Source of the DNA: Hydra vulgaris
Taxonomy: Eukaryota > Cnidaria > Hydrozoa > Anthoathecata > Hydridae
Reading direction: 5' to 3'
NCBI RefSeq assembly: GCF_038396675.1
Contig: NC_088920.1
Span: 64,859,001-64,923,000 of the forward strand
DNA: 64,000 nucleotides
The notes under the pieces were generated by a model. That model was given only the letters and a program-made list of their open reading frames with translations. It did no database searches and was not told the DNA's origin. Below, one piece after another: positions 1 through 64,000 of the stretch. Numbering within the stretch: position 1 is the first letter of the stretch; every line of letters begins with the position of its first letter. A program made the translations under genes and the position numbers.

Positions 1-377
1 CTAGATAAAAAAAATACTTTTTTTCTTCAACTTTCTGATTTCTCTTTGATTGTATCAGTTTTGAGATTGTACTTTAAATAGTTTTACAATTTTTTGCAAT
101 GCTCTGCACTTTTTTCAAAGCAATCTGTAACTTTTTAGAATTTGTTTTGTTTGATACACCAGGATTTTCAACCAGAAAATGCAAAAAATATTCTTGCTAC
201 TTATCTTGATTTGATGACATTTCATTTAAAACTAATTGTTTTAAAATCAGAGTTGTTTAAATTTTTAATAATACTAATACAATGACATTTTAAAACCAAT
301 TAGTTAATTAAAGTAATCCACGGTTTCTGTAAACATTAGATAAACTGCAGATTTTTTTCTGGTACATGTCATATATG
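1..377. other. A+T-rich flank, no gene seen
   Basis: Non-coding A+T-rich sequence with no ORF, repeat or RNA signature that I can support. It ends where a LINE-derived foldback begins. Confidence 0.5.
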
Positions 378-464
378 CTCTTTTCTACCAATACTACAAT
401 GGGCACTGCTCTAAAGACGCTAGCTCTTTAGAGCAGTGCCCATTGTAGTATTGGTAGAAAAGAG
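378..464. repeat. 40-bp perfect foldback at the 3' break of a LINE
   Basis: Positions 378-417 and 425-464 are exact reverse complements separated by a 7-base loop (418-424). The right arm is normal LINE sequence, also seen near 13018 and 54262. The left arm is an inverted copy that replaces the 3' tail found in other copies. It therefore looks like a snap-back product formed when this LINE copy was made or repaired. Confidence 0.85.
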
Positions 465-1690
465 AAAGAGAAGCAACTTTACGACGATGTAATAATAGTT
501 GGAGGTTGGCTGCAAGAGCAGGTCCAACTATGTTAACAATGCGTTTTTGCACCTTGTCTAAAAGAGAAAGGGCATCATTTGAAGATCTGTCCCAGATATG
601 GCAACAGTATTCCATACAAGGCCAGATTTGAGATTTATAGAGATAAAGAATAAAATCTGGAGTAAGAAAGTGTCGAACTCGATAAAGAGATGCAACCTTA
701 GCAGATGCTAATTTTCCAACTGATTTGATATATGGTTTCCAAGAAAGATTGGAAGTAAGAGTTAATCCTTGAAGATGAAGGGTAGATGACTCATCAAGTA
801 CATTACCGTTCATAAATATAGAAAGATCTAAATTATTGCAATAATGATTGGCTGAAAAAAATTGAGTTTTATCTGAACTAAAGCTCACCAGCCACTGTGA
901 GCCCCATGCTGTAGCAGAAGTGAGATCCTTTTCAAGCTCAAATGCCCCCTCCAAGCAATCAGAGAGTGTTGGCTTCTTATTATGACAAGAATAAATGGTA
1001 GTATCATCAGCAAACAATGCCACCTTAGGTGTGAGAATATTTGGAAGATCGTTAATGTAAATTAAAAAGAGTATAGGGCCGAGGATAGAACCTTGAGGTT
1101 CCCCTGAAGTTACAAAATAAGAAGAAGAGTGCTGTCCATCAAGGACAACTTTTATACTACGAATGGAATAGAAGGATTCAATAATCTTAACAATCTTACC
1201 AGATGCACGGTAAGAAGAAAGCTTATGGAGAAGAATGCCAAACTTTATCAAAAGCTTTAGAAATGTCAAGAGCGATAGCCTTAACCTCTCCGTCTCTATC
1301 TAATGCACCATAAAACCTATTGGTTATATAGAATGAGAATACCGGGCTTTGGCGTTAGACAAAACTTTTTTACAATGGTTTCTAGCAGTAATAAACAGAT
1401 GTCTGTTTTCTGAAGAATTGTTTTGCTGATAGATTTGAAAGTAATGGTTTCGATTGGCAATTGCAGCAGCACAATGTGAGGAGAACCATGGAGAAGAGTG
1501 ATGCTTGACCTGGAATTGTCAAGAGGGAACAAAAGATTCCATGCCAGCTTGAATCCACAAAGTTATGTAAGAAGCACATATGTCAACAGAAAGACGAAAG
1601 ATTTCTACCCAAGGGCTATCATGAAGAAAATCACGGAAAGAGTTCCAGTCAACTTTAAGGTAGTTGTAAGAGGTACGATGATAGATATTC
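425..1690 (-). mobile_element. CR1-like LINE, copy A (truncated reverse transcriptase)
   Basis: Minus-strand non-LTR retrotransposon remnant. An open stretch from 1269 down to 394 carries reverse transcriptase motifs: the GEPQGSILGP box, INDLP and the catalytic FADDTT (about 1003-1020). The CR1-type C-terminal block LSLFYQYYNGHCSKEL follows, just before the reading frame runs into the foldback. Positions 1317-1690 translate in shifted frames to the endonuclease-RT linker (HYFQIYQQNNSSENR-like, then RNHCKKVLSNAKARYS). Compared with copies B and C, the fingers part of the RT between the linker and the ISKAFDKVW-like motif near 1260 is deleted. It is one of seven copies in this window. CR1 elements are known to be the dominant LINE class in brown Hydra; the clade assignment here is by motif only. 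Confidence 0.85.
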
Positions 1691-1763
1691 AGATGATGAA
1701 GAAAATAGAGATAATAGTTTATATATATATATATAAAATATATATATATATATATATATTTTT

Positions 1764-1988
1764 GTTATTCACCTCCTCAAGGCCAAGGAGGCCACTACAG
1801 TTGAGGAGGCTACTTAATAGTGGTTATAACCCTCTCTCAACTCTATAACTCCGAAACACGAACCTCGATGAACAAGGCCGCTGCGCGGAGAAACAAGTTG
1901 AGCGCGGTACTACCAGGGACGTGGTGGGGATCGAACTCGGAACCTCTTGCTTATGAAGTGAGCGCTTTACCACAACACCACTACCGCA
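1764..1988 (-). mobile_element. tRNA-derived SINE, family 2
   Basis: On the minus strand the head reads as a tRNA-like RNA polymerase III promoter. An A-box-like GTGGTAAAGCGC is followed about 30 bases later by a B box GAGTTCGATCCCC (complement of 1926-1938). A non-tRNA body of about 150 bp follows and ends in a small inverted repeat (CCTCCTCA...TGAGGAGG, about 1771-1808). It lies between two short (TA)n tracts. The body lacks the mature tRNA 3' half and CCA context, so this is a SINE and not a tRNA gene. Confidence 0.7.
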
Positions 1989-2073
1989 TATGGTATATAT
2001 ATATATATATAAATAGTACACTCTTTTTATATTGTTTATATACTCAGTACACTGTTTTTATATTATTTGTATT

Positions 2074-2075
<2 letters not shown>

Positions 2076-2154
<79 letters not shown>
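2076..2154. repeat. (TA)n microsatellite
   Basis: Nearly pure TA dinucleotide array. Shorter TA tracts lie at about 1720-1760 and 1992-2012. Tyr-Ile repeat ORFs read through it are artefacts. Confidence 0.95.
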
Positions 2155-2168
<14 letters not shown>

Positions 2169-2704
2169 TTGTTTTCATTGAATTTGTTTACTTTATAGTC
2201 AAATTATATTAACAATGCTGTATTATATACTTTATTATAACAAAATAGAACCCATAGTTTTTCTAGGCTCCAGGTTTCCATATATTTCCATAAATAAATG
2301 AAAAACATCTTAAGTTTTTTTTTTTAATCATGTCTGTATTAATAAGTTTAAAAAGAATTTTGGTTGAAAATTTCTTATTAGTTCTTTCTCTACATTTTGT
2401 ACTTTTGGTGAACTTTTGTTTGGTTTTTTAGTTTAAAATGCAATTATAATTGATTCTTTAGTTTAAAATACAAGAATGATTGGTTCTTTAGTTAAAAATA
2501 CAATCAATCAAATATGATGAAGATTCTTCATTTATTCCATAATTCACAATAATCACAACATTTATAAAGATTTTTTTCCTACTGAAGCACACTTCATTTA
2601 CTAGCATAAATATCAGTACATTAGACAAGAAAAAAATTAGCTGCTTTTGAGTTGACAACATTTTAAGATTGTATTATTGATAAGCATAGAAGTTCTTAAA
2701 TCTA
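2155..2704. other. A+T-rich spacer
   Basis: No gene recognised. Positions 2425-2510 contain a threefold short repetition of 'gattctttagtttaaaatacaa' type units. Confidence 0.4.
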
Positions 2705-3575
2705 TTTACTCTTTTTACTGACGACATAGCTATAGTCTTGGCAAAATGTCATCACTTTTTAGAACAGACAGCCAATTTAATGAATGGTGACATTCTTACT
2801 GAGTTTGAAACTTTAAGTCTTCTTGGATTATTCTTTAATAATGACCTCTCATAGAAACCATATATGTTATCTATTGCAAACTTAGCCCCTGCTTCTCTAT
2901 CGTACTTGTTGTTTTCTTAATCCTGATTCCATTTTCTATCTCTATAAGTCTCTTATTTATATTTGTATGACTTTTCGTCATATTTAAGCTGGTTTTTTTT
3001 TGTCATATTTAAGCTAGGTACTCTTAGACAAGGGCCAAAACGCATTGTAAATATTGTTAGACGTGTTCTAGCTGTTAAGCTTGTGACTCTAACAACACGT
3101 GGCTCTAACAACACGTGACTCTAATCTTAATCTTTTTTTCTTCAAATAATAAATTATTTTACTTTAAATATTATTATTTATATATTAATATTAAATATTA
3201 TGTTTGCTGCTGAAGCAATCTATCATTACTTCTTTCATCAAACAAAACTAAATCTTACGTGACTTGTCATTCAGTTAAGTTACATCCTTTTACTGTAACT
3301 TCCTTCATGTTCATAAAGCTTTTATTCATTAAGTTTTTTTTCTTCGAACATCGGTGCTTTGGAGTTCTGTCTCGTCTTCATGTTTTTTGACTTAATTTAC
3401 ACTTTTTTTAAGTCTTCTGTCAACCACATTCATTCTTTAATTCTTATTGCTGCTTTTTGTTAGTTCTATTTTTTTTAAATCTATGTAATTTTTGTTAAGT
3501 CTATGTAATTTTTATTAACCTATATAAATAGTGCTTGCTTGCAGCTTTGTTGGAAATGAATTTATTGAAAAGTGA
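2705..3575 (+). mobile_element. CR1-like LINE, copy D (3' part, heavily decayed)
   Basis: Plus-strand translation with many stops matches the other copies in order: FTDDIAIV (RT active-site region, first Asp region altered), NGDILTEFETLSLLGL, a PKRIVNIVRRVL-like block, then RHSVKLHPFTV, which corresponds to RHLIKSHPFTV in copy E. The 3' tail 'gtgcttgcttgcagctttg' near 3531 recurs near 16535 and, inverted, near 12785. Most of the RT and everything upstream are absent. Confidence 0.75.
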
Positions 3576-4509
3576 TTCAAAGAAAAAAAATTTCAACAAA
3601 TGTTTCTTGAAGTCAAAACAAACATTGTATTTTGTTTTACTTTTAATGTTTTACAATATGACATATAAATATTATTTTATTCATATAAATAAATAATAAT
3701 AAAAAATAAAGATCTAACATCATTACTCAACATTTAACATTTGCTATCCGACACAGCAATCTTTGTATATCTTCGAGTATCTTCTTTAAGATTCACGTTC
3801 TACTTTCTCTCTTATCTTTGGTGAGATTGGAAGCCAAAGATAAAGGAAATGATAGAGATAATTAAGGAAATGGTAAAGATAAAGGAGATGTTGTCTAAAA
3901 ATTATGTTAATAAGTTTTACGTTCTCTTATATTTTTATATTTAGTTAATTTTTTTTAGGTTTATGGTGTTGAATCAATTAAATCGTGGAAAGTTCAATAC
4001 CAAGATGTTGTTGCATCTGAACAAGTAAACAAATGACACGTATAAACACATTGGAGGTTATATCTATTAACTAATATGTTAATACTAGTTTCTTTAAAAT
4101 CTTTTTGAAAGAGTTTGACGGCTTAACTTATCTTCACGGTATTGGATTTTTGTTGTATCAGCTGATAAACAGAATACTTCTGTTTATCAGATTTTTATTT
4201 TATAAAGTCTTTTTTAACTATATCGTTCATATTTAGATTATATTTATAGTACTCAAAAAGTATTTTTATTATCAAAAATTACAAGAACACTTGGGACTTT
4301 CAGTAGATTTTATTTGTTTTGTTTATATTATTAAAAAATATCTGATTGAATATTTAAGCTAACTGTACTTCCACTTTTATTTTTATTTTTTTATGCGTGT
4401 GAAAACAATGAATTTTTTTTTTCTTCTACCGTCAAATGGGTTAGTTCAATTCTACAGAAGATTACTTAGCACCTATTTTAAAATTTTTTTGTAACTCCCT
4501 ACTTCTTTT
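3576..4509. other. A+T-rich sequence, no gene seen
   Basis: I find no coding signature, SINE head or terminal inverted repeats here. Short purine-rich repetitions (gataaaggaaatg-like) occur near 3840-3890. Confidence 0.4.
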
Positions 4510-4553
4510 TTCTAGTAGGGGGTTTTAAATTAATTAAAAACCCCCTACTAGAA
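4510..4553. repeat. Perfect 17-bp hairpin
   Basis: Arms 4510-4526 and 4537-4553 (TTCTAGTAGGGGGTTTT and its complement) flank a 10-base A+T loop. Its G/C-rich arms stand out from the surroundings. It may be the fused ends of a lost element; no host gene is adjacent. Confidence 0.85.
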
Positions 4554-4559
4554 TAAAGT

Positions 4560-5231
4560 GTATTTTAAAAATCTGTCACCTAGTATTGCCTCATATTATC
4601 CATCTTTTCCGCCTTCTACAGATCCATAAGTTTCAGCTAGAAATCGTATTTCCGTATTTTAGGCTGTATAGCAAAGCATTTTGAAACTTTTCAAAAGAAT
4701 TTTCTAATTAAACATTAGGTGGGCATGGCGGGAGTTCAACCTCTATACCTTTATAAACGCTATCTTCACCTTGGTTCTCGTTGTTTTTAAAATTAAGATC
4801 TGGAATCTGAGCAACTAGCATTAATAGCTGGTGAACAATACAATACAAAATATTTCAATCTTAATCTATGTAAGATTCCGCTAAGAGCTTTTCTTGGACG
4901 GTACTAGGATCTAAAATTTGCAAACGGTCAACCTCTTGAACGGATCATTTTCATTAGCTTTCCAATTTGCCAATTGCTGGTTTGTTTTTAATAATAGGTT
5001 TTTTAAGCAATTGATAACAACTCTTGTTTAGATTGTTTTTTTTTTTTGTTCTTCTCACTCCAAAATTTTAACTTAATTCTCAAACAGATATTTCTAATTC
5101 AAGATTAGAAATGGTAATTTTTTAAATGGAGTTATTGCTTTTGTTGTTCTGCCTGCTGGACCAATAACAACCTTAAATTTACAGATACTTCGTACAACGC
5201 CGTGATCCATAGGTTAAAACACAAATGAGGT
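4560..5231. other. Unassigned sequence, possibly C-terminal transposase remnant
   Basis: On the minus strand about 4720-4810 stays open for some 35 codons (reading PDLNFKNNENQGEDSVYKG). It lies on the 3' side of the Tigger-like fragment in the same orientation. It could be the far end of that element, but I recognise no diagnostic motif. Confidence 0.25.
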
Positions 5232-5413
5232 CATTTTTTTTTTTTTTTTGTTGAGGCGCTCCCAGAAAATATATCCGTCTTATCACCGAGAACCGCGAAG
5301 AAGCATTTAACCAGGAAATTTAAGCTTCCTCCCTAACCGTAACAGACTAGAGCCGACATGGAATCTTAAACCTTTTTGTTCTGAGCCATAAATCTAACCA
5401 CTACGTCAGGGCT
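5232..5413 (-). mobile_element. tRNA-derived SINE, family 1 (copy 1)
   Basis: Minus-strand copy of the SINE seen more completely at 28277-28449. The head (GACGTAGTGGTTAGA-like) is decayed. The central domain GGTTAAATGCTTCTTCGCGG corresponds to GGTTAAATGCACTTCCGC in the better copy. It ends in a poly(A) run (poly-T on the plus strand, about 5232-5249). It sits between Tigger-like remnants. Confidence 0.75.
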
Positions 5414-5454
5414 GTATATAGTTAGTGAGAAGAAACATTAAGTTAATGCTGCTT

Positions 5455-5755
5455 AGTCCTTCAATGTGTCGGTGGCCGGAACGGTAATTCCCAGGCGATA
5501 CTACTTTTACATCTTTTTCAACCAACAATCAGGTGCTTTAAACTCCAACTCTCCCAATGGTTCACGGCATTTTAGTACCTTTTCTTTCAGTATGATGCCA
5601 TTGATTGGTACTCGTTAACCTATTTTTTCAATGAACCGTGTCAATATGGTTTTTTCTACATTTTCAAAATTACTCGTACGAAGTTTCTTCTGTTTAGATT
5701 TTGTGCCAGTTTTTTCCTAGCAAACTCAAGGACTTGTTTATTTTTAACCCAGGTT
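5455..5755 (-). pseudogene. Tigger/pogo-type transposase fragment (DNA-binding region)
   Basis: Minus-strand translation with stops gives a helix-turn-helix-like stretch (KKLAQNLNRRNFVRVILK), then VPINGIILKEKVLKCREPLG, then FKAPDCWLKKM. The order PI-G-x-x-L-x-E-K followed by F-K-A-x-x-x-W-L is characteristic of the CENP-B/Tigger/jerky DNA-binding domain. No DDE catalytic core follows. It abuts LINE-2 at about 5756. Confidence 0.65.
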
Positions 5756-7448
5756 AATAAAATAAAATTTAATTGGTTTGATGTTGAAGACAAATCATTT
5801 ATGCATAGTAAAAAAAGTAAAGGTCCAAGTATAGAACCCTGTGGGACTCCGCAGTTTATAGTTTTTTTGGTCGTTTCTAAATTTTCAAATTGTACATATA
5901 GTTTTCTGTTTGAAAGGTAATTTTCAAACCAGAGTAAGTTTGTCTCCTTTATTCCTTAATATTCCAGTTTTTTTATTAGAATGGAATGATTCACCGTATC
6001 AAAAGCTTTCGACAGATCAATGAAAACTCCTAACGTAAAACAGTCTTCTGTAAAAGCATAAGATAAGTGATTAACTAACTCTACTATTGCGTGATCTGTT
6101 GAATGTTGTTTTTTGAAACCAAATTGCTTACTGTATAACATGTTGTTTTCAGTTAAATGATTATACAGCCTATTGTACACTATACGTTCAAGCAATTTCG
6201 AGAAACAAGATAAAACAGATAAAGGCCTGTAATTAGAAGGTTCTGACTCATCTCCAGACTTGATACTGGAGTTACTCTAGCAATTTTTAAATTATCCGGA
6301 ACTTTACCTGATTTAAGTAACTGATTGAAGATATGAAACAAAGATGGTTCAATTATATCATAGACTAATTTTAATATATTAACGCTAACTTTATCCGATC
6401 CTGCACTTTTGTTACTTTTTAAGCTTATTAACGCAGTCCGCAACTTACGTATATCTAGCTTTAACTCATTCATTTTTTTATTAGAATTTCTTAGATAAGA
6501 ATCAAATGTTGAAGAAGTTAAAGGAATACTTTGTGCTAAATTAGAGCTAACATTAATGAAGAAACTGTTAAATTCTTTACCTATTAGTGTTTTATCATAA
6601 ATTAATTCACCGTCAATTAAAAGTTTTTTTGGCAGAGCGTTATTTTTATATTTGTTTTGTATAATTATTATTTTAATAGCATTCCAAGTTTGTTAAGTAT
6701 TTCCATTTGCATTTTCTAGCAATTTCGAATAATATAATTTTTTAGAGTATTTTTTGATTTTTTCAAAAATATTTTTATAGTTTTTATATTTTGCTTCGTT
6801 TGAATATGTTTTTTTTTAAGAAATTTTTCATAAAGTTTCTGTTTTTTCTTGACGATTTTAGTAAGCCTTTTGTTATCCAAGGCGATAGAAGTGATTTTGA
6901 ATTTATATAAAACTTTTTTACAGGAAACGCTTTATTGTATTGTTTACATTTATTGAATTGTTATAGCATCACGTGATTTGAGAACAAGCTCTCAGTTAAC
7001 GAAGTTAATTAGAAGGTTGCGAAATTGTTGTATGGAGTTTTCATTGATCTGTCGCTTGTAAGTAATGTGCTTTGTGGAAATATTATCAGGGGTTATGCTT
7101 TTTGTTATAAGAAATGTGGGAAAATGGTCTGTCATATCAGTCTTTATTATACCTGTACCAAAGCAGCTATTAGAAAAATTATTAGTAATTATGTTATCTA
7201 GTAGGGTAGAGGAACTTTTTGCGATTCTTGTTGGCTTAGTTATTGTTGGAATGAGGTTATTTTGTGAAAGAGTATTTACAATATATTTAACACTGTTATT
7301 TGACGCATGATTCAAAAGATTAATATTCAGGTCACTGACAAAGTAAACATGCTTTTGTTTTTTATTAACTTTTGTTAAAAAAGTACGCGAAGAAACTTTA
7401 AAATTTTTTAAATTACCCGCTGGTTCTCTATAAATAACATTAACAATC
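5756..7448 (-). mobile_element. Second LINE type: endonuclease and RT remnants
   Basis: Minus-strand non-LTR element distinct from the CR1-like family. From high to low coordinates there is an APE endonuclease C-terminal part (VNVIYREP, SDLNINLLNH, STLLDNIITN, DHFPTFL; about 7450-6992). A decayed linker follows, then RT fingers (KSNKSAGSDKV about 6415, LLKSGKVPDNLKIARVTPV about 6300). Next comes a palm block (QFGFKKQHSTDHAI, FIDLSKAFDTVNH; 6195-5956) and INCGVPQGSILGP near 5850. The catalytic FADD box is missing because the element is cut off just after INDLS. Frameshifts occur near 6270 and 6190. The 5' side is interrupted by the hAT terminus at 7449. Confidence 0.85.
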
Positions 7449-8660
7449 AGGGCCCGATTAAGCCTTTTTAGTGCCAAAGGCACAAACCCACATCGGTGCC
7501 CTCCTTCGGGCCCAAAAAACAAGCATTAAAGCAAATTCTAATTCTTGCATCTTCTTTGCAATATTTTCTGCTTCTCTTCTGGTGTCTCCTTTTTGTGACT
7601 AATCTTCTTGTATACTTTCTAATGCTTTTAAAATCTGAGGATGAGACTTTAGGATAGCTTCAGTTGCAACAGCATGTGCATCCCATCTGGTATCATTCAC
7701 AAGGCATCCTTTCAGAATCTTCCATCTGTTGGTTGAAGCTGAGAAAAAAGTATAGATCAGTTGCACTGTATGGAAGAAGTTTACTGCCTCTAAACAGGAG
7801 TCAACGGCACTTCTGCCGACAAGATTTAGTGAATGGGCAGCACAGGGTATGTATATAGTACTGCAGCACTTGCTTAGCCATACCTTCACCAGTGTGATTT
7901 TGCAACTCCAAGAAAGTCAAAAAGCGTTCAATGGGCTATCCATCTGCTACATATCGAAGAACAACGCTTAACTGATCTATATGTGAAATATCGGGTGTTG
8001 AGTCTACTGACAAGCTGAAATAATCGGAAGCCTTTACTTCATCTACAATTACTTCACGGATTTTTTTGGACATAATTTCAATCAGTTCTTCACATATAGT
8101 TTTGGATAAATAAGAAGGATTTCCCGTTCCAGAATTTCCATATTTCGCTATGTGTGATGCTAAAAATGGATCAAACTGACTGACCAACTCTAGCAGCCCT
8201 AAATAATTTCCATTTTGTAAAGTTCCAAATTTTTCATTTGTTCCTCTGAAAGCCAGACCTCGGCTATAGTGCAAATAACCGCTATTGCTCGCCTCAAAAC
8301 ATGTTCCCAGTAACTATACTCTTCATTTATTTGCTTTTCTAGTTTTTGTAGTACACCGGAGTCTTGTCGACGAGTTAGGTATACTAACATGCAGTTTTTA
8401 TGAGTAGCGCTTTGTTCGTGATTATCAACATAAATGTTATTTTTCCAGTCACTTAACCCATTTTTATCAGCAAAATTTGTGGAACCTGTAGATGCAAAAA
8501 GTTTACAAACAAAGCAGTACACAGATCCCGTGAATGATGAATACAATAACCACTCTCTCTTGTACTGCTCACCATTCGCTTTTGTGTCATAGAAAAGTTT
8601 TTACCCATTTTTTTTACTACCCATTATCACTTACTTTGCTTCTTCACTCATAAATTGTTA
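7449..8660 (-). mobile_element. hAT transposon relic (ZMYM1/TTF-type, DUF4371-like)
   Basis: Minus-strand hAT-superfamily transposase in pieces. There is a TTF-type zinc-finger N-terminus (VYCFVCKLF, H-E-x-S-A-T-H; 8546-8199) and the RNase H-fold start FSLSVDSTPDISHIDQLSVVLRYV (8274-7936). A later block has IPCAAHSLNLVG and VNDTRWDAHA (7889-7599). The DNA-glycine block between the second and third parts and the whole C-terminal dimerisation domain are missing. One end is marked by CAGGGCCCGATTAAGCC at 7449, a typical hAT-like terminus that interrupts the neighbouring LINE. I could not identify the opposite terminus or a target duplication. Confidence 0.8.
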
Positions 8661-9727
8661 GTTTTCTTTTTCTGAAAATTTTATTTATTTAGATGAGTTA
8701 ATTTCAAATAATATTAATAAAAAAAAGCAAAGTTTTGATTTTTAGTGTTTCTTAACCTATAAGGTTATATTATCTTAACCTATAGGTTATATTGTTATGA
8801 CTTTTATTGTTATAATTTTTATTGTTAATTTTTTTTCTTCCGTAAAGTTTTAAATACTCTATATTATTTTTAAAATGTTTTACGTTTAAGGCTGTTTAGT
8901 CAATTACTACAGCAAAAAAGACTGTCAAATTGCGATTGCAAATACACTAAAGCATGCACCTGGATGAAAAGAGGGCGAAGGATTTCATTTGTTTGAAGAA
9001 TCGTTTCAAAATGAACAAGAGGAGGAACAAGAAGTTTAGTTTATAAAAAGTCTTTCAAATTTATCGAAAGTATATATTTTAAAACGTTTATTTGGTTTGA
9101 TTTTTTTTTTGTTGTTGCTGGAATTTTTAAGAAATACTGTGGGGGAAAAATTTAAGCATAAGGAAATAAAATGAAGTTATCAAACAATTGAAGACTGATG
9201 TAAAAACGATGTAACTCCATTTTCGCAAATTGTTTAGGAGAAAGAAAAAACTGAATAATTTTATATGTAGGGAATACGTATCTTTCTACTAAATCATGTG
9301 TTTAATGACACAAGAAGTGCTTTAATCTATGTCATTTTTATACTAACTGACAGAACTTCTTTTATATACTAATAATCCATTAAAACCTGAAAATTAATAG
9401 AAAGCGGATTTCTTTTTTTTGTTTGTTTTTGCACCCATGTCTTCAACTACGTTTTTAATTTGTCTAAAAACACGACTTAAGGACGTCTCAAAGATATCTT
9501 TTTAATGACGTCCTAAAAAGACATCGTTTCTGTTTGCTATTTAGCATAAGTTCCGAATTAGTCATGAAATCACGGCTTTATTACGACGTTAAAGATGTTT
9601 TGATAACGTCAACTAAAAGGCGTCTAAATAACTTACTAAGCTTACCTAAAAATACGCCGAGACTTGATTTTAGTACGTTATTTGGGTGTCTTTAATAATT
9701 AATTTTTGTAATTTATTAATTCTAAAG
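8661..9727. other. A+T-rich spacer with GACGTC-rich patch
   Basis: No gene recognised. Positions 9475-9660 are unusually rich in ACGTC/GACGT words on both strands, resembling the interior of the small element at 23973-24067, but no terminal repeats were found. Positions 8735-8795 hold a short direct repeat (cttaacctataggttatatt). Confidence 0.35.
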
Positions 9728-9765
9728 CTGCCGTGGAGCAGTAGTTAGAGTTGAATCCAAAAGAT
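9728..9765 (+). mobile_element. SINE family 1 head fragment
   Basis: GCTGCCGTGGAGCAGTAGTT followed by AGAG matches the start of the tRNA-like head of the 28277-28449 SINE (GCGGCCGTGGCGCAGTGGTT) but breaks off before the B box. Confidence 0.4.
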
Positions 9766-10367
9766 TTACATATTCCCAAGAACTATTTATAAAGCTTAAA
9801 ATACATTGTTTAACAACTAAACATTTATCAGCTTTTAATTTTTATGTTCAAAACTATGTTTTTAGATTTTTTTAAAAAGGAAAATATTTATTATCACAGC
9901 TATTTTGACAAAAAAGCAATTTGATGGTTTTTTGATGACGAGCATAAAGGATATCCATTAAACCATAACTATTTAATCGCAGACACAGAGAAAAAGTTTT
10001 CATTGCTTTTATTTATAGTAAGTTTAACATCCATAATTATAATAAAGTTGTAAAGCTGTATATTACACTTATATATGTAGTAACACTATTCTAGTTTTAC
10101 GAATGTGAATAATAATATAGCTTTAATGGCTTTTGCATATTTAATAACCTCTTGTTTTGCATATTTAATAACCTCTTGTTTAAAAGATGCAACTAATACT
10201 TTTTAAAAAGTTTTTGCACGTTTAAAAAACTTTACTTAGACCGGTATGGTCGACACCATTATTTTTTCGGTGAGCAAATCCAGGTTTCGCTTTTTTTGTA
10301 AAACCCAGACCAAATTTTAAAAATAGACAGCCTTTTGTCTGAGTAACCGAAAATGAATCCAATTGAA
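9766..10367. other. A+T-rich spacer
   Basis: No gene. A 26-bp unit (gcatatttaataacctcttg core) is tandemly duplicated at about 10130-10180. Confidence 0.4.
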
Positions 10368-10926
10368 TAGTGATCGACCGAAATTTTATTTCGGACGAAA
10401 TTTCAATTTGATACCGATACCGAAATTTCGGTTTCGTTACTTTGTATAAATTTGATTAAAAAGAAAATTTTCGGTGGAAAAACATACCGAAAACCGAAAA
10501 AATTGTATGTTAAATTTTTATTTAATTTACAAAAACAGTTATTTATGAGAATTTTCACAATATATTTTAAGAATTTTTACTAAGATTTTAAGAATTTTCA
10601 CAAAATACCTAGAAAAAATCTTGTTTTGCAGAGAAAATCTGCCAGTTGTTAAATTTCGCTATTAACTTATATTGCCATTTTATGTATTAAGTCTCAATTA
10701 ATGACACTCGTGTGATCAATTCTAACATAATACAGGTATAAAAAAACAACAAATGTAAAATTGCATTTTTAAATAAATTTTTGTAATGAAATTAATTTTG
10801 ACTAGCCGAAATGTCGGTATCGATTTCGGTAAAATATTTGCCAAAATATCGGTTTCAGTACCGAACTAGACTACCCGAAAATTCGGTTTATTTCGGTTTC
10901 CGCTTGTTTTCTGTTTCGGTCGATTA
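10368..10926. mobile_element. Non-autonomous element with CGACCGAAA ends
   Basis: The left end TAGTGATCGACCGAAA and the right end (reverse complement TAATCGACCGAAAC) form imperfect terminal inverted repeats. Both ends continue into degenerate ACCGAAATTTCGG-type inverted subrepeats, so the whole element can fold. No coding capacity. The termini resemble hAT-derived miniature elements, but no clean 8-bp duplication is visible. Confidence 0.5.
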
Positions 10927-12075
10927 CTTCAATAGAGAAACTAATTAGAGTACCTAAAACTTTATTTTAGTAAATAATTAGTTTATGTAATCCCATATCG
11001 TGGTTTTTGAAGGCGATTCATATTGATAAAGGTGTTCTTTAGACATTACTAGAAAAACTATATAATTTTTTATACAATTACCAAATTATAAGAGATACAC
11101 TCTATAAATACGGTATTACACTTTATAAAAACGCTGAAAAATGTATAAAGTTGATTCATGACGACCTGCACGGATTCCTGAAAATCGGAACATTGAAAGA
11201 TGTCCTATCGATCTCATCTAAGTTATTCAGGCGATTCTTTTACACGTGTACAAAAGTTGAAATACTGTTTAAAAAGAATTTTTTTGATTCATAACTTTAC
11301 ATTTTTTTTCTTTTTTAAGCCGTTTAAATTCATTAAACCCAATTTGTTTAAAATTTGACAGGATATTTAAAAACAATATTATTAGGTTACAAGCAAGAAA
11401 AGTTCTTTAAAACGTGTCGTGGGGATTCCAGCTAGCACACCACGTTGGGTTAACATAGTATACTTGCGAAACAACGGTTCCGATGTTTGACTCAACGTAT
11501 TGTGCTAGCTGGGATGATATACATGTTAACTCAATCTATTATACTGTTAGACTTTTCCTGCAACCAATCTATGTTGATAGTAATAAAGGTAATGACGATT
11601 TTATATATATATAGAATAAACAAAATATTTATATAAATATCTCAAAGAAATAAACTCTAATAAAATTTACCTACAGACGGCAGTAATTTATGTATTAAAA
11701 ACTATTTATTACTAACGTGGTTTATAAACTACTTTCGTTAGTTCATCAAAAAAATAATATTTAACATATTTCTTGACAACAGCGAACCATTTTGTTAAAT
11801 ATAAATAAAATTTTAACCATTCAATCATCAGCATTGAAAACTGTTGAACTAAATAGCCAAGCACACTATAACCTTTTCATTTAAGACGAATTTTTTTCCA
11901 AAATTGAAGATTAGAACTTTCACATTCACATGTCAACGATCCATAAATCATCATGCAAAAAAATTTTTGGATTATTGGCATGTATTAAATAACAATAAAA
12001 CAAATAATTCAAAACTGTCTTTAAAAATCATTTATGTATCAATTAGGAAGATAGAAGCCACACAATACTAATTAA
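10927..12075. other. A+T-rich spacer
   Basis: Nothing coding is supported. It contains the small inverted-repeat element at 11425-11516. Confidence 0.4.
11425..11516. mobile_element. About 90-bp miniature element with CAGCTAGCACA ends
   Basis: CCAGCTAGCACACCACGTTG at the left and, in reverse complement, CCCAGCTAGCACAATACGTTG-like sequence at the right form about 20-bp terminal inverted repeats. The interior is under 55 bp. No protein can be encoded. Confidence 0.65.
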
Positions 12076-12190
12076 GTAATATCCTGGTGTTTTGAAGTCT
12101 TCCATTAATATCCTTGTTTTGAAGTCTTCCATTAATATCCTGGTGTTTTGAAGTCTTCCATTAATATCCTTGTTTTGAAGTGTTTTGGAA
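12076..12190. repeat. Minisatellite, alternating 32/35-bp units
   Basis: Four tandem units built on 'ttttgaagtcttccattaat' alternate between a 'cctggtg' and a 'ccttg' linker. This suggests a two-unit higher-order repeat. Confidence 0.85.
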
Positions 12191-12754
12191 TCTTCTAAAT
12201 AACAAAAATAACCACAAAACTAAAAAAGAAAAAAATTAAATAACCATAGACTATCCCTAGTAAAATAATCTATAAGATTTAAGATTCTATAAGATTTTGA
12301 AACTGAAAAAATTCTTAAAAAATGTCTGAAAATATTTTTGAACCTTTCTTTAATTTGGCACATTTTTTGCTTATAAAGTTATGCAACTTTATGTTAAATT
12401 AATGCAATTTAAAATTTGATAAGATAAATTTGAATTAAAGAAAATAAAAATGCGTTAAACATTTGTTTTTACTTTACTCCGCTAGAAAATACTTTGCAAT
12501 TGATTTTGTAAATTAAATTTAGATACCGAATAAAGTGAAAAAAAAATGTAACAAGAAGTAACTAACCAGTTTTAAACCAAAATTAAGAAACTTCTATAGA
12601 AGTTAGTTGACGAAATCATCCAAAGTTTTTCTCAGGCTTGTTCTTGCACTTACCTTTAATGAAGTCAACAACAAATTTTCTTCTGGAAATTTTTATCAAT
12701 TAAGATTCTGCTTAGTAGTGGAAGCAGTTTGTATATATACGCATCAAAGATCTT
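12191..12754. other. A+T-rich spacer, no gene seen
   Basis: No supported feature. A short open frame at 12607-12849 has no recognisable motif and runs into the LINE 3' tail. Confidence 0.4.
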
Positions 12755-15445
12755 TTTTTTTTTTGACATCTTTACTTCCAATAAGGCTGCAAGCAACCAC
12801 TATTAGAAGTTACTGGAAGAAAAAAGACGAAATTTATAGAGAAAGATAACAATTAGATAAATTCCCAGATAACGATTAGAAAAATTTCAAAGAACTGATA
12901 TTCAAGAAAAAATACTAGACAAATAAAAATTTTTGGAGCACTTAGAATGAGACTTAATTGAATGATAAGTAACACAAGAATGAATTTTAGTTGATGGCAC
13001 GAGAGACACTAGCTTTTCAGAGCAGTGCCCATTACACTATTTGTAGAAAAGAGAAAGAAAAGCACCATTACAACAATATGACAATGGTTGGAGGTTGGCT
13101 GTAAGAGCAGGTCCAACTATGTTTACAATGCGTTTTTGCACCTTGTCTAAAAGAGAAAGAGCACCATTGAAAGATCCGCAACAGTATCATTGGAAAATAT
13201 GACAACAGTATTCCATACAAGGACCAATTTGAGATTTATAAAGATAAAGAATAGAATTCTGAGTAAGAAAGTGGCGAGCACGATAGAGATGCAACCTTAG
13301 CAGATGCTAATTTTGCAATTGATTTGATATATGGTTTCTAAGAAAGATTGGAAGTAAGAGTTAATCCTAGAAGATAAAGGGTAGATAACTCATTGAGTAC
13401 ATTACCGTTTATAAATATAGGAAGATCTAGATAATTGTGATAACAATTAGCTGAAAAAAATTGAGTTTTACCTGAGTTCACCAGCCACTGAGAGCTCCAT
13501 GCTGTAGCAGAAGTGAGATCCTTTTCAAGCTCAATTGCCCCCTCTAAGCAACTAGAGAGTGTTGGTTTCTTATCAAGACAAGAACAAATAGTAGTACCAT
13601 AAGCAATCAATGCCACCTTTAATATCAGGCTTGGGTAGGAATTGCGTGCGATCGAGCGCTATTGCTGACCACACAAATAATTTTATTTTTGACAACTTGA
13701 CCATGACTGTTTAGATGTTTAGATGATTTTTTTAAAAATTTTAGAAATGCACTGAAAAAAAACGCTCACTAAACTTAAACTAGGAAGAATATTAAAAAAA
13801 TAATAATAATAAAAAAAAAAAAATTACAAAAAAAATATATATATAGGCACCTAAATAAAACTAGAAAATCTCAAACTCTAAGCCAAATTTACTTTCTGTT
13901 ATGTTTTCAATTGCGCTTAAAATAAATTGATTTAAAACTTATCGTTTCAAACGTTTTATTAAAGTTATGCAAAATGTTTTTACAAATTACTTCTAATGAT
14001 TGTTTAATGAATGAACAAACATTATTTAAATTCTTAAAAACTATTATATATATTATTTTTAATTAATAAAAAAAAAAAATGAAAAAAAAAATTGTTTAAA
14101 AAATAACTTGGTCTAGTAATTTTTCATAATTTCATGCTCTGATTAGTTAGTCAAGTTAAAAAAAAAAAAGTTTTAAACAATTCTTTGTAAAAATAGAAAC
14201 AAAACAAAAAAAAATAAAGCAATTAAATCATTCCATTGCAACGGAATATTTAGTTTAGCTTTTTCATAATTTAAAGTAACTTAAAAAAGTTATCTTTCAA
14301 AAGATTTTTAGAAAGACATGCAAGAATAGTTTCAAACGTTTAAGTTTATCATTAAAAATACATGCCTACATAAAAAAAATTTAAATATAACATCATTTGT
14401 TAATTTACACAGAATGCGTTTATTTTAAACATTTGCTATAAATAATTTATTTTATTTCAAGCCTTCGCATAAAAGAAAAACTTTAGAAAAGATCAAAGAT
14501 TAAAAGTTATTCATAACGTAACATTTTTTTGGATAGCATTTAAAATGTTAAGACATCAAAACCACAGAGGTCAAATTGTAAAGGAAAAAAATTATAAGCG
14601 AGCTCAGTTAAAGGGTGTGATCGCACAACATTTCTGTCCAAGCATGGATGTGAGAAAATCTGGAAGATCGTTAATGTAAATTAAAAAGAGTATAGGGCCA
14701 AGGATACAATCTTGAGAAACCTCTGAAGTTACAGGATATGAAGAAGAGTGCTGTCAATTGAGGATGACTTTTATACTACGATTGGAAGGAAAGGATTCAA
14801 TAATTCGAAAGATGATACCTGATACACCATAAGAAGAAAGCTTATGGAGTAGACCAGCATATCAAACTTTATTAAAGGCTATAGAAATGTCGAGAGCGAT
14901 AGCCTTAGGATCTCCACATCTATTTAACGCACGATAAAACCTATCAGTTATTACCGTTAACAAATCTAAAGTAGAACGAGAAGATCAAAATCCATATTGA
15001 TGATCAGAAAGTAAGTTATTAGATTCAAGATAAGAGATTAAGTGTTTATGAATTAAAGACTCAAAAACCTTGCTTATGATTAGCAGAAGACTAATGGGAT
15101 GGTAGTCAGACAAGTCAGATTGCTCTACAGAATTTTTCAAAATAGGGATAACAGATGTGCTTTCCATATATAAGATTTGCCCTTATTATAGACACTGTTA
15201 AAGATTGTCCAGAAGTAACAAGAGCCTAATTTTAAAGATAAAATACGAGATTTCGTGACTTGTTAGCGGGCTTTGGAGTTAGACAAAACCTTTTTACAAC
15301 GGTTTCTAGCAATAGTAAATAGACATCTGTTTTCTAGAGAACTATTTTGCTGATAGATATAAAAGTAATGGTTTCGATTGAAAATTGCTGCAGTACAATA
15401 AGAGGAAAACCATGGAGAAAAGGTCACTAAGCCAGCAACCATCAT
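12755..15445 (-). mobile_element. CR1-like LINE, copy B (interrupted)
   Basis: Minus-strand copy of the same family as copy A. From 5' to 3' it shows the linker NHYFYIYQQNSSLENRCLF (15445-15263), the RT fingers region SDYHPISLLLIISKVFESLI and LLSDHQYGF (15167-14985), and INDLP near 14670. After an interruption at 13626-14646 it resumes with the active-site region and ELEKDLTSATAWSSQW (13617-13338). The active site reads LIAYGTT where FADDTT is expected, so both catalytic aspartates are lost. The 3' tail ends near 12755. It faces copy C head to head. Confidence 0.85.
13626..14646. mobile_element. About 1.0-kb non-coding insertion inside LINE copy B
   Basis: The LINE sequence stops after 'gccacctt' (about 13618) and resumes at about 14647, judged by comparison with copy A. 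The insert has imperfect terminal inverted repeats: CAGGCTTGGGTAGGAATTGC at the left and, in reverse complement, CATGCTTGGACAGAAATGTT at the right, both followed by GTGCGATC. The interior is A+T-rich and non-coding, so it looks like a non-autonomous DNA element, possibly hAT-like. I saw no convincing target duplication. Confidence 0.6.
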
Positions 15446-15619
15446 TCTTTAGGTATATTAAATGTTAACAGTATTTTTATGAGACTTCTTAATTTAGTCT
15501 GCAAGTTTTTTTTAACAGTATACAGGAATTAAACGCTTAAAAAACATATAAAATGTTCTAAATTATACAAAAAAAAACAACTGGTTTGCACATACATAAT
15601 AAACCTGTTTATGATAAAA

Positions 15620-16585
15620 CAACTTCTTCTGTGTCCAAACTGCCGTAGGATTGCGGGAAATTTTATGCAAATTTTCATTTAAGTCTCTGGATTTTTTATT
15701 TAAAGTTTTTTACGAAACTTCTTGGATTCATGCTGGCTTGGAATTCATCCCTTTCGACAATTCCAAGTCAAGCCACACTCTTTGTTTTCCAACCTCCATG
15801 TTTTTCCTCTCATTGTGCTGCTGCAAATTCCAATCATAACGATTACTTTATTATCTATCAGCAAAACAATTCTCCAGAAAACAGATGTCTGCTTAGTATA
15901 GTTAAAAACTATTGTAAAAGATTTTGTCACCTCACATAAAGATAAAGCTGAATTGTTTGCTAAGAACATCTCATCAATATCATCTCTTGACTCCACTAGC
16001 TGCATTCTACCTGATGTAGGTTAAAAAACAGATTAATAAATTTATACAATACAATACAAAAACAGGTTAATCCATTGCCTGACCTTTGTATCACTCCAGC
16101 TTCTGTATCTAAAGTGATTTCCTGCTTAGACAAGATAACATACCTGATATAGTCTTGCAGAAGTGTTCTTCAGAACTTTCATCTATACTTTCAAAACTAT
16201 TTAAGAAGTTTAACATTATTTCTTACTATCGTAAGCAAGGATTTTGAGTCTTTACTTAACAAACACTTAATCTCTTATCTTGAATCTAATAACTTTCTGA
16301 ATATGCTATTATCGCTTATGATACTACCATTAAATCTATCTTGATAAGAAGCCAACACTCTCTGATTGCTTAGAAGGGGCATTTGAGCTTGAAAAGGTTC
16401 ACACTCTCTGGTAAACTTTTCTTCATCTTGTTTTTCTGATTCATATAACTTGGAATTTTTTAAGTCGTCTTTAAATTATTACTTTGCTCTATAAATTTCA
16501 TTTTTTCTCTTCCAATAACTTTTAACTCTAATAGTGTTTGCTTGCAGCCTTGCTAGAAGTGAAGATGTTGAAAAAATAATAATAA
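15620..16585 (+). mobile_element. CR1-like LINE, copy C (internally deleted)
   Basis: Plus-strand copy. Shifted frames give the linker (LSISKTILQKTDVCL; about 15730-15940), then HKDKAELFAKNISSISSLDS, PLPDLCITPASVSKVISCLD and the RT fingers block FESLLNKHLISYLESNNF (about 16240-16300). The sequence then jumps directly to the region just after the RT active site (YDTTIKSI near 16320). The C-terminal half is mostly deleted, and the common LINE 3' tail follows at 16500-16585. Confidence 0.75.
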
Positions 16586-18900
16586 TTGTTTGATGAGAAA
16601 AAAACCAAGTAATAGGATGGTTTTTGAGTAATCAAAAATTAATCATTTTTATTTTACCAGGTTTCAAATAAAATACTCTAAATTTTACAATGAATTTTAT
16701 TAAAATATATTCCTATTCATAGTGAAATTAATATCATAAATATTTAAGGTTGTTGGAGATATTGATTAAAACATTCCTATTTTATTGTTATTTCGCTCAA
16801 CAAGAAAAAAATTTCAACTTAAATGTCCGTGTTTGTATTTAATGTTTCCAATGTTCCTGTTTGCATCTTATATTAAACATTAAAAGTGAGGGACTAATCA
16901 AAAAGTTATTTATTATGAAAATTATCTTGGATTTCCTGATTTTTTTCCTACTATCTTTTGTGAATAATTTGGTTATAAATCAACTTTAAATAGTTTATTT
17001 GAAAGATCTCACTCATTGCAAACCGAAAGTATTATTTTAATTCTATTATTTAATGAAAAAAGCAAGATTTTATATTAAAAATTGAGGTAGGAAAAAGAAA
17101 TCAAAGTTTAGAACTTTTTATAACAATGTTATGAAAAGTTATAAAAAAGTTTATGAAAATTATTTTTCAGTTTGTTTTTTTTAAATATTCTTCATGTTTT
17201 TTTTAAACGACAGTACTTTTTTATAAAAAGTTATAAAAATGAGCAATATTGTAGAGATTTAAATATAATAATTCCCACCCTGCCCAAACTGATAGTTATC
17301 CACAAGTAGGATTTTTTTAGGCACAAGAAGTTTAAATAAACAATGTGTATTAAATATACTTTTTTACTTTAAAAACTAACATTGAAGAAAAAATTTTTTA
17401 AGCAAACATAATCATACAAACAAACATTATGTACATATAATCTATTTTTACAAATCAGAGTCAGACAAACAATGCAGCTATATTATTTATCTGACTGCTT
17501 TACATAAATTAAAAAAATTTATATTTATATGTAAATGGATGTTTTATATTTTTATTGGAACAAAAAAACCTATCAAACTTTTGGTAAAACTAAGCAAAGA
17601 GCTGCTTCAACTTCTCAATTAAAAATTAATATTCTTTTAATCAAAATAAAAAGTAAAACATAATATATAAAAACAAGGTAAAAGTAAAAACCATTCTAAA
17701 AGATATAATTACCAAAAGCCAATATTGGGACTATCATTTTCATTGTTTTGTTTTTTCAACCTTTTTTAGCAAGATCTTCCCCTACTGTTATTGTTTTTAT
17801 ATGTTTTCAAATTTAACAAAATTAGAATATTCAAATAATCACATTTTTAACTTTAAAAATGACTACATTAACACATATTAATAGCACATTATCTGACAAA
17901 AAGTTTAATAGAACTTTCTCCATTACATTATTTATGAATAGTTTACCATTTATTGTAATACTGGTTTCCGAAGGAATTTAGTAGACAATTTAAAAATCTC
18001 TTTTACCTTAATTCTTTAGTAATTTGGTCAGATTGCTAAAAATGCTTTTTATTTGTTATATAGACAACAATCCATAAATGTGTTTGAGTACAACAACATG
18101 TAATAATAAACAATTACAAAATAAAACTGTTTAATACTTTTTTTTTGGTTATATTACTGTGAACTGCATTTAGTAAGATTATCTAGAAAAAATTTCTAAA
18201 TAATATTTGCTCAATAGAATTGGATAACCATACTGTTACAGAATGTACTGATTGAAAGTATTTTCATAGTAATTGTTTTGTAATTGATGAAGCTGTTCAG
18301 AAAAACATTGCATTTATCATAAATATGTATTTAATGGATTTTTGAAACAAATATAATTGACCATATAGTTATTAATAATAAAAATAATAATAATAATATT
18401 AATGATTGAAATTATTAATAATATTAATAACTATACAATATAAATTTTTTGGTAAATATCATAATGATAGAAACATCAATATAGGTAATGTAAGAGATCT
18501 AGATTCCCGGTGAAATCCATGTAAATTTTTTTTTGTTTTAATAACGAATCAAATGTAAATAAACTATACTTAAGGTGGACGTTTTTTTCAGGCACCCCTC
18601 TTTAGTAAGTAAAAAACGAGTCTTACGTGAGATCAGTAATATTAAAAACAAAAGGTAAAACCCAGTGGGAGGGGGCAAAAGCAAATTTTGTGCCCTTTTG
18701 CTAATTTAAGAAGCTTTTTATTTTAGCAAAACCTAGCGGTCAAATTTGGAAGATTTTGAGACGCCATTGACACTTTTTTTTGGGGGGGACTCCGTCCCAT
18801 CAACCACGGCCCTCAGGTCTTACTCAGGGCCAGTATATATGGGGACAACCCCTTACAGTGGCTGAATATTAAGCCACAGAAGATTTATCCTTCTAATATA
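16586..18900. other. Long A+T-rich stretch
   Basis: No host gene recognised. A G/C-richer patch at 18570-18835 (gggaggggg, ggggggg, 'ccacggccctc', 'cagggccag') resembles CAGGGCC-type non-autonomous hAT elements. I could not match two ends. Confidence 0.35.
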
Positions 18901-19085
18901 CAACCCTCGGAATTAGGAAAAAACTAACTGTTAGAGGTCGGCATTAGGTCGGCAAAAAAAATTTGACTTAAAGGGTTTACCATAAAACCTAGAAACGAGT
19001 TCGACAATTTTTTGCCGACCTCAAACATTTTAAGGTTGGCTATTAGGTCGGCATTGCCGAATGCCGACCTTAATTCCGAGGGTTG
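18901..19085. mobile_element. 185-bp miniature inverted-repeat element
   Basis: It starts with CAACCCTCGGAATTAGG and ends with the complement of CAACCCTCGGAATTAAGG, giving 15 matching terminal bases before the first mismatch. The interior carries AGGTCGGCATTAGGTCGGCA-type motifs repeated in inverted orientation near both ends. No ORF. It is hAT-MITE-like in its end sequence and size. Confidence 0.8.
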
Positions 19086-20370
19086 AATATATTATTAGAA
19101 AACAAATTGAAAATAAAAAAGAAATATTGTCTTTATAGAAAAATGTTCATTCAAACAAATAAATAAAAGGAAGGAATGTAACTATTTTGTTTAAATTAAC
19201 CTATGTAGTATTATTTTGAAATTTTTTGTCCTTCTTTTAATTGGACAAAATAATTGGGTTACCTTCTTCAAAGCTCTTTATAGTTAAATAAAGATTGTAA
19301 ATTTACTTTAAATGTTTATTTGTTAAATATAAATCAAAATGATACTCTGAATGCCGGTAAACAAAAAATTGAAAACAAAAACTAACCTTTGATATATTGT
19401 ATTACTGATTAATTATTTATCTAAAAAGAAAAAACCATTCTTTCCACAAAATCCAACTTTACAAAAATAAAACTATAATGAAAAAAAATTGATTTTTACG
19501 AGAAACAATTTTAAACAAATAAAAAATTTTGCAAATGTTGTAGCCACTGTATCTTTCAAGTTGACCAACTTTTTCTTAATTCAAAACTCGTCATTGATAT
19601 AGCGAAAGAAAAAGAATTAGAAAAAAAATTATTAACATTACAAACCACGTTCAAACAAAAAATGAAGGATGTTCAATACTTAAGTCAGTTTCCTGGATAA
19701 AACATGAAATTAATTTTGAATTTAAAGAAGTTATCTGGAAACTCTTAAACGTATTAGAAATGCCAGAGTTAAAGAAAAAGACTTAGTCCAAAAATATTTC
19801 ATTTGCTTTGTTATTTATGTTTCTTTTGTAAATATTAAAAGATTTCCATTCGTTTTTACTGACCGTTTGCATACTTTGGCTATCTTTCGAGGCCCAGGGA
19901 TTATACTTATAATTTATAATTTTTTTCGGTTTTTATTGAATTTTATAAATTGTTGAGATTGTAAGTCTACTCATTGCTCTCTTTTTTTTTCAATATATAA
20001 AATTATAAAAATTATAGGATTAAATTTTTACTTCAAAAAATTAATTAAAAAAAAAATTTCAAAATCAGAAAAGAAATTTGAGGTTATTATAAAACGAAAA
20101 AAAGTCTTCCGGTGGAAAAGAGATTTTGTAACAAAACAAGTCTCATAAAAATATGTAAAATAAAACGATGTAGATGCAGACAAAGCAAAAATTAAAATGA
20201 AAAAAACAAGGTAAACAACAAACAAATAAATAATAATAATAATAAAAATAATAACAAAATCGGTAAAAAATAATTCTTTGTTTAATAATTAAAATGTCAC
20301 TTTGTTTCCAGCCAGAGAGTCATGATGAAATCAAAATAAGTTAAAGAAAAACCATAAAGCAAAGAACAAG
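19086..20370. other. A+T-rich spacer
   Basis: No supported gene. Positions 19560-19690 have a lysine/glutamate-rich open frame without recognisable domains. Confidence 0.35.
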
Positions 20371-20480
20371 ATGCACTTGCAGTGGCCAAAGTACAAAGTG
20401 GTGAATTTTTGCGAATGAAAGTTGTTTAATCATTCAGAATACCAGTAGTAACTGTTTACAGGTGTGTTTACAGGTGTGTC
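20371..20480 (+). pseudogene. Pipsqueak-type helix-turn-helix relic (transposase N-terminus)
   Basis: The plus-strand frame reads ALAVAKVQSGEFLRMKVV, a stop, then SFRIPVVTVYRCV. The spacing A-x-x-x-V-x-x-G-E ... F-x-I-P-x-x-T-x-Y resembles psq/pogo-family DNA-binding helices. A stop codon interrupts it and no catalytic domain follows. The call is tentative. Confidence 0.3.
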
Positions 20481-20799
20481 CTCAACATATTTGAAACAAT
20501 TGGCAGTGGTTCAAATATGAGATTGCTGCAACAACTTAAATCAACTCTGGCAAATAAGCTCATCAAATTAACCTATAGGAGTTTAGATAGAACTCACATT
20601 AAATTTAAATTATTTGGAAATTAAATTAAAAAGGACGAAATCTTTTCCCTTCTGCTCTCTTAACTCCTCTATGCTTGCATAAATACGACACATTTCTAAA
20701 TTTAAATTTTTCATCAAAAGGTTTAGAACCATCACACAAGCGTATTCTATTGTTTTTCGTAAAAAAAGTTGGAGCCAATTTTGGCCTACCAAGATGGCG

Positions 20800-21069
20800 G
20801 CGGCTAGAACTCGTCCCCTCAGTATTATCTTGTTTTATCTACAAATGTAATAAATAGAATGTTTGATCTAATAAATAAAATAAATAGAAAAAAAATATAT
20901 ATATAAATAAAAACAATGTTCTACCTGATTTAATATATTATATTATATTACATAAAACATTGTATTTATTTATATATAATTTTTTTTTGTATTCGTTTTA
21001 TATCTTAGATTTTATTCTTTACATTTGTAGATAGAACAAGATGATACTAAGGAGACGAACTGCTAACGG
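20800..21069. mobile_element. 270-bp foldback element with ~60-bp arms
   Basis: Positions about 20800-20860 and 21010-21069 are imperfect reverse complements: GGCTAGAACTCGTCCCCTCA at the left, then a shared TATTATCTTGTT/TATCATCTTGTT and TATCTACAAATGTAA. The core is A+T-rich with its own smaller inverted repeat. Immediately left, 20791-20801 reads AAGATGGCGGC. No coding potential. Confidence 0.75.
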
Positions 21070-22941
21070 TTTGAATCGTAAAAAAATTTTGACCAAATAA
21101 GAAAAGTAAACTATTTTGAAGGAAAATTATTTGAGTTCCGAAAGTTATTTGAGTTTCTAATTCAAAAACCCACTTACGTACAATGTTAAGTAAAATACAC
21201 TTTGAGTATACACGTACGTTGTGTATACTCAACGTGTGTACAGTACACGTTGTTTACAAAGTTTTCCTTTGCGTAAATCGGAACTTCTTTAAGTCTTTTA
21301 GAAACTCGACTCTTCCACTAAACTCTTTCAAAACCTGGAAGATGGAAAATATAATTGGAGGCTCTTTCAAAAAAATCCAATGTTCAGCGAATTATTATAC
21401 TTAAATATTTTCAGTTTCGTCTTGAAACCGTTTGTTTAAAAAAAAAAGATTTGAAAAAAATTACTTTTTTAAAGTGCGTGTAAAAAGATTATTTTAAGTA
21501 TAACAAAAAGCCAAACAACGGCTTACGGTCAAAATTAATAAACAATAAAAGCAGCTGTCAGCGGCATATGGTGATAAATTTTAACAATTGACAATGCAAT
21601 GCATACACTGTTTTTTTGAGCTTTGAGTTTCTTCATAAAAAATAATGCTTATGCAACAACAACAACAGTGGTTCAAACTATGTTAGTGCCTTTAACTCGC
21701 TTAGTTTAGTCGAGGAAGAAAAGCAGAGAAAAAAGGAGAGTATTGAGCTGGTCAATTCAATGCTTTTCTTGTTAAATAAAATTCTACTGCTCCAATGATG
21801 ATACCATTGTTGGGATATTAGTTGTTGGTATCAATAATGATACATTGTTGATATCTTGCTGGAGAAAGTTCTACAGTTCCAATGATGATATCATTAATCC
21901 AAAGCATTGTCCTTATGCATCTCAAACATTGAGTTTTCTTGCTTGTAAGGATTCCCAGAAAAAGCTATTTGAGCTATAATGCGTTTGAATGCCTATGTAA
22001 ACTGTTTAAAATTAAAATTTAAATAATTTTGTTGAGATGTCTGACAAAGTAAAGCTATGAAAGATAAGCTAAATTACGGAACAAAATACGGAAGGTAAAT
22101 CACGAAGAAAAACAAAGAGGAGTGGAATGAGTATGTAACAGTGACAGCTCCCTTGCTTTCTGTCTTGATAGGTTACAGGCTGATAATGATGTATACATGG
22201 ACTACTCTCTCAACTTAGGTTGGTGAAAGGGAGGAAGTGTTCAGATATAAATAAAAGGGTACTTTTGCCTTTTCTTGAAATATTTTTTCAGTAAATGTAT
22301 TATAGTTTAATAAATAATACCAATTTATATCAATGATACAACCAAAAATGCTAGTAGTCTCTATTCACTTGACACATAAAAATATATAGTTGCCTTATAT
22401 TTTAAGAACTTATTTGTACGCCTTTTTAAAGACAACACTAGCATGCCAACCAAAGAGTGGTCTTTCTTGAAGGATTTACCTTCAGAAATATATAAAGCAT
22501 AAACAAAACTAACTTAACTAATAATTCAGAAACATAAAATGTGATACGTTATTGTGGGTTTAAGTATCCAGAAAAAGTTAAAAGTTATTTTTATCAAAAG
22601 TTAAATTAATTTTTCTACTTCAAGCGCTTTCTGAATTATATGTGTAAGTGCAGACGGTGAAACGCTGCATACTTGTATAAATCCAGCCAAATATGTAATG
22701 CATGGACAGAAGGTTATTCCAAAAATTGTCGCATATTACTTGATAGAATTTTGAGTAAAAAATATGAGGCAACAGTCATCAGCTCATCGCTCTTTAAGAT
22801 GATCTTAAATTTATAAGAACTTTATTTGTGACAAAACCAAAGTTAGCTAAATAATTTACATACTAAACTGCTAAAGTACTATATGAGGTTGCTTTTATTC
22901 ACTTGATTTTAATAATTGGTTTAAATTTTAATCTCTTCATG
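21070..22941. other. A+T-rich spacer
   Basis: No supported gene. Positions 21775-21905 contain reiterated 'ccaatgatgatacc'/'gttgatatc' motifs; 21204-21246 holds a short 'acgtacgttgtgtatactcaac' inverted patch. No splice-bounded conserved exon was recognised. Confidence 0.35.
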
Positions 22942-23031
22942 AACACTTCATGATTTATACCATATTGTGGTGTTCAATATACCAAATTGGAACACTTCAT
23001 GATTTATACCATAGGGTGGTGCTCAAAACAT
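22942..23031. repeat. 49-bp tandem duplication
   Basis: Two copies of a unit beginning 'aacacttcatgatttatacc' start at 22942 and 22991. Confidence 0.85.
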
Positions 23032-23062
23032 TATCTTTTTAAAAAATGTCTTCTTATATATA

Positions 23063-23097
<35 letters not shown>

Positions 23098-23116
23098 ATT
23101 GGTAAAAAACACTTAT

Positions 23117-23939
<823 letters not shown>

Positions 23940-23972
23940 CTAGAAAAAGTAATACGAGGGTTAATTTAAAAC

Positions 23973-24067
23973 CTACCCAGTGGGCATGCATCGTCAGGGG
24001 GACGTCCCCCGGACGTTCTTTAAACGTCTAACGGACGTCCCCCGGACAACGCGTGTCCACTGGGTAG
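23973..24067. mobile_element. 95-bp miniature element with CTACCCAGTGG ends
   Basis: It starts CTACCCAGTGGGCATGC and ends with the complement of CTACCCAGTGGACACGC. The interior has GGGGGACGTCCCCCGGACGT and repeated GACGTC words, so most of it can pair with itself. It lies upstream of the hypothetical minus-strand exon ending at 23939. Confidence 0.75.
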
Positions 24068-24339
24068 TCTATAGGATAACTTAACACATTCGCTCTTTTG
24101 TTATGTCTAATCTACTTGGATTTTTATATTAAGTTAGATAATTATGTGGAACTTTATGAAGTTTCTGCTTTAATGTTTAGTTTTATACAGCCTCACTTCT
24201 GTCAAATTCAAAATTAAGTTATATCAGATTAAATGCGGCATAAGAGCGTTACAACGCAAAGTATACTTGCTCTTTCTTCGGATTCTCCGGATTCTATTAT
24301 TTATCTCATAAAATAGTTGTCATATCTGGAGCGGATCTT

Positions 24340-24790
24340 CAAATGATGCCTTTTCTATTTTAGACAAGACGCAAAAACACCTTGTAAACATTGTTGGATA
24401 AGCCATCCTTCAACGTCACATCATCCTTCAACGTCACATCGTCGTAGTTTTGCTTCACTTTCTCTTTTCTATAAATAATAAATTAGCGCTGCTCTAAAGA
24501 GCAAGTGTCTCTAATGCCATCTACTAAAATTCATTCTCGTGTTACACGTCATTTAATTAAGTCTCATCCTTTTACTGTGTCTGTTCCTAAGTGCTCCAAA
24601 AAATCTTATTTTTCTAGTTTTTTTCATTGAACATAAGTTCTTTGAAAGTCACTACCTTTATCTTGTTTTCATGATTCATATAATTTGCAATCTTTTAAGA
24701 TTGCAAATTATGTAAATCACTTAATCTATTATATCAATATTATATGAATCAATTCATCTGTTAATCGTTACCTTGCTTCATAAACATTAT
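24340..24790 (+). mobile_element. CR1-like LINE, copy E (3' end only)
   Basis: Plus-strand 3' fragment. It begins at the LDKTQKHLVNIVG-like block (about 24360). It continues with a decayed LFYKxxISAAL stretch, then the clear C-terminus KIHSRVTRHLIKSHPFTVSV (about 24528-24590) and the tail to about 24680. At 24680-24711 a perfect 15-bp hairpin inverts the tail sequence, as in copy A. Confidence 0.8.
24680..24711. repeat. Perfect 15-bp hairpin in LINE tail
   Basis: ATAATTTGCAATCTT (24680-24694), a two-base loop, and its exact complement at 24697-24711. The left arm corresponds to normal tail sequence in copy C (near 16445); the right arm is the inverted duplicate. Confidence 0.85.
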
Positions 24791-25073
24791 TTTAGCTCTT
24801 TAAGTAAATTCTAATATATATATTGAATGTATAATATATATATGAATGTATGTATATATTTTTTTTGAAATATAGTGTATTTTTAATAAACTAAATAATT
24901 AGCTGCGACTTTTTGCAACTTTTTGCAAGAAATTTCTATTTGAAGTTTCCGCTACCTGGATTATAGCCAAGTGATAGTTTATCAAAAGTTTACATTAGAA
25001 TTTGTATTTTATTCAAAAGTCAATTGAAAATGATGGTTTACTATTGGTAATTGACATTTAATTAGATAATTAT

Positions 25074-25380
25074 TTGCAATCCTATCTAACTAAATTTTTA
25101 TTCAATGAAAAATCATTACTTAAAGGCCGAAAAAAAGTATATAATCAAAAAGATTTTTCTTTGTTCAATGTGTTTACACATGTCATTAAAAATCATAATG
25201 GTTTACATCATATGTTTGTTCAGCTGACATGTGACAACGATAAAATGACAGCTGAAGAAGCAGTTGCAATAATTATTGACGTAGATCTTAGCGTATCTGG
25301 CTATAAAAGAATACAACAAGCATCTAAAATAAAAATTTTATTCAACAGTTGAAAAAGCATTTACTTTGTGTGGTCCACAA
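25074..25380 (+). pseudogene. Possible N-terminal piece of the RAG1/Transib-like transposase
   Basis: An open stretch of 92 codons ends with MTAEEAVAIIIDVDLSVSGYKRIQQAS. The better copy downstream has SADEALALITDASL at the equivalent place (about 26729-26770). The same strand and the proximity suggest a second, older copy. The first 60 codons show no motif I recognise. Confidence 0.4.
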
Positions 25381-26339
25381 AATATTCACTAAGAAGTCAC
25401 TGATCAAAAAGTCAAAGAAGATATTTACAAGCACTTATAAATCACATCGCTTCGCAGTGGGCTAGTAGGTGGACAAAATAGGAAATATTTTAGTTGTCTA
25501 ATCTTAAAAACTTATTTAATTTTAGTATCTACGTATATTAGGAGAAATTTATTGATAATTTATTTATATTAAATTCCTTAGTTACCAGGACTCTAAGCAT
25601 TTGAATATTGCAAATAAAAAAAAATTTATTATAAAAAATTATAAATAAGTAATTTACGGTGACGTCAACGCTGTGCTATATTTTTCAATTACATCTACGT
25701 TTTTAAAACAAAAAATTAGTACATGTTATTCTAGAGTATTTAGAGATAAGAAAAACCAGTTTGAAATGAATTTGTCATAGCATGTTAACTTAGTTATATT
25801 TTGAAAATCACAGATTAAAAAAAAATTCTTTAAGAAATTTATTTTATGCCGCACTATAACTAATAATTTGCCATGTGGTGTCTTATATTTATTTGAGCTA
25901 TATGATGCTTCAACCAAGTTTTAATTGGTTGCTCGTCCCTTTAAATCCCCGTTTAGATTTTATATATGTTTTAATTTGGTTGGTATGGTATTAAATTTTG
26001 CATAGCAACAACTCATTTTTACATTAACGTTGTTTTAACAGTATTTTATTTGCGCTAAGCACACAATATTTGGGGTATGTATTAAAATGAGGTTCACGAC
26101 TTAAAAAGTTAATTTTTTTGGTTGCTATGGCTACCTTTCTTTGCATAGCAACAACAAATTTTCGGTAACTGTTAGTAATTTATTTACTAACACTAACATT
26201 AAATTAATTACTTTTAATTTTAATTATTAACACTTGTAGTAACCTAATTACTAATAAGAATTAGCAAACCGTGCGGCATATATAATATAACATTAAACTT
26301 TTAAATACAAAATATTTTTTATAAGAATTATTTAGATAA
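25381..26339. other. A+T-rich spacer between transposase relics
   Basis: No gene supported. The phrase 'gttgctatggctacctttctttgcatagcaacaac' near 26120-26156 contains a small inverted repeat (gttgctatg/catagcaac) and recurs in part near 25998. Confidence 0.35.
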
Positions 26340-28030
26340 GGTTTATTAAACTATGCTGAATTTAAAGACGTTGATTTAAGACATGCTGTTCAACGATTTG
26401 TTTACTTGTATAAAAAAAAGTGGAAATCTGCAAACTATACTGTTAAATTTTTTGAAAAGAAGTTTGTGAATTGGCTTAATGAATATTTAATTAACAGAAA
26501 AAACAAAACAATAAACCAACTGCAGGTAGACGTGGTCGAAAACCAGTTGCATTTGATAATAGTTTTAATAAAACTAAAAAACGGCGTGTATCTTGCTTAA
26601 TTGAATCTCATTCATCCAATGAATTATTTTTTGCTGCTAATAAAAAATTTAGAAATGAATCTATTGTTATTGCTACCAAGAACGTTTTAAATATTTCAAA
26701 TACAGATAAAGCAACTAAATATTCAGCAGACGAAGCACTGGCTTTAATAACTGATGCCAGTCTGACAAAAGTTTCCTAACAATTAAAAGCGGAGCCTTGG
26801 AGAAATAATATAACATCTACCCCGCTTACAATGATAACAGAAATGTAAAACTGAAATGTTATCCTGCAAATATAACAGTGGAGGACTATTCAGCTTCAGT
26901 TCCTTTAAAAGATTTAATGATTCATACTTTGCAAAGAATCTGTGCAATTCAGGAAACTGAGCTGAAGCACTTGATATTGAACGACAAAGCAATGTTTTTG
27001 ATGGTGCTACTGGCCAAAGCATTTATAAACAAGTTTTGTCAGAACCTGACATTAACAGAGGTTTGAAGTATGAAGAATTATTATTTATTACTTGTCTAGT
27101 CCCATTGGATTTGACTGGATTTAACAACAGCAACGAAAAAGTGTCTATATGGAGAAATCAAAAGTCGTCATCCACAGCCTATTGCAGACACATAAGATTT
27201 GCATACAAAACGGAATCCAAGGAATTTGTGATCGAGAAAGATCAGTACATTAAAAGTGAGATAGAAAGCTTGGGTATGATTTTATTAAAGGTTTTCGGAT
27301 CTTCTACTGAAATGAATTGTATTATTGAGCTTAGAATTATTGATGGGAAGGTTCAAACGATATTATCTGAAAAAACTAACTCATACTAATGCTGTTCAGT
27401 GTGTGGTGTCTCTCCAAAAAATATGAATAGTCTTGATATCCTTAATACAGATTATACTAACAGAGAGTTCAAAAAAAGTATTATCAGTCTACACGCATGG
27501 ATTCAATTTTTGAGATGGTTTTACACATTGCATATAAAAAAGAAACACGAAAGTGGCAAGCAAGATCTAAAGAACACAAAGAAAAAGCATCTGTAGCTAA
27601 ACAAAAGATTCAGACTGATTTTATGAACAAAATGGGACTTGTTGTTGATTTCACTAAAAGTAGCAGTTCTGGAACAAGTAATAATGGCAATACTTCAAGG
27701 CGTGCTTTTGCACCATATGAACAAACAACTGAAATTTTGGGTATTGATCAAAATCTTATATTCAGATTTTACATTATCTTGCTAACACTCTCTTCAAGAT
27801 ATGAAATTGACAGCTTAAAATTCAAGGCTTATTGTTTTGACACTGTTAGATTATATGTGTCCCTTTATCTATGGTATTACATTGCTCAATCAGTTCACAA
27901 AGTATTAATACATGTATATGACATAATTAAAAGCCATACATTACCCATTGGACTTATGTTAGAGGAAGCTCAAGAGGCTAGAAATAAAGACTTCAAATCT
28001 TATTGCGAAAATTTCAGCAAAAAGAAATAA
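26340..28030 (+). pseudogene. RAG1-core/Transib-like transposase, frameshifted relic
   Basis: Nearly full-length plus-strand transposase spread over several frames. In order: an N-terminal helical part (about 26340-26520), GRRGRKPVAF and TKKRRVSCLIESH (26527-26600), SADEALALITDASL (26729), YPAYNDNRNVKLKCYP (26815-26865), then NVFDGATGQSIYKQVL (26991-27040). WRNQKSSSTAYCRHIRFAYK and CSVCGVSPKNM (27390-27425) follow, then SLHAWIQF and HIAYKKETRKWQAR (27485-27565), GTSNNGNTSRR (27671) and VHKVLIHVYDII with LEEAQEARNKDF (27890-28000). By comparison with RAG1 as I know it, the Asp of VFDG (codon 27000-27002) aligns with the first catalytic Asp, the Glu in LEEAQEARNKD with the catalytic Glu, and CxxC with its zinc ligands. 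The second Asp site appears as Trp in LHAW. Frameshifts near 26520, 26775, 26960, 27390 and 27510 mean it cannot be active. Confidence 0.6.
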
Positions 28031-28276
28031 TTTACTAGTTGGATATCAGTGACAAACTAAGTAAAAATATGTTGCTATTAAACAGTTGGAGCATGGGTAG
28101 ATCTACTAAACAAAGCTTTGTAAAGTATGGCGTTTTTTGGTTCTGTTGACACTCAAGATTCAAGCATGTTTGCAATTGTAACAACACTTTCAAGACTTAG
28201 TGTGTCAAACTCACAAACTGACTTTTTATGCACTAAATTGTTTTTTTTTTTGTTTTTTATTTTTATTTAACATTTT
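28031..28276. other. Spacer between transposase relics
   Basis: Short non-coding stretch holding no motif that I recognise. It ends in the A-rich tail (T-rich on plus, 28242-28275) of the adjacent SINE. Confidence 0.35.
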
Positions 28277-28449
28277 TAGGTGCCCCAAGAAGTCCTAACG
28301 GTCTTGTCACAGAGCAAAGCGGAAGTGCATTTAACCGGGAAGTACACGCCTCCTTCTTTACCGTGACGCGAAAATTTGTTCAGAGCTCGTTTCGAACCTG
28401 GATTTCCTGCTTATAAAGCAAGCGCTCTAACCACTGCGCCACGGCCGCA
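28277..28449 (-). mobile_element. tRNA-derived SINE, family 1 (best copy)
   Basis: On the minus strand it opens GCGGCCGTGGCGCAGTGGTT, with A box TGGCGCAGTGG (complement of 28431-28441) and B box GGTTCGAAAC (complement of 28389-28398) at normal tRNA spacing. The anticodon-arm region is GCTTTATAAGC. A body shared with 5232-5413 and 47880-47998 follows (GGTTAAATGCACTTCCGC, CCGTTAGGACTTCTTGGGG), then an A-rich tail. This copy separates two RAG1-like fragments. Confidence 0.85.
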
Positions 28450-28489
28450 AACTATACTGCAAAACAGTTTATTGTTGATATTTAGATTT

Positions 28490-28720
28490 ATATGATTGGT
28501 AAAAAATGCCGTCAACAGTTCACATAGTTTTTGCTCATGGAGCAGAAATAATGATAAACTCACCAGTTCCCTTGGGAGTTTTAGCCGAAGAAGCATTTGA
28601 ATGCCGAAACAATACAGACGGCATCGCAAACTAAATGCTTGTAAATTTTTGAGACAAGCAAATTTTAAAGACATCTTTAACCGTTTAATCCTTCGATTCT
28701 CTTATTAGTTCTATTTCCTT
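28490..28720 (+). pseudogene. Second, divergent RAG1/Transib-like C-terminal block
   Basis: The plus strand reads MPSTVHIVFAHGAEI then PVPLGVLAEEAFECRNN (28507-28604). After a frameshift it reads QYRRHRKLNACKFLRQANFK and DIFNRLILRFSY before a stop near 28711. This corresponds to the catalytic-Glu block and the following basic region of the transposase at 26340-28030. It is clearly diverged from it and lies outside it, so it belongs to another copy. The Glu context (AEEAFECRNN) is retained. Confidence 0.55.
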
Positions 28721-29483
28721 GGAATCTAGAGGACGAAGAAAGTTGTACTCAAGCTTCCAAAAAAAGTAAAATGTTCTTTAATTTTAGAAGTGGACAAATA
28801 GGAATCAATAAAACTGTCAGAACTAGAACCATCAGACTTAAAATCATTGGAACCAACAGAAGTTATTAATTCAGAAGATGAAATAATGAGCGATTTAAAA
28901 GCTACTAATGAAAATTACTTGGAAGATGAAAACATTTGCGTGAGAAATAAATGTATCAATATTAAAAGTGAAAAATTTTGAAAAATTATTACTTTAGAAA
29001 AATTTTTTTAAAAGTAAGTTTTTGCGTTTCTAATGCAATTTCAAAAGATATTTTTAAATAATTTCTATTCTTTTTAAAAATTAAAACAAGCTTGTAATCT
29101 TTTATAGAAATACTAGTGTCGTCTTTAGTATTGCTAACTAGGTTTGTGAGGGCAATGGATAATTTTTACAAGTAACCTGCTCCGTCGAAACAATATAATT
29201 TCAGTATATAGAATCTGGAAACGGAATTTACTCAAAATTTTTAATTTAAACTTAGCGCGTTTTGGGTATTGTGGTTTATCCTCGTCCAGCTAATTGCTAT
29301 ATGGAAGCCACATACCCGGGCCAGCGAAAACAAGTTCAACTCATTAAAAACATCATCACTCGCTTCGCTGACCAAAAGTGAGTTTAGGAAGAACAAAGAA
29401 AGTTAGAGCGAAAGTCAGAAAAAGTTGAGTTAGAAAGATAGGATAGAGAAAGCGGAGAGATAATTGTACTAGATGTTAGAATG
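28721..29483. other. Spacer downstream of transposase relics
   Basis: Acidic open segments near 28790-28960 (LKSLEPTEVINSEDEIMSDL) could be the tail of the divergent transposase copy, but there is no motif. The remainder is A+T-rich without features. Confidence 0.35.
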
Positions 29484-29688
29484 CAGGGCCGTAAGAACAA
29501 AAATTATATTGGGGGGTGGGGGCGGTACTACCCCAAAATAGTTTTAAGGATCTTTTTTTTTAAGTCATTTTTCAGTCAATTTCTTCAAAATTATATGTTT
29601 GAAAAATTATTGGGGAGGGGGGGGCAAATGCCCCCCTCCCCAATAATTTTAAGGGGCTCCCCCCCTCCCCCAGTTGCTACGGGCCTTG
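29484..29688. mobile_element. Miniature element with CAGGGCCGTA ends (copy 1)
   Basis: Begins CAGGGCCGTAAGAAC and ends GTTGCTACGGGCCTTG, giving hAT-like terminal inverted repeats. The interior has a strong G-rich foldback (TTGGGGAGGGGGGGG...CCCCCCTCCCCAA at about 29609-29644). A second copy in inverse orientation lies at 33708-33896. Confidence 0.75.
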
Positions 29689-29833
29689 ATTGTGCAATTC
29701 ACACTATTAAATTAGATTACCTAATTAAGTAAATAAATATAAACGCTGTCATCATTGTCGATGGCGCTTGTTTATACATATTACTAGCTTGTTTATACTT
29801 ATAATTAGGCTCATTTTGCAGTTGTGTTCCTCG

Positions 29834-30098
29834 TATATATGAGGAGTGGACTTGCAAAACTTGATAATTCACTTTTTTGCCATTTCGAGATAATTGGCAA
29901 AAACTGTTTTCAGAAAATCTGTTTGTTATTTGTTTGATTCTGAAAATTTGTTTGTTATCTGTTTGTTATCTGTTTGATTCTGGATGTCCTGAATTATTTT
30001 CCTGATGCAAAATTACAAGAGCTATCCAGTGGTGGGCGCAAGTCAGATTTTTTGAAAAAGTGAATTATCAGGTTTTGCAAGTCCATTCCTCATATATA
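29834..30098. mobile_element. 265-bp element with ~44-bp inverted repeats
   Basis: Left 29834-29877 (TATATATGAGGAGTGGACTT...) and right 30055-30098 are reverse complements with about two mismatches, each running to AATTCACTTTTT. The core contains tandem 'gtttgttatctgtttgattc' units. No coding capacity. It lies about 730 bp upstream of the candidate NR2E first exon. Confidence 0.85.
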
Positions 30099-30666
30099 AA
30101 TACATAAATTATGTTTATGCATATAATTATAAAATCGGCTTGTTTTCTTAATACCATAGAAAATTTACGCCAGCTGTTTTGAAAACGTTCTCCATAATTC
30201 AATAAAAATGCCACACTTTACCACAATCTTCACCACACGTTTTACTTGCAAATAGCATTTTATTGGACTGCAGAATAAATTATTTTGAAAATAAATGTTA
30301 AAAAGAAAGATTTAAAGTTAAAAAGTATTCAATAATGATTTTTCTAAAAAAAGTTTTTTTTTTAACAAATCAATAATTAAAGTGCGTTAGTTTCATATTC
30401 ACAACAACCGCGCTTTTATTTTAGGAACTATTTTGAAACTTTTGTTTCTGATGTTATACTTATTTTAAGAAGGAAAAAAAAATTATATTATAACAATTGT
30501 ATTATTATATATTATATATATATATTAAAATGGTCACGATAATGATTTTTATCGCTTTACGTTGTTCGTTTTTTATCAGCACTTGTTTGTTTTTTTACGG
30601 CTAACTTTAGATAGTATAGCTTAATTCATCGGCACAAATTTTTTTTATTTTCCCGGCATCACCGGT
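30099..30666. other. Upstream region of the candidate NR2E first exon
   Basis: No repeats or coding sequence recognised apart from short A+T tracts. If the first exon is right, the promoter should be in or near this stretch. Confidence 0.3.
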
Positions 30667-30682
30667 TGACTCATATGCGTCA
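30667..30682 (+). promoter_or_regulatory. Possible AP-1/CRE-like sites
   Basis: TGACTCA (30667-30673) and TGCGTCA (30676-30682) lie side by side about 145 bp upstream of the candidate start codon, in a locally less A+T-rich patch. These match AP-1/CREB-family consensus words. A single chance occurrence cannot be excluded. Confidence 0.25.
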
Positions 30683-30825
30683 TAAAACATGCTGATTTCT
30701 ACACTTTTAAAAAAACCAATCAAACGGTATTTTAATAAAAAAGAGCGGGCTTTCTTCTCAACTCACAACAACAATGGTTTATTAAGAAAAGGGCAAAAGT
30801 TAAAGATTAAGACTTCAAATATAAA

Positions 30826-30871
30826 ATGGCCGAAATCGCCGACCCACTTCAACTTCAGGAAGCGGACAAAG
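30826..30871 (+). CDS. Candidate first coding exon of the NR2E receptor
   Basis: The ATG at 30826 follows an in-frame TAA (30808-30810) and opens MAEIADPLQLQEADK. After one extra base comes a good donor, GTAAGCAT (30872). The receptor's DNA-binding exon starts at 39684 with two bases that complete a Glu codon. The join therefore reads [17 protein letters not shown] and places the first zinc-finger cysteine at residue 24, typical for NR2E receptors. A four-codon upstream ORF (ATG at 30774, stop 30783-30785) lies in the putative leader. The link rests on phase and position across an 8812-bp intron; no transcript evidence is available, and another first exon is possible. Confidence 0.5.
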
Positions 30872-31711
30872 GTAAGCATAAGTGATAGTGTGTGTATTGT
30901 TTTAATTAAAAAGTTCATTTACATTAATTAAATCTATTTTAACAATATTTACATTTATCTATTATATAAAATTGTCTCGATGAATTCTCCCCTTTAAATT
31001 CTTTTAAAGAAATAGAAGGCACCCCTCCGAATTTAGAATTCTGAAAAATAGGAAACGATATGTTTTCTTTAAAAACTTAAAAATTTTGTGTTTGCGCTAA
31101 CCCATCTATCACAGAACATGTGACTATATTTTCAAATTAGAGATATTACTTATAAATTAAATTTAACAGCGTTTCCGGTTTCTTGTACATAATACCTCAA
31201 CACCGTTTATTTTACTACAAATTTTTACTAATGTGTATAATAACAGCCGAAATAACTATTTAATTTTTTTTTAATATTTAACTAAATACTAAATTGAAAA
31301 TAAAAATTAAAACTTAATTAAAAAAAAAAAAAATACTTCGTACGTATTATTATTAGATAAATCTCTGTCAATATTATAGAAACGTTTATACTTGTTTACA
31401 AAAATTGAAAATATATAATTTATTTTATTAATCTTATTTATCATTTTATTTTTATTTTTATTATTAGTTTTTTTAATTTTTATTAAAAATAAAAAAATGC
31501 GGTTAGAATAATTGGTGAAAGCGTGGCAAAATGTTGGTGTTTTTGTTGCGCTGGTCGTCGCGTGTTTCAAATTGTTCGGAATAATTTGAATTGAAGGTAG
31601 GAAACTAATTACTTTGATTGAAGTTTTTATTTTATCAACATTTAAATTTTTTTTTTCGAATGTTAAACTCATTAATTAATATCAATTAATTTTAAAACCT
31701 GCTAATGAGAG
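30872..31711. other. Putative intron 1, proximal part
   Basis: A+T-rich non-coding sequence. A 121-codon minus-strand frame at 31307-31672 is asparagine/lysine-rich low complexity and shows no domain. Confidence 0.4.
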
Positions 31712-32011
<300 letters not shown>

Positions 32012-33019
32012 TTTAAAACTTTTTTTGCTTCGTAAGAATATAAAAGTAAAATCATATTAATTAATTTTTAGAACTAAAATACATTCTTTTAAAAATAAAC
32101 TTTTTGGGGTTCTGAAATAAATGATTACAGGGCTGATGACACGGGTTTCGAAGTAAGGGAGGGGGGGACAATCTTTAATTTTTTAAAAAAGTCTTCTATA
32201 TTCAGAATTTTCCTGAGAAAAAAAAAAAAAAAGTTTATGTATTATCATTTATTGTGATGTATTCAAACGGTGGAATGAAAGGAGAATTATTGATCTTTTT
32301 TCGCCATTAAGAAATTAATAAATGTAATGTAAATAATATACCAAAATTTGTCTCGTCAAAAATTGTTAGAATTTATACCAAAATTGCAATATTAATAAGG
32401 TTATAGTTAACAGAAATTGTAAAAAAGTTTTTAATTTCAATTCTATTACATTCAACAACCCAAAACAATGAAAATGAAAACAATAAAAAACTGCGTCATT
32501 TAAAATTTTATTTAAAGAATTCGGTGTTATAAAAGTTCCATGTTATTAAAAATTCGATAAGAATTTAAAAAGTTTTTTTGTTATTTACTTTAGAGTAATT
32601 TTTTATCTTTTCTAAGTTTTAATTTGGTTCATAATTATTTGTTTATAAATCCAGCACTACTTTATCATTAGATGTTTATAATAAAAGGTATAAAAAAAGT
32701 GCTTTAGTGTCAGTGACTCTGTAGTCACTGATACTAGGCAAAAGTTGTGGGCCTCAACCTAAAACTCTAATCACAATCTCTAACACAAATAGTTAACTTT
32801 CCAAAAAGCTTTCCAGACAACCCGAATCATTTATTTTAATAACTTTGAATTCGAATTCAAATCGAAGTAAATGATAAATCTTGTTTTAAACAGATAATAA
32901 TAAGTTTTAACGATTTATCAGTCAAGTCTCATTGAAAAAACTTTAATAAAAAAACTTCATTTTAAATTTAGCCGTCTATTCACAGTTCTCTTATTCCAAT
33001 TTTTTGATCCTTACTTCTT
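32012..33019. other. A+T-rich intronic sequence
   Basis: No gene recognised. 'cagggctgatgac' at about 32129 resembles a hAT-like terminus, but no partner end was found. A short hairpin (cagtgactctgtagtcactg) lies near 32711. Confidence 0.35.
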
Positions 33020-33205
33020 ACGGCTAAAGGCAAAGAAAAAAGATTATCAAAAGATCAACGAGTCGAAATTATAGCTAAACTTAAAAAAAATGATGCGCCA
33101 AGCAAACGAGCGATTGCAAGTGACTATAATGTAACTGAAAATTCAATTCGATCTCTCTGGAACGAAAAGTTCCAGAAAATAGTTACCAATTTCCACAGTA
33201 ATTAG
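33020..33205 (+). pseudogene. Tigger/pogo transposase N-terminal fragment
   Basis: An open stretch of 61 codons reads KRLSKDQRVEIIAKLKKNDA then PSKRAIASDYNVTENSIRSL and WNEK before a TAG. This is the N-terminal psq/CENP-B helix-turn-helix of Tigger-like transposases. No start codon is in frame nearby and the DDE domain is absent. It sits inside putative NR2E intron 1 in the same orientation; stop and context argue for a transposon remnant, not an exon. Confidence 0.65.
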
Positions 33206-33335
33206 GTAATATTTTTACGTATAAGTAGCAAAAAACTAACAAAATATAAATTAAAACTGCCACAAATCTTTAACCAGTTAACCAATTAGGCTAATTTTAT
33301 CCTTAGTTTGGAGCAACATTTGAAAACTGCTCGTA

Positions 33336-33523
33336 GAGACAGTAATTGGTAATAGAGGCAGTAATTGGTAATAGAGGCAGTAATTGGTAATAGAGGCAGT
33401 AATTGGTAATAACGACATTAATTGATAATAGAGGCAGTAAATGGTAGTAGAGGTAGTAATTGGTAATAAAGGCAGTAATTGGTAATAGAGACAGTAATTG
33501 GTAATAGGGGCAGTAATTGGTAA
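33336..33523. repeat. 19-bp minisatellite, about 10 copies
   Basis: Tandem units of 'cagtaattggtaatagagg' type with a few substituted copies in the middle (33410-33460). Confidence 0.9.
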
Positions 33524-33707
33524 AACTTCGAATACAAGTTATTAAAATAGAAAAATATTAAAAATAAAAAATTATAACTTATCCACTTTCCAAAATAGTA
33601 CTGTTTTTTAATATAGGCTAATCGGAAAGTTTCAACAACGAAAAAGCTTGAAAGTTTTTTAAATTAGCTTTAAAACAGTATTAGTGGAAATTGAAAACTG
33701 ATATTAA

Positions 33708-33896
33708 CAGACTCGTAGCAACCGGGTGGGCAGCAGGGGCATTTACCTCCCACAACCCAATATGTTTTTAAATAAGTAATTTTGAAGAAATTGACTGAAA
33801 AAATTAAAAAATTAAAAAAAGGGTCCTTAAAACTATTTTGGGGTTGTACTGCCACCTCCCCCCCCCCCCCATATAATTTTTGTTCCTACGGCCCTG
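33708..33896. mobile_element. Miniature CAGGGCCGTA element (copy 2, inverse)
   Basis: It ends with the complement of CAGGGCCGTAGGAAC and carries the same interior as 29484-29688 in opposite orientation (ATATAATTTTTGTTCC, GGGTGGGCAGCAGGGGC). The left terminus is degenerate (CAGACTCGTAGCAACC). Confidence 0.7.
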
Positions 33897-34139
33897 TATT
33901 AAAGTGCGCAAGCGTTTTGTGGTCTTTGAAAGGACTATTAAGCAAGAAGCAAACTTAAAACTTATGTATGTTTGCCCCTTTAACCCAAAATATGAAAGTT
34001 AATAATTTTTTAATGTAAATTTACTCTCGTTACCAGGTTTTAAATTTCACCTTATAATCTCTTATCGATTCAAAATTTCAACCACGCAAAGTTTCTATTT
34101 TTCTGGCCCCAGAAAATAATTTATTCCTAGTTTTATGGT

Positions 34140-34201
34140 CCCATATATAAATTTTATCGCCCCATATATAAATTTTATCGCCCCATATATAAATTTTATC
34201 G
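34140..34201. repeat. 21-bp triplicate tandem repeat
   Basis: Three copies of 'cccatatataaattttatcg' joined head to tail. Confidence 0.9.
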
Positions 34202-35475
34202 AGGTAAAAAACGTCAAGTTGTTTTAATAAATATTTTAAGCAACTTTATTAAATATTTGACTTGATAAATTAATATACTTAAAACAAATAAAAATGTATT
34301 ATTATTTATTATACATAATATAAATATTATTAGTTTTGATAGCAGTCCTGTAAAATAGTACTAATTCTGTAAAATAACATTCGGTTTCTCAGTATGTTAA
34401 AATCATTGGTTTAATTTTAAAAGTTTTGAAATTTTTTAAATTTATTATTTCAGATTTAATTGCATAAAACAAATAATTTTTAACATTTAAAAAATTTTTT
34501 TAACACTTTAGAAAAAAAGTTTTTAATGGTTTTTTTGGAATATGCTTATTTTTTTCATTTTTTTTAGACACTGAATAAGTTATAATTTTGATCAATTATA
34601 AATTGTTTTTTACTAAAATTTAAAGAATATATTGCTTTAAATAGTTAAATAAGCTCTTAGATTTTTTCAAAAATATTTTTTTTGATAAAAAAGAAATACA
34701 ACGACTGTTACTGTGATGCCAACGAATTGCAAAGGTCTTACAAACGGTCCTGGGTAAAATATTAGATCAAGAATTATTAGTAATAATTAAGTAAATTGGG
34801 CTTATTGTGGATTCATAGCATAGAAAATACATGATTTTTGAAAAGCATACATATTTACTTAAAAAGATATTCTATGTAAGTTATGTACAGAAAGTGTTAA
34901 CAAAATAATGATTAAAATAGTATTTTGATAATAACGAATTTAAAAAAAAAAACAACAAAAAAACACCTGTTTTGGTAAATCTTTTTTTTTTTTTTTCGTT
35001 ATTCATCTTAAGATGGTAGGTCAATGGAAAAATTTAAAAGCCCGCCCACCAATTTTTCATATTGGTTTATAAAATATAATTATCACATTAATACTATTAT
35101 ACTAACATATTTTATAAATTATATTTTTCAATGGCTTTTCTCATTTTTGAAGTTTTTAGTTGTTTTTATTAATTTTAAAACCCGATACCTTCATTTTAAA
35201 ATGACCAATTAAGCTAAATGTGGTTTATCATAAATTTTTGAAAAGATCACTATGTAAGATATAAAGTCATTAAAATCCTTCTCTATCAACCAATTACTGA
35301 CATATTTCCATGACCTTTATCGTTTGCTAAGTTATGAAATAAATTATTGTTGATATTATAAAAAACTAGTAAAGAATTTTAATTTTATATCACATCACCA
35401 ATTCTGTTGTTTAAATCACAGACCCACATGCACACAAATATTGGCAATTTTAAAGGAATCTGCCGCTAATAACAA
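34202..35475. other. A+T-rich intronic sequence
   Basis: No feature supported. Short open frames such as 35024-35212 are low-complexity phenylalanine/isoleucine/tyrosine-rich artefacts. Confidence 0.4.
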
Positions 35476-35479
35476 ACAG

Positions 35480-35740
35480 TTAAAGTTGACGTCATCTATA
35501 CTGATTTTAAAAAAGCATTTGACTCTGTAACTTATCTTAAACTTCTGAACAAATTGCAACACTGCGGTATTAAATACGAGCTGTATAACTAGATTTGATC
35601 AGAATAGAGTGGGGAATACCACAGGGAACTGGGAATAAGGACCTATATTGTTTCTAACTTTTGTTAATAACATGATTTTTTTGCATTGATGGAGATTAAG
35701 TTTGTAGGTGATATCAAATTGTATCAATTGAGAAATGATT
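35480..35740 (+). pseudogene. Non-LTR reverse transcriptase fragment
   Basis: The plus strand reads VDVIYTDFKKAFDSVTYLKL then LNKLQHCGIKYELYN (35486-35590), the palm A box with both flanking motifs. A frameshifted EWGIPQGTG (about 35608-35634) and a degraded FVGDIKLY (about 35699) follow, where the FADD box should be. This is a different LINE lineage from the CR1-like copies, reduced to its RT core. Confidence 0.7.
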
Positions 35741-36404
35741 ACAACGATTATATTTTTACCAAAAAATCTCTGACTTGTTCAATGATTTACAACTCAAAAC
35801 AGCAACCAACAAATGTTTATTTAAGCCACGGAACATATTTTTAACTTATTCATTTTTATTCATTATGTTTTGTTACCAAATTTAAATTGTTTATTCAATT
35901 TAGGATGTTTGAATTACCATGTCTTCTGATACAAAGTTCTCTGATCATTGCACTTGTATTTTATATATAGCATACTCCTGTATTCACCTACTTTTAAAAT
36001 CCTTTCATCAGGAACAATTCACAACTTTTGTTAAAAGCCTACTGAGTTTATGTGCGACCAGTACTAGAATCTTGAATAATTGAAGCCTGGGAACAAAAGC
36101 TCCTAAGTTTTCTCAACCTAAGTCAACACCTCCCTCCCCCACCCCTACCCTAAACGTAAAAACAATAAGCTGATAAAAAAAATAGTTATTTATTATTCTC
36201 AATTAAATTTATATTGATTTAAAATTAAATTAATAATTTTAAAATTTTAATAATTTTAAAATCTAAAATTAGAATAATCTTTTATTGTTAAAAAGTTATT
36301 TTAATGAAATAAAAATTATGACCATATAAAATTTGAACCCCCGTCTTCGAACCCATCAATTTGAGGGAATTAAAAATACTATATGCACAAATTTTATTTA
36401 CATC
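35741..36404. other. A+T-rich intronic sequence
   Basis: No gene recognised; possibly further decayed LINE sequence up to about 36100 (IEAWEQKLLSFLNL-like frame). A C-rich patch 'cctccctcccccacccctacccta' lies at 36130-36153. Confidence 0.3.
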
Positions 36405-36530
36405 TCGAACACCAAAATGCTTTTAGTTAAATAATTATTTTAAGGGCACTTGTTAGACTTAAGAAAAATTACTCCATAGATTTTTAAGCATTTATTTAAA
36501 ATTGTATTTTGTAAATTTTTTAATTGTAAA
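36405..36530 (+). repeat. Dispersed repeat, internal part of the 38.75-kb element
   Basis: The sequence from 'ttagttaaataattatttta' to 'aagcatttatttaaaattgt' matches 37797-37880 directly and the 38751-38964 element in inverse orientation. No terminal repeats are left. Confidence 0.6.
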
Positions 36531-36689
36531 TAAATAAAATAAAATAATCTGAACCAGTAGACAAATTCCAAACAAAGTGGCAAATAAATTTTGTATATGC
36601 TACATTACCAGTTTTTGAGTTTTTATCAATTGTCACTTTTAAGATTTAAATTTTTACTTTTTTTTATCAATGTTTTAGATTAAACTAAC

Positions 36690-36910
36690 TGATTGGTTTC
36701 TTAAATAAAAAAATCTTAAATAAAAATGCCATTATGAAAAAAAAATTGATAATATTCTTTCATAAACATTTTTCTTAGTCAATGCTATGTACGAAAGCTC
36801 TTGTTAAAAGCTGTTTAGAGGAGCAGCTCTCATGGCTCGCCATATTCATTATAGGAGAGCTTTTTGCACTTGTTTACTCCCACCGAGGCCTGTAATATTT
36901 ATGCAAAAAT
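36690..36910 (+). repeat. Dispersed repeat with conserved hairpin (copy 1)
   Basis: The left part (aaaatgccattatgaaaa ... cttagtcaatgct) matches 59035-59125. The right part (aaagctcttg ... gtttagaggagcagctc ... ttactcccac) matches 62995-63105. The right part can form a stem AGCTCTC/GAGAGCT around ATGGCTCGCCAT. No ORF and no terminal repeats found; identity unknown. Confidence 0.6.
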
Positions 36911-37735
36911 ATTATTATTTTTTTTAATATAAAATTTTAATGTATGAAATATAAATACCCGAATTTTCTGCATACATAACATTCAAAAAAAATTACGCTT
37001 ATTGAACATCATTATGAAAATACGAAAGTTTAGTGTTAGCTCTGGATATAATGATATAAATTTATTAACCTTAATGTCCTTAATGTTAATTTTCGAAAAA
37101 AAAAGTTCATTTTTTATTTTAAGATGAAATAAGATTTCTTTTAAACAAACATTTAATTCAGACACAACATAAGTCTTTCGGCAGCCGTAATATTAATTAC
37201 ATGAGTGGTCACTATAGGCTTAATTGTGAAGTAATTAAGAACGAAGCATTAAAAATCAACAGCTCAGAATTGTATAGCAACAACAGATAACGAGAAATTT
37301 GCTTTATTTTTTAATTACCGCTGCCCAGTGCCTCCAAGAGGTCAAAAAACGGCTAAAGTTATTTATCTATCAAAAAACAGCATCAATTTTTAAATATAAT
37401 TTTCAAAAACGTTAATGCGTATTAGTTTTGGTAAATAATTTATTATTAATATTTTCCATATTTTAGATAGAGATAAAATAATTTTCAATTAATAATAATA
37501 AGTTGTGTTATAAATACGTTAAGATGCTTGTAAAACTTGCTTCTAATGCTCTAAATTCTATAAAAAAAAATTATTGCCGAATAAGAGATTATCCAAAAAA
37601 TAATCCTAATGTTTAAAAAGTTTTTCAAAACTTTTTATTAAACTTATTTTCATTAAACTTCATTCATTTCATTAAAATTAAAAAACTTTCTCCTAAAAAT
37701 TGATTTTAGGCCACTTTTTAAAGTTTCTGAGGTAC

Positions 37736-37905
37736 TGTACGGCGCACAGAATTGCTCCAAAACTGAACAAAATTTATTTTTTTTTGTTTCGGATTTTTAA
37801 GTTAAATAATTATTTAAGGACACTTGTTAGATTTAAAAAAAATTACTCCATATATTTTTAAACATTTATTTACAATTGTCAAACGTTTTTAATGTATTTT
37901 CGAGT
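37736..37905 (+). mobile_element. Truncated copy of the GCACAGTGGG element
   Basis: It starts with a damaged end (CGGCGCACAGAATTGCTCC, lacking the GTGGGGC part) and continues into the interior shared with 36405-36530 and 38751-38964. The far terminus is missing. Confidence 0.5.
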
Positions 37906-38112
37906 AAGTGATAATAGAAAAAATAAAAAAAATAAAAAGCTTGCACGAATAAGTAATAATAAAACGTATTCTAACCGATTCACTAAGATAAATTGCTAAA
38001 ATAAATTACAGTAAAATATTTACACTAAAATAAATTTACACTAAAATAAATTACAGTAATTGGAATTTAATGTAAAAAGTCACTAAAAAGAAGTTACTCG
38101 AAAACTCGATTA

Positions 38113-38310
38113 ATTTTACTCGTTTAAATTTGCTCAAAACAAATCTTACAAAGAAAAAGAACGCCATAGTTCAAGAGTTCATGACCTGGTTTCTACTGGT
38201 GAAATTGACACATTTCCACTAATTCACACAAAAAGGGCTCTACAAGTACAACAAAAAAAAGTTTTACAATCTGCAATCATCAGCAATTTCATAAAAAAAA
38301 AAATTTGAAA
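38113..38310 (+). other. Orphan open segment in putative intron 1
   Basis: A stretch of about 65 codons without stop reads KSYKEKERHSSRVHDLVSTG then EIDTFPLIHTKRALQVQQKK. Its composition is protein-like and unlike the surrounding low-complexity frames. It lacks a start codon and convincing splice sites. It may be a cassette exon, a transposon ORF remnant or chance. Confidence 0.2.
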
Positions 38311-38750
38311 CTGTATCTAAGTGAAAATATAAACAAAAAGCGCATTGTTTGAAAAAATTAAACAAAAATAATATATTTTAAATCCTTAAAATTTTTAAAT
38401 ACTTATTAATGTATATTTTAAGCACTTTAAAGTTATTTTTTTATTAGCAAAAATAGCGGCAAACCTGAAATTGAAGAATTCTTGAAAAAAAATTTGGAAT
38501 TTTTAATAAATTTCAGCTTTAACACAATATTTTTTAAACAAAAGAATTGAGCTAGATTATGGGTTCAACAGAGTGGTTCGACAGGGTGTAAAGGTCAGTC
38601 CTACCCTAAAAGTAAAATACGTGGATAAGGTGGACCAGAGACTCTTTTATACATTACCACCATAAAATGTTTCATAGCGCCTTTTTTCATTTTCGTCACA
38701 TGAAAATGAAAAAGACGTTTCTTTTTTTAATAAAATTCTTCGCCACTGTG

Positions 38751-38964
38751 CGCCGCACAGTGGGGCAGAATTGCTTCAAAACATTGCAAAACGTCTGAAA
38801 TACATTAAAATGTCTGACAATTGTAAATAAATGCTTAAAAATCTATGGATTAATTTTTCTTAAGTCTAACAAGTGCCCTTAAAATAATTATTTAACTAAA
38901 AAATTCAAAACAAAAAAAAATTAATTTTGTCCAGTTTTAAAGCTATTCTGGCCCACTGTGCGGT
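38751..38964. mobile_element. 214-bp miniature element with GCACAGTGGG ends
   Basis: Left CGCCGCACAGTGGGGCAGAA and right (complement) CACCGCACAGTGGGCCAGAA, both followed by TTGCTTCAAAAC/TAGCTTTAAAAC, form inverted repeats of about 30 bp. The interior is the repeat seen at 36405 and 37797, in the opposite direction. Non-coding. Confidence 0.75.
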
Positions 38965-39683
38965 GTTTGGAGAAAAATTGACCAGAACAACTCTAAATAT
39001 TGTTTTATTCCATTTTTTGTGAAAAATATTTTCGAACAAGTAACCTGATTTCGACATTTACGAAAATTTTATAAAATTATTTTTAAGTAACTACGTTTTT
39101 GATAATTTGATAAATGCTATAATTTGATAATTATAATTAGTGGAATTTTTTTTGCTATTTTTCGAAACACCTTTTTAATTTTTTTAAAACCGTTCCATAA
39201 TTTTCAGCAGCGTAGTATTTTATCGCAATACGTTTTAACTGAAACATGTTTACACTGTTACACAGAAACATGATTAATTAGGAAGCAATAAAACATGTTT
39301 AATTCACCACAAAATTTCTCGTAAGTTGTGTTTTAATTTCGTAATATTAGGAAAATATTACGAAGTTAGAACACAACTTACGCTATAACCAGTGTTTTTG
39401 TCTTAATGCTTTTCAACAAACAAAAAAACATTTCTCGTTTCAGAATTATTCAAAAATTAAAGTTTAATAGTCGCATTTCGCAATTTTTTTGTGGCAAGTG
39501 CCGCTAATTTTCTGCACTCATCTTTTTAAAAAATATGGTGACAAACATCTAAAAAAAATATGAATCTTGATTTTTTGACTTACTATGCGATGTAGCATGC
39601 TGGATCCTAACTTTTATTTTTACCAAATGTTTACTTTAGCTCTAATAGTAAACTTATTTCTAACAGTAAACTTTTTTTTATAG
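38965..39683. other. Distal end of putative intron 1
   Basis: A+T-rich. It ends with a clear acceptor: the T-rich tract at 39671-39680 followed by TAG. A small inverted pair (aacttacgc/gcgtaag-like, 39315-39385) is present. No exon recognised here. Confidence 0.4.
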
Positions 39684-41636
39684 AAGACAAAAAGCACTTG
39701 CTTCCGTGTCGTGTATGTGGCGATAAATCATCAGGAAGGCATTATGGTGTTTTTACATGTGATGGATGTCGTGGGTTTTTTAAACGTGCAGTTCGCAGAA
39801 ACCTCTTGTTTCTATGTAAAGAGAACGGCAACTGCCAAGTAGATGTTGCACGCCGCAATCAATGTCAGGCATGTCGTTTGAGGAAATGTTATGATGTACA
39901 TATGAATCGAGACGGTCAGTTACTATCTTTTATTTTATTGTTAGTCAAAACAAAAATTTGCTAATGTTGTCCAGCGCATGACATCTAAGCTCTAAGCTGG
40001 ATAACATTAGTTTAAAAAAAGTTAAAAATGAGGACCGAGTATAAACTATTTTAAGTAAAAAAATTGAAAAATTTTTGTTCAACTTTTTTAGCTGTTCAGC
40101 ACGAAAGGTCACCTCGCCTCAACAACAACAGGACACGCAGCAAACAAAATGATTCCAAACATCGCGCTCCTCAATCAGTTCAAATACCATCTAATATTGA
40201 TGTTAAATATCCGCAAGGTCCGCAAGGTGTCTCCTTTGTGAGTTACGAAGAAGCTTTCATGCCGCAACAAGCTCGAGGTTACGATAGCGAATTTAATCAG
40301 TTTCAACCAAAATCTGAAGATATAAGTTATGCATCAGGAGAAAATTCTAACGACGGCGAAAGCGTTACGATTGCTTCACTTTTAGACGCAACAAATCCTT
40401 TAACACAACAAGTACAAAACAATAACAACAATCCTTGTCCTACTGGCTTTCTTATAGCCGGGGATAAGCTCAATTTAAATGAACACGAAGATATTGAAAA
40501 TAGAGGAACACAAAACATACCTAATAGTTATACCATGTCATCTAAATTCAACTCTGATAAATTATATCATTCTTCTCTTCACTTTCTTTTTATGTCTGTT
40601 AGTTGGGCTCAAAGTATACCAAAGTTTCTTGAATTGCCTTTCTCTGACCAAGCGTTATTGCTTGAAGAGTCTTGGAGTGAACTATTTATTTTATCAATGA
40701 TTCAGTATTCCGAACCTATAGAATTAGGAGTATTGCTTTATTCAATTGGTGCCGAAAATGCTAGTTCCCAAAAAGGTTTAAATGATATACAAGAATTACA
40801 GACTTTACAACAAATTGTGTATAGATTTCAGAACTTAGCAATTGACTGCACAGAGTTTGCGTGTCTCAAGGCTACTGTGCTATTCAAACCTGGTAGGTAG
40901 TGGAGTTGAATTTCTTTTCTGATAAAATATCAGTAAAGGAAATAGTAAATTAATCAACTACAATCAGAAATGTTTATTTTGTTTTAATGCGAAAAAAGTG
41001 TTTTGGGTTTATTTGGGATTGTTTTTTTTTTTTTAGATTTATTAAGAAACTTATAGAAAAACATGGGGTAACATGGGGTAAAAGCCCTTATTTTTTATTC
41101 TTTGACTAAAAACTAGTACATATTTTATTGGTACAGTGAAAACAAATGACGTCATTTAGTGATTAAATAAAGAATAGACTCCACATGGGCTTTCTATCTC
41201 CACGTTCTCCTACATAAGTTATATTTTTCTATTCGGCAGAATAACCAGAGTTATTTTAAAACAAGCAGCAACAAAACTATTTTCCATCAGTCATTAAAAT
41301 ATATAAGTCATTAAAATTAGATAATTTTTAAAAAAAAGATAAGGTAAAGACAGTAATTACATGTAATCTTTTAAAAATATTTGTTTAGATCTTGAAGGGT
41401 TACGTTGCGGTCAGTACATTGAAAACTTGCAAGACTATGCACAAAGCATGTTGGGCGAGTATGTTCGTAACACTCACCCACAAACACCTGCGAGATTTGG
41501 AAAATTGCTACTGCTTCTTCCTTCTTTACGCGCTATAGGTGCAAAAACATTAATAAAACTTTTTTTAAAGGGTGACACAGATCAATCTCCTATAGACAAA
41601 GTGTTACACGATATGAGAAAAACAAGTTTACACTGA
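39684..41636 (+). CDS. NR2E-type nuclear receptor (TLX/PNR/fax-1-like), exons 2-4
   Basis: Three exons with GT/AG borders and matching phases: 39684-39914, 40092-40892 and 41389-41636 (TGA). Introns are 177 and 496 bp. Exon 2 encodes a two-zinc-finger DNA-binding domain: C24/C27/C41/C44 and C60/C66/C76/C79 in the numbering with the candidate first exon. The P-box context is [10 protein letters not shown] and the second finger reads [20 protein letters not shown]. The splice join recreates [12 protein letters not shown], the conserved post-finger box of NR2E receptors. A long asparagine/glutamine-rich hinge follows. The ligand-binding domain carries the helix 3-5 signature [14 protein letters not shown] ... 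[18 protein letters not shown], and the end [15 protein letters not shown] gives a short helix-12 region. As a family, NR2E receptors are nuclear DNA-binding regulators; CDGCRG and the compact second finger look closer to fax-1/PNR than to TLX. Predicted length is 441 aa with exon 1. The ligand, targets and exact subgroup are not readable from sequence. Confidence 0.92.
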
Positions 41637-43178
41637 TTTTTTAAAGATTGTTTAGTTTATGTATTATATATTTGTTTATTTTTCTTGAACTTTTTTTATC
41701 TCTTTTATTTGTTTTTTATATGTAAAGTTTTTGGATGGATAATATCACTTTGATTCTTTACGTGTTTAAATTGAATTTTTTTCAAATATGTTTTTCACAG
41801 CGGAAATCACTTAAGGTGTGTTAAATTTTTTTTTGTATTTTCCATACACAACGAAAAACGTAATGTAGCAAAGTTCTTTTTTTATTATCATTTGGTCTTC
41901 TATAAAATATTAGCTCATAAAATATATATTAGCTCATATATTAGCTTCTATAAAATATCAGCCTGTGCTCTTTGCTGCATATGTTAAGCAACAAAGAATA
42001 CAGCCGATTTTGGATCCTTTATAAAAATTGCGCAGTAGAGTTGCTGATATAACGTAAGTTAAATGTAGTGTCAAGATAAAACGTATTTTTTTTGAATGAA
42101 CCCACGTTTATTGTTGTTACCCCAAAGATGTATATGCAATTGTTCAGGTATTTTTTATATGTAATCTTGAGTGGTAAAAATAATAGCAGCACCCATAAAA
42201 AATTTATTTGAAAATGATGCTAACTTATGGTTTACACTATATTTCGAAATTTTCTCTTGCTGCTCTCACATTCCAAGGTGCTTGAGTATGGTGGAACTTG
42301 TAGCAGTTCATTGCTCTAGATATAATTGAGTTACTGCCTATCTGTGTTAGGCAAACATGTCAGAAAGTGGTCATAGGCTCGAGTTTTTGTGATTCAATCC
42401 ATTTTTTACAGTCAAGAGGACTAAGAAAGAACTTGATTTGCTCGTATTGAAAGAACTTGATTTTCTCACTCCTATTTAGTGGTCTAGGTCAATTAGTTCT
42501 TACCTATGTAAGTTTCATTTCTTTCCAATCATCTAAGAATTGTTAGATAGGGCGCTCATGACAATCGTTCTTGAAAATTGCTAACAACATTTTTGTTCCT
42601 CAGGCTGAAGTATTAATGATCCTTGGGGTAACAGCCAAAGTTGTACCCCATCTGTTTATGGATGTTTGGCGTTTCAATCTCGAATAACAGGCTATTGCTA
42701 TTGAGCTTTTAAATCATACTTAGTTTTGATTTGATAGAACCACAAGTAAAACATTTGGTGCTTAGAATCAAGCACCCAATGTTTTCTTACTGATACAATT
42801 AGATCTTTAGTGCAAAAGTCAGTTTTATACTATGTATAGCCGCCAGGTCTCAATCAAATATTTTGTATATTATGTGAATGATACGATGGTCAGGAACTTG
42901 TCTTTGTAATTTGTCTTCCTTGCTGCCTCAAACGAGGTTGAAGCGAATCCGTTTTTGCAAGTTTTCTATCATCTTTCCAAAGACTGAATTGTTCATGTTC
43001 ATTTGTTCAATATATTTCAAAATCTCAAATAAACATATGAATAGCCGTAGCGCAATGGTCATCGTCTCAACATATTTTACGATAATAAAACAGAAATTCT
43101 CTTTATTTTAATGTCAAATTACATTCTGTTAAAAACCCAAATCGGAAAGTTTTGAAACTTTTATTACCATATTTTAAT
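41637..43178. other. Downstream region of NR2E, decayed repeats
   Basis: The 3' UTR is expected at its start. Several candidate AATAAA/ATTAAA-type signals exist, but none is decisive in such A+T-rich DNA. Positions 42240-42780 have a less A+T-rich, protein-like composition (KKELDLLVLKELDFLTPI near 42423) without a motif I can assign. Confidence 0.3.
43032..43066 (+). mobile_element. SINE head fragment
   Basis: GCCGTAGCGCAATGGTCATC resembles the tRNA-like A-box region of SINE family 1; no B box or body follows. Confidence 0.35.
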
Positions 43179-43584
43179 TAGGGGTGTATCGGAATGGAAT
43201 TTTTGAATTCCGGCGGAAAGGGAATTTTTAATAAAATTCCGGTAGATTAACAAAATTTTATCAACAAATTAAAGTAAAACATAATTGATTTCTGCAAACA
43301 AAGTTACATTGCAATGTAAAAAATGTAATGTAAAAAATACAAGTTTCTTAACGAACGCAATTGTTTTCGTTAAGAAATTTGTATTTTTTACCTAGGTTTA
43401 CCTATAGTTCTTCATTACCCTGTTGGACAATGATTTTTTGATTTAATTTACACATTCTATGTCACATGTCTTAACAAAAAAGATAAAAAATAAATTCCGG
43501 TGTTCCGGTCTAAAATATTGTAATTTCGGCCGGGATAACCTAATAAAAGTCTCCAATTCCGGCCGAAATTTTGGTACATCCCTA
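43179..43584. mobile_element. 406-bp non-autonomous element with TAGGGRTGTA ends
   Basis: Left TAGGGGTGTATCGGAAT and right (complement) TAGGGATGTACCAAAAT form terminal repeats. Near each end there are GAATTCCGGC / CCGGCCGAAATT motifs in inverted arrangement. The interior has a second inverted repeat (ttgtattttttac / gtaaaaaatacaagtt around 43318-43392). hAT-like termini; non-coding. Confidence 0.7.
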
Positions 43585-43599
43585 GTTAGCATTTAGACA

Positions 43600-44225
43600 T
43601 TTAACATTTAGAAAGCATTGGAAGTTTAAAGCTATTCAAAGTATTAAAAATGCACAGTTTCTTTTCTGATTCATCAGTTTCACCAATTAAATTTATATTT
43701 ATGGCAAACATAAGAAATAAAAATGACACATGCATATTTTTTAAAAATTTTGGTACTTAAGCAATTGCAAATGCTGAACATATTACTGGCATTATCGTAT
43801 GGTTGTCCTTTGCAATCTTCCAAATTTAGTTTGTATTTATAATTAAACTTTATTATTATAGTCAAAAAAACGTAAAAATACACAAATTATCAATGACGAT
43901 TGATCAGTGTGAGAAATATCAGGTGTCGAATCAGAAATGTTTTGCTTTTTTTTTATACCACTGATTGTTTTTCACTTCTGTTCCAAATATTATTAAGTTC
44001 ATAATATAATGCTTTTGACACAGTTTTGGCATGTATGAATTTTTTGCAGAACCATAGTTTCCATACTTAAGTATATTAAAAAATACTTGAGTATACCCTC
44101 TTTTAAAAAGAATCATATTTTACAATCATTTCTAGTGACACCATAAAGTTTCTATTGTAATTGTCTAAAAATTTACTGTGTCCTCGAAAAGCTAACCCCC
44201 TGCTATATAGCTTCTCAATTAAAAA
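43600..44225 (-). mobile_element. hAT transposase relic (ZMYM1-like), strongly decayed
   Basis: The minus strand shows, in order, AI-stop-QGVSFSRTQ (about 44213; compare YSRGLAFRGTN at 8260) and LKYGNYGSAKNSYMPKLCQK (about 44070; compare AKYGNSGTGNPSYLSKTICEE). Then comes a SDSTPDISH-like stretch (about 43925) and DCKGQPYDNASNMFSICNCL (43883-43760), the block deleted from the 7449-8660 copy. Many frameshifts and stops. It belongs to the same lineage as that copy. Confidence 0.65.
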
Positions 44226-44854
44226 AAATAACTCTATTTTAAGCATTTTTTGAAAAACTTTTAAACTATTTTTTTTATTTTAAAAATCTATTTCTATATT
44301 TTAAACATTTCTCCCTTTTTTAAAAACATTTTCACACATTTAGGTTTTATCATTCAATCATGATCATAAAACATGGGTGATCATAAAACAATAGCGATCA
44401 TAAAACAATGGCGATGAATTTTCGTGGGATGTTAATAATTGTGAAATATTTTTTAACTATGAGCATTTTCCTCTTTTAGTTTCAGTAATCTTTGCTGTTT
44501 TATTTAAACTAGAATTAGAAATGTTTTGTGGAGAAAAAGCTCTTGAAATTATTTTTAATGGATGTAGCTAGTAGTTTTGGTGGATGTAGCTGGTACAATA
44601 ACGGAAATTTCTGTGTTTAAAACTAGTACATGCTTTCATGCGTACTGCTCTTTGTATCTCTGACGATGGGTTGTAAAACGCTAACAAAAAAACTTAAATC
44701 TGAATTAAACAAAATTTAGGGGCGCTTTGAGTTTTCATATCTTTAAAAATAATGCAAGTTAAACAAATTACACTCAATGTTTTAAACATTTCACAAATAC
44801 AATGTCATTGTATGATTGTGTAAATGATTAAATACTCTTATACTCCACTGTAAT
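44226..44854. other. A+T-rich spacer
   Basis: No gene. A short 'gcgatcataaaacaatgg' repetition occurs near 44360-44415, and 'tggatgtagctagtagttttgg' is tandemly repeated near 44560-44600. Confidence 0.4.
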
Positions 44855-45855
44855 ACCAAATTTTAGACGAACTCGGGGATTGTTCTCGGTGACTTTAGAC
44901 AAAATGGAGTAGGAACTGCTTTTGCTTTTCATCTTTTGTTGGAGGTTGTTTGTATTTCTAAATTAAAACCACACAATGTTCTACATTGTTATTGAATAAT
45001 TTCAGCAGTATCACATGGTTGAATAACTTCTGGTAAGATGAATCAACCTGCCATTCTTCCGAATAATTGACCAAAAACGTTTGGACTATTCTATCAATGT
45101 TGCATTCACCAAATCAAAGATACAGTTGGTTCTCTCAATCAGAAATGTTTTAAATTGATTAAAGTTTTCATCTTTGAACTTCACTCTATCCATGGCTGTC
45201 TGACTCTTTAAAGCAGGAGTTCGTTTGCCATAGCTTTCTTGATGTGTGGTTTTACGCTATGTTCAGGCCTACAAGATGTTTTGAAAAGAACCACAGATGA
45301 CGAGATAAGGCAGATAGTGAGAAATCTGCGATTGCTTGGTTTGCATATATTTAGATTGATCAAGCATGATCCAATCATACAAAGGAGTCAGTGGTGCCAA
45401 AAGCGCCCATGAACAAAGGTAACAAAGAGAGCAAGCTTAGTAAGACCTTTGAACTCTTTTGCTCTCAACTTTAGTTGGTTTTTAAACAGCACTGTTTTCA
45501 TGGGGTATATAGCCTTCGCCATTCACTATGCATGGTGAGTTATACCAGGACACCGGAATGTAATGTCTATTCCAGTTAAATCTACTCCAAGGAAGACTCG
45601 GCACAATTGAAGGAGTTTGCAATAATCTTCTCTTAGCTGGTGATTTGTAAAAGCTTCATAGTAAAATGTTACCATTTCTTTCCAAAGAATTTCAATAACA
45701 ATCTCTAAAATGTAGTGACGGCAGCAGATGTGGACAAGTTTGCAGTCGAGTGCTTCTTTGATGAAGACACAAATTCCCTTATGAATGCTGGTATTGGAGG
45801 ATGTGGTATTTAATACCAAATCCTGCACTACATCTGCGCAATTTCTATTCATACA
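44855..45855 (-). pseudogene. Uncharacterised transposon-like protein relic
   Basis: The minus strand from 45852 down to 45526 is open for 108 codons: NTTSSNTSIHKGICVFIKEA, CRHYILEIVIEILWKEM and HQLREDYCKLLQLCRVFLG. It continues, with frameshifts, through HHARW-like and LFKNQLKLR segments to QTFLVNYSEEWQ and VVLI..TKDEKQKQFLLHFV near 44900-45110. These motifs recur, in my recollection, in multicopy uncharacterised proteins of Hydra and insects, which suggests a DNA transposon. I cannot name the superfamily. The acidic catalytic residues are not identifiable. Confidence 0.5.
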
Positions 45856-46174
45856 AAACTGTTAGACAAGCAGTAGCTTGTTTGTTTCCTGCTTTCAGTT
45901 TTAATAATCACCTGCAGTTTCTCAATTCCATCTCCTGTTTTTCAAGCAATGGTATTTTTTGTACCTGTTATATCGAGAAGTAATTTGCCATCCTAATAAA
46001 AACTGAAAAGCTGTTTTACTAGCAAACTGATGTCCGTCTCGGTCATCAGTTTGTTAGTTGCCGTTCTAGATCTTATGATTGTGGTAAATATTTGTTTCAG
46101 AAGTTACTGGAAATAAATAAAAATGTTAACTTTCTAGGATGACTTTAGTAAAGCGCTTAGAAAGTAAAGATTTT
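45856..46174. other. Spacer between transposon relics
   Basis: No recognisable gene. A short inverted pair around 'agcaaactgatgtccgtctcggtcatcagtttgttag' (46020-46056) can fold. Confidence 0.4.
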
Positions 46175-46365
46175 TTGATCTCAAAAACTTTCCCAGATAC
46201 ACCATATCAAGCAAACTTACGAAGACCAGCATACCAAACTTTATCAAAAGCCTAAGATATATCATGAGCAATAGTCCTCGCCGCTTCCATCTAATGCACA
46301 ATGAAATCTTTTGGTCATAGCAGTTGGCAAATCAACCGTAGAGCAACAAGATCTAAAATTGTTTT
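46175..46365 (-). mobile_element. CR1-like LINE, copy F (short internal piece)
   Basis: It matches the RT region of the other copies: 'agcataccaaactttatcaa', then 'catctaatgcacaatgaaat', then 'agagcaacaagatctaaaat'. These correspond to 1235-1330 and 14860-14990. It covers the segment around the LDISKAFDKVW box, with stops. Confidence 0.7.
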
Positions 46366-46599
46366 CTTCAAAAATAAAGCATTTCATTTCGTAGAGCTTT
46401 TCTTTAGAACAAAATAAATTTAAAACATTTTGATTTTTCTCTTTTTCCCAAAAAAAGCTTAAAGAAACCATTTTGTCCCCAAATGATACATTTTTATACT
46501 TTTAAACGTTAAGCAATTTGCTATCTTACTTTAAGTATTAATGTAAATTATGAAACTCAATCATCTCCTTAATTACCTCAATGAATTGCTTGGTATAGA

Positions 46600-48440
46600 G
46601 CTTAGCCGACTACGACTTAATCTCTACGCATATTTCAAGATTCGATTGGAAATCGGCTCTTGATGGGTTACCAGTTTTCAAAAAATATCAAACATTCATC
46701 AAAAAATATAACAAAGCAACATCATTTTACATCCCTTCAATGAGTATCCATTATACTATGAAGTACAAAACGTGGGTGACCAAAGGCGTCGCAAACGCTG
46801 TAAAGTTAAAAAACAAGCTCTTGAGAAAATTTATCATAGCAAGTAGCATAAACAAGCCACTTTTACGCAAACAGCACAAAAATACAAATAAAGTTGTAAA
46901 AAAGTATTTCAAAACTGCAGTTCTCGTTTTTGAAGAGGATCTGGTCAAAAATAGCCGACAAGACTCAAAAGTCTTTCATACGTCAACAGCAAGCAAAAAC
47001 ACATGAACGCTCATACGTCAACAGCAAGCAAAAAATACACGAAGGCGTTCGTCAAATTAAAACAACAAACAATCAAACAAAAAAGACTTTTAAGTAATCT
47101 GCAAGAAACTAAATGATTATCAGTCTTCAAAACCGAGTCGAATGACCTTTCCCGATATTCAAAACTCACTCCACCAGCATTCACCAGCCGAACACCTTCA
47201 CACCATACAAGTCTGCCAAAAAAAGCTTTCGTATTTGATCAAAACCATATCAATGGGATTCTATGGCATTCACCCATGCATTCTTAATTACTTTGCAGAA
47301 AACTTTGCTATTCTACTAAGCATCATATTCTCAGTGTCGCTTGAGGGCAGCGAAGTACCGTCTCAACACGGATTTGAAAAGCCCTGCTCAGCACGGATTT
47401 TAAAAAGGAAAAATTTGTCTCACTAACCTACTCGAAACTCGCAACGTTCTGACAGAAGCTGCCCGCAAGTCACCTGACATAGTATTTACGGACTTGCAAA
47501 AACATTCGACAAAGTTTGGCACCGTCGTCTACTGCACAAGCTGAAATTGTACAGGTTGATTGACACCTTTCACAAATGAATCAAGAGCTGGCTAACCAAT
47601 AACCTTTAACGTGTAACTCTTGGTAAAAACAAATCTGAATGAAAAACAGTCTATAGCTGTGTGCCACAAAAGTCTGTTCTCGGACTACTCCTACATCTAC
47701 ATCAGAGATCTACCTGACAAAATACTACATCATTTCAAAATGTACGCAGACGGCTGTAAAATAATTGTGGAGATCAATTTGGATGAAGTGCAAAGTCATG
47801 CACACTGGTTGCAACAAGAAAATTTTTTTTACTGCAATCTGTACAATGAACAACACTGTCAGTTAACTGCACCAGCTATTGTGCACAACATCTGGAAGTT
47901 CACGCCTCCTTCCTAACCGATGTCGCAAAACTTGCCCAGAGGTGGGGTTTGAATCACGGATCCTTTGTTTGTGAGGCAAGTGCGCTATGGTGCACATTGT
48001 ATATTTTATAAGTTCGCCCACAGTTGGGATTCGCAGTACAAGCCTAGTCACCATATCTAGGTCAAGATATAGTTAAATACAAACAAGTTCAACACTTAGC
48101 TAAGAAACAAATTTCTAACATAAAATGACTCACCCTAGACTCAGAAACTATCAAAATTAAATTTGGAAACGCTAACCAAACGACGAACAAAAGCAGATCT
48201 TATTATTAACAATACAAAATCAACAAGAAAATCAACATAATAAACTTCACGGCCCTCAACATCAGCCAAACTCAACGTCATCAAGGTATAGTTTTCGAGC
48301 TCGAAGACACACCAAATAACTCAAAGCACAACTTGTTTGAAACTGCGCGTAAAGAAACAATTTTTTTACCAACCAAATAGTATGTGGTCAAACCATGGAA
48401 CACTTTAACTAAAACGTGGTAATTTCAACAAATATAAATA
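46600..48440 (+). mobile_element. Third LINE type, RT with linker and C-terminus
   Basis: Plus-strand jockey-like element. The pre-RT linker at 46630-47000 contains MSIHYTMKYKTWVTKGVANA and KLLRKFIIASSINKP. The RT includes ISMGFYGIHPCILNYFAENF (about 47250), LTNLLETRNVLTEAARKSPD (about 47420), DIVFTDLQKHSTKFG for the A box and VCHKSLFSDYSYIYIRDLPD (about 47655). The active-site region KMYADGC (about 47737) lies where YADD is expected. The C-terminal block KHNLFETARKETIFLPTK and VVKPWNTLTKTW (about 48325-48410) follows. A SINE interrupts it at 47880. Frameshifts near 47130, 47430 and 47600 inactivate it. Confidence 0.75.
47880..47998 (-). mobile_element. SINE family 1 (copy 3, truncated)
   Basis: The minus-strand head (CACCATAGCGCACTTGCCTC) and a damaged B box (GTGATTCAAACCCC) are followed by the family body GGTTAGGAAGGAGGCGTGAA. 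The 3' half is lost. It lies inside the third LINE. Confidence 0.7.
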
Positions 48441-49356
48441 ACTTCAAACATGAACTATTATTATAATAGCACTTAATTGTAATTTCAAAATACTTTTTTA
48501 TTTGAAAGCTAGTCTGTAGTTTTATCCCAGAGTGGCCTGGCGTGCCGCTTCTCATCAATAATTTTATTGTTTATGAATAAGTTAAATAAATAAATGTATG
48601 CATTGGAATTTTACGAGGTTTTTAATTAACAACATTACAAACTCCATTGGCAAGAGGAAAAATGTTACTATTAGAATATTATTACAAGCTGCAGCTATTT
48701 GACAGACCTTTCTATTTATTATTTTGAACAAGTTTTGGACAAAGTTGCTTGAAAACAATTGTTCCAAAAAAAAGGACTCACATCTTAATGGATACACTGG
48801 AGAACGAAGAGATAGACAGGAAAAAAAGTTGCAAAAGAAACAAAGATAGTTCCAAAAGCTTCAAGGAAACTGCAAGAAAAGAAAATTGATTTTCTAGATA
48901 GAAAATCTATTTTCTATCTATAATTTACAGCAAAAAATGTCAATGCCGTAAAAGACACATGAAACATAAAAACCTAAAAACAATAAAAGCATTAGCCAAG
49001 AATATAAAATTTTCAAAAATGTTTTTTTGTGAGAAATTAGTAATAACGTAAATCACTAAATTTAGGTTATTTGCCGGAAAATAACATCACTTGAGCTAAG
49101 CAATGGCAACAAAACGTGTTTAAAAAAATTACGGTGTAAAGCAACAATAGCGTGCAACTATATGCCGTCGCTTAAACGCTTCTCACTCGATTTTAAAAGT
49201 TTTTTTGCTTCCGCATTATAAAAATTTAACTAAATTAAGATATCTATTCAAATAATATTTTGTTTAAAAACTTTTGACGAAGTCCTTATGATATTCTTAA
49301 CCTTCTCGAGTTAGCAATAATGGTAAAGTATTTTCTTTACTTTTTTGTAAATTAAT
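48441..49356. other. A+T-rich spacer
   Basis: No gene. It contains a perfect hairpin at 48895-48920 (TAGATAGAAAAT, loop CT, and complement). Confidence 0.4.
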
Positions 49357-49366
49357 ATATATATAT

Positions 49367-49403
<37 letters not shown>

Positions 49404-49413
49404 AATATATATA

Positions 49414-49448
<35 letters not shown>
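49357..49448. repeat. Imperfect (TA)n / TATAAATA array
   Basis: TA dinucleotides interrupted at intervals by an extra A, giving a higher-order ATATAA pattern. Confidence 0.9.
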
Positions 49449-51416
<1,968 letters not shown>

Positions 51417-51639
51417 TCTATAGTTTGCATTCAAGAGGTTTAATTAACATAATTAACCTTTTTGGTTCAATATTAAATAATCTAATTGAAAAGGGAAAAG
51501 GAATCCCCTTATTTACCATGTAAGTGTATTTACATGTGTATATAAAACCTATATTTTTCATATTGAACCCTGTTAAACAAAATCATTAACAGAAACTTCT
51601 ACAGGCAATTTTAACCCTAAAGCGTGTTACCCGTTTCAA

Positions 51640-54600
51640 TTAATTTGTAGCAATATACATCAAAACAATAAAAACGACGCATATCGCTAAAAAACTAACT
51701 AAAAATATCAGAGCGATGTGAGTGTCTGTTAAACCAATCGACTGAGCTGGTTCTATTTTTTTCAAATCATGTTCACATTCTTTTGAGATTGCTTGACGTA
51801 AAGTATGAACACGGATTATTGGAGAGTGAATACTTTTGATGTCCTCTGGTACGTTAGCTAAAATATTTCGATCCACAGCAGATAATGTTCGAGTAACATA
51901 AATACGAAACTGATATGCTTTATCTGGTTCAAGTTCGCACACAGTAAATTCTGTTTCAATTCCGTTGTATACCTAAAACAGGTCATTTATTTAGCATAAC
52001 AAGTTTTTCCTAATAGTATTTCATTAATACTATTTTATTGATACAATCAATAGTATTAATAATTATAATATCAATATTATTTTATTATCAAAAAAAACCT
52101 GATTGAAGTCTTTTCCTAACTCAACATTTTGCATTTGAAGAGTGTATTTAATGATATCGTCTGGACGAATGCTTTCAACTGGTGTCCAAACCAATTTAAC
52201 CGATGAGATATCAACATGCTGACATTTCAATTCTTAACAAACGGAAAATTTGAAAAAATAAATAAGAACCGATAAATAATTTTAAGAATAAATTAATAAA
52301 AAAAAATTAAAGCATGAGATCGAAAAAAAAGAGAAAGGAAAAAAATTAAAAAAAAATCTTTTCAAAAATATTTAAAATAACTGTTTTTTATATATAAAAA
52401 ACAGTTATTTTAAATTTTTCTTTATAAAAAATTAAAGAGTATAAAAATACTTTTAGTTTCAAAATTTTTCTTCATTTCTAAAAAAAAATTGGACATTACT
52501 GGCGATGGTATCCATTAATTTTATGCACTTGACACATTTCAACTATTATTCTCATTTTCTTGCTTATGGTTGATCATTCAACAATTCTTGTCTGTTTTAC
52601 GCAATGTCCTTTGGCAATACCCCAATATTTTTCGATAGGCCAGAATCGTAGGCAATATGAGCTTTTTTGATGCAAAATTAACCTTTCTCAATTTATACCA
52701 CTCTAGAGTTTTTTTTAGCCTCATACCACTCAAAATTTATACCACCACGTAATAGTTTTGCCTGTTTTACGCAAAATATCCTTTGGCAATACCCCAATAT
52801 TTTTCGAAGGGCCAGAATTGTGGACAATATGAGCTTTTTGGTACAAAATTAACTTTTCTCAATTTATACCACCCCAAAGTTTTTTTAGCCTAGTAACACA
52901 AAGCTAAGTCAGGCCAAAACAAACAAGGTCTAGCGTGCGATCGAAGAGTGGCAAAAGTCGTTTTTGAAGGCACTCTTGAATATAAATTTTTGATGTCAAA
53001 GTAGATGACAAAAAACTCTACTCTTTTTTCCACAACTAAAAATTGCTTGCCATTAGAGCAATTTTTTGCCATTTTTATCCACAAGTTTGTATTTATAATT
53101 GCTGCTTACACTGCTACAAACAACTGAAGTATAAAATGTGTGTGTAAAGTTTTCGTGCTCGTATTTAGGAAGTGGAATTTTGTTTGTCAGAACAATTTGG
53201 GTACTTTAAAATATCATTGTTTTTTTTTTATAATGTGTAAGGTATTTATCTTGAATGTGGTTCCCATTTCTAATTTTTTCCAATCTCATGCTTTATTAAA
53301 AAAAAAAAAAAGATCAGATAATTTTAATATGGATGAAACCAAATAATAAAAACACTGAAAATAAATAAATAAACAAAAATAACAAAAAGATATATAAATT
53401 TTTACAAATTAAAAAGAAACCTTTAACAAATTAAATAAAACTTTTTAATTTTTAAGTTCATTTTTTTTTTCCATATTCATGACAATCTTGCCACAATTAC
53501 AAAAAACAACAAAAATATAATTTTTTATTTTCATCATTATTTGTGACTGTATTTTTTTATTATTATGTCAAGATCATTTTTTAAAATTAGTGACACACAT
53601 CAATTAATTTATTTATAAAAGTCTTCTTTTTTAAATTGGTTTCAAAAACCTGATATAATACAAATATAATATAAATATAAATATAATATATAGATTAATA
53701 ATATATAAATATAATATATAGATTAAAAATATATAAATAAATCCAGTTAAAAATAATATATATAAACATTTTTCAAAAAATAATGTTAAATAATTAAAGA
53801 ACAATTTTAATGTTTGACTAACACAAATAAATAAAAAAATCAACACTTTTAAATATGATTAGGTATGAAAATTAAACATTTTTATGTTGAATAAATTACA
53901 TAAAAGTAAACCAAAATAAAATGAATTATAATTTCATATTATATATATTTTCCATTTTTTTTCAACATTTTCACTTCCAACAAGGTTAAAAGCAACCACT
54001 ATTAGAGTTGGAAGTTACTAGAAAAGAAAAGATTAAGTTTATAAAGCAAGATAATGATTAAAACACAACTTGAAAGCAAATTATATGAATCAGGAAAGCA
54101 AGATGAACGAGACGAATTCCAAAGAACTGATGTTCAAGAAAAAAAACTAAGCAAATAAAAATTTTTGGAGCACTTAGGCACAGTCAAAGTAATAGGATGA
54201 GACTTAATTGAAAGACAAGTAACATGAGAATGAATTTGGCTGATGACAAAAGAGATGCTAGGTCTTTAAAGCAGTGTTAATTGTAGTATTTATAGAAAAG
54301 AGAAAGAGAAGCAACATTGCAGATGTGATAATGATTGGAGGTTGGCTGCAAGAGCAGGCCCAACTATGTTTACAATGTATTTTTGCACCTTGCCTAATAG
54401 AGAAAGTGCATCACTCGATGATTCACTCTAGATATGGCAACAGTGTTCCATACAAAGATGGATTTGAGACTTATAGAGATAAAGAATAGAATCCTGAGTA
54501 AGAAAGTGGCAAGTACAATAAAGGATGCAAACTTAGCAGATGCTAAGTTTGCAATTGATTTGATGTATAGTTTTCAAGAAAGACCGAAAGTTAATCATAG

Positions 54601-57600
54601 AAGACATAAAAAATAGAATAGAAAATCCTAGAAGATGACAGGTAGATGACTCATCTAGTACATTACCGTTCATGAATATAGGAAGATCTAGATTATTGTG
54701 ATAACCATTAGCTGAAAAAAAAGTTTTATCTGAGTTAAAATTTACCAGCAACTGAGAGTCTCATGGTGTAGCAGAAGTGAGATCCTTTTCAATCTCAAAT
54801 GTCCCCTCCAAGCAAACAGAGAGTGTTAGCTTCTTATCAAAACAGTTACCGGATATGAAAAAGAGTGCTGTCCATCAAGGACAACTTTTATATTACGATT
54901 GATAAGGAAGGATTAAATAATCTTAAAGATGTTACCTGATAAACCATTAATGGAGAAGACCAGCATGCCAAACTTAATCAAAGGCTTTAGAAATGTCGAA
55001 AGCAATAACCTTAACCTCTCCACATCTATCTAATGCACGATAAAACCTATTGGTTATTACTGTTAACAAATCAGCAGTAGAACGAGAAGATCGAAATCCA
55101 TATTGATGATCAGAAAGTAAGTTACTCAAAAATCTTGGTTATGATAGGTCAAATGATAGTTAGATGAGTCAAATCGCTCTCCAGAATTTTTGAAAATAGG
55201 GATAACAGACGCTACTTTCCAGCAGGCTGGAAAACAAGACTCTGATAAGCCCTTGTTAAACAGATACAGAAGCTGGAGTGATACAAATGTCAAGCAATGG
55301 ATCAACCTGTTTGTCAACTATATCAGGTAGAACATGATTAGTGGAATCAAGAGATAATATTGATGAAAAGCTCTTAGCAAACAATTCAACTTTGTCTTTA
55401 GGTGAGGTGACAAAATCTGAACCATACAAAAGAGGTGAAATAACAGATTTGCCCTTGTTAATGATACTATTAAAGATTTTTCTAAACTATTACTGTATAA
55501 AATGCAAACTTAAATAAAATCAGTAGCAGTGGTTATAATAACTTAAATAACAATTAACAACTATCTCATGATTAACAACAATAACAATTAAAATTATATT
55601 ACTAATTAAAAACTTTTAATAACTATCATTAAAATATTTTTTTTCTTTGATATGTTGTAAGTTAGTACGCAACACAACAAACTTTGATATGTTGTATGAA
55701 GTTAGTACAGTAACAAATGCAACACAACAAACTTTGATATGTTGTATGAAGTTAGTACAGTAACAAACGCAACACAACAAACTTTGATATGTTGTATGAA
55801 GTTAGTACAGTAACAAACGCAACACAACAAACTTTGATATGTTGTAAGTTAGTACAAAATTTTCTAAGTTTGATAACATAACAGAAAAACTAAAGAATAC
55901 AATACATAACAGAAAAACTAAAGAATACAAAGTACAAGATAAAAATCTTATGAAAAGAAGCATTCAAAAGAAACTAAAGCTCTTCAAAAGTATTTTAATG
56001 GTCATTTCTAAAAAACATCATAATTGGATGCTAAACATTCAACATGTCCAAAAAATATATAAATAATGGTATGGCATACTTAAAATAATAAAAAATTTTC
56101 AAAAAAATAGTCAATATTATGCTTTTTTGTTATTTTAGTACTGGGGTTATATTAGTATATATTACCATGTTATATTAGTTATTTTGAGTTGCTAGCATTT
56201 AAAAACTTGTGTGATCTATTAAAAATGTTTATCAGTAAATGTATTTTGCATGTTTCGTGTAAATCAATCATAATATGAATTGCTCATGAAGACTAAGAGC
56301 AAAACTGCTGCTTTCAAAAAGTGCTCTCTTTTCAACCAATTTGACATGTACATGAAACTCTATTTTATGAATTCAAATATGATAAAATCAATAGCAAAAA
56401 CTTTGAAAAAACTTTAATTTTGATTTATTAATTTGATAATTATATGAATTCTGTTCAATTTAAAAGCTGACTGTAAATCAGACTAGAAATGCTTTTGAAT
56501 GATTATTACACTTACTAAATTAGTCTTAACCATCGTACCTTTCACATGAGATGGAGGTTGAGCTTTAGTATAAAATACTTTTGGCATTGAAAATTGGCCT
56601 TCTCCAGCTTCATTAGATGATTGTATGCGAAAACAATAAGGTGTCAGTTCTTTTAATTTACTTAAAGTAAATGATGTGTCCATGCCAGAGTATACAGTAT
56701 TAAAACTAAAATAACAAACAAATTTAGTATAAAATGATACAGAAAATTAAAGATCAACAAATAAATTGAAAAATATTCAACTATTTTATAACTATTTATG
56801 TTGAATCATGAACTTTATATTTATAGGCATATTACAACAGCTTTATTACAAAAAGGTCTCACTCACTAGGTCAGCAAAGTTCTATCAATAATAGGAAACA
56901 AATATATCTTTTTAATATTCGATTGATGTTATGAAAATAATTAAGGTTAAATAATTTTTATTATAGAATGTACAATTTTTATTTGTTATGTAAATGATAT
57001 GTAGTGTTGAAATACTATTTATATATGTAGTGTTAAAATACTTATTTATTATAAATTTTGCTTCATTTATATAAAATTAAAAAAAAAGACTAAATATAGC
57101 AAAGTTGTTAAAAATGTAAACAAATATAATACAATATAATTATATATAATATAATTATATGTAATGATAATACAATATAATTATATATAATAAAATGCAA
57201 CTGAATTATATATACTTAAATTATTCTTTTAAATGTCAAACTACTGATTTTATTTATTTTTTGTTTCAGTAAATCTTTAACATTTTTTTAACTTTAATTT
57301 TTTATTTGTTTAATTTTTTAAATTGTAAAAATTTTTTTTAAATTTCATTACATTGTTAGTAACTACATCTTATTTTATCTAATATTATTTATTGTTTAAA
57401 GTTATATACAAGTAAATGAAAATTAATACCTTCCAGATTTATTTTGCATTTGTAATGTGTGATTTAAGATTGACATAGACTTCTTTGATGACTGATGTCC
57501 CCACTTTAATTTAATACTATGATAAGAAATAGATGAAGCACTGAGTGTAGGAGCCAGTGGCGGTAACTCTTTTGTATAGAACTGTACATATTGACTAAAT

Positions 57601-57639
57601 GCACCAATGCCTACTTCACTTACGGCTTGAATACGCAAT
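51640..57639 (-). CDS. FNDC3: Fibronectin type III domain protein 3 (FNDC3), last four exons
   Basis: Four minus-strand exons with GT/AG borders and perfectly matching phases: 57639-57430, 56705-56539, 52232-52099 and 51972-51640 (stop). They encode 282 residues. The first exon closes one FN3 repeat (LRIQAVSEVGIGAFSQYVQF) and starts the next (ISYHSIKLKWG). The second completes that repeat (TPYCFRIQSSNEAGEGQFS). Exons three and four form a last FN3 repeat (VKLVWTPVE, YTLQMQN, then VYNGIETEFTVCELEPDKAY). A tail follows that ends in a hydrophobic segment, HIALIFLVSFLAICVVFIVL, three residues from the end. This order and the C-terminal anchor match FNDC3A/B, which in other animals are membrane proteins with nine FN3 repeats. 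Upstream exons are not visible up to 64000, so the gene is partial. Introns are 724, 4306 and 126 bp; the 4.3-kb one holds a LINE and a minisatellite. FNDC3 family function is incompletely defined. Confidence 0.9.
52371..52414. repeat. Perfect 44-bp palindrome in FNDC3 intron
   Basis: TTTAAAATAACTGTTTTTTA followed by TATA and the exact complement. It lies about 140 bp upstream of the acceptor of the 52232-52099 exon in transcript direction. Confidence 0.9.
52415..53974. other. FNDC3 intron, acceptor-proximal part
   Basis: Non-coding. A unit of about 225 bp is duplicated: 'tttacgcaatgtcctttggc' (52597) recurs as 'tttacgcaaaatatcctttg' (52766), each followed by 'ccaatatttttcga' and 'aatttataccac'. 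The remainder is A+T-rich without features. Confidence 0.6.
53975..55480 (-). mobile_element. CR1-like LINE, copy G, inside FNDC3 intron
   Basis: Same orientation as FNDC3. The 3' tail starts near 53975. The C-terminal region (54240-54620) is full of frameshifts; FNSDKTFFSANGYHNNLDLP then IFMNGNVLDESSTCHLLG (54751-54650) matches copy A. About 130 bp containing the catalytic FADD box are deleted at 54844. Positions 54850-55140 give the RT palm and fingers, and 55317-55126 reads LFNKGLSESCFPACWKVASV then IPIFKNSGERFDSSNYH. The linker end (AKSFSSILSLDS-like) reaches about 55480. Confidence 0.8.
55646..55860. repeat. 50-bp minisatellite in FNDC3 intron
   Basis: About 4.3 copies of a 50-bp unit containing 'aacaaactttgatatgttgt' and 'atgaagttagtacagtaaca'. 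The inner copies are almost identical, while the outermost lack the 'atgaagt...cagtaaca' half. This suggests recent amplification. Confidence 0.95.
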
Positions 57640-59629
57640 CTACAAGAGTGAAAAATGAAAACATGTAAATATTAAATTTATTTTTAACAAAAACAGATTT
57701 TCAAATTTTTTAACAATTAGATTACAAAAATGTTTATCATTCAAAAGTTTCACAAAAAAAATATGTAAAAGCATTATAAATATCAAAAGTCAGATAAAAA
57801 AAAAACATGATAAAATTATTTCTAACATTAATTAATTCTATTTTTTTCTTGATGTCTTTTTGTTTCGATGTCTCAATTAGTAAAAAAGTCAAAAAAGTTA
57901 TTCAATTTAGCAAAAGCTTTAACTGGAACAATAATTGAATTTCTCACTAAAGCATAGAAAATATGAAATACTATTTCAATTTGTGTTACTATTGACATGA
58001 AATAATATTCCTATTCAGATTTACTAATTAACACCTTCAGTATTATAAAAAACTTTTAAAAACAATATTGCAAAAAAACTATAAACTAAAAGAAAGAACA
58101 ATAGACCACAAAAATTATATCATATATTGATTATTAAACTCTTGTTAACAATTTTAAAAACTTGATTTGATTTATTTTATAATTTAAATTATTTAAAACT
58201 TTTGTTAATAATTTTTATACTGCTATTATACAGAAAATATAATAATAAAATATGCTATTATACAGAAAATATAATAATACTTATTCTGCTATTATACAGA
58301 AAATTAAAGAAAAACTTTGCATATTAAAGTTAATATAACTTTAATATGCAAAAACTCATTTTTTGGAGCACAAACATACATTAAACATATTTTAAAATAA
58401 CTTTACTTAAACTAGAAAATTAAAAAAATCTTTTTTTTTTAGTTTTCTTATTTAAGTAACTAATTTCTCTTTGCGATTGCGCAAGCTATTTTACAAATTA
58501 TATTAACACAGATAACTTTTGACTTGTTATTGTTAAAATTAAGTAATGTATTTAATTTTTTTTACTTTTGCAACTTTTGTTTTTACGCTAACAGTAGCGT
58601 CAAATATTTTATAAATATGTATTTAAAATATAGTATTATATATTTTATAAAAATATTTTATAAAAATGTATTAAAAATATGTATTATATATTTAGTAATG
58701 GTAGCTTGCATACAAAATGCTATGTTTTTTTTTTTTTTTTGCATAGCAGTCATTGATTTGTTTTGTAGTGTATAAGATTATATTTTCACTATACAAATGG
58801 CTAACAACTTGTCTAAGTTGTTTATTAAAAAAAAACATTTTTCATTTTCATACAACTGCATCTTAGTTAAAAAGTGCAAACAGTTTTAAAATAAACCAAT
58901 AATTGCTTAATAAACTGCAAAGCATTTTTTTGAAGGCACAGTTATTTCAAAAAATAAAAAATAAAAAAATAACAATAACAAAATAAAACGTCAATTAAAA
59001 TGCAAATATTTTTGGACTTACAAATTGGTTTTGTAAATAAAAAATCATTTTGTCATAAAAATGCCTTGATGAAAAAATTAAATGATAATATTTTGTCATA
59101 ATTCTTTTTCTTAGTCAATGCTTTGTCTTTATATTAAAGCTATTGTGTAAAATTCAGTTTTAAATATGAAACATTTTTCAAAATACATGCTTTTTTTATT
59201 TTGCTCAAAGTCATTTTATTCACGCTCAAAGTCATTATATGATATTAAAAATATTATACATTAAATTATTACATAATAATTTTTTATCATGAAATAAATT
59301 ATTTTGTATATTACATGTAATGAATTATATAAACTTGTCTCAATTTGAAAAAAATAAAAAATAAATAAAAAACAAGTCGTTTTTTTTATTACCATAAAAA
59401 ACTTTTTATTTAACCATACAAAGCTAAAATTATGTAAACATTACATAATATGTGTATAGTTGATACCGTTCTGCATGAACTATACGCATCTCACTTCAAA
59501 TGAATGTCTATTTGAAATTTTGCCAAATATACAACTCATTATAAAAAAATCAAAGATCACATATTTCAAATTTACTTTGTATGAATAATGTGTTTGCTTT
59601 TACGCTATTCCAGTTATTGAGTTGAAATA
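57640..59629. other. FNDC3 upstream intron, A+T-rich
   Basis: I looked for further minus-strand FN3 exons here and found none. Positions 58220-58305 hold three tandem units of 'ctgctattatacagaaaata' type. 58316-58352 is a perfect 16-bp hairpin (TTTGCATATTAAAGTT). 59035-59125 matches the left part of the repeat at 36690-36910. Confidence 0.45.
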
Positions 59630-60034
59630 GCAATGACAACCTATAGAGTTCTAGAGTTACTTGAGCAACATTTTTGAGTTAGGAGAAAGATGATGTTTGT
59701 GGCAAAAAAACAAGAGTAGAAAATAAAACAACATTTGTTGTAAAAATATGATGTAGAATTTGTTGTCAATGTAAAAAGGAGCTACTTACCCGTCAAGCAA
59801 GAATATCAGCGTTGGGGTATATAATTTATATAGATGGAAAAGCAAATGTGAAATTAAGCAATGTATGTATCTTTATTAAAGAATATATTAAAAATTTCTA
59901 AAATTCAAAATTTTTTTTATGATTTATGTAAATATATATTAATAATTTTTTTAGGTTGAAGGGATTTTTAAGAAGTAAACTTCCATAACCTTGCGCTGCA
60001 GCTTGAAAATGGCTGTATTCAAGAAGAAAAAGGT

Positions 60035-60068
60035 TAATATTATGCACAAAAATTTGTGCATAATATTA
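60035..60068. repeat. Perfect 16-bp hairpin
   Basis: TAATATTATGCACAAA, two-base loop, and its exact complement. Confidence 0.85.
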
Positions 60069-60582
60069 TCCTTTTTTATCAATAGTTTTTAACTTTGGTT
60101 ATGCACAATAATAAAAAGGACTTTTGTAAAAAATTAACAGAGATTGCATACAAGCTTGCATTAAAACCAAACCTCCCCTTTATTGCCTTCACATTTGCTG
60201 TCAATGCCCTTAGAAGGTTAATAAATGTGAAGATTATTAAAGGTAATATTAATAAAATGATCTAATGCTAGAAACAAATCGAAAATTAACTATAAACCTT
60301 TTTATCTATTTAAAATATTTACTGCTTAAAATGACGATGGAAATGTATATTGTAAAGTTTAACATGACTTAATGAAATATGTTTATTTCTTTACGGTGAT
60401 GATAGTAGCAAAGCTCAGCGAGAGATAATACATATAACTGCTGATGTTGTAAATGGAGAATGTTGCTAGTATTTAAAAAAAAAACAATGTTTTTTCTAAT
60501 GTTAAGCAATAGATCTCAGGCTAGAAAGACCAAAAATGAGAAAGAAATGGTTTTAATCAGGACAGAAGTAAATTGTAAAAAT

Positions 60583-60585
60583 TAA

Positions 60586-60681
<96 letters not shown>
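60583..60681. repeat. (TA)n microsatellite, left of miniature element
   Basis: About 95 bp of TA. Together with 61077-61158 it appears to be one array split by the insertion at 60708-61076. Confidence 0.9.
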
Positions 60682-60684
<3 letters not shown>

Positions 60685-60707
60685 CACATATATGTATATC
60701 TATATAT

Positions 60708-61073
60708 TAGGGATGCGGAGTCCCAAAAAGGACTCCGGATTTGAAATTCACAAAAAGATTATTTTAGTTTTTGGTATCAAGGAGTTCTAATAATATAAAT
60801 AAGTTTATGGACTCCTAATAGGAAAAAAATTAAGACTTTTAGGTTAGAGGAACAATCGTTTTTTGAACCCGGAGCCCTTAGGTATAATGGCGGCAAGGAC
60901 TCTGGGACTACAGGACTCCGGGCTTAAAAACAATAAGTTTCAAATTATTAAATATCATGAACTTTTTTCTTATAGCAGATCATAAGTCAGCAATCATGTT
61001 TAGAACTTCTGGACACAACAGAATTGGAAAAAGTAGAGATATAAAGCTGGAGTCTTTTTGGGACTCCGCATCC

Positions 61074-61076
<3 letters not shown>
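60708..61076. mobile_element. 369-bp hAT-like miniature element inside a (TA)n array
   Basis: Terminal inverted repeats of about 27 bp: TAGGGATGCGGAGTCCCAAA at the left and, in complement, CAGGGATGCGGAGTCCCAAA at the right, then AAG(G)ACTCC. Flanks CTATATAT and ATATATAT are compatible with an 8-bp target duplication in TA-rich DNA. The interior repeats GGACTCCGG/CCCGGAGCCC motifs. Non-coding. Confidence 0.88.

Positions 61077-61158
<82 letters not shown>
61077..61158. repeat. (TA)n microsatellite, right of miniature element
   Basis: About 80 bp of TA directly abutting the element terminus. Confidence 0.9.
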
Positions 61159-61162
<4 letters not shown>

Positions 61163-62529
61163 TATTACAGCCATTAGCGTATTGCTCAAACCATAGAGTT
61201 GAATTAGCTGTACAAGATGCATTTCGTGATTCAACAAAATGGTTGATGAACCTATTCCACAGTTTTCAAGTTGTTCAAAAATTTGGGCAAAATCAAAGAT
61301 ATGGTAAAATCAGCATCTGAGACTGAAAACATTCAATAATACAGTCTTACCAAAATTATATGTACTATAAAACCTTGTATGGAAACATTAAAAATATGCA
61401 GTATTTTTTTTTAAACTTATTTTAAATTTGATGTTTTTAACTTCAACTTCTATAAAAGAAAATCATATTATTTTAAATACTTTTATTTGTAACATATGTT
61501 GTTAATTGTGATTTTTTTTAAGTATGACAATAAATATCAACTTCAGTAGTAAAATATTTTTATTTCAGGTACTTGGTTTGTGAGTCATTGTTGAACAGTA
61601 TACAAACGTCTTTTAGCCTTATGGAAACCCTTGATAACTGTTTTCGATAACATTTCGATCAAATGAGCACACCAGCAGTTAAAGTAAAAGTTACAGAACT
61701 GTTAAAAAACTTAACTCATCGATTTTTATATTTAGTATGTTGTTACTTATATATATTGGAATTGATAACTCTTATATCAAAATTGTAATTGAACAACCCG
61801 GCAGGTTGAAGTCAAGTTCCAAATGACAGACACGAATTAAGAGTTTTTAACTGCATCTATCACCAAAAAAAAAAACTGAATATCGTACTTACGTTACAAT
61901 TTACTAATTCATGTAATCAAATATATACAAATATGAGGTGTTTTGATCCAAATTATTGGAAAATCGAAAACAAAACAAAATAAATTCAAGAATTATATAT
62001 ACATTTCAAAGAACCTTTAGACAGAAGTAGATTTTTTATTAACAGTTGCTTAAAAGAGTTCAAAAAATTTAAGAACTTTGTGAAAGTCAACTTTTAAGGT
62101 AAAGAAGCTTGCCACATATGGAAGATTACATTAAAAACATGAAAGGAGTATCCACACTGGTGCAAAAGTTTAATTGTATGTTTATCAGGCTCCAATTCAG
62201 CAGTGGAATGCACATTTAATCTACTAACAATGATGATGTCAGATCAATGACTATCAACCAATCACAAAACTCTAAATGCTATTTTATAGCAATAAAAATT
62301 AATGACAAAAATTTTACAGATGGTGATAGAGCAAACCTTGTTGACCTTGCGTGTCGTCAATAACCTACTGAAAAATGCTGCATATCTACTTTTAAACAGC
62401 TGACCCTATAATTTTAAAAACTGTTAGAGCTTTAGTGAGAGAAGTGAGTATGATAGTTTAGAACCAAGTTATAGTGATGAACAAATCAGCATTGAAGAAG
62501 TCAAATTTACTGTGGAATCTTAACACTTA

Positions 62530-64000
62530 TTATTTTAAACTACTTTAAATTGTTGTAATAGCTAATTGATGTCTGAACTTTTTAATCTTTTTTAAAAGTT
62601 AATCATATTTTTGGAAATATTAAAAATATGTTAAATTTAAGTAAGTATATACTTTAATGCACAAATAAATGGTTTGCTAAAAAACTTTATTCATATAAAC
62701 ACATTTATTGTGGAATCTTTAACTGTTATAATTTTGAAGCAAAAACAAAAAATAAAATATTTTTTAAAGACGGTATGAACTTTTATAACTTTGTTTATGA
62801 AAATTTCTATTAAATAAGTAAACTTGTTAAAAAATAAAAGGATAACTAATGTGAAAACCCAAAGGAAACGCTTGTCTAGAGAATTATTTCAAAAATAGAT
62901 ATTTCATAAGGTTTCATAGCGCAATAAATGACACTCTTTATGCTTATATATTATAAGCAATTTTTTTTATAAATAAACAGTTAGCTCACACAAAAAACCA
63001 AAAGCTCTTGCAAAAAAGTTGTTTAGAGGAGCAACTCGTATGGCTTGCCATGTTCATTTTAGGAGAGTTTTTCTGAGCTCTTGCACTCATTTACTCCCAC
63101 GGAAGCTTAAGTAATTATGTCCTTATGTAATTATGAATTACAATGTTATTTAAGTGATACTTAAGTTGATCACGTAAGTACTAAGTTATATAAATGATTT
63201 TGTTTTTAAAGGCATCTCAAAACGGTCATTATTTTAAAAAAATGTATTTTTCATCAAAATCAATTTATTTAAGAGATAATATTTAATTTTGTTTAACTAT
63301 GCTATAAAAAGAGAAATTTTAAAACTATAAATTATATAATGACTAAAAACAAACAAAACAACAAAATAATTTTAAAAAAAGCATTTATTTTTTCAATAGC
63401 TGCATTTGAAAATTTCTGATGTAATGAAGAGTATGTGTTATATAAGGTCTAAAAAGGAATTTGCTTGCAAAAAATTTAATTTGCATTGCTGTTATTGTTA
63501 GCATTCCAATAGAAGACATAAAAAGAAGAGAGAATAAAAAATAATTAAATCTAACTTATCTAACTTTATACCATGTTTTTAGAAAAAGAAGTTAAAAACG
63601 AATAATAATAAAAAAAGATTGCTGCCTATGCTAAACCCTTAGTTGATGTCAAGCTTGGCAACCAGTGAAAACTGCAACTCGTTAACCGGTTTTTTAGTTT
63701 TATCAAAACCAAAAACCATTTTTTTCTCTAAAAAAAACTACAAAACCAGTCGTTATTTATACATTACTAAGTAGTTAAAATAGTTTAAAGATTTCATGTT
63801 TTGACGAGCTAATGAGTATCGCGGAAAGCACAAATATCATAAAAATATATTTTAAAAATCACTTTGATATTTTTGCATTTAATTTTAACTATTATAAAAT
63901 TGAATTTAGTTTTACTCGATTTAATATTTTTTCTAATATAAACAATAATCAAAACAATCTAGAAAAAAACAAGTACAACTAACTTGAAATAGTTTGACAA
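62530..64000. other. A+T-rich right flank
   Basis: No FN3 exon or other gene recognised, although FNDC3 upstream exons would have to lie here or beyond. The only structured feature is the repeat at 62985-63115. Confidence 0.4.
62985..63115 (+). repeat. Dispersed repeat with conserved hairpin (copy 2)
   Basis: It matches the right part of 36690-36910: 'aaagctcttg', 'gttgtttagaggagcaactc', 'atggcttgccatgttcattt', 'aggagag', 'ttactcccac'. The short stem is retained in altered form (AACTC/GAGTT instead of AGCTC/GAGCT). Confidence 0.6.

Follow-up and report, generated by a model that had tools for sequence, protein, structure and literature searches.

The window, a stretch of 64,000 nucleotides of the Hydra vulgaris genome (contig 1, 64859001-64923000, within a searched genome of 911.5 Mb in 15 contigs), contains remains of two families of Transib DNA transposons, designated family A and family B, together with a tRNA-like SINE. 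The features are listed below in window coordinates; L043 and L059 are copies of families A and B, respectively, and "B" denotes positions in family B.

25092..25451, plus strand: left piece of the old, degraded family B element, covering the N-terminal part of the transposase frame, 83.6% identical to L059 (B 391-762)
25448..25452, unstranded: likely left target-site copy CGCTT, where L059 has CGCTG
25453..28028, plus strand: family A Transib relic lying in family B, with left end, leader of about 0.9 kb and broken transposase (blastn, alignment to L043)
25453..25479, plus strand: left terminal repeat of family A, with decayed heptamer, 13-bp spacer and ACAAAAT block
26348..28027, plus strand: family A transposase remains, frame interrupted by indels and stops
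27000..27002, plus strand: first catalytic Asp (VFDG) of the family A relic, opposite HzTransib D126
27342..27344, plus strand: second catalytic Asp (IIDGK) of the family A relic, opposite HzTransib D225
27498..27500, plus strand: Trp of LHAW, opposite Arg in HzTransib, non-catalytic
27974..27976, plus strand: catalytic Glu (EEAQE) of the family A relic, opposite HzTransib E436
28036..28233, plus strand: middle piece of family B, B 802-998 (alignment to L059)
28236..28451, minus strand: tRNA-like SINE with A-rich tail at the low-coordinate end, confirmed as a repeat genome-wide
28452..28983, plus strand: right piece of family B, containing the second Glu block (Glu codon 28599-28601), 84.7% identical to L059 (B 1661-2201)

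The preliminary description of this DNA had reported RAG1-core/Transib-like relics in at least two copies, and this was borne out, as both copies match the transposase of HzTransib from Helicoverpa zea (PDB 6pqn, 6pqr, 6pr5, and others) far above chance. In the family A relic the frame 26961-27389 matches residues 108-219 of HzTransib chain 6pqn_A with E=5.6e-11, and the frame 27461-28030 matches residues 262-436 of the same chain with E=9.1e-43. All the motifs noticed earlier (VFDG, a CxxC pair, KWQAR, NGNTSRR, and HKVLIH...EEAQEARNKD) were found in the window frames. The copy placed at 26340-28030 is indeed a frameshifted transposase, but the element extends further, its left start being at 25453 with a terminal heptamer. 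Pfam gave no match over the cut-off for five window pieces, and its RAG1 family was unreported for the window frames at E values up to 1.

The alignment to L043 showed 87.7% identity over 25455-26352 (leader part) and 91.1% identity over 26348-28023 (coding part), the right 646 bp of the element being absent from the window; besides the stops, the coding part contains four more deletions and one insertion. The left heptamer has one mismatch in comparison with CACAGTG. The left target-site copy is only a likely one because the right copy is lost: the relic has no right end, and the 5-bp duplication is unreadable there. Substitutions relative to L043 amount to 0.075, 0.066, and 0.082 at codon positions 1, 2, and 3, respectively, and to 0.101 outside the frame, and their even spread over codon positions fits neutral decay of the window copy.

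Family A relatives and the catalytic residues

The genome search with the frame 27461-28030 resulted in 5881 candidates, of which 150 were scored, all at E <=1.0e-94. In 45 of the 150 scored rows the frame is open over 660-689 codons and the match is free of stops, a count from which three rows of at least 1,900 codons were left out. These very long open frames (2123, 1912, and 1919 aa) were set aside, and the two of them that were examined are runs of N. According to these data it is of practically negligible probability that the relic represents a dead host gene domesticated from a Transib (a RAG1-like gene), given that the family is multicopy, that the relic carries a transposon end, and that its substitutions are distributed evenly over codon positions; nothing in favour of such a gene was observed here.

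Twenty of the 150 scored copies were fetched with L043 as the reference; the other 19 are 97.6-99.2% identical to it in long stretches, and four copies aligned to it in full differ at 0.7-1.2% of sites. The 670-codon frame of L043 matches nearly the whole solved chain of HzTransib (E=6.7e-104). The family A protein is 43% identical to HzTransib over 457 columns and possesses the D-D-E residues at equivalent positions, while it differs in having roughly 130 extra N-terminal residues by estimate; the window copy differs from HzTransib also in being broken. Both ends of the element were found in 19 of the 20 fetched loci (L049 is without the family right end), with the heptamers CACAGTG...CACTGTG in 18 of these 19 and one mismatch in L053. 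Target-site duplications of 5 bp were identical in 17 of the 19 loci with both ends, no matching duplication being present in L046 and L053; the pattern C-N-N-N-G was observed in 11 of the 17 identical duplications, and one duplication is CGCTG (L041). A look for CACWRTG-type termini and 5-bp duplications, which had been recommended beforehand, revealed CAC...TG ends and duplications in the relatives.

The catalytic triad of HzTransib is characterized as D126, D225, and E436 in the review PMC6941560, and these residues are D109, D208, and E419 of the 6pqn chain, with a constant offset of 17. At the HzTransib positions D-D-E is shared by the window relic and each of the 20 family A loci fetched. 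The second-Asp motif reads MIDGK in 20 of 20 family A loci, IIDGK in the relic, and MIDGE in the copy L002 of family C, which is the second Transib family of the genome (protein 48% identical to that of family A over 552 columns). The residues beside the first Asp vary in L047, L053, and L058, and those beside the Glu in L052, the catalytic residues being kept. In the RAG1 alignments the MIDGE stretch of family C pairs with GTGYDE of RAG1, the Asp of which is probably D708.

The earlier suggestions that the second catalytic Asp had become Trp (LHAW) and that the subfamily may use another catalytic residue were not upheld. A Transib subfamily with an unusual D-W-E triad would agree with the conservation of this Trp: every one of the 20 family A loci has LHAW, and L002, L003, and L004, the three members of family C with frames covering that stretch, have LHCW. 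However, HzTransib, which is an active enzyme of solved structure, carries Arg at the Trp position, and the published D225 falls on MIDGK, whose Asp is kept across family A, in L002, and in the relic. Because the Trp stands opposite an Arg and the true D-D-E residues are present, the idea of an altered triad fails and is considered extremely unlikely, and the proposed collection of intact copies led to the standard D-D-E triad.

Pfam RAG1 was unreported for family A, also when its open protein was searched at E values up to 1; the Transib assignment rests on HzTransib and on L002 of family C, which scored 45.6 bits with Pfam RAG1, and no other Pfam family exceeded its cut-off among the Transib pieces searched. 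L002 matches RAG1 chains with E=1.3e-9 to 1.3e-7 and ProtoRAG with E=0.0069, while its best match by far is HzTransib (1.1e-98). A homologous transposase, D-D-E residues, CAC...TG heptamers, and 5-bp duplications, the latter in relatives, were all found. L043 differs from RAGL/TransibSU in that it contains a single transposase frame: within the ends of this one element the transposase is the sole frame of at least 60 aa and no RAG2-like gene was found, the other listed frame overlapping only the left edge of the element.

Transib/RAG1-like sequences had been said to be known in Hydra, and CMC-Transib of Hydra vulgaris AEP is in fact published, being included, in the available text of PMC12220107, among 14 putatively active element types and among the 3 of these 14 that are outside the top 20% by expression; neither families nor ends of the element are treated in that text. 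As Hydra Transibs are already in print, also as putatively active elements, the window is ordinary and by itself a matter of routine repeat annotation.

Family A nested inside family B

The right piece of family B contains the frame 28506-28631, which matches HzTransib over the Glu block with E=0.0008, in accordance with the second diverged Glu block that had been claimed at 28507-28604 beyond the SINE. In the window family B copy the Glu is kept, the first Asp is changed (it is kept in L059), and the second Asp is missing; both the family A and the family B copies of the window are unable to make a working transposase. The genome search with this Glu block gave 1710 candidates; the 150 that were scored reach down to E=0.0047, and other Transib families are the probable source of the weaker ones.

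The genome search with the frame 25062-25352 gave 147 rows, some of them overlapping. The structure search gave nothing convincing for this frame (best E=0.37), and its position was therefore derived from genome-wide pairing, in which 45 of the top 80 N-terminal places have a same-strand Glu block downstream within 6 kb, with a median gap of 1,074 bp; the window pair, one of the 45, has a gap of 3,157 bp. Pairs in wrong order or on the wrong strand within 6 kb were absent among the 80 N-terminal and 78 Glu-block places. The remaining 35 of the 80 typed N-terminal places were partnerless when partners were sought among the top 78 of the 150 rows only. The piece proposed at 25074-25380 is accordingly an N-terminal part of a transposase, as had been supposed, but of the family B copy and not of the copy at 26340-28030.

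The direct alignment for the nesting uses a single family B copy, L059, which aligns to both flanks of the window family A. The middle piece of family B resumes almost where the left piece stops; in a second alignment to L059 it starts at window 28017 / B 783, and 20-39 bp of family B are lost depending on the alignment. Because L059 aligns on both sides and is nearly continuous across the junction, family A sits inside family B. At the insertion place L059 has CGCTG, which is identical to the duplication of the family A copy L041.

Two independent Transib insertions lying side by side could also account for Glu blocks that are adjacent and diverged, the family B piece and an open family A protein sharing 41% identity over 54 residues. 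Nevertheless, this arrangement is very unlikely, since family B is present on both flanks of family A with L059 nearly continuous over the junction, the gap of the window pair is 3,157 bp where the median is 1,074 bp, and the counterparts of 25092-25451 and 28036-28233 lie 20-39 bp apart in L059. The best explanation of the locus, with a probability of about 95%, is that it holds two dead Transib DNA transposons, family A being nested inside the older family B; the preliminary remark on separate insertions or lineages is consistent with these two diverged families.

The SINE is a common repeat with 1712 candidate places in the genome; 40 of them were scored, among them that of the window, and the other 39 are 90-94% identical. 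About 660 bp of family B are missing where it sits. The promoter boxes of 28236-28451 are presumably those of a tRNA-like SINE, as read by eye; ARAGORN and Rfam (the latter applied to 25000-29500 only) named no tRNA at the SINE.

With respect to the course of events, the family B element would have been present first, as the older insertion, and a family A element, mobilised by a Transib transposase, would have inserted into it, the probable target being a C-N-N-N-G site. The family A copy would have decayed afterwards, losing its right 646 bp together with some 20-39 bp of adjoining family B. The SINE lies further along family B, where about 660 bp are missing; the relative order of the deletion and SINE events is inferred. 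A working family A element is expected to be about 3.36 kb long and to encode one D-D-E transposase of about 660 aa. By analogy with HzTransib, which is described as a cut-and-paste transposase with hairpin intermediates in the available text of PMC6941560, its CACAGTG ends would be cut by nick and hairpin, and insertion would produce a 5-bp duplication.

Unequal spacers at the ends of families A and C

What is novel in the analysis concerns not the window but the ends of family A and family C relatives elsewhere in the genome. The first report of Transib ends was reportedly that of Kapitonov and Jurka in 2005, and the vertebrate V(D)J signals have 12/23 spacers. In 19 of 19 family A loci the spacer between the heptamer and the ACAAAAT block measures 13 bp at the left end and 22 bp at the right end, and the left end of the window relic retains the 13-bp spacer. 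In family C the left heptamer and the CCAAAAT block are separated by 12 bp in L061, L066, and L067, the block being mutated in L068 and the left end not found in L060 or in the first short fetches L062-L065. At the right end of family C the distance from CCAAAAT to the heptamer is 22 bp in L001, L002, L003, and L006, the spacer being shortened in L005 and the heptamer not found by exact pattern in L004, L007, and L008. The 5-bp duplication of family C was identical in two of three cases and agreed in 4 of 5 bases in the third. Families A and C, in other words, each have one nonamer-like block shared by their two ends, with unequal spacers near 12/23. When the inner ends of one copy per family were subjected to mononucleotide shuffles, a shared block of the family A length appeared in 34 of 20,000 shuffles and one of the family C length in 5 of 20,000.

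Beside the family C piece of L008 a frame at 2622-3191 with SCDLK...CTWCD motifs was observed, which by eye resembles another transposon family and had no Pfam match at E 0.01.

Transibs with ends of the 12/23 type are described in the review PMC8355894 for Drosophila melanogaster (Transib5) and Anopheles gambiae (Transib2/N1/N2/N3); these dipteran elements possess a heptamer, a nonamer-like block, and 12/23-like unequal spacers as in Hydra families A and C, from which they differ in exact length, the Hydra spacers being 13/22 in family A and 12/22 in family C. The same review mentions unequal ends also in ProtoRAG of amphioxus (27/31) and in a RAG-like element of an oyster. Within the available text of the literature searched (including PMC4411706, PMC9435367, PMC8355894, PMC7204232, and PMC12220107), no statement was found that pairs a Hydra Transib with unequal spacers.

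From their sequence, the diverged Hydra Transib families A and C may have bipartite ends that are functional and whose unequal spacers (13/22 and 12/22) are RSS-like, a tentative reading that we hold at somewhat less than even odds. If it is true, 12/23-like asymmetric signal pairing would occur in cnidarian RAG1-core transposons without RAG2, and asymmetric pairing would be neither a dipteran oddity nor a vertebrate invention. Family A, with dozens of open frames, near-identical copies, and ends resembling a 12/23 signal pair in a laboratory animal, would make it possible to test directly whether V(D)J signals were asymmetric before RAG2.

Several other elements were noticed in the window. 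A sequence of about 205 bp at 38756-38960 has Transib-like ends, CACAGTGGGGCAG ... CTGGCCCACTGTG, and is probably a non-autonomous Transib; at its right end ACAAAAT is found by eye 23 bp from the heptamer, and its flanking 5-mers, CGCCG and CGGTG, are not identical. LINE-type remains are represented at 397-1299 on the minus strand by an open frame in which Pfam recognises a reverse transcriptase domain (RVT_1, E=3.1e-15), and the minus-strand open frames 6183-6692 and 6995-7525 resemble by eye further remains of this type, Pfam giving nothing for the former and, for the latter, only an endonuclease match below the cut-off (E=0.0094). On the plus strand a 281-codon open frame at 40055-40897 contains the ligand-binding domain of nuclear hormone receptors (Pfam Hormone_recep, E=6.6e-14) and probably belongs to a host nuclear receptor gene, as an exon or a remnant.
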